A DNA stretch of 40,240 nt from Poseidonibacter ostreae (GCF_009208075.1 NZ_WFKJ01000028.1:1-40240); one strand, 5' to 3'. Shown: positions 1 to 40,240, counted from the stretch's first letter. Numbers and translations: made by a program. Notes: generated by a model not told the origin, from the letters alone.

Positions 1-43
1 TATAAATAGTATTTAATAACTTTTATTTTTTTAACTTAATAAG

Positions 44-961
44 CTAAAAGCAATAATAAAGATTAGAAGACTTTTTAGGTTCACATGTATTTATTTTTTG
101 TATATCATCTTTAAATTCATTTTTGAATATTTCTGCTCTATGATTATCTTCCATATCATTTTTTATAAAGTCATATACATCACAATAGTGATTATCATCC
201 ATAATCTCAATAACTTTTTCAAGACATTCATTCATATAAGTTTCGACATATGTATCCTCATCTTTATAAATCTCTTTTATAGTTCTACCTGCTTCAAGTA
301 GTTCATTTATATTTTCATATTCTTTTATTATTTCAAAAATAACTTTTGCAGACTCTTTATCATTAGCAATATTAACATCAGCTATATTTAAAGCTAAAGT
401 ATAAACTTCACTACAGTATCCTGCAAATTCAAATTTATCATCTGATAAAAGTAATGCTTCTTTAGCTTGCTTAATTAAATCAAGTACCCAGTTTTTATCT
501 TCTATATTTGTATTAATTGAAGATATCAAATTATTATAATCAGATAATTCATTTAAATTATTAGAAATTTTTTTATATATACTTCTGGCCCACTGTTTAT
601 CATTTAAAGATTCACTACTTGCAATATTACAAGCAATTGCTTTTAAACATAAGATGTCTTCATCAGATAAATTAATAGCTTTTATATAAAGTTCTTTTGC
701 CCAATCTTTATCATTTAAAATATCTTTTTTTGATATATCATATGCAATACTATTTAGCATATGACTTGATTCACAAGTATCTGTATATATTTTAAATAAT
801 TCTTTTGATAACTCTTTATTATTTCCAAAGTCATCGTTACAAAATTTGTTTGCCCAATAATCAATACAAATATCATCATTTAAGTCTTTAAGAATTTCTT
901 CTAGCTTATCATGATTTTTGTATATTGATTTAATCTTTTTTATTGTTAGGTTTAAACTCAT
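44..961 (-). CDS. Unknown cytosolic protein with alpha-helical repeats (TPR/Sel1-like)
   Basis: A 305-residue acidic protein with no signal peptide or membrane segment. It carries a loose repeat of about 35-40 residues whose best copies contain 'NDKDWAKELYIKA' and 'NDKQWARSIYKK', with weaker versions at 'IEDKNWVLDLIKQA' and 'ANDKESAKVIFEI'. The recurring pattern, (N)DK-x-WA-(K/R)-x-(L/I)-Y, looks like a helical solenoid of the TPR/Sel1 type, which would suit protein-protein interaction. I do not recognise a named family and assign no function. The ATG start follows a GGA-type ribosome site. Just upstream lie 11-bp tandem repeats (1009-1038), and beyond them is an OmpR-type regulator gene on the same strand, so regulation by that protein is plausible. 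The existence of the gene is secure; its role is unknown. Confidence 0.8.
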   Translation of the reverse strand: MSLNLTIKKIKSIYKNHDKLEEILKDLNDDICIDYWANKFCNDDFGNNKELSKELFKIYTDTCESSHMLNSIAYDISKKDILNDKDWAKELYIKAINLSDEDILCLKAIACNIASSESLNDKQWARSIYKKISNNLNELSDYNNLISSINTNIEDKNWVLDLIKQAKEALLLSDDKFEFAGYCSEVYTLALNIADVNIANDKESAKVIFEIIKEYENINELLEAGRTIKEIYKDEDTYVETYMNECLEKVIEIMDDNHYCDVYDFIKNDMEDNHRAEIFKNEFKDDIQKINTCEPKKSSNLYYCF

Positions 962-1008
962 TTTATTTTCCTATGATAGAAAGTTATTATTTCTAATTCT
1001 ACAATAAG

Positions 1009-1038
1009 AATGTCACATTAATGTCACATTATGACATT
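1009..1038 (-). promoter_or_regulatory. Tandem 11-bp repeats, candidate OmpR/PhoB-type operator
   Basis: AATGTCACATT occurs twice head to tail (1009-1019 and 1020-1030), followed by a partial third copy (ATGACATT, 1031-1038). TGTCA therefore recurs at exactly 11-bp spacing, the geometry bound by PhoB/OmpR-family dimers. On the minus strand the repeats lie just upstream of a possible -10 (TAGAAT, complement of 996-1001) for the gene starting at 961, where such activators usually bind. The binding protein is inferred, not shown. Confidence 0.45.
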
Positions 1039-1068
1039 TTAAAAGTTATTATTTTTCTAAACTTGATT

Positions 1069-1701
1069 TTATTTTATAATATATCCTTGATTTCGTCTGT
1101 TTTTTATAATATCTTCTGGCATTTTTCTTTTTAATCTATTTACTAATTGTCTTACTTGATTTGATTCATTCTCATATTCCCATATAGAGTTAATTATAGT
1201 TTGATAATTGACAATTTTTCCTCTATTTTTAATAAGTAAATTTAGAAGATTAAGTTCATTTAGAGTTAAATCAATATTTTTATTTTCTTTATATACTAGT
1301 TTTGAAAGGTTTTTTATAAGTTTTAAGTCAGTACTTAAAGAGATTTCATTTGAGAACTTTTTGTTTAAGTTTTCTAATTTGAGTTTTAATTCTTTTACAT
1401 TAAATGGTTTTTTCATATAATCGTTACATCCGATTGTATAAGCTTCTTCAATTGTATCAATTTCTGTTGTTGCACTTATCATAATCGTATAAGAATCTTT
1501 ATATCTATATTTAATTTCAGTTAATAATTCAATTCCGTTTATCTCTGGGATATCAATATCTATTATAAAAACATCATACATATTATCTAGACTATTTAGT
1601 GCACTTCTACCATCTAAAAAAGATGAAATATCATATTTATTCAAATAACTTTCAATTGCTCTACTCAATAAATAATCATCTTCAATTAACATTATTTTCA
1701 A
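1069..1701 (-). CDS. OmpR/PhoB-family response regulator (orphan)
   Basis: A 210-residue two-domain response regulator. The receiver domain (about 1-115) has the acidic pair in 'IEDD', the phospho-acceptor D48 in 'IIDIDIP', the Thr/Ser position in 'MISATTE', and the lysine in 'MKKPFNVKEL'. The C-terminal part (about 125-210) is a winged-helix trans_reg_C domain ending in 'NRRNQGYIIK'. It should bind DNA as a dimer once phosphorylated. No histidine kinase gene is adjacent, so its partner must be elsewhere. The regulated gene may be the neighbour at 44-961, since 11-bp direct repeats separate the two. The family call is firm; the signal sensed is unknown. Confidence 0.93.
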   Translation of the reverse strand: MKIMLIEDDYLLSRAIESYLNKYDISSFLDGRSALNSLDNMYDVFIIDIDIPEINGIELLTEIKYRYKDSYTIMISATTEIDTIEEAYTIGCNDYMKKPFNVKELKLKLENLNKKFSNEISLSTDLKLIKNLSKLVYKENKNIDLTLNELNLLNLLIKNRGKIVNYQTIINSIWEYENESNQVRQLVNRLKRKMPEDIIKNRRNQGYIIK

Positions 1702-1826
1702 TATATACCTACCAATTCATTGTTATAAAGAAATAATAACAAAAGAATATAAAAAATAATATTAAAATGTGTAAATAAATATATAAAATTTAAATCTGTG
1801 ATTTTTTACTTTCAGTAAATCTATAC

Positions 1827-1832
1827 TATAAT
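1827..1832 (+). promoter_or_regulatory. Probable -10 element for the SH3-domain gene
   Basis: TATAAT lies about 50 bases before the start codon at 1884 in an AT-rich stretch. Campylobacterota sigma-70 promoters usually show a good -10 and a poor -35, as here. Prediction by eye only. Confidence 0.4.
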
Positions 1833-1883
1833 ATTTTAAATTATAAAAATATATTTTTCACTTACAAAAAGGATACAAAAATA

Positions 1884-2450
1884 ATGCGTAAAATTAATTT
1901 TCTATTATTACTTTTAATTAGCTTATCTTCATCAGCTTCTGCTGCAACTTACTATGTTTCAGATGATTTACATACATTTATACATTCAGGACCTAGTACT
2001 AAATATAAAATTGTTGGTAGTGTTAACTCAGGAGAGCGTATTAAAATAATTCGAAAAGACTCAAACTTTACACTAGTAAAAGACTCAAAAGGTCGTAGTG
2101 GTTGGATTAATTCAAAATATGTTTCTAATCAACAAGGTTTAAAAGAACGTTTACCAAAACTTGAAAATAAACTTGCAGAATTAAAAATACAATTAGAAGA
2201 GTATGAAAAAGATATTGAGTCAAAAGCTACTCAAATTACTACTTTAAAAAATACAAATACAAAACTAAATAAACAATTAGAAGAGATTCAAATAGAAAAC
2301 AATGATTTAAACGCAACACTTGATATGCAAAAAAACGACCTATTAATGCGTTGGTTTAGCTATGGTGGAATGGTTGCGGGAGCTGGTCTTCTTTTAGGAC
2401 TTATTATTCCTTTATTAATTCCTAATCGTAGAAATAGAAGTCGTTTTTAA
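1884..2450 (+). CDS. SH3-domain, coiled-coil membrane-anchored protein (TIGR04211-like)
   Basis: 188 residues. A signal peptide (about 1-20, ending 'SSSASA') is followed by a bacterial SH3 domain (about 22-85, with 'GPSTKYKIVGSVNSGERI' and 'GRSGWINSKYV'). Next comes a long coiled coil (about 90-150) rich in Leu, Glu and Lys, and then a C-terminal membrane segment (about 157-180) with a basic tail 'NRRNRSRF'. This order (export signal, SH3, coiled coil, C-terminal anchor) is that of the SH3-and-anchor family that includes E. coli YgiM. The SH3 domain should lie in the periplasm, possibly contacting peptidoglycan. The start is supported by AAGGA upstream. Its precise cellular role is not known. 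Confidence 0.85.
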   Translation: MRKINFLLLLLISLSSSASAATYYVSDDLHTFIHSGPSTKYKIVGSVNSGERIKIIRKDSNFTLVKDSKGRSGWINSKYVSNQQGLKERLPKLENKLAELKIQLEEYEKDIESKATQITTLKNTNTKLNKQLEEIQIENNDLNATLDMQKNDLLMRWFSYGGMVAGAGLLLGLIIPLLIPNRRNRSRF

Positions 2451-2533
2451 ATATACTTTTTTTAGGCAATTTACATTCACTAAACATTAATCTACTATAT
2501 TTAAATTATCTTAATTCTGTAAAAGGATAATTT

Positions 2534-3139
2534 ATGAAATCTTTTGATTTCTTTAGTACATTAATGCCCACAAGTCAACAAAATATTCTTAATAATTGTG
2601 AATTTAAAATAATTCCTCAAGGAATGCAACTTTATGCTCAAGGCGATATTTGTAATGGAATACTTTTTCTAACAAAAGGAAGAGTTCGAGTCGTTCGTCA
2701 AAATGAAAATGGACAAAGTGTATTACTCTACTATTTTTCTCAAGGGGAACAGTGTAATGTAAACTTTACAAGTTCGTATAATTCTGCACCAGCAGTTGGA
2801 ACTGCAATTGCAGAAACTCAATTAGAGGGTTATGATATACCTGTTGAATTAGTTGCTAAACTTTTTATTGAAGATAAAGAGTTTCAAAGATACGTATTTG
2901 ATCAGTATGTAAAGAGACTAGAATCAATGGCAACTGTAATAGAAGAGGTAAGATTTTTAAGTTTAGATACTAGATTACTTCACTGGTTACAATCTCAAGA
3001 ACAAAAAGAAATAAATATTTCACATGAACAATTAGGTGAAATAGTTGGAACATCAAGAGAAGTGGTAAGTAGAATATTAAAAAGTTTTGAAAAAAACAAT
3101 ATTTTAAAACTCTCAAGGAAAAGAATAGAACTTTTATAA
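2534..3139 (+). CDS. Crp/Fnr-family transcription regulator
   Basis: 201 residues. An N-terminal cyclic-nucleotide-binding-like beta barrel (about 10-115) includes 'GDICNGILFLTKGRVRVVRQ'; a dimerisation helix and a C-terminal helix-turn-helix (about 150-195) follow. There is no Fnr-type four-cysteine cluster; the few cysteines (in 'NNCEF', 'DICNG', 'EQCNV') are scattered. The recognition helix 'TSREVVSRILK' carries R175, E176 and R180 in the same pattern as the three DNA-contacting residues of E. coli CRP ('SRETVGRIL'), which predicts binding to TGTGA half-sites. A perfect TGTGA-N6-TCACA palindrome lies at 4780-4795, before the neighbouring tlpA-ccdA-doxX operon, a likely target. The ligand is unknown and could be a redox signal. 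Confidence 0.92.
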   Translation: MKSFDFFSTLMPTSQQNILNNCEFKIIPQGMQLYAQGDICNGILFLTKGRVRVVRQNENGQSVLLYYFSQGEQCNVNFTSSYNSAPAVGTAIAETQLEGYDIPVELVAKLFIEDKEFQRYVFDQYVKRLESMATVIEEVRFLSLDTRLLHWLQSQEQKEINISHEQLGEIVGTSREVVSRILKSFEKNNILKLSRKRIELL

Positions 3140-3152
3140 AATATAAAAGTTC
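3128..3152. terminator. Bidirectional hairpin between crp-like and doxX genes
   Basis: An 11-bp perfect stem, GAACTTTTATA (3128-3138) with TATAAAAGTTC (3142-3152), closes a 3-base loop. It overlaps the stop codon of the crp-like gene and abuts the stop of the convergent doxX-like gene, so it could end transcription from both sides. A strong T-run is missing. Confidence 0.5.
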
Positions 3153-3566
3153 CTATTCCTCTCTAAATTTATCTATTGAAAATCTATTTAACTCAATAAA
3201 GTAAGAAAGAATAAAAAAGAATATTGCATATATCATCTGAGAAGACATTACATTCCAATTTTCTTGTAAACCTGAACCAAATACTAAAAGTACTATTAAT
3301 AATCCTCCTACTAATAAAGCTCTAGCTGTAAATAATCCTAAAATTAGTAAAATACCTAAAATCAATTCGGTAAAAGGAATCATATAAGATGAAATACTCA
3401 CCATAAATTCAGGCAAAATTGTATTAGAAAATTGCCCTATCATCCATGAATTAAAACCTTCTAAATTCAACATTCTAGCAATTCCATGAGTAAGCATATT
3501 TATACCCATGGTAAGTCTTAAAATCAAATAAGCTAATTCTATTGTTTTTTGTTTTGTTTTATTCAT
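3153..3566 (-). CDS. DoxX-family membrane protein
   Basis: 137 residues with four predicted membrane helices, of the DoxX/DoxD-like type: an N-terminal 'ILRLTMGINMLTHGIARM' and a central 'PFTELILGILLILGLFTRALL'-like region with the Gly-rich pattern of the family. DoxX proteins are small membrane proteins linked to quinone-dependent sulfur or thiol oxidation and redox protection, though many members are uncharacterised. It is the last gene of a minus-strand operon after a TlpA-like thioredoxin and a CcdA-like membrane protein, 14 bases after the latter. That context supports a role in membrane thiol and electron transfer. Confidence 0.85.
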   Translation of the reverse strand: MNKTKQKTIELAYLILRLTMGINMLTHGIARMLNLEGFNSWMIGQFSNTILPEFMVSISSYMIPFTELILGILLILGLFTARALLVGGLLIVLLVFGSGLQENWNVMSSQMIYAIFFFILSYFIELNRFSIDKFREE

Positions 3567-3580
3567 ACTTATTCCTTTTT

Positions 3581-4252
3581 TTAAAATAATGATGATTGAT
3601 AATAAATAATGTAAATACCTGCAACAATAAGAAAAACAGCACTTATCTTTTGCATATGAGGTAAAATAAAATTTATCTTTCTACTTATAAAATCTTTTGC
3701 AAAAATTGAAGTCATAATTGTTACTAACATTAGTAAACTAATACCAACAAAATAAGCTACAATATAACTCACACCTAATGCAGTATTCGGTTCACTAAAA
3801 GCTTGAGTTGCAACTACTAAGAAAAGTGGGAATAAACATCCTAAAGCACCAATAGCATAAGCAATTCCAAAGAAGAAAGCTTCTTTAATTTCATTATCAT
3901 GTTTCTTTTGATTCATATGAATATTTACACTAAAATCTTTTCCAAAAAGCATTAATATTGCAACAATAATAAGTATAGCTCCTAAAGAAATAGCTACATA
4001 TTTCATATAACTTTTTATTAATTCTGCTGCTAATACAATAAATCCACTTGCAATTGCATATATCACTAAAATACCTAAAATTGAGAAAAGTGCTAATTTC
4101 AAAGCTCTTAATAAAAGATGAATTTTACTTTGATTTGATACATTATTTCTAGAGATAAAAGAGACTATATAAGCAGGAAGAAGTGCTACTGCACAAGGGG
4201 CAAAGAATGCAAATACCCCTTGAAGAAATGAAAAGTATATAAAACTATTCAT
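3581..4252 (-). CDS. CcdA/DsbD-family transmembrane thiol-electron carrier
   Basis: 223 residues with six predicted membrane helices. It has the two conserved cysteine sites of the CcdA family: C20 in 'FFAPCAVALLPAY' near the N-terminus and a second in 'IGALGCLFPLF' about residue 140. These two cysteines carry reducing equivalents from cytosolic thioredoxin across the membrane to a periplasmic thioredoxin-like partner. The partner is probably the TlpA-like protein encoded just upstream, whose gene overlaps this one by 8 bases (4245-4252), implying translational coupling. It could serve cytochrome c maturation or a periplasmic reductive repair pathway; I cannot tell which. Confidence 0.9.
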   Translation of the reverse strand: MNSFIYFSFLQGVFAFFAPCAVALLPAYIVSFISRNNVSNQSKIHLLLRALKLALFSILGILVIYAIASGFIVLAAELIKSYMKYVAISLGAILIIVAILMLFGKDFSVNIHMNQKKHDNEIKEAFFFGIAYAIGALGCLFPLFLVVATQAFSEPNTALGVSYIVAYFVGISLLMLVTIMTSIFAKDFISRKINFILPHMQKISAVFLIVAGIYIIYYQSSLF

Positions 4253-4721
4253 TTTTTAATGAATCATCTAACAACTTAGTATAATCTTCTAATGTAAGAT
4301 GCCCTCTTTCCATAAATGTAATTTTACCTTTTGAATTAACTATAATTGTTGTAGCTTGTTTCGTTACTCCAAAATCAACCATAAGTTTAGGGTTACCAGC
4401 AACTGATGGATAAACTAATCCATGTTTTTTTGCTAAGTTTGTAAGTACTTCTTTTGTATCTGTTGGATCAATACTAATAGATATAAAATTCACTCTATCT
4501 TTATAAGTTTTATAAACACTATTTAATGATGGCCAATTTTTTGCACAAGTAGGACACCATGACGCTGTAAAATATACTAATGTTGGTTTTTTTGTTTCTA
4601 AAAGACCTTGTAAACTAACTTTTTCACCTGTAATTGTAGTTACATTGAAATCTGGAGCCATTGTAGGTGCTGCAAACATAGTACCTACAAATAGTGCTAA
4701 ACTTAATATTATTTTTTTCAT
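4245..4721 (-). CDS. TlpA-like exported thioredoxin-fold protein
   Basis: 158 residues. A signal peptide (about 1-18, 'MKKIILSLALFVGTMFAA') precedes a TlpA/ResA-like AhpC/TSA-type domain with the redox motif W-C56-P-T-C59. It should be a periplasmic thiol-disulfide reductase fed by the CcdA-like protein encoded next. An oddity is that the usual cis-proline, expected in a '(G)-x-P-T-T' context, appears to be alanine ('VTKQATTIIVNSKG'). That residue shapes substrate release in thioredoxin folds. It is first in a three-gene operon, with AAAGGA before the ATG, a TATAAT at 4753-4758 (complement) and a CRP-like site further upstream. Confidence 0.9.
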   Translation of the reverse strand: MKKIILSLALFVGTMFAAPTMAPDFNVTTITGEKVSLQGLLETKKPTLVYFTASWCPTCAKNWPSLNSVYKTYKDRVNFISISIDPTDTKEVLTNLAKKHGLVYPSVAGNPKLMVDFGVTKQATTIIVNSKGKITFMERGHLTLEDYTKLLDDSLKNE

Positions 4722-4752
4722 AATTTTCCTTTAAATTTTATAAGATAAAGGA

Positions 4753-4758
4753 ATTATA
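4753..4758 (-). promoter_or_regulatory. -10 element of the tlpA-ccdA-doxX operon
   Basis: The complement reads TATAAT, about 32 bases before the tlpA start codon. With the start of transcription about 7 bases downstream (near 4746), the CRP-like palindrome would be centred at -41.5. Confidence 0.5.
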
Positions 4759-4779
4759 TTTAATTAAAAAAAATATGTA

Positions 4780-4795
4780 TGTGATTAATGTCACA
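4780..4795 (-). promoter_or_regulatory. CRP-type operator TGTGA-N6-TCACA
   Basis: A perfect inverted repeat, TGTGATTAATGTCACA, matching the E. coli CRP consensus arms and spacing. It is centred about 41.5 bases before the inferred transcription start of the tlpA-ccdA-doxX operon, the standard class II activator position. The likely binder is the Crp-family protein encoded at 2534-3139, whose recognition helix has the CRP-like R-E-x3-R residues. The sequence match is direct; the binding is inferred. Confidence 0.6.
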
Positions 4796-4800
4796 TAAAA

Positions 4801-4878
4801 CAGATTGCTGTTAGAGATGCTTTGAAAATGGGTATTTCTTTGAACTCTTATATTAAAAATTTTATAGAGAAAATATGA
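4801..4878 (+). pseudogene. C-terminal relic of a HicB/ribbon-helix-helix-like antitoxin gene
   Basis: A 25-codon stretch ends in TGA and reads 'QIAVRDALKMGISLN' then 'SYIKNFIEKI'. It resembles the C-terminal DNA-binding end of HicB-type antitoxins (pattern A-x3-G-x-S-L-N-x-Y-I). There is no start codon in the right place, and the frame is closed by a stop a few codons upstream, so this is the tail of a lost gene rather than a working one. It lies at the edge of the compositionally different module 4903-7366. The family call rests on a short stretch and is tentative. Confidence 0.4.
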
Positions 4879-4902
4879 AAATACCTACAAACTAGGATGG
4901 TT

Positions 4903-6114
4903 TCAATATATTTCCTTTTTTAAAATTTTAATCTCATCTTTATTTGAAAGTCTAATATTAATAGAAAAATCAATATCTGGGTCTTGTAGTCCATCAAGTG
5001 GTGGAATTAGAAAACTTTCCATCGTTACCTTTCCTCCACACTGTACATCTGCAGGTGAACCTGGATAACCATAAAGGTTTTTAAATATTTCCATCTCTTT
5101 ACTATTTTTACTCTCTTTCCTGAAAAGTGTTGCCATATCATTGACTTTACCCAAAATTTGTTTTGCTATTTCAGGTATTTTAGCCTTGTATTGTTTATTA
5201 TTACTGTAATTACCATATTTTCTCAAACTACCCCATGTAAAAGATAACTCTTTGTCTGATGATGGCAGATTTACATAGATCTTGGAATCATCCTCGAACC
5301 ACCAACCTTCATCTTCAGATTTTAATATATCTTGTCCACCCATATTTTTTATGAGTTTGTCTTCTTTTTCTATCTCATACTGACAACTATCCATATTAAG
5401 CTCGTATTTTTCTCTGTGTATTTTACGTGTCGATTTTGCATCTACATGATACTGCATAATCTTTCCATTATCTTCATCTATATAGACATAATAAGTATCT
5501 TTATCTTCCTGATGACTTTTTAAATCTTTATTTATTCCACGGTAGTTTTCAATAACTTTTACTGTTGTACTTGTTTTTTGAGAAGTTGTAACTGTATAAT
5601 AAGGTTCTCTACACATCTGCTTTGCTAATGATTTAGTGGCTTGATTTACTAAGTTAAAATAACTATTTTCAGATCCTGAAACATTTGCCTTAGCAGCCAA
5701 TGAACCTTGACGGTCTTCAATTCTGAGATTTATTGTCACTCTACCTTGCTTAAAAGTTGCGTTTCCTTTCGCCAAATGGGTTGCTTTAGTTAAATTAGGT
5801 GTTATTCGACTATCAGGATCAAAATAATCGCTTGATGTTGTTTCAATTTCCTCATCAATCTCTTCCATCATACTGGGGTCTTCTGTTGTAACTACAGTAT
5901 ACGAACAACGAAAAATATTCAAATCAGTAGCGACCATGCCTGACAAGCCTCTCCCTTCCCATGAAGCATATTTTCCGTTCATAGTAACAGTAAAATCAGC
6001 AGGATTGTAACCAATTGCTACTTGTTCACTTGATGAAGCTTCCAGAACATTTACACTGCATATAAGTAACAATCCTAATATCAATTTTTGTATGTATGCA
6101 AATATATTATTCAT
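4903..6114 (-). CDS. Unknown exported protein, second gene of a two-gene module
   Basis: About 403 residues. I place the start at 6114: on the minus strand AAAGGAG is followed, 6 bases on, by the second of two adjacent ATGs (6117 and 6114); an upstream TTG at 6141 also opens the frame but has no ribosome site. The N-terminus then reads 'MNNIFAYIQKLILGLLLICS', a signal peptide. The mature part is hydrophilic with five cysteines ('FRCSY', 'QMCREP', 'DSCQYE', 'VQCGG'), a 'VSGSENSYF' stretch and several beta-like segments. I do not recognise a family. It overlaps the stop of the preceding gene by 8 bases, so the two are co-translated, and both are richer in G+C than their surroundings. Confidence 0.75.
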   Translation of the reverse strand: MNNIFAYIQKLILGLLLICSVNVLEASSSEQVAIGYNPADFTVTMNGKYASWEGRGLSGMVATDLNIFRCSYTVVTTEDPSMMEEIDEEIETTSSDYFDPDSRITPNLTKATHLAKGNATFKQGRVTINLRIEDRQGSLAAKANVSGSENSYFNLVNQATKSLAKQMCREPYYTVTTSQKTSTTVKVIENYRGINKDLKSHQEDKDTYYVYIDEDNGKIMQYHVDAKSTRKIHREKYELNMDSCQYEIEKEDKLIKNMGGQDILKSEDEGWWFEDDSKIYVNLPSSDKELSFTWGSLRKYGNYSNNKQYKAKIPEIAKQILGKVNDMATLFRKESKNSKEMEIFKNLYGYPGSPADVQCGGKVTMESFLIPPLDGLQDPDIDFSINIRLSNKDEIKILKKEIY

Positions 6115-7366
6115 CATAAACTCCTTTATCATATTTCCCAAAGAGACCCTTTAGCATCTCTTCAGCAGTTTTTGTATCTTTTGGATTTTCTTCACTTTGT
6201 GAAGTACCTCCATCAAATAAACCTCCAAGAGATTTTAATGCATCATCAGCTGTAGCTTTTGATTTTTCAACAGGAATAAACTTACTCAAATCAAATACAG
6301 CTTTTGAAAACTCTACTAAATCCACTTTATCATTTCTTGTTGTTGTCATGGTTAGCATAGCATTTTCAAGTCTAATATCCATAGCATCATGTTTAGATTT
6401 TTTTAGATACGCAGCCTGATAACGCTTTCCTTGAATCTTTCCTTTTTTGTAGTTCTTTATCTCCATATCATTGATTCTATATTTTCCAACCATTCCTTTT
6501 TCATCTTCCGCATTAATAGAAAGATTGATATGAATATAGTAATCACCTTTTTGATAAATAGCATTTTCAATTTTTGTCTTCATCATATTCATACAAGTAG
6601 CACTTGAAAGCTGTTTCCAACCATTTGCTTCAGGTTTTAACATTTCTAAGAGTTGTTGTGCTTCTCCATGAGATCCAACTAGTGGACAAAGAGGTGGTTT
6701 CTTTACAGAAACTTCTGTTTTTTTGTCTACATTCATAGAAGCAGGTAAAGCATATACTGAGTCAGAAATTTCCGCATCATCAAACTTTACTAATTCCATA
6801 CCCTCAAAAGCTATGGTTACATACCCTTTCTCAATATTCATAATTGAAGAGAGTCCATCTTCATCTGCACTTCCTTGAGTAAATTGCGTCATAACATTCA
6901 TGTATTTATGTACTGCATCTACAACTTTGTCATCGTCTGTAACAAGCAAATCTAACTGTTTACCCTCTTCTTCATACTCAAGCGTCCAGACCTGACCTTT
7001 AATGCCTGCAACAGTTTTACTCTCACCTTTTTTAACTATTTTAAAATCAGGTACTTGTGACTCCTCTTCAAAAACTTCTTCTGGCATACCACCATATTTA
7101 GCAGACATCTGTTTCATCTGTTCCATCATGACATCCATATCCATATATTTTGACTTACCACCTTGTTTCATCACTATATAACGTTTATCACCAAGCAGTA
7201 ATTGAGATGATTGTTCCCCTTCAGAATCTGTTGTTATCAGCACATGTTGTGCATCCTTATACTGGACAAGTTGATTCATATTGTCATCCATTTTATACTC
7301 TAAGGTAAAGTCTGCCCATAATATTGAAGATAGTAAGCATATCCCTATTATTATTTTTGTTTTCAT
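6107..7366 (-). CDS. Unknown exported protein (DUF4412-like N-terminal part), first gene of a two-gene module
   Basis: 419 residues. A signal peptide (about 1-18, 'MKTKIIIGICLLSSILWA') is followed by 'DFTLEYKMDDNMNQLVQYKDAQHV', a start typical of exported beta-rich proteins of the DUF4412/LolA-like kind. A Met-rich helix ('MEQMKQMSAKYGGMPEEVFEE') and a section 'VAGIKGQVWTLEYEEEGKQLDLLVTDD' come next. The second half differs and ends in a low-complexity acidic tail. I assign no function. Codon use and base composition (more G and C, many CTG/GGT/CCT codons) differ from the flanking genes, which suggests acquisition from another source together with its downstream partner. Confidence 0.75.
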   Translation of the reverse strand: MKTKIIIGICLLSSILWADFTLEYKMDDNMNQLVQYKDAQHVLITTDSEGEQSSQLLLGDKRYIVMKQGGKSKYMDMDVMMEQMKQMSAKYGGMPEEVFEEESQVPDFKIVKKGESKTVAGIKGQVWTLEYEEEGKQLDLLVTDDDKVVDAVHKYMNVMTQFTQGSADEDGLSSIMNIEKGYVTIAFEGMELVKFDDAEISDSVYALPASMNVDKKTEVSVKKPPLCPLVGSHGEAQQLLEMLKPEANGWKQLSSATCMNMMKTKIENAIYQKGDYYIHINLSINAEDEKGMVGKYRINDMEIKNYKKGKIQGKRYQAAYLKKSKHDAMDIRLENAMLTMTTTRNDKVDLVEFSKAVFDLSKFIPVEKSKATADDALKSLGGLFDGGTSQSEENPKDTKTAEEMLKGLFGKYDKGVYDE

Positions 7367-7472
7367 AGTTTCTCCAATAGGTATTATTTCATATTTCTAA
7401 ATGACTCTATGTAATTAACATCGGTGCCTTTTTCTTAAATTATATAACAATTAATTTAAATAAGTTATTATA

Positions 7473-9842
7473 TTATAATTCAATAATACTCTCAAACATC
7501 TCTTTTACTTCAATCTCATGACTTATTAAAAATATTTGTCTATATTGTTCTTTAATAGTATGAAAGGCTTCAAGTATTTCTATACGTCTACTTTCATCTT
7601 GACTTCCAAATACTTCATCAAAGGCTAGGAAACCTATAGTACTAGTACCACTTAACTCTGTTAGAGTTTTTGATATGGCAATACGTAAGACTAAGTTTGC
7701 TAAATCTATTTCTCCACCTGAAAATCTCTCGATTGGGTACTTTTTACCTTCATCATATATATAAAAATCAAAATCATTTGATACTTCTATATGTTGATAT
7801 TTTCCTTTAGTAATTATTGAATACATAGATGATGCAAAGCTTGATATTCTTGGAGCTATTTTTGCATTTAGTTTTGTTTTAAAATCTGCAAGGCTTAGTT
7901 TGATTTTTTCATAATCACCCAAGTCATCTTTTTTGATTTGTACTTTTGCTAGTTGTTTTTCATTATCATCAAGGGATTGTTGGATTGTTTGAATTTGACC
8001 TTGAATAGTTGCTATTTGTACTTTTAGATTATTTAGAGCTGTTATTTTTTCTTCTTTTTCTCTTTTAACCCAAGCAAATTGTTTTTCTTTTTCTTTGTGT
8101 TTTACCTCATCATAGTCTATTGCTTTATACTCTAATTCTAAGTCATTGTATTTTGTACTTAAGTCTTGTATTGTTAAAGTTGTAGTTTTAAGCTCATCTT
8201 TTATTTTATCTAGTCGTACAAGCATTGTTTCTAAACTTAAAACATATTCATACTTTTCTTTTAACTCTTTTTGTTTTTCTATTTGGCTTTTATGAAAAGA
8301 ACTATCATAAGTGTACTGTTCTAATTTAGCTAATTCTTCTTTGTTTTTAATTCCATGTTTTTTAATCTTAAGAAAGTGTTCTTCTTCTTGAATAAAGTCT
8401 CTTTTTTTACTCTCTATTAGATTAACCTTTTTAGAAACTGTAAAGTGTTCATGATTTACTTTTTTAAAAAGCTCTTCATTCTCTTCTCTTTGTTTTACTT
8501 TACTTTCTAGTTCTTCTTTAGATTTTAAAATTTTATCTTTCTTTGTTTGTTCAATTGTACTTTGTAATGAATCTAATACCTTATCATACTCATCTCTAAG
8601 TGGTCTAGTGCAAGTTGGACAGTTTGAATCTCTTCCAAGTTCTTTTATAGTCTCTATTTGATTCTTTGTATTTGCTATTAGCTTATCTTCACCTGCTATT
8701 TCTTGAACTAGTATTTTTTCTTCTTTTTGTATTGCAATTATCTTTTGCTTTAGTTCAACTAATTGTTTCTCTAGTTCCTCTTCTTTTTGTATTAACTCTT
8801 TATGCTCTTTTGTCTCTTCTTTTAACAAATCAACTTTATGCTTTGATTTAAGATATTGTTCTCTTAAACTAGTTTGCTCTAATGTTAATCCCTCTTTTCT
8901 TATATGATGTCCTTTTAAGCTCTCCTGCTCTTTTAAGCTATCATGTAGAGAAATGTACTCTTCTTTTATACTTTGTAAACCTTGTAGCTCTTCTTGTCGT
9001 TTCACTAAGGTGTTTACATCTTCATTTAGTTTACTTTGGTTTCTTATATGTGAATTTATACTATTTTGTAAAATCTCACACTGTGAAGCAAAGTTTTGTT
9101 TCTTTTCTTTTATAAGTATATATTGTTTTAACTCTTCTTGTATCTGTACTTCTTCTAGTTTTAAACTATTTACTTCTTTTGTTTTTTCTATAGACTCTTT
9201 TTCATAATCTTCTTTATTTTTACTATATTGCTCTATATGCTCTTTTTTTACTTTTACCTCATCGTCTGCTAGTAATACTTCTGCAAATGCTGTGATTTCT
9301 CTTTTTAAATCCCTACTTTGTTTAATAAGTAAGTCTTCTATAAAATCAATCTTTTCTAAACCTAATAACTTCCTAATCATTTTCTTTCTATCTTCAGGTT
9401 TTCTAGTACTTAAGTTTGTCAACTCTTTTTGTGAAGCAAAGAGCGTATGTAAAAATGCATCCTTACTCATCTTAGTTAATGATACTATTGAAGTAGTTAC
9501 TTCTTTTGCTCCTGTTGTTATAAGTTCATTCTCTTTATAAAACTTAGCATTAGCACTTAAAGCCTTTCCTCTAAACTCTCTGCTTACTTTATATGTAATA
9601 CTTTCAAACTCAAACTCTAGTTCTACTAGTACTACATCTTTTATACTTGCATTAGAGTTTCGTATTACTTCTTTATAACCTTTATTCTTAAGCTCTCCAT
9701 ATAGTGCAAATAGTATTGCTTCAAAGATAGTAGACTTTCCACTACCATTTTTTCCTACTATTCCTATAAGTCCTTCTTGAAACTCTAGATAATAATTTTC
9801 GTATCTTTTGAAGTTCTCTAGTTTTATATTAAGCAGGATCAT
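7473..9842 (-). CDS. sbcC: SbcC/Rad50-type nuclease ATPase subunit
   Basis: 789 residues. Walker A 'GKNGSGKST' (residues 30-38), two very long coiled-coil arms, a zinc hook 'CPTC' near residue 410 at the arm turn, then the ABC signature 'FSGGEIDLANL' and Walker B 'FLAFDEVFGSQDE' near the C-terminus. Together with SbcD (9829-10962) it forms the SMC-like nuclease that opens hairpins and protein-blocked DNA ends in replication and repair. It is shorter than E. coli SbcC (about 1050 residues), as is common in this phylum, because of shorter arms. Its start overlaps the end of sbcD by 14 bases. Lys and Glu codons dominate because of the coiled coil. Confidence 0.95.
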   Translation of the reverse strand: MILLNIKLENFKRYENYYLEFQEGLIGIVGKNGSGKSTIFEAILFALYGELKNKGYKEVIRNSNASIKDVVLVELEFEFESITYKVSREFRGKALSANAKFYKENELITTGAKEVTTSIVSLTKMSKDAFLHTLFASQKELTNLSTRKPEDRKKMIRKLLGLEKIDFIEDLLIKQSRDLKREITAFAEVLLADDEVKVKKEHIEQYSKNKEDYEKESIEKTKEVNSLKLEEVQIQEELKQYILIKEKKQNFASQCEILQNSINSHIRNQSKLNEDVNTLVKRQEELQGLQSIKEEYISLHDSLKEQESLKGHHIRKEGLTLEQTSLREQYLKSKHKVDLLKEETKEHKELIQKEEELEKQLVELKQKIIAIQKEEKILVQEIAGEDKLIANTKNQIETIKELGRDSNCPTCTRPLRDEYDKVLDSLQSTIEQTKKDKILKSKEELESKVKQREENEELFKKVNHEHFTVSKKVNLIESKKRDFIQEEEHFLKIKKHGIKNKEELAKLEQYTYDSSFHKSQIEKQKELKEKYEYVLSLETMLVRLDKIKDELKTTTLTIQDLSTKYNDLELEYKAIDYDEVKHKEKEKQFAWVKREKEEKITALNNLKVQIATIQGQIQTIQQSLDDNEKQLAKVQIKKDDLGDYEKIKLSLADFKTKLNAKIAPRISSFASSMYSIITKGKYQHIEVSNDFDFYIYDEGKKYPIERFSGGEIDLANLVLRIAISKTLTELSGTSTIGFLAFDEVFGSQDESRRIEILEAFHTIKEQYRQIFLISHEIEVKEMFESIIEL

Positions 9843-10962
9843 TATTACTCTCTTCGTATATAGAGAAAAGCTCTTTTACTTTTAACTTTAACCTATCATT
9901 CTCTTTTTCATCTTTCACATCTTCTTTAATATGCTCTAAAAAGAAATCTTCTAAAGATAAGGCTTCTATATCTTCTACACTTGTATTATTAGAATCTTTA
10001 ATAAACTCTCTTTTTATACTAACACTCATAGCATCAACAAACAACTCTTTTATCTCTTTGTTTGATATATCTATAGATTGAAGTGGCGTTAAGTTTATAA
10101 GCTTTACTTCTACTATTGTATCTTTAGTATCATCTGTGTCTATAGTTAAAATTGAGTTTTCATAATCTTTACAATCTATTTGTTTTTGTATTATAGGTCT
10201 TATGTTTATTTGTTTATACTCTATATGTAAGGTATTTAATAAATCATCTTCAATATTTAAAAGAATAAAACCTTTTTCATTTCTTTTATCATTTAAACTT
10301 GTACGCTCTGTACTACCACTATAATATACATTTTCATGCTTTCCTACAGAACCAAAACCATGCCAATGACCAAGTGCTACATAATCCATCTTAGAAAAGA
10401 TATACTCTTTATCACTTGGATATACCCATTCTCCAAACTCTTGCATCAAATACCAAGCCCCAACACTACAATGTAACATCATGATATTTTTTTTACTAAC
10501 ATCTATATTTTCTTCACAAAGTTCTATTTGTTCTAATGCAATACTGTCATCATTCATATGTGGTAGTGTATGAAATACTATATTGTTAAACTCTATTTTT
10601 TTATATTGTTGGCTATACGAAACAAAAATATTTTTAAAGTTTTCAAATATTTTTAGTATTGGAGAGCTTAGATTTGTTCTTGGCGTTGAGTGATTACCTG
10701 CTATTAAAATAAAAGGAATATTCAAAGCATCTATTTCATTAAACTTTTCAAGTGCATAAGTAATAGCACGATTACTTGGAGAGCTTCTATGAAATAAATC
10801 TCCTGTATGAATAATATAATCAGGTTTTATTTTTTTTATTTGCTCTACTACTTGAGAAAAAGCATCATAAAAATCTGCTTCTCTTTGATTTATATTATCT
10901 TCATTTAAAATATCTAAGTCGTTATACCCTAAATGAGTATCACTAAAATGTACTATTTTCAC
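9829..10962 (-). CDS. sbcD: SbcD/Mre11-type nuclease subunit
   Basis: 377 residues of the calcineurin-like phosphoesterase family. Metal-binding motifs appear in order: 'SDTHLG' (D8, H10), 'HTGDLFH', 'LIAGNHST', 'MMLHCSVG' and 'ALGHWHGFG'. It is the Mn-dependent exo/endonuclease partner of SbcC. The C-terminal third (about 270-377) is a divergent capping and SbcC-contact region. Its start codon overlaps the stop of the upstream channel gene (10959-10962, ATGA overlap) and its 3' end overlaps sbcC, so all three genes form one transcription unit. Confidence 0.95.
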   Translation of the reverse strand: MKIVHFSDTHLGYNDLDILNEDNINQREADFYDAFSQVVEQIKKIKPDYIIHTGDLFHRSSPSNRAITYALEKFNEIDALNIPFILIAGNHSTPRTNLSSPILKIFENFKNIFVSYSQQYKKIEFNNIVFHTLPHMNDDSIALEQIELCEENIDVSKKNIMMLHCSVGAWYLMQEFGEWVYPSDKEYIFSKMDYVALGHWHGFGSVGKHENVYYSGSTERTSLNDKRNEKGFILLNIEDDLLNTLHIEYKQINIRPIIQKQIDCKDYENSILTIDTDDTKDTIVEVKLINLTPLQSIDISNKEIKELFVDAMSVSIKREFIKDSNNTSVEDIEALSLEDFFLEHIKEDVKDEKENDRLKLKVKELFSIYEESNNDPA

Positions 10963-11729
10963 TTTTTACCTTTTTCTCTTTGTTTTTCTTCTAGTTTTTC
11001 TTGTTTCTTTTCATTGATTTTATCTAATAATGCTGAGGTAAATATACTTCCTGGAATTGCATAAAAAGCAATACCTAAAAAACTTACAAAAGTTGTAAGG
11101 ATTCTTCCTACAAAAGTTATAGGATACATATCTCCATATCCAACAGTTGTAAAAGTAATAATAGCCCACCACATTGTTGTACCCATGCTTGTAAAAACTT
11201 CAGGTTGAACATCTTTTTCAAAATAATAAACTAAAGGAGTTATAGTAATTAATAATACTAAAAGAGTAATAACAATAAAAATAAACTCTTCTTTTTTATC
11301 TTTGATAATTGATAAAAGTAAAGTATCAAACTCAGCAAACTTTGCAAGCCTAAAAAGCTTAAAAATACGTAGAACTCTAAGCGCTCTTATAAAACCTAAG
11401 TCCATATTGAAAAATGTTAAATAAAAAGGAAGAATTGCTATTAAATCAATCAACATCATAGGTCTTGACATATATTTAATTCGTTGTATTTTTGGATTAA
11501 AACCTATAGAATAAACTCTTAATATATATTCAATTGTAAAAATAGCAATATTTATAATATTTATCGTATTAAATATATCAAAATACTCAGATAAATCTTT
11601 TTCAGTTTCTAAAAACATTATAATAATACTAATAAATATATTAGCAAAAATAAATGCTTGTATTAATAAACCATATTTATGTTTTTTAGGGTTTTCAAAT
11701 ATTAAGTATAGTTGTTTTTTAGGATTCAT
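10959..11729 (-). CDS. Voltage-gated-type potassium channel (six-helix, single pore)
   Basis: 256 residues with six membrane helices. Helix S4 has regularly spaced arginines and lysines ('RALRVLRIFKLFRLAK'), the mark of a voltage sensor. The pore loop carries the K+ selectivity filter 'TTVGYGD' (about residues 197-203), and the protein ends in a highly charged Lys/Glu tail. It belongs to the Kv/KvAP-like ion_trans family. It is the first gene of an operon with sbcD and sbcC through a 4-base overlap. The functional link to a DNA repair nuclease is not obvious and may be fortuitous. Confidence 0.92.
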   Translation of the reverse strand: MNPKKQLYLIFENPKKHKYGLLIQAFIFANIFISIIIMFLETEKDLSEYFDIFNTINIINIAIFTIEYILRVYSIGFNPKIQRIKYMSRPMMLIDLIAILPFYLTFFNMDLGFIRALRVLRIFKLFRLAKFAEFDTLLLSIIKDKKEEFIFIVITLLVLLITITPLVYYFEKDVQPEVFTSMGTTMWWAIITFTTVGYGDMYPITFVGRILTTFVSFLGIAFYAIPGSIFTSALLDKINEKKQEKLEEKQREKGKK

Positions 11730-11768
11730 TTTGACTCTTTTTATGTGATTTCTTATTATATAATAATC

Positions 11769-13010
11769 TTATAAAAATAAATATCCAGTATAAATAAATA
11801 GAGTTATATTTAAAATAATAAAAGCTTTTTTACTTCCTATTGAGGCAAAAGATAAAAGGATAAAAGATATAAAAAACCATAAAGGAGTTGAAACTTCAAA
11901 AACATAAAACTCTTTTGATAAAAAAACTTCTAAATAGCTATCAAGAAATCCAGTAAAACCAAATAAATGAGCAAATAGTTCAAAGGGATAAAAAAGTGTG
12001 AAAGCTATAGTTAAAAAAGGAGAATACAACTGTTCATAAGTTGTATTTGTAAAAAAGTAGTGAACTATTGGGTTCATTGCAAAATATATCCAAAAGTTAA
12101 AAAGCAATACTTTTATTATTATGCTTTTTATTTCATTAAAATATTTTATATATAAAAAGATATAAAAAACTCCCCAAAGAGAAAACCATAAAGAAATTGA
12201 AAATATATATTTAGGTAAAAGTGAAATTATAATCAAAAATGTAAATAATAAACTCGTAAATGAAAACAGTTTTATATTACTACGTAATAAAAATATACCT
12301 AAAGAAAGCATAATAAAAGCTCTAAGTAAGGAAGCTACAATATCTGTTAGAAGTAAATAAAAAAATAAAACTCCTAAAATTATAAGAAGTAAATCAAACT
12401 TCTTATTTCTATAAGGATAATATCTTTTGTGAAAGAAATCATAGGGAAAATAAATAATCCAATAGAGTAAAAAAGACAAAACAGATAGATGAAAACCTGA
12501 TAATGCTATTAAATGAGTTATACCATAGTTTGCAAAAGTATCTCTAAGTTCAGTTGATACAGGTATTGCTAAAAACAGTGCTTTAAAGACTTCTTTTATT
12601 TTATGAGATTTATGATAAAAATTGATTTTATCAATAATTTTATCTTTTAAAGTGGTATTTTTATGTATTTTATCCAAGTAAATACTTTTAGCATAAAAAC
12701 CTTTTAAGAAATCAATAAAATCAATATTTTTTGTTAGAAAAGCAATTTGTAATAAATCTAATTTATTTAAGTCCAACTCTTTAGACACAGATGTAAAAAA
12801 CTTAAAATCTTTATTTTTTAATTTTAAAGTATTTACTTTCTCTTTTTCATAAATATTTACAATTAAAACTTCTGTTTCAAAAAGCTCTTCATATTTAAGT
12901 TCTTTATATTTACTATATTCAATTGATATATTAATCAAGAAGATTATAAATAATACTGATATAAATAATAAAAGGTTTTTACTTGTTTTAATTTGTTTTA
13001 AAATAATCAT
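11769..13010 (-). CDS. comEC: ComEC-family DNA uptake channel (Competence domain only)
   Basis: 413 residues with about nine to ten membrane helices. The Competence domain centres on 'THLIALSGFHLSVLSFLLYW', the conserved ALSG-x-H motif of ComEC/Rec2, and the preceding region has the soluble N-terminal part ('LLQIAFLTKNIDFIDFLKGF'). The C-terminal metallo-beta-lactamase-like domain of long ComEC proteins is absent, as is usual in Campylobacterota. The protein should form the inner-membrane channel for single-stranded DNA in natural transformation. The gene is transcribed away from the small gene at 13090. Function is inferred from the family. Confidence 0.88.
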   Translation of the reverse strand: MIILKQIKTSKNLLLFISVLFIIFLINISIEYSKYKELKYEELFETEVLIVNIYEKEKVNTLKLKNKDFKFFTSVSKELDLNKLDLLQIAFLTKNIDFIDFLKGFYAKSIYLDKIHKNTTLKDKIIDKINFYHKSHKIKEVFKALFLAIPVSTELRDTFANYGITHLIALSGFHLSVLSFLLYWIIYFPYDFFHKRYYPYRNKKFDLLLIILGVLFFYLLLTDIVASLLRAFIMLSLGIFLLRSNIKLFSFTSLLFTFLIIISLLPKYIFSISLWFSLWGVFYIFLYIKYFNEIKSIIIKVLLFNFWIYFAMNPIVHYFFTNTTYEQLYSPFLTIAFTLFYPFELFAHLFGFTGFLDSYLEVFLSKEFYVFEVSTPLWFFISFILLSFASIGSKKAFIILNITLFIYTGYLFL

Positions 13011-13057
13011 ATAAATTATTATACTGTAAAAAATTTGGATTTATTGAAATAAAAAGT

Positions 13058-13063
13058 TATAAT
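13058..13063 (+). promoter_or_regulatory. Probable -10 element for the small gene at 13090
   Basis: TATAAT lies 27 bases before the ATG, with AAGGA as the ribosome site between them. Predicted by eye. Confidence 0.4.
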
Positions 13064-13089
13064 TTAAAAAACATATTGTAAGGATTAAC

Positions 13090-13308
13090 ATGAAAAGTGT
13101 ATATGTGCAAAAGTTTGAAAAAAGTATCAATAAATTGAATAATTTAAATAATAATGAAATATATGATATAACTGGAATTATACATGCTTTAACAGCACTT
13201 ACGGGTACTTATGGATTAGTCTTTGGTAGTACTACATTATTGGTACTATCTCCTTTAATACTACTGACTTCATTCCATTGTAATTTTTTAATGGAAAATA
13301 AAATTTAA
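13090..13308 (+). CDS. Small membrane protein of unknown function
   Basis: 72 residues. A charged N-terminus ('MKSVYVQKFEKSINKLNNL') is followed by one or two hydrophobic segments (about 28-62) and an ending 'LLTSFHCNFLMENKI'. AAGGATTAAC before the ATG is a good ribosome site and a -10 is present, so this is likely a real gene. It is not a family I recognise. A decayed copy of the same gene lies about 6.6 kb away at 19915-20071 with a nearly identical ending, so the gene existed twice in this neighbourhood. It precedes the broken PhoD-like gene by 47 bases and could be co-transcribed with it. Confidence 0.7.
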   Translation: MKSVYVQKFEKSINKLNNLNNNEIYDITGIIHALTALTGTYGLVFGSTTLLVLSPLILLTSFHCNFLMENKI

Positions 13309-13355
13309 ATTTTTCTATTAAACTTAAAATTGACAGTTTAAATAAAGGAATCAAT

Positions 13356-14837
13356 ATGAGTGAAAAATTAATCTTAGGTCCTTTATTATCAGTAGAAGGT
13401 GATAATAAATATGTTGTGTGTTTTTTAAGTAAAACTGACTTAAATTTTTCTATTGAGTTTAACAATACTATAGTAAAAGCAGACAAGTTAACAAAACTTA
13501 ATAATGGATATTTTTATAGAGCTGAATATATTATAAAAAGTTCAAAAAATCCAAGAACTGTTAAATACAAAATAATAAATGAAAAGGGAATACTTCAAGA
13601 TATCCATAAGAGGGAATCTTAGGAGTTTTATATTCCGGGAAAAGATGAAAAAGTAAAATTCGCCTATGCCTCATGTAATGGATTTTCAAGTCCAGACTTA
13701 CTTGCAAAAATCAATGAACCTTATAAATTATGGGAAGATATAATCTCAATACATCAAAAAGAAGCTTTTTCGGTTCTTATAATGGGTGGAGATCAAGTTT
13801 ATGCAGATGAGTTATGGTCAAAAGTTGATGAACTTGAAAAATGGTCTAAACTAAAAATGGAAGCTAAGATAAAAAGAAAAGCTACAAAAGGCATGATTAA
13901 ACATCTTAATGAGTTTTATGAAAAACTATATATAAGAAAATGGAGTGATAAAAATATGTCTTTAGCACTCTCAACAATTCCAACTGTAATGATGTGGGAT
14001 GACCATGATATATTTGACGGTTGGGGTTCGTACCCAAAAGAGATACAAGAGAGTGACGTTTATAAAAATATCTTTGAAATTGCAAAAAAATATTTTGAAA
14101 TATTTCAAATTAGAAGTATAAAAAATACCACTTTAATAAACAAGGATAGAATACACTACTCTTTTTCTTTAAAATTCAGAAACTTTCATATTTTAGCTTT
14201 AGATAATAGAACACAAAGAAGTATCCAGCAAGTTATGAGTAACACTCAATGGAATGATATAAATGCTTATTTAGACACTCATATACTAAATGATAATGTC
14301 TTAGTTTTATCAGCTGTTCCTGTTGTTTATAGAGATTTTTCTTGTACTGAAAATTTAGTTGATTTTACATCTTGGCAAGAAGAGTTAACTGATGATTTAA
14401 AAGACCATTGGCGAGCTAAAGATCATCAAGGTGAGAGAATGCGTTTAATTATGAGACTATTTATGAATATCAAAAAAAGAAAATCTGCAAAAAATAATAC
14501 AAGAACTGTAATATTATCAGGTGATGTTCATGTAGGATCACTAGGAGTTATAAATGATCATTTAAATAATGACAAAATCCACCAAGTAGTATCTTCAGGA
14601 GTTGTTCATACCCCACCATCATATATAGAGTGGCTAGGAATAACTGCTATTACAAATGATGAGAATGAGTTTTTAAATGAAGATAAAACAATAGAAACAT
14701 CCATACTAAAACCAATTGGTTCTGCAAAATATTTAAGAGTAAGAAACTTTGTAACTTTAAATGAAGGAACGGATGAAAAACTTTGGATAAATTGGGTTTG
14801 TGATAGTGAGGATAAACCTTGTTATGCTTTAAATTAA
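13356..14837 (+). pseudogene. PhoD-like metallophosphoesterase interrupted by an in-frame amber codon
   Basis: One continuous frame of 494 codons carries a single TAG at 13620-13622 (codon 89). Before it lies an N-terminal beta domain (88 residues). After it the same frame continues 'EFYIPGKDEKVKFAYASCNG', which holds the conserved S-C-x-(G/N) region, then 'MGGDQVYADELW', 'MMWDDHDIFDGWG', 'LALDNRTQRS' and 'ILSGDVHVGSLG', the metal and active-site motifs of PhoD-like phosphatases. No ATG, GTG or TTG occurs between the stop and the ATG at 13782, and starting there would lose the 'SCNG' motif. The remainder looks uneroded, so this is a recent nonsense mutation, a sequencing error, or much less likely readthrough or reinitiation. 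Confidence 0.8.
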
Positions 14838-14840
14838 GAA

Positions 14841-14868
14841 AAAAAAGTAGAAAGACATCTACTTTTTT
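14841..14868. terminator. Bidirectional terminator between phoD-like and chemoreceptor genes
   Basis: An 11-bp perfect stem, AAAAAAGTAGA (14841-14851) with TCTACTTTTTT (14858-14868), and a 6-base loop. The A-run on one side and T-run on the other make it work in both directions, between convergent genes. Confidence 0.8.
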
Positions 14869-16117
14869 ATTTAATTAATTCTTTTCCAACAAATTGAATT
14901 TTTCTAGTATCTTCAACTATTTGCATAGAAACATCATTACTTTTATTTGCAACATTTTTTACATCTAAAGCAACTGATGCATTATTTTGAACTGCATGAT
15001 CTATTGAGTTAATTGCATCACTAATTTGATTAATTCCTTTTTCTTGCTCATCTGAAGAGGTGCTAACACTATGGATTAATTCTACTGTCTTATTAATATC
15101 TTCAATAAGCGTTTCATAACCATCACTCATTGTACTTGCAATCTCTTTACCGTGTTTTGTTTTCGTTTGAAGTTCACCCATTAAAGATTCAATATCTTTT
15201 GCAACTTCTGCACTTTTATTTGCTAAATTACGAACTTCTTGAGCAACAACAGCAAAGCCTTTTCCCGCTTCACCTGCAGTTGCTGCTTCTACTGCTGCAT
15301 TTAATGATAATATATTTGTTTGAAAAGCAATTTGTGATATTTGATTTACTGAATCATAAGCTTTGATTGTTGAATTATAGATTTCATCCATAGCCTTATG
15401 TGTGTCTTTTGAAAGTAAAGAACCTTTATTAGATTCATCTTGTACTTTTGAACCTAATTGTTGCATTTGATTTACTGATTGAGTATTATGTTCAACAATA
15501 GATGTTATTTCTACAACAGCTGCTGCTGTTTCTTCTATAGCAACTGATTGTTCTTGAGATGAGGCTGATAATACTTCTGCTTTTTGTGTAAGTATTTGAG
15601 ACTCTTTTTCTAAAATAAGACCATTTTTATAACTCTGTGTTGCTTGGATAGTAATTCTATCTTGTAAAGAATTAATTCCCTCAAGTAGCTCTTTTAAGCC
15701 TCCACCTAAAAACATACTAGTATCAACTTTATTTAAATAGTTTTGTTCTTTATATTCATCAAGTATTTTAAGTGTATTATTTACGCTAATATTTAATTTC
15801 TCAAACATTACATTTAAACTTTTTGCAATATAGTTAAGTTTACTATCATCAGATACCGATGTTATTTTATCATCAATATGCCCATCTGCAATCTTTTCAC
15901 AAGCAAGCATTATCTCACCATATACAGTTAGATTTTTCTGATTTTTAGATTGTAGTATTTCCATAATAGAGTGAAGCTTATCTTCAACTTCTATAAACTC
16001 AGAAGATTCTACTTGATTATTATCATTGATTGCATTTATTTTATTTTGAATATATGCCTCTAAAGTATCTAAAGATTCTAATACTTTTTCTTTATCTTTT
16101 TTTTTATTAAAAAACAT
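14867..16117 (-). CDS. Soluble methyl-accepting chemotaxis protein, partner of the PAS protein at 16127
   Basis: 416 residues, with no membrane segment. After an N-terminal helical part comes a HAMP-like linker ('[31 protein letters not shown]'). The signalling domain (about 185-400) contains the hallmark hairpin tip '[20 protein letters not shown]' followed by '[17 protein letters not shown]'. It should bind CheW and CheA in the cytoplasm. The C-terminus 'FVGKELIK' resembles the '(E/Q)F-x-GK' ending of the other receptor here. The upstream PAS gene ends only 9 bases before it, the arrangement of CetB/CetA energy-taxis pairs, but CetA is a membrane protein and this one is not. Confidence 0.9.
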
Positions 16118-16126
16118 GATTTATCC

Positions 16127-16516
16127 CTAATCTAAAGTTTTATATAAAGCAATAGCGTCATTTATTTCAGCATCAGTGGGCTTAACTCTAACAGAAATAT
16201 ATCTTAATTTTCCGTCTAAAGATTTTGATGGGTAAGCAGTTGCATTAACCCAGTAAAAACCTCCCTCTTTAGTCTTGTTTTTTACAATTCCATTCCAAAT
16301 ATTTCCTGCTTGAACAGTTTCCCAAAGGTCTTTAAATGCTGCTTTTGGCATATCTGGGTGTCTTACAATATTATGTGCTTGACCTATAAGTTCTTCTTTT
16401 GTATATCCAGCAATTTTACAAAAATCACTATTTGCATATATAATATTACCTTTTTCATCAGTTTCTGAAACAATCATTGTATTTTGATCTAATATTACTT
16501 CATCATTATTATTCAT
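16127..16516 (-). CDS. PAS-domain sensor protein, Aer/CetB-like
   Basis: 129 residues forming a single PAS domain ('SETDEKGNIIYANSDFCKIAGYTKEELIG'), followed by 'HNIVRHPDMPKAAFKDLW', the signature of Aer-type PAS domains that bind FAD, and 'WNGIVKNKTKEGGFYWV'. It probably senses redox or energy state and signals to the chemoreceptor encoded 9 bases downstream. A close paralogue lies at 36039-36425. The FAD cofactor is inferred from the family. The start is supported by AAGGATGGAG upstream. Confidence 0.88.
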   Translation of the reverse strand: MNNNDEVILDQNTMIVSETDEKGNIIYANSDFCKIAGYTKEELIGQAHNIVRHPDMPKAAFKDLWETVQAGNIWNGIVKNKTKEGGFYWVNATAYPSKSLDGKLRYISVRVKPTDAEINDAIALYKTLD

Positions 16517-16597
16517 CTACTCCATCCTTTTTACTACACTGCAAAAGTTATTTAATAATTAATTATAGCATAGGAATATATGACAAAAATGACAATT

Positions 16598-17284
16598 TTA
16601 CTTTATTCTATATCCTTGACCATATATATTCTCTATAAAAAATAATTTATTATTTATTTTTTTTGTTATTTTATTTTTAAACCTTGATATCAGTTGAACC
16701 ATACTATTATTTTCTATTTTTTTATTATCAAAAATTATTTCGGATAGTTCTTCTGCTGTTATAAATCTATTTCTATTATCAAATAAAGATTTAATTAATA
16801 AAATCTCATTTTTTGTAATATGTAGTAATTCATTTTTATAATAAAGTTCTGAGTTATAAGAATTCCAATAAAAACCATTATTTAATAAAACTTTTTTAGC
16901 TGTACTTTTTTCTTTGTTCGCTTTGGTAACTGCTTTTAAAATTGAGCTTTTTAATTCATCAACATTAAAAGGTTTAATAATATAAGAAATAGCTTGTAAA
17001 TTTATAGCACTTATAAGTTTTTGTGTTTCACTATATGCTGTTAAAAATAAAATTGGTATATTCTCATCTATTTTTCTTATTTTAGCAGCTACTTCAAGAC
17101 CATTTAATTTAGGTATATTTATATCTAAAAGTACTATATCTATTGAATTCTCTTTAAATAAATCAAATCCTTCAACTCCATTTGATGCTGTATATATCTT
17201 AGTAAAACTTCTTTTTAATAAGAAAACAACATCTTCTAAAGCTTCTGCATCATCTTCTATATATAATAAATTTAAGTCATTCAT
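16598..17284 (-). CDS. OmpR-family response regulator paired with the kinase at 17292
   Basis: 228 residues. The receiver domain (about 1-120) has 'YIEDD', the phospho-acceptor D54 in 'VLLDINIPKLNG', the Thr of 'FLTAYSE' and the Lys of 'IIKPFNVDEL'. A C-terminal winged-helix trans_reg_C domain (about 140-228) ends 'NIYGQGYRIK'. Its start lies 7 bases after the end of the sensor kinase gene, so the two form a classical two-component system. Target genes are unknown. Lys, Asn and Ile codons are very frequent, as in the kinase. Confidence 0.93.
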   Translation of the reverse strand: MNDLNLLYIEDDAEALEDVVFLLKRSFTKIYTASNGVEGFDLFKENSIDIVLLDINIPKLNGLEVAAKIRKIDENIPILFLTAYSETQKLISAINLQAISYIIKPFNVDELKSSILKAVTKANKEKSTAKKVLLNNGFYWNSYNSELYYKNELLHITKNEILLIKSLFDNRNRFITAEELSEIIFDNKKIENNSMVQLISRFKNKITKKINNKLFFIENIYGQGYRIK

Positions 17285-17291
17285 ATTAATC

Positions 17292-19832
17292 CTATTTCTT
17301 TAATCTTATAATAAAAGTTGAAGTATCATCTATAGATTCAACTTTTAAATTCCCATTCATACTATCTTCAATCAATAGTTTTGCCATATATAAACCAATT
17401 CCTGTACCCTCTTTTTTAAACTTTGTTGTAAAATAAGGTTCAAATATATTTTTTAAATATTCCTCTTTTATTCCACCACTATTATCTTTTATATAAAGTT
17501 CGATACTACTTTTGTTTTCTTTATATTTAATTTTAATTTTTTTATTTTCTACTTTTGTGATATCAAAATTATCAATTGCATTATTTAAAATAATAAGTAA
17601 AACCTGTAAATATTCATTTTTATAACTATAAATCTCTATTTCTTTTGGAACTATTACTTCAATATTTATATCTAAAGTTCTACTTTCTAAGAGTTTTAAA
17701 CTTTCATTAATAATTTTATATATTAAAAAAGTAGATTTCTTTTTATCTGGTCTAAAAAAGTTCATAAAATCATCTATTGTGTCAGACATATAATTAATGT
17801 TTTTTTGTGCATCTATAATTTTTTTGTCTATGATTTCTTTATTATCTTTTTCTTCATAAACTGTTTTTATAATTGATAAATTTAAGTTAATTCTATTTAG
17901 TAGTTGTCTCCATTGATGTGCTATATTTCTTATCATTTCACCCATACTTACTAGTTTTGACTGTTCAAAAAGAGTAATATCTTTTATCCTATTATTCTCT
18001 ACTTCAACTTTTACTCTTTGCTCTAAAGTTTTATTTAAATTCTCAATCTCTTTTTTTAGTTTATTTTGCTTATACATAAATATAAATAAGATTATGAAAG
18101 CTAAAATAAAAGCAATTATTATTTTAAAAACAATTGTAAAATCAACCTCTTTTGTAAAATTAATTGATATCCAGTTTTTTAAAATATTCTCTTTTTCATT
18201 ATTTGAAATAGTACTTAAAGAATTTTCTAATATATTATTTAAAATTTTATCTTCAATTCTTGTTGCCATACTAAAAGAGATTGTATTCTTAAGTCTTCCA
18301 GCAATTTTTAGATTATAATAAGAGTTGTTTTTAATAGCATAACCAATTGATACAAGTGTATCAACATAAGCAAAAGCTTTTGAATTATTAACTTTTTCTA
18401 AACCCTCACTAGGAGAGTTTACAAGTACAATATTTATATCAGGATACTCTTTTTCTAATACATCAATAAATGCAGTGTTTTTAAGAACAGCTATTTTTTT
18501 ATTTCCTACATCTTTTAATTTATTAATAAAAAGCTCTTCATCTTTTGTAGCAAGAACAACTGTTTGATTAAAATATGCTCTTGTCAAGTTCATAGTTTTA
18601 TTTCTATGTTTAGTATTAATTATAATAGGGATAACATCACACTCTTTAGAATCAAGCTTTGAGGGCGAATCTAGCCATTTATTAGTAGGAATTATTTTTA
18701 TATCAATATCTATTTTATGAGAAAGTAAATTTGTAAATTCAGAGGCAATTCCAATATAGTTTCCCTTATCATCAATTTTTCCATAAGGAAGCCAATTAGG
18801 AGTTGAACAAATATTTAATACTTTTTTATTTTTTAAATACTCTCTTTCTTCTTCCGTATAATTAAAAGAATTTTCATCATTAAATATAAAATTTTTATAA
18901 TCAATTTTATTTTCATTTTTTACAAGACCCATTAGTTTATATAAATCAAACATTCTTCTTATTTTATTTTCATTAATATCTCCAAATGAGTTAGTTTTAT
19001 AAAAAGATAAGTTCTTAAGCTCATTAGCTTCAAAAGTAAGTTGTCCACTTGTTAGATTTTGAGTATTATATTTTTTTTTGATTAACTCAACACTTTCTTT
19101 GATATTTAAATAAGCATATTCCCAACCTTTTATAGATGCTTTTTTAAAGTTTTTAACAGTTTTAGGATCTGAATTTATTAATTCCGTATTTGTATATAAA
19201 AAATCACTATACATATCAAAATCATAATCTTTTGGATCAAAAACTTTATATTTTATTTTTCTCTTTTGTAAATCATAAGGTGTTTTAGAACTATAAGCAG
19301 AAATAAGATCTGTTTTATTATTTATTAAATCACTAATATCATGACTATGTTTTATAAAGTTTAAACTCTTAAAATCTACATTATTTGAACTTATCATAGC
19401 TTTTAATGAAGCCTCACTTGAGTCTTCAAGAGTTGACATTATTCTTTTATTTTCAAAATCCTTAATATTATTAATATTAGAGCTTTGTTTTGAAAGCAAG
19501 ACTAAAGGACTTGTTTGAAAACTTGCATAAAGTAATACTAAGTTTTTATGCTTATTTGCTTTTTCTAATATTAAATTTTCTCGTCCAACTGCAAAATCAA
19601 TACTATTTGTACTAACTAATGAAGGTATATTCATACCCATTTTATAGGGAATAATCTCTACATCAAGTCCTAATTCTTCATAATATCCTTTTTCTTTTGC
19701 TAAATAGTAACCTGCAAATTGAAATTGATTTAACCATGATAACTGTAGTTTTACTTTCTTTAATTCTGTATGTGAGAATAAATAGCTATTAAATAATATT
19801 ATTATAATAAGAAATTTTAGTAATAAATTCAT
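17292..19832 (-). CDS. Sensor histidine kinase with NMT1-type and SBP_bac_3 periplasmic domains
   Basis: 846 residues. A signal or membrane helix (about 1-20) leads to an NMT1/THI5-like solute-binding domain (about 25-260, 'VKLQLSWLNQFQFAGYYLAK' then 'EKGYYEELGLDVEIIPY'). A SBP_bac_3 domain follows (about 330-560, 'LNICSTPNWLPYGKIDDKGNYIG'), then a membrane helix (about 575-595) and a coiled coil. The kinase core has the phospho-acceptor His in 'IAHQWRQLLNRI' and an ATPase domain with 'LLIILNNAIDNF', 'KDNSGGI' and 'GTGIGLYMAK'. It probably senses small periplasmic ligands, such as pyrimidine-like or amino-acid-like solutes, through two separate domains. The 'HQWRQ-P-LN' proline common in this kinase group is leucine here. 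Confidence 0.92.
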   Translation of the reverse strand: MNLLLKFLIIIILFNSYLFSHTELKKVKLQLSWLNQFQFAGYYLAKEKGYYEELGLDVEIIPYKMGMNIPSLVSTNSIDFAVGRENLILEKANKHKNLVLLYASFQTSPLVLLSKQSSNINNIKDFENKRIMSTLEDSSEASLKAMISSNNVDFKSLNFIKHSHDISDLINNKTDLISAYSSKTPYDLQKRKIKYKVFDPKDYDFDMYSDFLYTNTELINSDPKTVKNFKKASIKGWEYAYLNIKESVELIKKKYNTQNLTSGQLTFEANELKNLSFYKTNSFGDINENKIRRMFDLYKLMGLVKNENKIDYKNFIFNDENSFNYTEEEREYLKNKKVLNICSTPNWLPYGKIDDKGNYIGIASEFTNLLSHKIDIDIKIIPTNKWLDSPSKLDSKECDVIPIIINTKHRNKTMNLTRAYFNQTVVLATKDEELFINKLKDVGNKKIAVLKNTAFIDVLEKEYPDINIVLVNSPSEGLEKVNNSKAFAYVDTLVSIGYAIKNNSYYNLKIAGRLKNTISFSMATRIEDKILNNILENSLSTISNNEKENILKNWISINFTKEVDFTIVFKIIIAFILAFIILFIFMYKQNKLKKEIENLNKTLEQRVKVEVENNRIKDITLFEQSKLVSMGEMIRNIAHQWRQLLNRINLNLSIIKTVYEEKDNKEIIDKKIIDAQKNINYMSDTIDDFMNFFRPDKKKSTFLIYKIINESLKLLESRTLDINIEVIVPKEIEIYSYKNEYLQVLLIILNNAIDNFDITKVENKKIKIKYKENKSSIELYIKDNSGGIKEEYLKNIFEPYFTTKFKKEGTGIGLYMAKLLIEDSMNGNLKVESIDDTSTFIIRLKK

Positions 19833-19914
19833 TTAAAGTCCAATAATTAGGGTTATATATTTAATTATTTATTTTAGCCATAAATAATTTAATTAAACTA
19901 ATAATTTAGAGATT

Positions 19915-20071
19915 AATTTAAATAATTAATGATATCTATAATATAATTGGTGAATTTAATGTTTTTTGTGCTTATGTTTTAGTATTTATGAATACTATAT
20001 TATTAGTAGTATTAACATTACTACTATTGACTTCATTTCATTGTAATTTTTTAATGACAAATAAAACATAG
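19915..20071 (+). pseudogene. Decayed partial copy of the small membrane-protein gene at 13090
   Basis: The frame ending at TAG 20069-20071 reads '...VLVFMNTILLVVL' then 'TLLLLTSFHCNFLMTNKT'; the intact gene at 13090 ends 'GLVFGSTTLLVLS' then 'PLILLTSFHCNFLMENKI'. DNA identity extends back to the AATTTAAATAA shared with 13141. The 5' end is lost: the frame is closed by a TAA at about 19919 and there is no start or ribosome site. It lies between the kinase and ovoA genes and is clearly a relic. Both copies are on the plus strand. Confidence 0.7.
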
Positions 20072-20088
20072 CTAATAATAGGGTTGAA

Positions 20089-20114
20089 AAGAAAAAAGCC
20101 TAAGCTTTTTTCTT
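20089..20114. terminator. Hairpin terminator at the end of ovoA
   Basis: An 11-bp perfect stem, AAGAAAAAAGC (20089-20099) with GCTTTTTTCTT (20104-20114), and a 4-base loop that includes the ovoA stop codon. Read on the minus strand it ends in a T-rich run, so it should terminate the four-gene operon ending with ovoA. Confidence 0.7.
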
Positions 20115-22190
20115 CCAAATTGACATTTGAGAGATTGAGTGTTGGTATTTTCTATTTGTTTCTTTAATTACAAATGGTACATCTATAGTTTCTTGTAATT
20201 CAAACCCTTTTAATTCAGTTTTTAAAGTATCTAAAGTTGAAACTTCTTTATTATCTTTAATATAACCACCAAGCCAGTTTTGTTTTGGTGTATACTCTTC
20301 AAGCCAAGTATAAGGGCTTAATAAAACTAATAATCCATTGTCATTAACTCTACTTGGAATATCATCAATAAACTTTTGTGGATAGTATAATCTATCAATT
20401 AAGTTTGAACAGAAAATTAAATCATATCCTGTATAATTATCTTTTAAATTACAAGCATCTCCTTGCATAAATGAAACTTTTTCTTTTAAATCATCTAAAT
20501 CAAAATCTTTTAATGAAACTGTTCTTTCAGTAAAAATATCTCCCTCTTTTTTAATACTAAAAGTTAAAGAATCATATTTTTTTAGTTTAACTCCAACATT
20601 TATAAAGTTTGCAGAAAAATCAATACCTGTAACCTCATCAAAAGTTCTAGCTAATTCAAAAGTACTTCGTCCTACTGAACATCCTAAGTCTAAGGCTTTT
20701 TTTGTTTCAATATCTTCTAAATATGGCTTAAGTAATTCAGTTGAATTAACACAAAAGTTTTTAACACCAAAGTTTTCCTCACCATAATGAAACTCACAAT
20801 ATTGAGCTATTGACTCATCTGTTTCATAAACATTATCATTTAATTTTGTTCTATATTCGTTATCTGATTTCACGTATCTAAATCCTGCATGTTGGAAGAA
20901 ATGCTTTCTAAAAGCATATCTAGCTTCTCTTAAGATCTCATTTCCTAAAGAAATAAAAGATCCACCTTTCATTAAAGCGTGCCTATCATCAAATGTTGGT
21001 GTTGTAAAATCATCATAAATAGGATGTGTTTGAAAATTATCAAATGGATACGTTGGAGTGATACTCCACTGCCAGACATTTCCTACTACATCATAAAACT
21101 CATCAAACTTATACTTATCAACAGGAGATTGATTAAACTGCTTTAAACCTATATTTGCTTCTTTCTCATTTGCATTAACATAATCATATAATCTATAATA
21201 TTCATCTTCACTTGGAAGTCTTACTTCATATCCTAATTTTGAACTTTTAAATTTACAAAAAGCTTCTGCTTCGTATACATTTATATCTACTGGGTAATTT
21301 AAAGGTAGTGGAACAACTCTATTAATTTCTCTTAAAAAATAGTTACCATCAACTTTACTCCAAAACACTGGATGTTTTGCTTGTGAGAAATCTAACCACT
21401 CTTTTCCCTCATTTGTAAATAATTCAGGCTTATTATATCCACCCTCTTTTACAAACTCCAAAAACTCTCCATTTGATACTAAGTATTTTGAGGCTTTAAA
21501 ATCTTTTATATATGCTTTGTGAAAAGAAAATTCATTATCCCAACCATAATAAATAGGATTTTCTCTATTTTTTTCTAGTACAACCTCACCTGCTTTTACA
21601 TCAAGTAATTCATTTTGAGGGAAAGTATCACTTTGCTCATTTCCATATTCAAATATCTCTTCATCAATTAGTCTTTTAAAATCAAGTTCTCGAAGTAACA
21701 CTGAAGATGTTTCAATATGAATATTTTCATGTTCAATTCCCATTAGAATAATCCACATAGAACTTTCCCAATTAATTGGCATTGTAAACTCTAGTGTATC
21801 AATTAGGTTTAATACAATCTGCTTTACCTCTAATCTATACTCTTTTGTCTCTTCCACACTTGGCCAAGCATAATGTTTTGATTCTAAATCATCCCATGAC
21901 ATTTCATCAACACCAATTGCAAATTTTGATTCAAAATCTTTATTTACTCTTGTAGTTAAAATATTTGCTAGTGTTAATTTATTTACAAAAAATGTAGCTG
22001 TGTGACCAAAATAAAAAATCAAGGGATGTCTTAATCTATTTGGTTGTTTATATATACACTCTTCATCTTTTAATAATTCAAATAGTTTTTCATCTAATTC
22101 ATAAGTTTGAAGAAAATATTTTTTTATCTCTTCTCTTTTTTCTTCAACTGTACCCTCATTTAAATTTATAGTATTTTTAATATAATTCAA
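20100..22190 (-). CDS. ovoA: OvoA: 5-histidylcysteine sulfoxide synthase / 4-mercaptohistidine N-methyltransferase
   Basis: 696 residues in three domains. An N-terminal DinB-like domain (about 15-190) carries the iron-ligand motif H154-x3-H158-x-E160 ('IEHENIHIETS'). A formylglycine-generating-enzyme/SUMF1-like sulfatase domain follows (about 200-450, 'DVVGNVWQWSITPTYPF', 'MKGGSFISLGNEILREARYAFR'). Last is a SAM-dependent methyltransferase domain (about 470-696, motif I 'ALDLGCSVGRSTFELA'). This is the full architecture of OvoA, the non-haem iron enzyme that joins cysteine to C5 of histidine with O2 and later methylates the product to give ovothiol A. The separate C-S lyase OvoB is not in the window. 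It is the last gene of an operon with RraA-like, cyclotransferase-like and TPR genes. Confidence 0.93.
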   Translation of the reverse strand: MNYIKNTINLNEGTVEEKREEIKKYFLQTYELDEKLFELLKDEECIYKQPNRLRHPLIFYFGHTATFFVNKLTLANILTTRVNKDFESKFAIGVDEMSWDDLESKHYAWPSVEETKEYRLEVKQIVLNLIDTLEFTMPINWESSMWIILMGIEHENIHIETSSVLLRELDFKRLIDEEIFEYGNEQSDTFPQNELLDVKAGEVVLEKNRENPIYYGWDNEFSFHKAYIKDFKASKYLVSNGEFLEFVKEGGYNKPELFTNEGKEWLDFSQAKHPVFWSKVDGNYFLREINRVVPLPLNYPVDINVYEAEAFCKFKSSKLGYEVRLPSEDEYYRLYDYVNANEKEANIGLKQFNQSPVDKYKFDEFYDVVGNVWQWSITPTYPFDNFQTHPIYDDFTTPTFDDRHALMKGGSFISLGNEILREARYAFRKHFFQHAGFRYVKSDNEYRTKLNDNVYETDESIAQYCEFHYGEENFGVKNFCVNSTELLKPYLEDIETKKALDLGCSVGRSTFELARTFDEVTGIDFSANFINVGVKLKKYDSLTFSIKKEGDIFTERTVSLKDFDLDDLKEKVSFMQGDACNLKDNYTGYDLIFCSNLIDRLYYPQKFIDDIPSRVNDNGLLVLLSPYTWLEEYTPKQNWLGGYIKDNKEVSTLDTLKTELKGFELQETIDVPFVIKETNRKYQHSISQMSIWKKKA

Positions 22191-22223
22191 AATTTTCCTT
22201 AATAATCTTATTCTTAATTATGT

Positions 22224-24452
22224 TTACAATTTATCTAAAAACTCTAAGTTAGAAATCTTATCAGATATTATAAACTTTTTGTATAGTTCTAATAGTTGTT
22301 TAATCTCATTTTCATCCAACAGATTAATATGCTTTTCTAATCTTTGCTTTAATTCACTTGTTTCTTTTTCTAAAATTGATTTTGCTATATAATTTTCTAT
22401 TAAAAGCATTCCTAATCTTTTTATAGAAGATGTTTTATCTAAAATAGAAATTGCATCATCTGTTATATTTATAATTTCTTTACATAGTTTTTCATTACTA
22501 TCTTTACTATTATTACTATTTAAAATTTTACATAATAGATTTAGTGCTTGATTATGTAAAACTACTGGCATTTCATCTCTATCTCCAACAGTTTGTTTTA
22601 AATAGACACCTAAATTACCTAACTTAATAGATTTATTTATAATATCAAGTTTTTGTGTATTAGATGTTAAGTATTTAAACCTGTAAGCAATTGCAATATT
22701 TACAAAAGTAGCACCATATTCAAAAGCTCCTAAAGCTGGAATTGATAAACACTTTTTATAGTTCTTAATTGAGGCAGAGTAATCTTCATTCCACTCTGCA
22801 TAGTTTGCTTTTATATTATAATAGTGCCATAACCAAAGAGGTTCATTATCTTCATTATGAGAGAAAATCAACTCTTTTAAACTACTCAAAGCCTCTAATC
22901 CCTCTTGTTTTAAAGTATCTTTTCTTTGACTTACAATAATCCATGCTTTTCGCTGAAAGTATCTAACTTCAATTTCACTTGGCTTTTTATTTTTTCCTAG
23001 ATTTAAATTTGAAGGTAAACTTTCATAAGCTTTTTCAAACTGTCCCATTCTTTCATGTAAAGAGCATATTGAAACTGAGTACTTATTTGGATTAATTTCA
23101 TATAAATATTTTGCAAGTAATACTGCTTGTTCAAAATAGCCATTTCTTTCAAATAAAAATATTAATTTATTTAAAGATTTAATTGAAAGTTTTCTATAAA
23201 AAGAATTAGTAGTAGTTTCAAAAGTTTCTATTGAACTTGAGTCAAACATCTCTCCTGCTATATCAAACCAAAAGTCATCAATTAGTTCATATTGTTGTTG
23301 TTTTTCAACTGTTAAAATAAACTTTTCTAAAATTAAAATTGTTCTTTTTTCATCTAATACTATATCTTTCACATAATAATATAAAATAAGTAAAGAGATA
23401 GGATTATTAAAGTATGAAACACATTCTTCAATATGATTTCTTAAGTAATATGCTAATCTTTTTTCTTCCTCTTGCAAATCTTTAAATTTAGAATTTGAAG
23501 TAAAATAAATTTGCTGTGATTTTTCTTGAGCAATGAATTTAAAGTCATCAAAACTTCTATTTATAAAATTCTGAAAACCTGAAATAAGTTGATGTTTTGA
23601 ATTTTTTTCTTCTTCAAAAAAGTTTTTACCACAGTATTCAAAAAGTTCAAAAGATATAAATGTCTTTTTGTCTTTTGATTTTAAAAGTTTTGAAGAGCTA
23701 AGTTGCATTAAAGAGTAGAGTTTCTGCTCTTTATTTGATAGTAAAAACTCTATATCACAAGTAGAGGATATCTCTTTAGCTTTAAAAACTTCAATATTTA
23801 AAGCTCCTAAAGTATTAAGTTTTTTTTCAAAGCTTTGTATTTGGTCATTTCTAATATATAAATTAATAGTATTAAACCTTAAGATTAATACCTTAAGAAG
23901 AAGATTAAAAACCCAATGTTCATTATTTACTACATCAAAATTATATAAGTTTATTGGTGTTTTCTTATCAAATAAAGAAAAGGCTAATTTTAATCTTTTA
24001 AGTTTTTTTACATCTTTATTAAACCACGAAGACAAAATATTTTTAAACTCATCACCCTCACCATCTAATAATGAAGGCATCATTACTAAACCAATAAAAA
24101 ATACTATTACAAATATTAAAGAAACTGTATCTGAAAACTCCCATGGAAAAGGTAGTTCAAAAATGATTTTTTTAAATAAATCTTCATATATTGAAGCAGA
24201 AATAAATCCAAACATAAGTACAATAACTGAAACAACTGATATAAATGTTGCAGAAAATTTCTTTTTAATCGAATAAAAAAAAGAGCTTCCAGTTATCTTA
24301 CTTAAATCACTTTCAAATGTTTCAAAGCTATCTTCTTCACAAAAAGTTATATATAATTCATTATCTCTTTTCAAAATTATAGATTCACTTTTCTTTTTTC
24401 TTTGTGTTTGGCAAAGACTCGAAGTATAAATATTACAGCTATTTTGTTTCAC
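22224..24452 (-). CDS. Unknown membrane protein with C-terminal TPR-like region
   Basis: 742 residues. Two membrane helices near the N-terminus (about 66-90 and 105-126, 'FISVVSVIVLMFGFISASIY' and 'VSLIFVIVFFIGLVMMPSLL') are followed by a large cytosolic part. The last 350 residues look like helical TPR repeats ('RNGYFEQAVLLAKYLYEINP', 'ERMGQFEKAYESL', 'WNEDYSASIKNYKKCLSIP'). I do not recognise a named family. It overlaps the preceding cyclotransferase-like gene by 14 bases and lies 33 bases before ovoA, so it is translated in the same operon. It may be a scaffold or sensor; the role is unknown. Confidence 0.8.
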   Translation of the reverse strand: MKQNSCNIYTSSLCQTQRKKKSESIILKRDNELYITFCEEDSFETFESDLSKITGSSFFYSIKKKFSATFISVVSVIVLMFGFISASIYEDLFKKIIFELPFPWEFSDTVSLIFVIVFFIGLVMMPSLLDGEGDEFKNILSSWFNKDVKKLKRLKLAFSLFDKKTPINLYNFDVVNNEHWVFNLLLKVLILRFNTINLYIRNDQIQSFEKKLNTLGALNIEVFKAKEISSTCDIEFLLSNKEQKLYSLMQLSSSKLLKSKDKKTFISFELFEYCGKNFFEEEKNSKHQLISGFQNFINRSFDDFKFIAQEKSQQIYFTSNSKFKDLQEEEKRLAYYLRNHIEECVSYFNNPISLLILYYYVKDIVLDEKRTILILEKFILTVEKQQQYELIDDFWFDIAGEMFDSSSIETFETTTNSFYRKLSIKSLNKLIFLFERNGYFEQAVLLAKYLYEINPNKYSVSICSLHERMGQFEKAYESLPSNLNLGKNKKPSEIEVRYFQRKAWIIVSQRKDTLKQEGLEALSSLKELIFSHNEDNEPLWLWHYYNIKANYAEWNEDYSASIKNYKKCLSIPALGAFEYGATFVNIAIAYRFKYLTSNTQKLDIINKSIKLGNLGVYLKQTVGDRDEMPVVLHNQALNLLCKILNSNNSKDSNEKLCKEIINITDDAISILDKTSSIKRLGMLLIENYIAKSILEKETSELKQRLEKHINLLDENEIKQLLELYKKFIISDKISNLEFLDKL

Positions 24453-25008
24453 TATTATCTAATCCTTCTTTAGCAAACTTATTTTGAATTGGGTCATTAA
24501 AGGCATAAGTCCCCTCTTTTAAAGCAAAGGGATATTCTTGTAAACACTCTTTATATTTATTTACAAAATCAATAGAATATGAAGGAAAAGAAGAAGTTAA
24601 AATTTCTATATACTTTGTAGGAATAAAACAGTTTTTATCACCTTTTTTTGCTAATTTTTCTTCATTTGTAGTCATAAATGCTACAATATCACTGTCCAAA
24701 GGAATATCAGCTTTTGAAGCTTTTATAGTAATTTGAGAATAGTTTTTTTCTCTTAATTTTAAAAGTTCAAACTCTTCATCTGTAATTTTTAAAACCACTC
24801 CACAAGTTGATGTATTTGGATTTTCTTTTAAATTTAAAAAAATACCATTTACTTTTTCTTCTTCAAACTTGATATTCTCAATTGAATTCCAAACTTTTTG
24901 AAAACCTTTAATACTAACAGGAATTAAGTCTTCTTGTTTTAATACTCTTTTAAAAGATTTTTGAGCACTTGTTATATTAATTAAAGAACCATAACCAAAA
25001 AGATACAT
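24439..25008 (-). CDS. Gamma-glutamylcyclotransferase-fold protein (AIG2/GGCT-like)
   Basis: 189 residues. It opens 'MYLFGYGSLINITSAQ', the (Y/F)GYGSL substrate loop that defines the gamma-glutamylcyclotransferase fold, and has a likely catalytic acid in 'LKLREKNYSQI' (E before Y, as in the family pattern). Such enzymes release 5-oxoproline from gamma-glutamyl peptides or amines; many bacterial members are uncharacterised. It lies 2 bases after the RraA-like gene and overlaps the TPR gene, in an operon ending with ovoA. A link to low-molecular-weight thiols is therefore attractive but inferred. Confidence 0.8.
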   Translation of the reverse strand: MYLFGYGSLINITSAQKSFKRVLKQEDLIPVSIKGFQKVWNSIENIKFEEEKVNGIFLNLKENPNTSTCGVVLKITDEEFELLKLREKNYSQITIKASKADIPLDSDIVAFMTTNEEKLAKKGDKNCFIPTKYIEILTSSFPSYSIDFVNKYKECLQEYPFALKEGTYAFNDPIQNKFAKEGLDNSETK

Positions 25009-25010
25009 TT

Positions 25011-25490
25011 TTAAACTAACTTCTCTTTTGAAATAACAATTCCATCAGGATCAACATATACATAATCACCCTCTTTAATATCAACACCATCAATATTTAA
25101 AGGAACATTGATTTGTCCTTCTTGAACTGGAATATACTTTTTTGGACAAGTACCAAGAGCAAGTAATCCTAATTCAAACTCTTTTGTTGTAACAGTATCT
25201 CTTACATATCCATTTACAATAATTCCTTCATAGTTATTATCACTTGCAAACTTCATTAAGTTATCACCTACAACTGCATAGTATTTTTTATCTACATCAA
25301 CAATTACAACTTTTCCTTTACCATCTTCATCTTTTAAAAGTACTGCTAAATCTTTATTATTTTTGTCTAGTTTAACTGTAATTGCTGTACCTCTAAATTT
25401 TACACTTCCACCATATGATTTAAAATCAGGCCCTAAAACTTCAGTTTTATCACTAAACTCATCACATAAATCTGCTGTGAAAAATCCCAT
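25011..25490 (-). CDS. RraA-family protein (RNase regulator or aldolase-like)
   Basis: 159 residues, essentially the length of E. coli RraA (161). It starts 'FFTADLCDEFSD', has 'VVGDNLMKFASDNNYEGIIV', then the 'NGYVRDT' R-D pair, and ends 'DGVDIKEGDYVYVDPDGIVI', all typical of the RraA / HMG-CHA aldolase family. E. coli RraA inhibits RNase E, but Campylobacterota are not known to have a classical RNase E (they use RNase J and Y). The protein may therefore be a small 4-hydroxy-4-methyl-2-oxoglutarate aldolase or oxaloacetate decarboxylase. It is the first gene of the ovoA operon. The name is a family name only. Confidence 0.88.
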   Translation of the reverse strand: MGFFTADLCDEFSDKTEVLGPDFKSYGGSVKFRGTAITVKLDKNNKDLAVLLKDEDGKGKVVIVDVDKKYYAVVGDNLMKFASDNNYEGIIVNGYVRDTVTTKEFELGLLALGTCPKKYIPVQEGQINVPLNIDGVDIKEGDYVYVDPDGIVISKEKLV

Positions 25491-25595
25491 ATTAATCCTT
25501 ATTTATTAATTTTATTTTTAATTTTGAATAAAGTAGATTATCTCATTTTACTATTAATCTATTCTTATTTCTTCACTTTAATTGCACAAAAAAGT

Positions 25596-25601
25596 TATAA
25601 T
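25596..25601 (+). promoter_or_regulatory. Probable -10 element for the lipoprotein gene
   Basis: TATAAT, 24 bases before the ATG at 25626, with AAAAAGGAA as the ribosome site. Predicted by eye. Confidence 0.4.
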
Positions 25602-25625
25602 ATTTCTTAAGAAAAAGGAATCTCT

Positions 25626-26606
25626 ATGAAAAATATTTATAAATCAATTTTATTTTTATTATTTTTAATTTTATTAACAGGTTGTGGCTCAAAAAGATTA
25701 AGTATAAAATCACTTCACCCCTCAAAAATTCCAAATGAAAAAATTTATTCAGTATATGTTGAAGATTTTGTTAATGATGATATTTATCAAAGTTTAAAAA
25801 TTCAAAATAAATTAGCTAATAAAACAATTGAAGGAAAAAAAGTTTTTAAAGTTTTAAATACTTTTCAAAATGTAGATGCAGTAGTTCAAGGCTCTACTTC
25901 TTCAACTTTAAACTATTCTATATATTATCAAGAAGAGATTGATTATAGAAGATGTAGATACTATAGACATGAAGATAAAAAGAAAACAAGAAAGTGTGCT
26001 GAGTATTATGTTAGAGTAATTCCTTGTGAAAATAGAGAGTATAATGTACAAACAAATCTTAAACTTTTAAAACAAAGTACAAATGAAATACTCTTTGCCA
26101 AAACATACAATAAATCAAGAAATATTCATCAATGCTTTAGATATCACTATTATCCATATCATACAATTCCTAGAGATAAAAGAGAAGTAAATATAAAACT
26201 TGCTTCATTAATCGCAAACGAATTTTTAGATGATATTTCACCTCATTATAAGTACTGGGATATTGAAATAATTGAAGAGTTAAATGAGGATAATTTAATT
26301 TTTACAGATGAGCAAAGCAATAGATTTGAAAAGATTGTAGAGTTACTTGAAAAAAGAAATCTAGATTTGTCTTTAGATGCATTAAATAAATTAAATCAAG
26401 AATTTGATAATAAAAGTTATGAAGTAATTTATAATATGGCTTTAATCTATGAAGCAAAAGCAAATTTATATGAAGCAAATAAATTATATAAAAAAGCTAA
26501 ATATTTAGTAAATGACTTAGATGATTTAGCCTTAATAAATAGTGGTATAAAAAGAACACAGAGAAATTTAGAAGAAAAAATCAAAGCAAAATCACAATTG
26601 CCTTGA
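25626..26606 (+). CDS. Lipoprotein of unknown function with C-terminal TPR-like helices
   Basis: 326 residues. A lipoprotein signal ends in the lipobox 'LLTGC' (C20). The middle part (about 35-200) resembles the beta-rich fold of CsgG-like or Curli-type outer-membrane lipoproteins only loosely, and includes a striking Tyr/Arg/Cys-rich patch ('YRRCRYYRHEDKKKTRKC'). The last 90 residues hold one or two TPR-like repeats ('YEVIYNMALIYEAKANLYEA', 'NKLYKKAKYLV'). I do not recognise a named family. It is transcribed divergently from the ovoA operon and is followed after 80 bases by the DsbA-like gene, which has its own promoter-like sequence. Confidence 0.78.
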   Translation: MKNIYKSILFLLFLILLTGCGSKRLSIKSLHPSKIPNEKIYSVYVEDFVNDDIYQSLKIQNKLANKTIEGKKVFKVLNTFQNVDAVVQGSTSSTLNYSIYYQEEIDYRRCRYYRHEDKKKTRKCAEYYVRVIPCENREYNVQTNLKLLKQSTNEILFAKTYNKSRNIHQCFRYHYYPYHTIPRDKREVNIKLASLIANEFLDDISPHYKYWDIEIIEELNEDNLIFTDEQSNRFEKIVELLEKRNLDLSLDALNKLNQEFDNKSYEVIYNMALIYEAKANLYEANKLYKKAKYLVNDLDDLALINSGIKRTQRNLEEKIKAKSQLP

Positions 26607-26642
26607 TTTAAATACACATAAATTACACACAAATTATGATAA

Positions 26643-26648
26643 TATAAT
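26643..26648 (+). promoter_or_regulatory. Probable -10 element for the DsbA-like gene
   Basis: TATAAT, about 39 bases before the ATG at 26687. Predicted by eye. Confidence 0.35.
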
Positions 26649-26686
26649 TTTTTTAAATTAAGAACTTATAAAATAAAAGGTTAAAA

Positions 26687-27328
26687 ATGCAAAATAAAAA
26701 AGTTGTAATTATCTCACTATTAGTGTTAGTAGTATTGTTTTTTGGAGCTGGATATGCTTACAAAACTAACAAGTCTGAGCAATTAGCATCAAATGTAAAA
26801 GCAAACTATTCAGCATTAGTTAGAGAGCATTCAGTAGTTATTGGAAATAAAGATGCAAAAGTTGAACTTGTTGAGTTTTTTGATCCCGCTTGTGAAACTT
26901 GTGCACAAATGCATCCATATGTAAAAGAGATTATGAAAAACAATGCTGGCAATATCAAATTGGTTTTACGATATGCACCCTTTCATAAAGGTTCAAGTAA
27001 TGTAGTAATAATGCTTGAAGCTGCAAAAGAGCAAAATAAATTTATCGAAGTTTTAGAATTATTATTTAATACACAAAAAATTTGGACAGTTAATCATCAA
27101 GTAGATTTAAACAAATTATGGGGTGTACTAGTAGTATCAAAACTTCTTGATATGGATAAATTAATAACAGATATGAAAAACCCAGATTTAATAAAAATCG
27201 TAGAGCAAGATTTAGCAGATGCAAAAACACTAAAAGCTACAAAAACTCCTGCTTATTATGTAAATGGTAAACCTTTACAAGTATTTGGATTACAAAACTT
27301 AAAAGATTTAATAAACTCAGAACTATAA
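26687..27328 (+). CDS. DsbA-like periplasmic thioredoxin-fold oxidoreductase
   Basis: 213 residues. One N-terminal membrane anchor (about 5-25) is followed by a DsbA/Thioredoxin_4-type domain with the redox motif C69-E-T-C72 in 'EFFDPACETCAQMHP', a helical insertion ('QNKFIEVLELLFNTQKIWTV') and the cis-proline site 'KATKTPAYYVNG'. It should act in the periplasm as a thiol-disulfide oxidase or isomerase, tethered to the inner membrane. Unlike the TlpA-like protein at 4245, it keeps the cis-proline. It is monocistronic, ending in a hairpin terminator. Confidence 0.9.
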   Translation: MQNKKVVIISLLVLVVLFFGAGYAYKTNKSEQLASNVKANYSALVREHSVVIGNKDAKVELVEFFDPACETCAQMHPYVKEIMKNNAGNIKLVLRYAPFHKGSSNVVIMLEAAKEQNKFIEVLELLFNTQKIWTVNHQVDLNKLWGVLVVSKLLDMDKLITDMKNPDLIKIVEQDLADAKTLKATKTPAYYVNGKPLQVFGLQNLKDLINSEL

Positions 27329-27329
27329 A

Positions 27330-27355
27330 CTATTGAAGAATTTTTTCTTCAATAG
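27330..27355 (+). terminator. Intrinsic terminator after the DsbA-like gene
   Basis: An 11-bp perfect stem, CTATTGAAGAA (27330-27340) with TTCTTCAATAG (27345-27355), TTTT loop, then CTTTCTT. It begins two bases after the stop codon. Confidence 0.7.
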
Positions 27356-27453
27356 CTTTCTTACAAATTCTCCTAATTAAATACTAACCATTTTTTAGAT
27401 AATATATCTACTTTTAATAAACAATAAACTAAAAATAATTAGGTAGTAAATAT

Positions 27454-27864
27454 ATGAAAGTAGTTACAGGAGTTGTAGGTAACGATATACATGTTGTTGC
27501 AAACAGGCTAATAGATATATCATTACAAGCACGAGGATTTGAAGTATTTAACTTAGGTGTTAATACTTATTTAGAAGAATTTCTTGATGCAGTTATAGAA
27601 ACAAATGCAGATGTTTTACTTATTTCTTCACTAAACGGCGAAGCTGAGGGTTGGTGTAGAGAAGTGAAAATTTTAAAATCAAAATATAAAAATCTTTTAG
27701 ATGATGTTGTATTTATGATTGGTGGTAACTTAGTTGTAGGAACTCTAAGTAGTGAAGAAATCGTTCCTAGATTTAAAGACTATGGTTTTGATTTAGTATT
27801 TCACCAAGTTGACTTAAATACAGGGCTTGATGCATTAGAAGAGTACTTGAAGGAGAAGAAATAA
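27454..27864 (+). CDS. glmS: Glutamate mutase sigma (S) subunit, B12-binding
   Basis: 136 residues, one cobalamin-binding domain. 'GVVGNDIHVVANRLID' is the lower-ligand loop: D11 and H13 of D-x-H-x-x-G are present, but the glycine is alanine (A16). 'VLLISSLNGEAEGWC' and 'FMIGGNLVVG' supply the S-L and G-G motifs that hold the nucleotide tail. With the E subunit it should catalyse the adenosylcobalamin-dependent rearrangement of L-glutamate to (2S,3S)-3-methylaspartate. It is first of four tightly packed genes. The stop codon TAA shares its last A with the ATG of the next gene. Here glmS means the mutase gene, not glucosamine synthase. Confidence 0.92.
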   Translation: MKVVTGVVGNDIHVVANRLIDISLQARGFEVFNLGVNTYLEEFLDAVIETNADVLLISSLNGEAEGWCREVKILKSKYKNLLDDVVFMIGGNLVVGTLSSEEIVPRFKDYGFDLVFHQVDLNTGLDALEEYLKEKK

Positions 27865-29231
27865 TGAGTTTACTTCAAGAAGAACGAGATATTATTATTC
27901 AAAATAAATATGCAGATAACTTTGATTTTGCAGAAATAGAAGAGTTTGTAAAAAATGCTTCTAAAGATTTGTTTATCTCACATAGATTTAAAAATGCAAA
28001 TAAAATGCTAGTTCAACCTCGTGGTGGTTTTCCAACATATCAAAAACAATATGATTTATATGAGTTTTTTGTAAATGCTGATGTTGATATATTACCTTTA
28101 ACTATTGATTCAAATACAAGACTTAATGACTATGCAACATCTGCTAAGATGCTTAAACTTTCTGAAGAAAATGAAGTTGATATGTTAAATGGATATCCAT
28201 TAGTAAATCATGGTTATAAAACAACTAGAAAAATGATTACACATTTTAATAAGCCAGTATCACTTCGTCATGGAACTCCAGATGCAAGACTTCTAATAGA
28301 AACAGCAATTGCTTCAGGAATATTTGAAATTGAAGGTGGTCCAATTACTTACCTTTTACCCTACTCTAAAAACTTCCCATTAGATAAAGCATTTTTATAC
28401 TGGAAATATGTTGAGCGAGTTTGTGCAAATTATTCAAAACTTAATGAACCAATTAATAGAGAATCATTTGGACCTTTAACTGCAACACTAGTACCTCCTT
28501 GTGTAACAATTGTAATTCAATTACTTGAAATGCTACTATCACTTGAAGAAGGTGTTAAATCATTCTCTGTATCTTTCTCACAAACTGGTTCTATGAATCA
28601 AGATATTGTAACTGGTGCAGTTATACGAAAAATGGCTAAGTACTACGCAGAAGAAATTGGATGTGGTGATGCATCTGTTCATTTAGTTTATCATCAATGG
28701 ATGGGAGCTTTCCCTACTGATAAAAACTTTGCAGAGTGTTTAATTAATACTTCAACTGTAATTGCTGCTATGGTTGGTGCTGATAAAATTATTACAAAAA
28801 CAAGAGAAGAAGCATCAGGAATTCCTACAAAAGAAGCAAATGCTAAAACAGTTGCAAATACGCAATATACACTTAGAATGTTAAATGGTCTTCCAAATGT
28901 AGTTGATAAAGAAGAAGAAGAAATTCTAACAGAAGAAGTTATGAGTATTATGGAAGCTGTTTTCAATGACCCAGCTGATACATTATGGAGAAAAGTATTT
29001 AACTCTATTAAAAATGGAACTATTGATGTTCCTTTCTCTCCACATATAATCAATCATAATGAAGTTGTAACAGTAAGAGATAAAAACAAAAACATTAGAA
29101 TTATCAAAAAAGGTAATTTACCAATAAGTGATAGATGTTTTGAGTATGAAAAAAAACAATGTGATTTAAATAAAGATGCCTCATCAATAGTAAATGACAT
29201 CATCCATGATATAGGAATTATGCAATGGTAG
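27864..29231 (+). CDS. glmE: Glutamate mutase epsilon (E) catalytic subunit
   Basis: 455 residues, slightly shorter than clostridial GlmE (483). The substrate-binding arginines are present: R53 in 'QPRGGFP', R86 in 'DSNTRLNDY' and R135 in 'SLRHGTPDAR'. So are E157, Y163 and Y167 in 'EGGPITYLLPYSKN', matching R66, R100, R149, E171, Y177 and Y181 of the clostridial enzyme at an almost constant offset. 'INRESFGPLTATLVPP' and 'ASGIPTKEANA' are also family signatures. The active site therefore looks intact and specific for glutamate. AAGGAG lies upstream of the start, and the end overlaps the next gene by 7 bases. Confidence 0.95.
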   Translation: MSLLQEERDIIIQNKYADNFDFAEIEEFVKNASKDLFISHRFKNANKMLVQPRGGFPTYQKQYDLYEFFVNADVDILPLTIDSNTRLNDYATSAKMLKLSEENEVDMLNGYPLVNHGYKTTRKMITHFNKPVSLRHGTPDARLLIETAIASGIFEIEGGPITYLLPYSKNFPLDKAFLYWKYVERVCANYSKLNEPINRESFGPLTATLVPPCVTIVIQLLEMLLSLEEGVKSFSVSFSQTGSMNQDIVTGAVIRKMAKYYAEEIGCGDASVHLVYHQWMGAFPTDKNFAECLINTSTVIAAMVGADKIITKTREEASGIPTKEANAKTVANTQYTLRMLNGLPNVVDKEEEEILTEEVMSIMEAVFNDPADTLWRKVFNSIKNGTIDVPFSPHIINHNEVVTVRDKNKNIRIIKKGNLPISDRCFEYEKKQCDLNKDASSIVNDIIHDIGIMQW

Positions 29232-30409
29232 AAAATAAACTTTTAATCGATATAGGAAGTACTTACTTTAAAGTAGCAACTTCTAGTAATGTTGAGCAAT
29301 ATTTTAGAGATTTTAATAAAGATATTTATGATGATTTAGTTAGTAAATGTTCAAGTACTTTAGATAAATTTAAAAAAGAAGAAGTATTTATTTGTTCATC
29401 TGCAAATGGTGGTTTATCTACTTTAGTAATAGGTGTTACAAACTCTTTTTCTTTAAAATATGCTACAAATATTGCATATAACTCTGGTATTAATATTATT
29501 GATACTGTTTTATATCAAGATATAGCAAAAGCTTCAGTTCCAAGTGATTTAATTGATGTTGTAATAATTGTTGGTGGAATTAATAGTGTTGATAATATCT
29601 TCAAAGAAGATTTATTTAATTACTTAGAAAATGTAAACTACTCAAATGTTGTATTTGCAGGTTCATCTAAAGATGCAGATTACTTAAGTTCAAATATTGA
29701 AAATCTAGTTTTAATTGAAAATGTAATTGATAATAAACTTCATGTAGTTGAAGAGCCTTTAAAAGAGTATTTAACTAATCTTTATCAAGCTGATATTATG
29801 GGTAAGGAAGATATTAAACATCTTTATGACTTAACATCAAATCAAATTTATTCAACTCCTTATATTGTAAATAAAACATTGCCTTTAATTGATTCTAAAT
29901 TTGCAGCAGTTAATCCATTTATTTTAATTGATATTGGAGGAGCTACAACTGATATTCATTATTCTAAAGATTTATCTTATGATAATATAGTAACTGAGAA
30001 TGAATATGATAGATTGGTATTTAAAAAACTTGGTGTTTTTAAATCACGTGAGTCATTAATCTTTGCAGCTAAAAACAATGAGTTTGTATATGAACTACTA
30101 GCTCATTTAAAAGTTACAGAAAATATCTTTAATGAAGATAGTAATAAAAGTTTAAGAATTCTAATGCAACTTGCAATTTTCTTAGTTTTATATAAAGTAT
30201 CAGAAGTTCATCCTTTATATATCAAGTTAAAATTACACTTATTAAAATCTGTTGTATTAACAGGTGGAATTACAAAAGTATTGAGTTTTGAAGAAGTAGA
30301 AGATATTATTGCATTTTTCTACAAGAAAATTTTAACTAGTGATGTTCATCCTGCAATTGTTTTAGATTCAAATTATGATATTTGGACTCTTGGAATAACT
30401 CAAAAATAA
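29225..30409 (+). CDS. glmL: MutL/GlmL-type ATPase, chaperone of the B12 mutase
   Basis: 394 residues of the ASKHA (actin/hexokinase-like) ATPase fold. 'LLIDIGSTYFKVAT' at the N-terminus is the phosphate-1 motif, and 'FILIDIGGATTDIHYSKDL' about residue 240 is the phosphate-2 motif. 'VVLTGGITKVL' near the C-terminus is the adenosine motif. MutL/GlmL proteins accompany glutamate mutases and are thought to reactivate or assemble the cobalamin holoenzyme. It is a little shorter than clostridial homologues (about 460). Its ATG overlaps the end of glmE, so the mutase and its helper are made together. Confidence 0.88.
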   Translation: MVENKLLIDIGSTYFKVATSSNVEQYFRDFNKDIYDDLVSKCSSTLDKFKKEEVFICSSANGGLSTLVIGVTNSFSLKYATNIAYNSGINIIDTVLYQDIAKASVPSDLIDVVIIVGGINSVDNIFKEDLFNYLENVNYSNVVFAGSSKDADYLSSNIENLVLIENVIDNKLHVVEEPLKEYLTNLYQADIMGKEDIKHLYDLTSNQIYSTPYIVNKTLPLIDSKFAAVNPFILIDIGGATTDIHYSKDLSYDNIVTENEYDRLVFKKLGVFKSRESLIFAAKNNEFVYELLAHLKVTENIFNEDSNKSLRILMQLAIFLVLYKVSEVHPLYIKLKLHLLKSVVLTGGITKVLSFEEVEDIIAFFYKKILTSDVHPAIVLDSNYDIWTLGITQK

Positions 30410-30419
30410 AGGAAATAAT

Positions 30420-31991
30420 ATGTCAATAAATTGTATAAGAACACTAATAGAAGAAGCAAATATCTCAAACCCAGACAAAGTTGCTTTAACACTTGGACAT
30501 GAAAAGATTACATATAGTGAATTATTTACTAAAGTTAATCAAATTGCTTATTATTTAAATGAATTAAATATGCCAAGTAAAAGTAGAATTGGTATTTATT
30601 CAAATAAAGGAATAGACCAAGTTATTGCAATACTTGCTATTTTATCAACTGATTATATCTTAGTTCCTTTAACTAAATTACTTAAACAAGAACAAGTTGA
30701 ATATATAATAAATGATTGTAATATCGAATGTATTATTACTGATAAAATCAAACTTGAATCTATTGAAGAAATCAACTTTAAAGGTAATGTAATCTCTTAT
30801 GAAACAGCTCATAAAGACCTACCATCTTTTGAAGAAATATATAAATATTATAATAAACCTTATGAATGTAATATCTCTGGACATCAAAATGCTGCAATTA
30901 CTTATTCATTTGGAATGAGTGGAAAACCTAAAGGTATTGTAATTTCACATAGAAACTTTATTGATTCTGCTCGTGTTGTTTCTCAATACTTAGAATTAAA
31001 AGAAGAAGATGTAATTTCAGGAACATTATTATTTAATCTTGATTATGGATTAAATCAAATCTTTTGCTCACTATACAAAAGAGCAACATTAGCACTACAT
31101 AGATTTGTTTTACCTAATGATTTTTTCAATCATATTATCAATGATAAAGTAACAGTATTACCTCTAATGCCTATTAATTTAACAGATATGTTTGATGAAG
31201 AAGAGAATAGACTTCCAAGTTCTGAATTATTACAAAATGTTAGAATTATCACATCTTCAGGTGGTAATGTTACAAATAAAATGATTACAGATGTAGAAAA
31301 ATACTTTAGTAATGCAAAGTTTTATTCAATGCATGGATTAACAGAAGCATTTAGATCAACTTATTTAGATCCATCTCAACTTAAAATAAGACCTGATTCA
31401 ATTGGAAAAGCTATTCCTGATGTTGAATTATATGTAATTGATGAAGATGGTAATGAGTGTGCTCCTAGAGTTGTAGGAGAGTTAGTTCATAGAGGTGGAT
31501 ATATTTATCAAGGTTATTGGAAAGGTCCAAAACAAACAGCTCAAAGATTTAAATCTGCTCAAATTTTAAAAAACATCATTAATCTTGATGGAGAATTAAA
31601 TGACGAAATAGTTGTTGCTACTGGAGATTATGTTTATAAAGATGAAGAAGGTTATTTATACTTTGTTTCAAGACAAGATAATATGATTAAAACTAGAGGC
31701 TTTAGAGTAAGTCCTTATGAAATAGAGTCTGTGGTTTCTAAAAATATCCAAGATATTACTCAATGTGCAGTATTCTCAATTGAAAATAAAGAGATTGAAG
31801 AAGAAATAGTTTTAGTATATACTGCAAATAGTGAATTAAGTGCTAAAGAGATTACATTTGAATTAAAAAAACACTTAGCATCTTATATGATTCCTAGTAA
31901 AATCATATATAAAAAGTCATTACCTCTTATTCCCTCAGATAAAAATAAGATTAATATAGATGAATTAAAGAGAGAACTTACTAGTAAATAA
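30420..31991 (+). CDS. AMP-forming acyl/aminoacyl-adenylating ligase in the glutamate mutase operon
   Basis: 523 residues of the ANL adenylating superfamily. The P-loop motif A3 is divergent: 'ITYSFGMSGKPKGIVISHRN' instead of YTSGSTG-x-PKG. Other motifs are good: 'SMHGLTEA' (A5), 'VATGDYVYKDEEGYLYF' (A7), 'RQDNMIKTRGFRVSPYEIE' (A8) and a C-terminal lysine in 'PSDKNKINIDEL' (A10). It resembles the acyl-CoA ligases and stand-alone adenylation enzymes found beside exosortase or natural-product genes. It lies 10 bases after glmL with AAAGGA before its ATG and is followed at once by a hairpin, so it is the last gene of the operon. The substrate may be 3-methylaspartate or something derived from it; that is inference. 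Confidence 0.9.
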   Translation: MSINCIRTLIEEANISNPDKVALTLGHEKITYSELFTKVNQIAYYLNELNMPSKSRIGIYSNKGIDQVIAILAILSTDYILVPLTKLLKQEQVEYIINDCNIECIITDKIKLESIEEINFKGNVISYETAHKDLPSFEEIYKYYNKPYECNISGHQNAAITYSFGMSGKPKGIVISHRNFIDSARVVSQYLELKEEDVISGTLLFNLDYGLNQIFCSLYKRATLALHRFVLPNDFFNHIINDKVTVLPLMPINLTDMFDEEENRLPSSELLQNVRIITSSGGNVTNKMITDVEKYFSNAKFYSMHGLTEAFRSTYLDPSQLKIRPDSIGKAIPDVELYVIDEDGNECAPRVVGELVHRGGYIYQGYWKGPKQTAQRFKSAQILKNIINLDGELNDEIVVATGDYVYKDEEGYLYFVSRQDNMIKTRGFRVSPYEIESVVSKNIQDITQCAVFSIENKEIEEEIVLVYTANSELSAKEITFELKKHLASYMIPSKIIYKKSLPLIPSDKNKINIDELKRELTSK

Positions 31992-31992
31992 T

Positions 31993-32020
31993 ATAAATAT
32001 AGCATTTTTGCTATATTTAT
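31993..32020 (+). terminator. Hairpin at the end of the glutamate mutase operon
   Basis: A 12-bp perfect stem, ATAAATATAGCA (31993-32004) with TGCTATATTTAT (32009-32020), TTTT loop, starting two bases after the ligase stop codon. The stem is AT-rich and the T-run after it is weak, so efficiency is uncertain. Confidence 0.5.
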
Positions 32021-32111
32021 CAATATATTTAAATTTATTGATTAAAATCAATTACTTATAAAAAGAAATATTATACAATTACCTCATATAAAAAATAGAA
32101 GGATCAAAACT

Positions 32112-32387
32112 ATGAAAAAAATTATCGCGTTATCACTTATTACAGCATGTGTTGCAATGGCAAACCCTTATGCAAAATGTGCAGGATGTCACGGAGCAAA
32201 TGGAGAAAAAGCAGCATTAGGTAAATCAAAGATTATTAAAGATATGACAAAAGCTGACTTTGTTGCTTCATTAAAAGGTTACCAAGATGGTTCTTACGGA
32301 GGTCCTATGAAGGGTCTTATGAAAGGTCAAGTTAAAGGTATGGACGAAGCAACTATGCAAGCAATTGCTGATAAGATTGCTAAATAA
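32112..32387 (+). CDS. Small periplasmic c-type cytochrome (c553-like)
   Basis: 91 residues. A signal peptide (about 1-17, cleavage after 'VAMA') precedes a class I cytochrome c domain with the haem-attachment motif C23-A-G-C26-H27 directly at the N-terminus of the mature protein, and a Met-rich stretch ('GGPMKGLMKGQVKGMDEAT') that supplies the distal ligand. Proteins of this size and pattern are the c553-type electron carriers of Campylobacterota, passing electrons from the bc1 complex to terminal oxidases. It is monocistronic, with AAGGATCAAA before the ATG and a strong terminator after the stop. Confidence 0.93.
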   Translation: MKKIIALSLITACVAMANPYAKCAGCHGANGEKAALGKSKIIKDMTKADFVASLKGYQDGSYGGPMKGLMKGQVKGMDEATMQAIADKIAK

Positions 32388-32405
32388 TTTTTAACAAAAA
32401 ACTTT

Positions 32406-32437
32406 ATAATAGCTAGACTTTCTAGCTATTATTTTTT
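32406..32437. terminator. Strong terminator after the cytochrome c gene
   Basis: A 12-bp perfect stem, ATAATAGCTAGA (32406-32417) with TCTAGCTATTAT (32421-32432), 3-base loop CTT, then a T-run. Because the A-rich bases precede it, it may also stop the convergent GGDEF gene. Confidence 0.8.
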
Positions 32438-32456
32438 ATACTATCTTTTTAAAATA

Positions 32457-33296
32457 CTATACAAACTCAATTCTATCTCTACCTTTATTTTTAGCTCTAT
32501 AAACTCCAAAATCAGCTTTACGTATCATTTCATTTGCATCTTTAGAATCATTAAAAAAAGAAACTCCCATACTAACAGTAATGGAGATATCTCTTAGTGG
32601 ATGATATATTTTTTTTGATTTAATATCCTCTTTTAAATCATTAAGTTTTTGAACAATATGTTTTTTTGTAATAAAACAAAGAATTAAAAACTCTTCTCCT
32701 CCATATCTATAAACTTCTCCGTTTAATATTTTGGCATGCTTCATTAATTTTTCACCTAAATATATTAAAACCTTATCCCCTGCTTCGTGACCAAAAGTAT
32801 CATTTATTCCTTTAAATCTATCAGCATCAATAAAAATAGCACTTAAAAATCCCGAATTACTTTGTCTTGATAAAATTTTTAAATCATCTTCCATTTTTCT
32901 TCTATTATATGTATTTGTTAAATGATCTCTATTCATTTTATCTTCTAAAATCTCTTTTTCTTTTAATAACTGTTCAATTAAGTTATCTTTATAGTCTTCC
33001 CCTAAATTTGTATTTTTCTGTTCAACAACTTTTCCTAAAGTAAATTCAAAACAATCTTTAGAACTTGAATAATCGATTTTTTTACACTCAATTACTAAAG
33101 ATGGACTCTCTTTTCCTAATCCATTTGTAATACTCAAGGTTTCAAATTGTTTTATAGAATATTCGATACTATTATTAATAATTTTGGGTTCTAAAAGTAC
33201 TTTTTTCCAATATTTATTATTCTCTTTAGTAAGTATAGTGACTTTTTTTAATAAAATATTTTCAAATAACTCTTTTGAAAGCGAAATTTTTTGCAT
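32457..33296 (-). CDS. Diguanylate cyclase (GGDEF) with a short N-terminal sensor-like domain
   Basis: 279 residues. The C-terminal half (about 120-279) is a GGDEF domain with 'RDHLTNTYNRRKMEDDL', 'FIDADRFKGINDTFGHEAGD' and the active-site loop 'YRYGGEEF', so it should make c-di-GMP from GTP. The inhibitory RxxD site before the loop is missing ('KILN' at that position), so product feedback is probably absent. The N-terminal 110 residues ('ISLSKELFENILLKKVTILT') have no membrane segment and look like an ASCH/PUA-type fold, a tentative call. It is divergent from the transporter gene at 33463. Confidence 0.9.
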   Translation of the reverse strand: MQKISLSKELFENILLKKVTILTKENNKYWKKVLLEPKIINNSIEYSIKQFETLSITNGLGKESPSLVIECKKIDYSSSKDCFEFTLGKVVEQKNTNLGEDYKDNLIEQLLKEKEILEDKMNRDHLTNTYNRRKMEDDLKILSRQSNSGFLSAIFIDADRFKGINDTFGHEAGDKVLIYLGEKLMKHAKILNGEVYRYGGEEFLILCFITKKHIVQKLNDLKEDIKSKKIYHPLRDISITVSMGVSFFNDSKDANEMIRKADFGVYRAKNKGRDRIEFV

Positions 33297-33418
33297 ATTG
33301 TATAATTCCTAAAATAATCTATTGAAACTATATCAAGTAATTACTTAGCTATCTATTTCAAAATCAATTAAAAAATATTTAAATAAGTTTTACTTATATA
33401 ATATTTATAAGTATTTAA

Positions 33419-33424
33419 TATAAT
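33419..33424 (+). promoter_or_regulatory. Probable -10 element for the TDT-like gene
   Basis: TATAAT, 39 bases before the ATG at 33463, in the divergent 166-base spacer, with AAGGA as the ribosome site. The rest of the spacer shows nothing distinctive. Confidence 0.35.
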
Positions 33425-33462
33425 ATCTAGTATTATTCTAAAAATTAATTTAAGGATTAGAA

Positions 33463-34623
33463 ATGACTCTAAGAGAAAAGTTCTCTCCAATGTGTTTTTT
33501 ATCAGCATTAGGTGCTGGTGGTTTATCTGTATCATTTTTTATGTATCTGATGTTTTTAGTACCACATGAGGGTTCACCAATGGCAACATACGATTTTATT
33601 ATAATTGAATTAATGAAAGGCTCATGGCTTTCACTTGTTATCTCTTTTTCACTTGTATTTATTATAGCTTTTGCATATTTTCATTTTAAACTTCTATTTT
33701 GGAATACAAAACAATTTATTTTATACAAAAAAACACAAAACTATCATAATTTGATTAATTCAAATGCAGAAATATCATTAATGACTATTCCTTTGACATT
33801 TACAATGAGTATAAATGTATGCTTTGTTTTAGGTGCAGTTTTTGTTCCCGGTCTTTGGGATATTGTTGAGTATTTATTTCCTTTTGCATTAATAGGTTTT
33901 TTACTTACTGGATTTTATGCATTAAAAATATTTTTCAACTATTTTTCTAGGCTTTTAATTACAGGAGATTTTGATTTTACATCAAATAATAATCTATCTC
34001 AAATGATTTCAATTTTTGCCTTTTCTATGGTAGCAGTTGGTTTTGCAGCACCTGGAGCTATGAGTCATAATATTGGAATTAATGCAATAGGAATATTTGG
34101 AGCACTATTTTTTGCTTCTTTATCTATTTTACTATTAGTTATAAAACTAACACTTGGTTTTAAAAACATGTTTGAACATGGAGTATCTGTTGAGGCTTCA
34201 CCATCACTATGGATTATAATTCCTATTTTAACTCTTTTAGGAATTACATTTGTTAGAGTATCTTTTGGTTTAGATCATAACTTTAATGCAAGTATTGATA
34301 AATCATCATTATTTACTTTAACTTCTGTAATCGTATCTTTACAAATCATATTTGGTATTTTAGGATATAAAGTAATGAAGCAAATTGGCTACTTTGAAAA
34401 GTTTATAGAAGGTGAAATAAAATCTCCTGTTTCTTTTGCACTTATTTGTCCAGGTGTTGCTTTTATGGTGTTTGGGATGTTCTTTATAAACTTTGGGTTA
34501 ACATATAATGAGGTAATTAGTAAATACTCTTTAATCTATTTTATTTTAATGTTGCCTTTTATGTTTGTACAATATAAAACTGTAATGTATTTCTTTAAAT
34601 TGAAGAAAAAATTCTTATTTTAA
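33463..34623 (+). CDS. TDT/TehA-like membrane transporter (TsoY-like)
   Basis: 386 residues with about ten membrane helices. The start 'FSPMCFLSALGAGGLSVSFF', the repeated 'FAAPGAMSHNIGINAIGIFG' and the glycine-rich helices recall the tellurite-resistance/dicarboxylate (TDT) transporter family. The N-terminus looks most like the TsoY branch seen in Campylobacterota, some members of which are selenoproteins; that assignment is from memory. No in-frame TGA is present here, so this copy would have no selenocysteine. The substrate is unknown; anions or sulfur compounds are possible. Monocistronic. Confidence 0.75.
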   Translation: MTLREKFSPMCFLSALGAGGLSVSFFMYLMFLVPHEGSPMATYDFIIIELMKGSWLSLVISFSLVFIIAFAYFHFKLLFWNTKQFILYKKTQNYHNLINSNAEISLMTIPLTFTMSINVCFVLGAVFVPGLWDIVEYLFPFALIGFLLTGFYALKIFFNYFSRLLITGDFDFTSNNNLSQMISIFAFSMVAVGFAAPGAMSHNIGINAIGIFGALFFASLSILLLVIKLTLGFKNMFEHGVSVEASPSLWIIIPILTLLGITFVRVSFGLDHNFNASIDKSSLFTLTSVIVSLQIIFGILGYKVMKQIGYFEKFIEGEIKSPVSFALICPGVAFMVFGMFFINFGLTYNEVISKYSLIYFILMLPFMFVQYKTVMYFFKLKKKFLF

Positions 34624-34652
34624 TAAATAGAAAAATTATAAGATGATACAAT

Positions 34653-34672
34653 CTCTAAATTTAAATTTAGAG
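34653..34672 (+). promoter_or_regulatory. 20-base perfect palindrome covering the ribosome site of the NlpC/P60 gene
   Basis: CTCTAAATTT followed by its exact reverse complement AAATTTAGAG. The right arm contains AGAG of the AGAGG Shine-Dalgarno, 9 bases before the ATG at 34683. In RNA it can fold as an 8-bp stem with a UUAA loop and hide the ribosome site, or in DNA act as an operator or as the terminator of the preceding gene. Confidence 0.45.
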
Positions 34673-34682
34673 GTTATATCAC

Positions 34683-35960
34683 ATGACAAAAATCAAAAAA
34701 ATATCTAATATTCTTTTACTTTCAACAACTCTTTTATTTACTGCTTGTTCTACAAAAGAACCTATTGTAAAACTTGAAAAAAATGTTCTTAAAAATACTA
34801 CAATTTATGCAAATGATAATTTTATGAATCAAAATAAACAAAGTAGTGAATATATTAAAAGATATTTTAAAGCTTGGGAACAAAAAAAAGTTTCTTACAA
34901 AATTGAAGATGCGACATGGGGTTTTTCATATAAAAATAAAACCGTTTACTTAGAAAATCATATACAAGCTTCACAAAAATGGTTTGAACAACAAATTAAA
35001 AATTCAAATTTTGATTCTTATAATACACTTTTAAAAAAAGCGATTACTTTAAATAATACTAATATTAGAGTTTTTCCAACATCTTCACCTATGTTTTATA
35101 ATCCTAAAGAAGCTGGTGAGGGTTTTCCTTTTGATTATAATCAAAACTCTGCAATTAAAATAAACACACCTATTTTTGTATCTCATTATTCAAAAGATAG
35201 AGCATGGGTTTATATGCAATCAAATAGTGTTGGTGGCTGGATAAAAGTAAATGATATTGCCTTTGTAGATGAAAACTTTATACAAAAGTTTAAAACAAAT
35301 AACTATGCAGTTGCTATAAAAGAAAAATTTCCAATTTATGATAGCAGCTTTAGAGAATATGTAAAGGTTGCTACTATCTTTCCAAAATTTCAAAATAAGT
35401 ATATTATTGCAAAAAAGGATTTTAACAATAATGCAATTATCACTTATATAAATATAGATTCCTCAAGTGTAGGAAGTATGCCTTTAAAATTTAATGCCAA
35501 AAATAGAATTGAAATAGCAAAAGCAATGCTTGATGAACCTTATGGATGGGGAGGACTACTAAATAATAGAGATTGTTCTAGTTTTACTCAAGATTTTTTT
35601 ATTCCTTTTGGAAAATTTATTTCAAGAAACTCAAAAGCACAAACAAAAAATGGCGAATATCATGATATCTCTACTTTTTCAAAAAAAGAGAAAAAAGAGT
35701 TTATAAAACAAAATGCCATACCTTTCTCAACTTTAGTATATTTAAAAGGACATATAATGTTATATGTTGGAATTAAAAGAGGTGAACCACTTGTAATGCA
35801 CAATATGTGGAGCATTAGATTAAAAGATAAGTGGGGCAAAAAATATAGACATATAGTGGGTAAAGCAACTATTACAAGTTTAGAACCAGGAAAAGAGTTA
35901 GCGGATTTTGATGAAAACAATAATATATTACGTCAGGTAAAAGGTATAGTAATATTATAA
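34683..35960 (+). CDS. Lipoprotein with SH3 domains and an NlpC/P60 peptidase domain
   Basis: 425 residues. The lipoprotein signal ends 'LLFTAC' (C22). The middle has SH3b-type domains ('INTPIFVSHYSKDRAWVYMQ', 'GGWIKVNDIAFVDE'), and the C-terminal part is an NlpC/P60 cysteine peptidase with catalytic C298 in 'NRDCSSFTQDFF' and H357 in 'LKGHIMLYVG'. The order, an N-terminal cap domain, two SH3 domains, then NlpC/P60, is that of gamma-D-glutamyl-diaminopimelate endopeptidases that trim peptidoglycan stem peptides. It should be anchored in the outer or inner membrane facing the periplasm. A palindrome at the ribosome site may control translation. Confidence 0.92.
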   Translation: MTKIKKISNILLLSTTLLFTACSTKEPIVKLEKNVLKNTTIYANDNFMNQNKQSSEYIKRYFKAWEQKKVSYKIEDATWGFSYKNKTVYLENHIQASQKWFEQQIKNSNFDSYNTLLKKAITLNNTNIRVFPTSSPMFYNPKEAGEGFPFDYNQNSAIKINTPIFVSHYSKDRAWVYMQSNSVGGWIKVNDIAFVDENFIQKFKTNNYAVAIKEKFPIYDSSFREYVKVATIFPKFQNKYIIAKKDFNNNAIITYINIDSSSVGSMPLKFNAKNRIEIAKAMLDEPYGWGGLLNNRDCSSFTQDFFIPFGKFISRNSKAQTKNGEYHDISTFSKKEKKEFIKQNAIPFSTLVYLKGHIMLYVGIKRGEPLVMHNMWSIRLKDKWGKKYRHIVGKATITSLEPGKELADFDENNNILRQVKGIVIL

Positions 35961-36038
35961 GTAATAAATTAATAATAATAACGTTATAAAACGATTTTAA
36001 ATATAGATATTAATAAAAACATTTAAAGGGTATTTCTA

Positions 36039-36425
36039 ATGAAAGAAGAAGAATTAAAACTAACAGAAGATTCCTTTTTATTATCAGAAACTGATGAAAA
36101 AGGAATCATACGCTATGCAAATGATGATTTCTGTAAATTTGCAGAATACACACTTGAAGAGTTAATTGGCAAACCACATAATATGGTTAGACATCAAGAT
36201 ATGCCTAAAGCTGCATTTGAAGATTTATGGAAAACAGTTCAAAGTGGTACTCCATGGAAAGGTTTTGTAAAAAATAAAACTAAACATGGAAAATATTATT
36301 GGGTTTTTGCAACTGTATTTCCTTTTACATCATGTGATGGTTCAAAGGGTTATATCTCTTGTAGAAGAATGGCTTCTGAAAAAGAAATCAATAAATATGA
36401 AAATATATATAAAACTATGAAATAG
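36039..36425 (+). CDS. PAS-domain sensor protein, Aer/CetB-like (second copy)
   Basis: 128 residues, a single PAS domain: '[20 protein letters not shown]' then '[20 protein letters not shown]' and '[20 protein letters not shown]'. It is a paralogue of the protein at 16127-16516, with the same Aer-type 'VRH-x-DMPKAAF' signature, and probably binds FAD and reports cell redox state. It precedes the chemoreceptor gene by 8 bases, so the two are co-expressed. A difference from the first copy is a Cys pair near the end ('[15 protein letters not shown]'). Confidence 0.88.
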
Positions 36426-36433
36426 GAGCTATT

Positions 36434-38662
36434 ATGATACTAAAACTAAAAAGACTATCTGTAGAAAATAAAATGAGATTACTTGTAATCTTTCCTTTAA
36501 TCTTTATCATTGGCTTATCATTATTTATAACAACCACATCATATAAAAAAGAGGTCAAACTTGAGAATGTAAAAGATTTAGTTATTTTAAATACAAAAAT
36601 CTCTTTATTATTACATGAAACACAAAAAGAAAGAGGCGCTAGTGCTGGGTATTTAGGAAGTAAAGGTAAAAAATTCAAAGATATTTTAGAAAAACAAAGA
36701 AATCTTACAAATGAAAGAATTGAAGAGTTCAAAACATATCTAAATAATTTCTCATACTATCCTAATAAGGGAAAAGAGACTATAAATAATGTATTAGATG
36801 AATTATCTAAAATACAAAATTTAAGAAATAGTGTTGATACCTTAGAAATTAAAGCTAAAAAAGCAATAGGATTTTATACAAATTTAAATGCTAATTTATT
36901 ATATTTTATTGCAAAATCTTCTTTAATTGCTGAAGATGAATTAATCATTAAGGATATTACTGCATACTATAATTTTTTAATGTCAAAAGAGAGAGCAGGA
37001 ATTGAAAGAGCAGTTGCTTCAAATGTTTTTGCTGAAGGTACTTTTGCTCCTGGTGTATTTTTAAAACTTTTAACTTTAATCAATGAGCAAGATTCTTATA
37101 TAAAATCATTTTATGTTTATAATTCTGAAAAAGAAGAGTATGTAAGAGAAAAATTTAAAAATCCTATTGTTGATGAAGTTCAAAGAATGAGAGATATTTT
37201 ACTATCTTATGATGAAAATAGAGATATTGTTTTTGATGTAGAACCTACTTATTGGTTTACTACTATTACAAAAAAAATCAATATTTTAAAAGAAGTGGAT
37301 GATTATCTTTCTAAAAGTATTATAAAAGAGATATCTGAAATAGAAGAGAAGGAATATAATAAAATGCTATTAATAGCTATTTTATCAATTGTAATTATAA
37401 CAATTGTTCTTTTATTTGTAATCTTTTTTATTGGAAGTATAAATAGAGGGATTGATAAAATTTATTATGGTATTGAGGATTTTATTAAATACTTAAATAA
37501 AGAAGTTAATGAAATTGAGTATATAAAACTAGGAACAAAAGGTTCTTTAGGTAATCTTGCAAAAATGATAAACTCTAATATAGATAGAATGAATGGTAAT
37601 TTAGAGAAAGATTTATTATGTGTAGGAGAAGCTACTATTACACTTGATAAAGTTGAAAAAGGTTATTACGGCTGTAGAGTAAACTCAATTGCAGCAAATC
37701 CTCAAGTTAGGATACTAGCAAATACTATTAATAAAATGTTAGATAATCAGCAAAAAGTAATTAATGATATTTTAAAAGTTTTAGATGAGTATACAAACTA
37801 TAACTATTTAAGTGTAATTAATACAAAAGATTTAAATGGTGAATCTTTACAAATGGTTGAAGGAATTAATGGTTTAGGTGAATCAATTACAAGTATGTTA
37901 GTTGAAAATAAAGTAAATGGGGAAACTTTACAAAAAGGTTCAAATCAATTATTAAAAAATGTTGATGAATTAAATACAGCTTCAAATGACGCAGCAGCTA
38001 GACTTGAAGAAACAGCAGCAGCAGTTGAAGAGATTACAAGTAATATTGCCTCAAGTAGTGAAAATATTGCACAAATGGCAAAAAATGCAAATGAATTAAC
38101 AGTATCTGCAAACGATGGTGAAAAACTAGCAAATGAAACTGTTTCATCAATGGATGATATTAATACTCAAGTTAGTGCTATTAATGAAGCTATTTCTGTA
38201 ATTGATCAAATTGCATTCCAAACGAATATACTTTCATTAAACGCTGCAGTTGAAGCAGCAACTGCTGGTGAAGCTGGGAAAGGTTTTGCTGTTGTTGCAC
38301 AAGAAGTAAGAAATCTTGCAAGCAGATCTGCTGAAGCTGCAAATGAGATTAAAACATTAGTAGAAAATGCAAGTTCTAAATCTAAAGAAGGAAAAAATAT
38401 TGCAGATTTAATGATAAATGGTTATCATAATTTAAATGAAAATATAAGTAATACTTTATCTTTAATTGATGAAGTAGAAAACTCTGCAAAAGAGCAAAAA
38501 TATGGAATTGAACAAATAAGTGATGCAATTAACAGCTTAGATAAACAAACACAAGTAAATGCAAATATTGCAAATCATACTAATGATATTGCAGGAGAAA
38601 CAGCTAGTTTAGCCAAAAATGTAGTTGAAGCAACTTCTTCTAAAGAGTTTAGAGGAAAATAG
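36434..38662 (+). CDS. Methyl-accepting chemotaxis protein with NIT sensing domain
   Basis: 742 residues. A first membrane helix (about 13-35) leads to a periplasmic NIT (nitrate/nitrite-sensing-type) domain (about 50-290, '[20 protein letters not shown]' and '[19 protein letters not shown]'). A second membrane helix (about 312-337), HAMP-like helices, and a signalling domain with tip '[20 protein letters not shown]' follow. NIT domains often bind nitrate, nitrite or related ligands. The C-terminus 'KEFRGK' is the conserved tail motif of Campylobacterota receptors. It may also receive the signal of the PAS protein encoded just upstream, as CetA does from CetB. Confidence 0.92.
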
Positions 38663-38670
38663 AATTATAA

Positions 38671-38706
38671 TATAGACTAATTAAGAAAATTTTCTATTAG
38701 TCTATA
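38671..38706 (+). terminator. Long hairpin after the chemoreceptor gene
   Basis: An 11-bp outer stem, TATAGACTAAT (38671-38681) with ATTAGTCTATA (38696-38706), and an inner AGAA/TTCT stem (38684-38695). It begins nine bases after the stop codon. A T-run is lacking, so termination strength is uncertain. Confidence 0.5.
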
Positions 38707-38789
38707 TAAACTAATTATTAAACTCCAAATAATAATAAAATTATGATATCATTATAAATAGTATTTTCAAGCTATTATAAGGTAAGTAA

Positions 38790-40240
38790 TTGAAAAATCT
38801 AACAAAAAATAATACAATACTTTTATTTATATTAATTATAATAATAACTGCAATTTTTGTACTGTTTGGTATTTCAAACTTTAAAAAACAATATACTACA
38901 CTTTCTGAAGAGATATTATTTAAAGAAGCTAGTGCACATTATGACAACATGATAAATACTAGATTATGGAATTCAAATCATGGAGGAGTATATGTCCTTG
39001 CAAATAAAGATTTAAAACCAAATCCATATCTTAAAGACAATCATCTATATTCAAAAGATGATAAATTACTAATAAAAATAAATCCTGCATGGATGACTAA
39101 ACAAATCTCAATATTATCAAATAAAAATAGTAACTATTTTTATAAAATCACAAGTCTAAATCCAATTAATCCTGATAATAAAGCTGATAGTTTTGAAGAA
39201 GAAGCTTTAAAGTTTTTTGATAAAAATAAAGAACAAAGATTCTATTCAAAATTTGAAGATGATAAATTCAACTTTATGGGCTCTTTACTTGTAAATCAAT
39301 CATGTTTAAAATGTCATGCACAACAAGGGTATAAACTAGGAGAAGTAAGAGGAGGCTTAAGAATTTCTATTCCTTTAGGCTCTTATAATCAAAATATTGA
39401 TTTAATTGAGGAAAATAGTTCTTTATTTATATATATTGTAATCTTTTTCTCAATACTTAGTATTGCAGTTATTGTTTACTTTATAAATACTATTTATAAT
39501 AAGCAAAATGAAATTAAAATTTTAAATAACACCTTAGAAGATAAAGTTAAAAATAGAACAACACAATTAAATAATATGTATGAAAATGAAAAATATTTAA
39601 AGGATGTTCTAAAACTAGTTGCAAATGTAAATGAAATGCTACTTAAATCAGACTCATTTAGAACAATTGCTAAAAACTCTATTGATAGATTGGCTCAGCA
39701 TAAACAATATAAATTTATTTGGACAGGTCTTTATTATGAAAATCATTTTGAGCAAGTATATAAATCACATAACAGCAATGCTTTCTTAAATGATGAGCTA
39801 TCACAAGTAGCACTAGAAGCAATAAATACGAAGAAAACTATAATACATAAAATAAAGAAAAAGAATATCGAATTTAATAGAAGAAGTGAAGATATAGAAG
39901 CAAGTTATAATATTAATATTCCATACTCATACAATAAAGTAATGGGTGTTATGACAATTTATACAGATGCAAAAGATGGTTTTAAAAAAGAAGAAATCAA
40001 TATGCTTGAGCAAATTATAAATGATGTAAGTATTTCAATGAATGCACAAGTTCATAAGCAAACTATTTTAAAAATGGAAAATGACAAAATTGCTAATTAT
40101 GAAGAGACTATTTTAGCCTTTGTTAATATTATTGAGCAAAGAGATACATATACAGCAGGACATACTATAAGAGTTGCACAATATTGTAAATTAATAGCTA
40201 AAGAGCTTAAACTAAAAGATGCTGAAATAAAAAAACTTGA
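38790..40240 (+). CDS. Haem-binding periplasmic-sensor HD-GYP phosphodiesterase (partial, runs off the window)
   Basis: An open frame begins at TTG 38790, with AAGG 7 bases before it, and continues past the window end (483 complete codons seen). A membrane helix (about 10-30) is followed by a Tll0287/DUF3365-type domain with the haem c motif C172-L-K-C175-H176 ('NQSCLKCHAQQG'). A second membrane helix lies at about 210-232, then a coiled coil and a GAF-like domain (about 275-430). The beginning of an HD-GYP domain follows ('NIIEQRDTYTAGHTIRVAQY', H458). It should degrade c-di-GMP in response to redox state or gas ligands. The catalytic HD pair and GYP motif lie beyond the window. Confidence 0.88.
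   Translation, partial: MKNLTKNNTILLFILIIIITAIFVLFGISNFKKQYTTLSEEILFKEASAHYDNMINTRLWNSNHGGVYVLANKDLKPNPYLKDNHLYSKDDKLLIKINPAWMTKQISILSNKNSNYFYKITSLNPINPDNKADSFEEEALKFFDKNKEQRFYSKFEDDKFNFMGSLLVNQSCLKCHAQQGYKLGEVRGGLRISIPLGSYNQNIDLIEENSSLFIYIVIFFSILSIAVIVYFINTIYNKQNEIKILNNTLEDKVKNRTTQLNNMYENEKYLKDVLKLVANVNEMLLKSDSFRTIAKNSIDRLAQHKQYKFIWTGLYYENHFEQVYKSHNSNAFLNDELSQVALEAINTKKTIIHKIKKKNIEFNRRSEDIEASYNINIPYSYNKVMGVMTIYTDAKDGFKKEEINMLEQIINDVSISMNAQVHKQTILKMENDKIANYEETILAFVNIIEQRDTYTAGHTIRVAQYCKLIAKELKLKDAEIKKL

Follow-up and report, generated by a model that had tools for sequence, protein, structure and literature searches.

In the clostridial methylaspartate pathway and in the glmES-mal-fumD system of Escherichia coli O157:H7, GlmS, GlmE and GlmL take glutamate to 3-methylaspartate, and in the fermentation pathway a methylaspartase follows. 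The vicenistatin enzymes combine a glutamate mutase with VinN, a protein of the ANL superfamily whose specificity determinants are given as D230, F231, S299 and R331 (PMC11253843), K330 being a further residue of the recognition site, together with carrier and decarboxylase partners. Of the lysines of such proteins, the one in motif A8 serves thiolation and the one in motif A10 adenylation (PMC11253843); the two half-reactions can be divided between proteins, as PtmA1 and PtmA2 are cited to do in PMC6594144. Members of TIGR03098, the exosortase-A-associated acyl-CoA ligases, adjoin a PLP decarboxylase and a carrier protein in the two loci that we examined. A ‘glutamate mutase pathway’ to 2-ketobutyrate, from Abramsky et al. 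1962, is listed in PMC7476758, and aldolases of the RraA fold (HMG/CHA aldolases) decarboxylate oxaloacetate via pyruvate enolate (PMC5065237).

The locus described here lies in a window (the whole stretch of DNA analysed) of 40 240 nucleotides from Poseidonibacter ostreae. The initial annotation had reported an operon of glmS, glmE, glmL and a ligase gene closed by a hairpin, and we find it as described. All four genes are on the + strand: glmS at 27454..27864 (136 aa), glmE at 27864..29231 (455 aa), glmL at 29225..30409 (394 aa) and a gene for an ANL-superfamily protein, the ligase, at 30420..31991 (523 aa). The first three genes overlap successively by 1 and 7 bases, and 10 bases separate glmL from the ligase gene. 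The hairpin 3′ of the ligase gene (31993..32020, + strand; z = -3.2) has two perfect 12-base arms, 31993-32004 and 32009-32020, and a 4-base loop. These four genes are real, but the set was incomplete, missing a divergent partner of the RraA/HMG-aldolase family at 25011..25490 on the - strand.

The mutase subunits are well preserved. GlmS, the cobalamin-binding subunit, scores 161 bits against PRK02261 (cut-off 110); D11 and the cobalamin ligand His13 of its base-off cobalamin motif are present in 96/96 homologues and the GG is likewise invariant, while the final G of the DxHxxG motif is replaced by A (DxHxxA). The catalytic subunit GlmE falls just under the NCBIfam cut-off for TIGR01503 (377.2 bits against 390.1), passes Pfam PF06368 with 391 bits, and aligns over residues 18-432 to the solved Clostridium cochlearium glutamate mutase (E 2e-82). 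The residues that we take to form the active site of that structure are the arginine claw, E171, Y177, Y181, K326 and E330 in C. cochlearium numbering; all are matched in GlmE, where the claw is R53/R86/R135 and the others include E157, Y167, K312 and E316. The 14 positions transferred through the alignment are invariant in 100/100 homologues, bearing out the earlier claim of an intact GlmE active site. On sequence grounds, GlmS/GlmE is a glutamate mutase that depends on B12 and whose active site is unaltered. GlmL, of the ASKHA-type mutase reactivases/chaperones, is short: it scores 78 bits against the family model NF040745 (cut-off 475), in a match covering residues 6-249 only, and 99.6 bits against Pfam PF13941, above the gathering score. 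It is a divergent member of the family, and likely the mutase reactivase.

The mutase genes belong to a larger unit. When 298 Campylobacterota genomes were sampled evenly, GlmE was found in 31, and the ligase (E <= 1e-60) in exactly those 31. Close relatives of the RraA-like gene occur in 31/31 glm+ genomes and 3/267 glm- genomes (hypergeometric P about 5e-39, uncorrected for shared ancestry). This gene also lies within the fetched stretch of 82/101 loci, divergent from glmE in 82/82 and lying a median of 556 bases away, although in the genus of the window two unrelated inserted genes separate it from glmS. Its co-occurrence with glm and its constant divergent linkage make it part of the module. 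An aminotransferase of the aspartate/aromatic type (AAT) adjoins the module in 34 loci, and is a frequent addition to the gammaproteobacterial copies. The recurring gene order is [AAT>] RraA< S> E> L> LIG>, in flanks that are otherwise unrelated.

With each species represented by one genome, a scan turned up 226 GlmE relatives. The best 80 of these (79-99% identity), from which the taxonomy is taken, include the Arcobacter group, Sulfurimonas, Colwellia, Amphritea, Neptuniibacter and Thalassotalea, as well as Vibrio hannami, HTCC2143, Haliea-type genomes, betaproteobacterial bins and one Rhodothermales bin. The four-gene cluster of the initial annotation recurs in Campylobacterota, Gammaproteobacteria, betaproteobacteria and a Rhodothermales bin; it had been presented as a pathway without description in the Arcobacter group, to which the module is not peculiar. 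We found no description of the module in a literature search that had most subscription journals outside its reach. What recurs is a conserved five-gene module, larger than the four genes first seen and present in many marine bacteria. Biosynthetic neighbours, which the initial annotation had suggested looking for, do not recur: no Pfam family appears more than four times among 96 flanking proteins, so this comparison yielded no further conserved partners.

The module differs from the methylaspartate fermentation pathway in what accompanies the mutase: its partners are the ANL protein, the RraA-like protein and the aminotransferase. Methylaspartase (TIGR01502 over cut-off) is found in 0/36 GlmE-bearing Campylobacterota, this genome among them, and in 1/17 gammaproteobacterial carriers, leaving 36/36 and 16/17 without it. 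The single match, in Pseudomaricurvus (530 bits), indicates that the search is able to detect the enzyme. The initial annotation had held that the mutase lacks this partner and had named a methylaspartase elsewhere in the genome as a finding that would count against it; the TIGR01502 search agrees with it. A route of the vicenistatin or exosortase kind, with a carrier and a PLP decarboxylase, was considered and finds no support in this genome: none of its proteins exceeds the cut-off of TIGR03099, the exosortase-A decarboxylase family, and its single carrier protein is AcpP of fatty-acid synthesis, encoded between fabG and fabF in the fab cluster.

The ANL protein scores 199 bits against Pfam PF00501, and its top NCBIfam model, TIGR03098, gives 435 bits, under the cut-off of 592. 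That family is the closest named one, sharing the GLTEAFRSTYL motif and the pocket residues. Among all PDB sequences the best match for the substrate-binding stretch is VinN, whose D230, F231, S299 and R331 correspond to D208, Y209, S280 and R312, each invariant in 94/94 homologues; the position of K330 is F311. An Asp/aromatic/Ser/Arg pocket beside a glutamate mutase is thus common to the module and the vicenistatin enzymes, while F311, the altered catalytic motifs described below and the missing carrier and decarboxylase partners set them apart. Because the D/Y/S/R residues are common to most of the TIGR03098 relatives compared, a methylaspartate-like ligand is predicted rather than proven, and methylaspartate itself is a plausible one.

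The catalytic motifs argue in the opposite direction. The P-loop reads YSFGxxGxPKG, with Phe (F164) in place of Ser/Thr in 94/94 homologues. At the aligned position of the A10 lysine there is no conserved residue, and a longer, variable loop takes the place of NGKxDR. In 21/21 TIGR03098 proteins, by contrast, both the P-loop (YTSGSTG) and the A10 lysine are intact. It is this comparison that makes adenylation doubtful; it is doubtful rather than excluded because 85/94 homologues keep some lysine within the A10 loop (506-512; none in 9/94). Other motif residues are retained: E309 (A5), D403 (A7), and R418 and D420 (A8), of ribose-, Mg- and hinge-type, in 94/94, and the A8 lysine K424 in 93/94. 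The ANL protein has probably lost the usual ATP chemistry, though weak or altered adenylation may persist, and its residue pattern is the one expected of a non-adenylating member, with PtmA1 as the cited precedent. The initial proposal that the ligase activates methylaspartate draws support from the methylaspartate-type pocket, but an active adenylating ligase is not supported.

Those doubts bear directly on the alternative that follows the initial annotation, in which the ANL protein would adenylate 3-methylaspartate and transfer it to an acceptor (CoA, a carrier or an amine) on the way to a small metabolite or a group on the cell surface, with AAT and the RraA-like protein supplying or removing substrates. 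The VinN-type pocket and the invariance of E309, D403, R418 and D420 fit such an enzyme, K508 (70/94 homologues) or K510 (43/94) could replace the A10 lysine, and the TIGR03098 relatives at the two loci noted above do stand beside a PLP decarboxylase and carrier pair. Against this are set the universal P-loop Phe and unconserved A10 lysine, AcpP as the one carrier of a genome without TIGR03099 over cut-off, and the absence of recurrent biosynthetic genes among the 96 flanking proteins. We regard adenylation of methylaspartate as somewhat unlikely.

A division of labour like that of PtmA1 and PtmA2 would account for the asymmetry of the lysines, that for thiolation kept in 93/94 homologues and that for adenylation unconserved: the ANL protein would then perform the second half-reaction only, on a methylaspartyl adenylate or another activated acid made elsewhere. 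The lysine roles given in PMC11253843 and the split half-reactions cited in PMC6594144 speak for it. The Campylobacterota search at E <= 1e-60 shows only one such ligase per genome, with no adenylating partner of the same family visible, and there is no candidate acceptor; this explanation is unlikely. About equally unlikely is a role outside the pathway enzymes, as a product-binding or cofactor-handling accessory of the mutase acting with the short GlmL: the strict linkage to glmL/glmE, the retained adenosine-site residues beside altered adenylation residues, and the restriction of the GlmL family match to residues 6-249 favour it, but we know of no precedent for an ANL protein as mutase accessory, and the AlphaFold model of the protein is too poor (pLDDT 58, the C-terminal half mostly under 40) to allow a test of an interface.

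The reading that we prefer, tentatively and with less than even confidence, is a self-contained, transferable module that makes and uses methylaspartate, with a route to 2-oxobutanoate via methyloxaloacetate and an ANL protein that is likelier non-adenylating. GlmS/GlmE would convert glutamate to (2S,3S)-3-methylaspartate, GlmL reactivating the mutase, with no methylaspartase to drain the product. For the steps that follow, transamination and decarboxylation, and for the end product, we infer a course from the partner genes. An aspartate-type AAT would convert methylaspartate to 3-methyloxaloacetate. The AAT of the module scores 570-576 bits against PRK09257; its PLP lysine and two arginines that bind carboxylate are conserved in 32/32 sequences. 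A dedicated enzyme of this gammaproteobacterial type was sought in Campylobacterota and is absent (0/298 genomes at E <= 1e-50), so that there the transamination would have to be borrowed, presumably from a resident enzyme.

The RraA-like enzyme would then decarboxylate 3-methyloxaloacetate to 2-oxobutanoate, a step that we propose because its aldolase relatives decarboxylate oxaloacetate. With HMG/CHA aldolases it shares the fold family and the R-D pair, R97-D98 (79/79 homologues), of the metal and pyruvate site, in a G75...R97-D98 motif that is kept in the window; E. coli RraA has R-Q in place of R-D and lacks G75. It differs from the aldolases in scoring as RraA (146 bits against a cut-off of 136) and below every aldolase-model cut-off. 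Position 101, which we take to be a possible third acidic site of the aldolases, is not acidic. The ANL protein would hold methylaspartate in its VinN-like pocket, as a non-adenylating enzyme or product-binding partner more likely than as an ATP-dependent ligase. Its constant presence beside the mutase is unaccounted for by the 2-oxobutanoate scheme.

The flow of carbon from glutamate through methylaspartate to 2-oxobutanoate is that of the Abramsky et al. 1962 pathway, as cited in PMC7476758; the differences are that the later steps of the module are our proposal and that its organisms also have IlvA. IlvA is present in 31/31 glm+ Campylobacterota genomes, so these genomes have another source of 2-oxobutanoate and the module is not the sole route to isoleucine. 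Supply of an isoleucine precursor as its only purpose was rejected on this ground.

The module places glutamate mutase in marine bacteria outside fermentation, the methylaspartate cycle and the typical antibiotic cluster, in a defined unit of five to six genes, and it suggests a use of 3-methylaspartate not described before. If the route to 2-oxobutanoate is true, these genes are candidates for the glutamate-mutase pathway. In its very large superfamily, the ANL protein would join PtmA1 as another natural member that does not adenylate, and a protein that genomes annotate as an RNase regulator, the RraA-like one, would acquire a part in metabolism.

On the midpoint-rooted GlmE tree, parsimony requires a single change to separate Campylobacterota from all others, so one inter-phylum transfer suffices. 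We searched for the module on plasmids and found remote homologues only. In the family of Colwellia maritima the cassette ligase occurs in 11/297 genomes at 74-100% identity, with glmL directly upstream in 11/11 copies; below these, identity drops to 41% or less, in TIGR03098-type proteins. The most far-reaching version of the scheme, a previously undescribed, horizontally transferred and B12-dependent marine pathway from glutamate to 2-oxobutanoate that relies on an ANL protein with a methylaspartate pocket but no adenylation, is rather unlikely to hold in every part. In one family, housekeeping genes of the yidD/yidC/jag/mnmE type lie downstream of the module.

A pocket resembling that of VinN, the 3-methylaspartate-activating enzyme of vicenistatin, is common to the exosortase-A-associated ligases of TIGR03098 (proteins L165-L183, L152 and L153), the named family closest to the ANL protein of the glutamate mutase module; the pocket residues in these ligases are Asp, Tyr/Ala, Ser/Thr and Arg. 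In both plasmid loci examined, from Sinorhizobium and Aureimonas, a PLP decarboxylase gene adjoins the ligase gene; a carrier gene lies inside the cluster in Sinorhizobium and close by in Aureimonas. Together, pocket and neighbours suggest that the amino acid loaded by these ligases resembles methylaspartate or aspartate.

Some copies of the module have an unusual layout or setting. At one Campylobacterota locus (L059), approximately 5.7 kb of unrelated genes, mostly on the opposite strand, separate glmE from the ligase gene, and ORF clustering at this locus found no glmL. In Pseudomaricurvus alkylphenolicus (locus L136, genome G318) the module coexists with a genuine methylaspartase, which is encoded elsewhere in the genome. 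Among the best 80 of 226 GlmE relatives, the sole copy labeled as beyond Proteobacteria and Campylobacterota is that of a Rhodothermales MAG (L150), on an 8.3 kb contig; the label may be a binning error.

Besides the module's own RraA-like gene, the Poseidonibacter ostreae genome (G000) has two more RraA-like paralogues, 48% identical (C95:2058-2537 and C89:27072-27551).

Two other genes of the window deserve mention. That for OvoA (5-histidylcysteine sulfoxide synthase/ovothiol; 20100-22190, minus strand; both domains above cut-off) is close to the module in several Arcobacteraceae. The TsoY-family gene (33463-34623, plus strand; 503 bits) has no relation to the module, yet is syntenic within the Arcobacter group.
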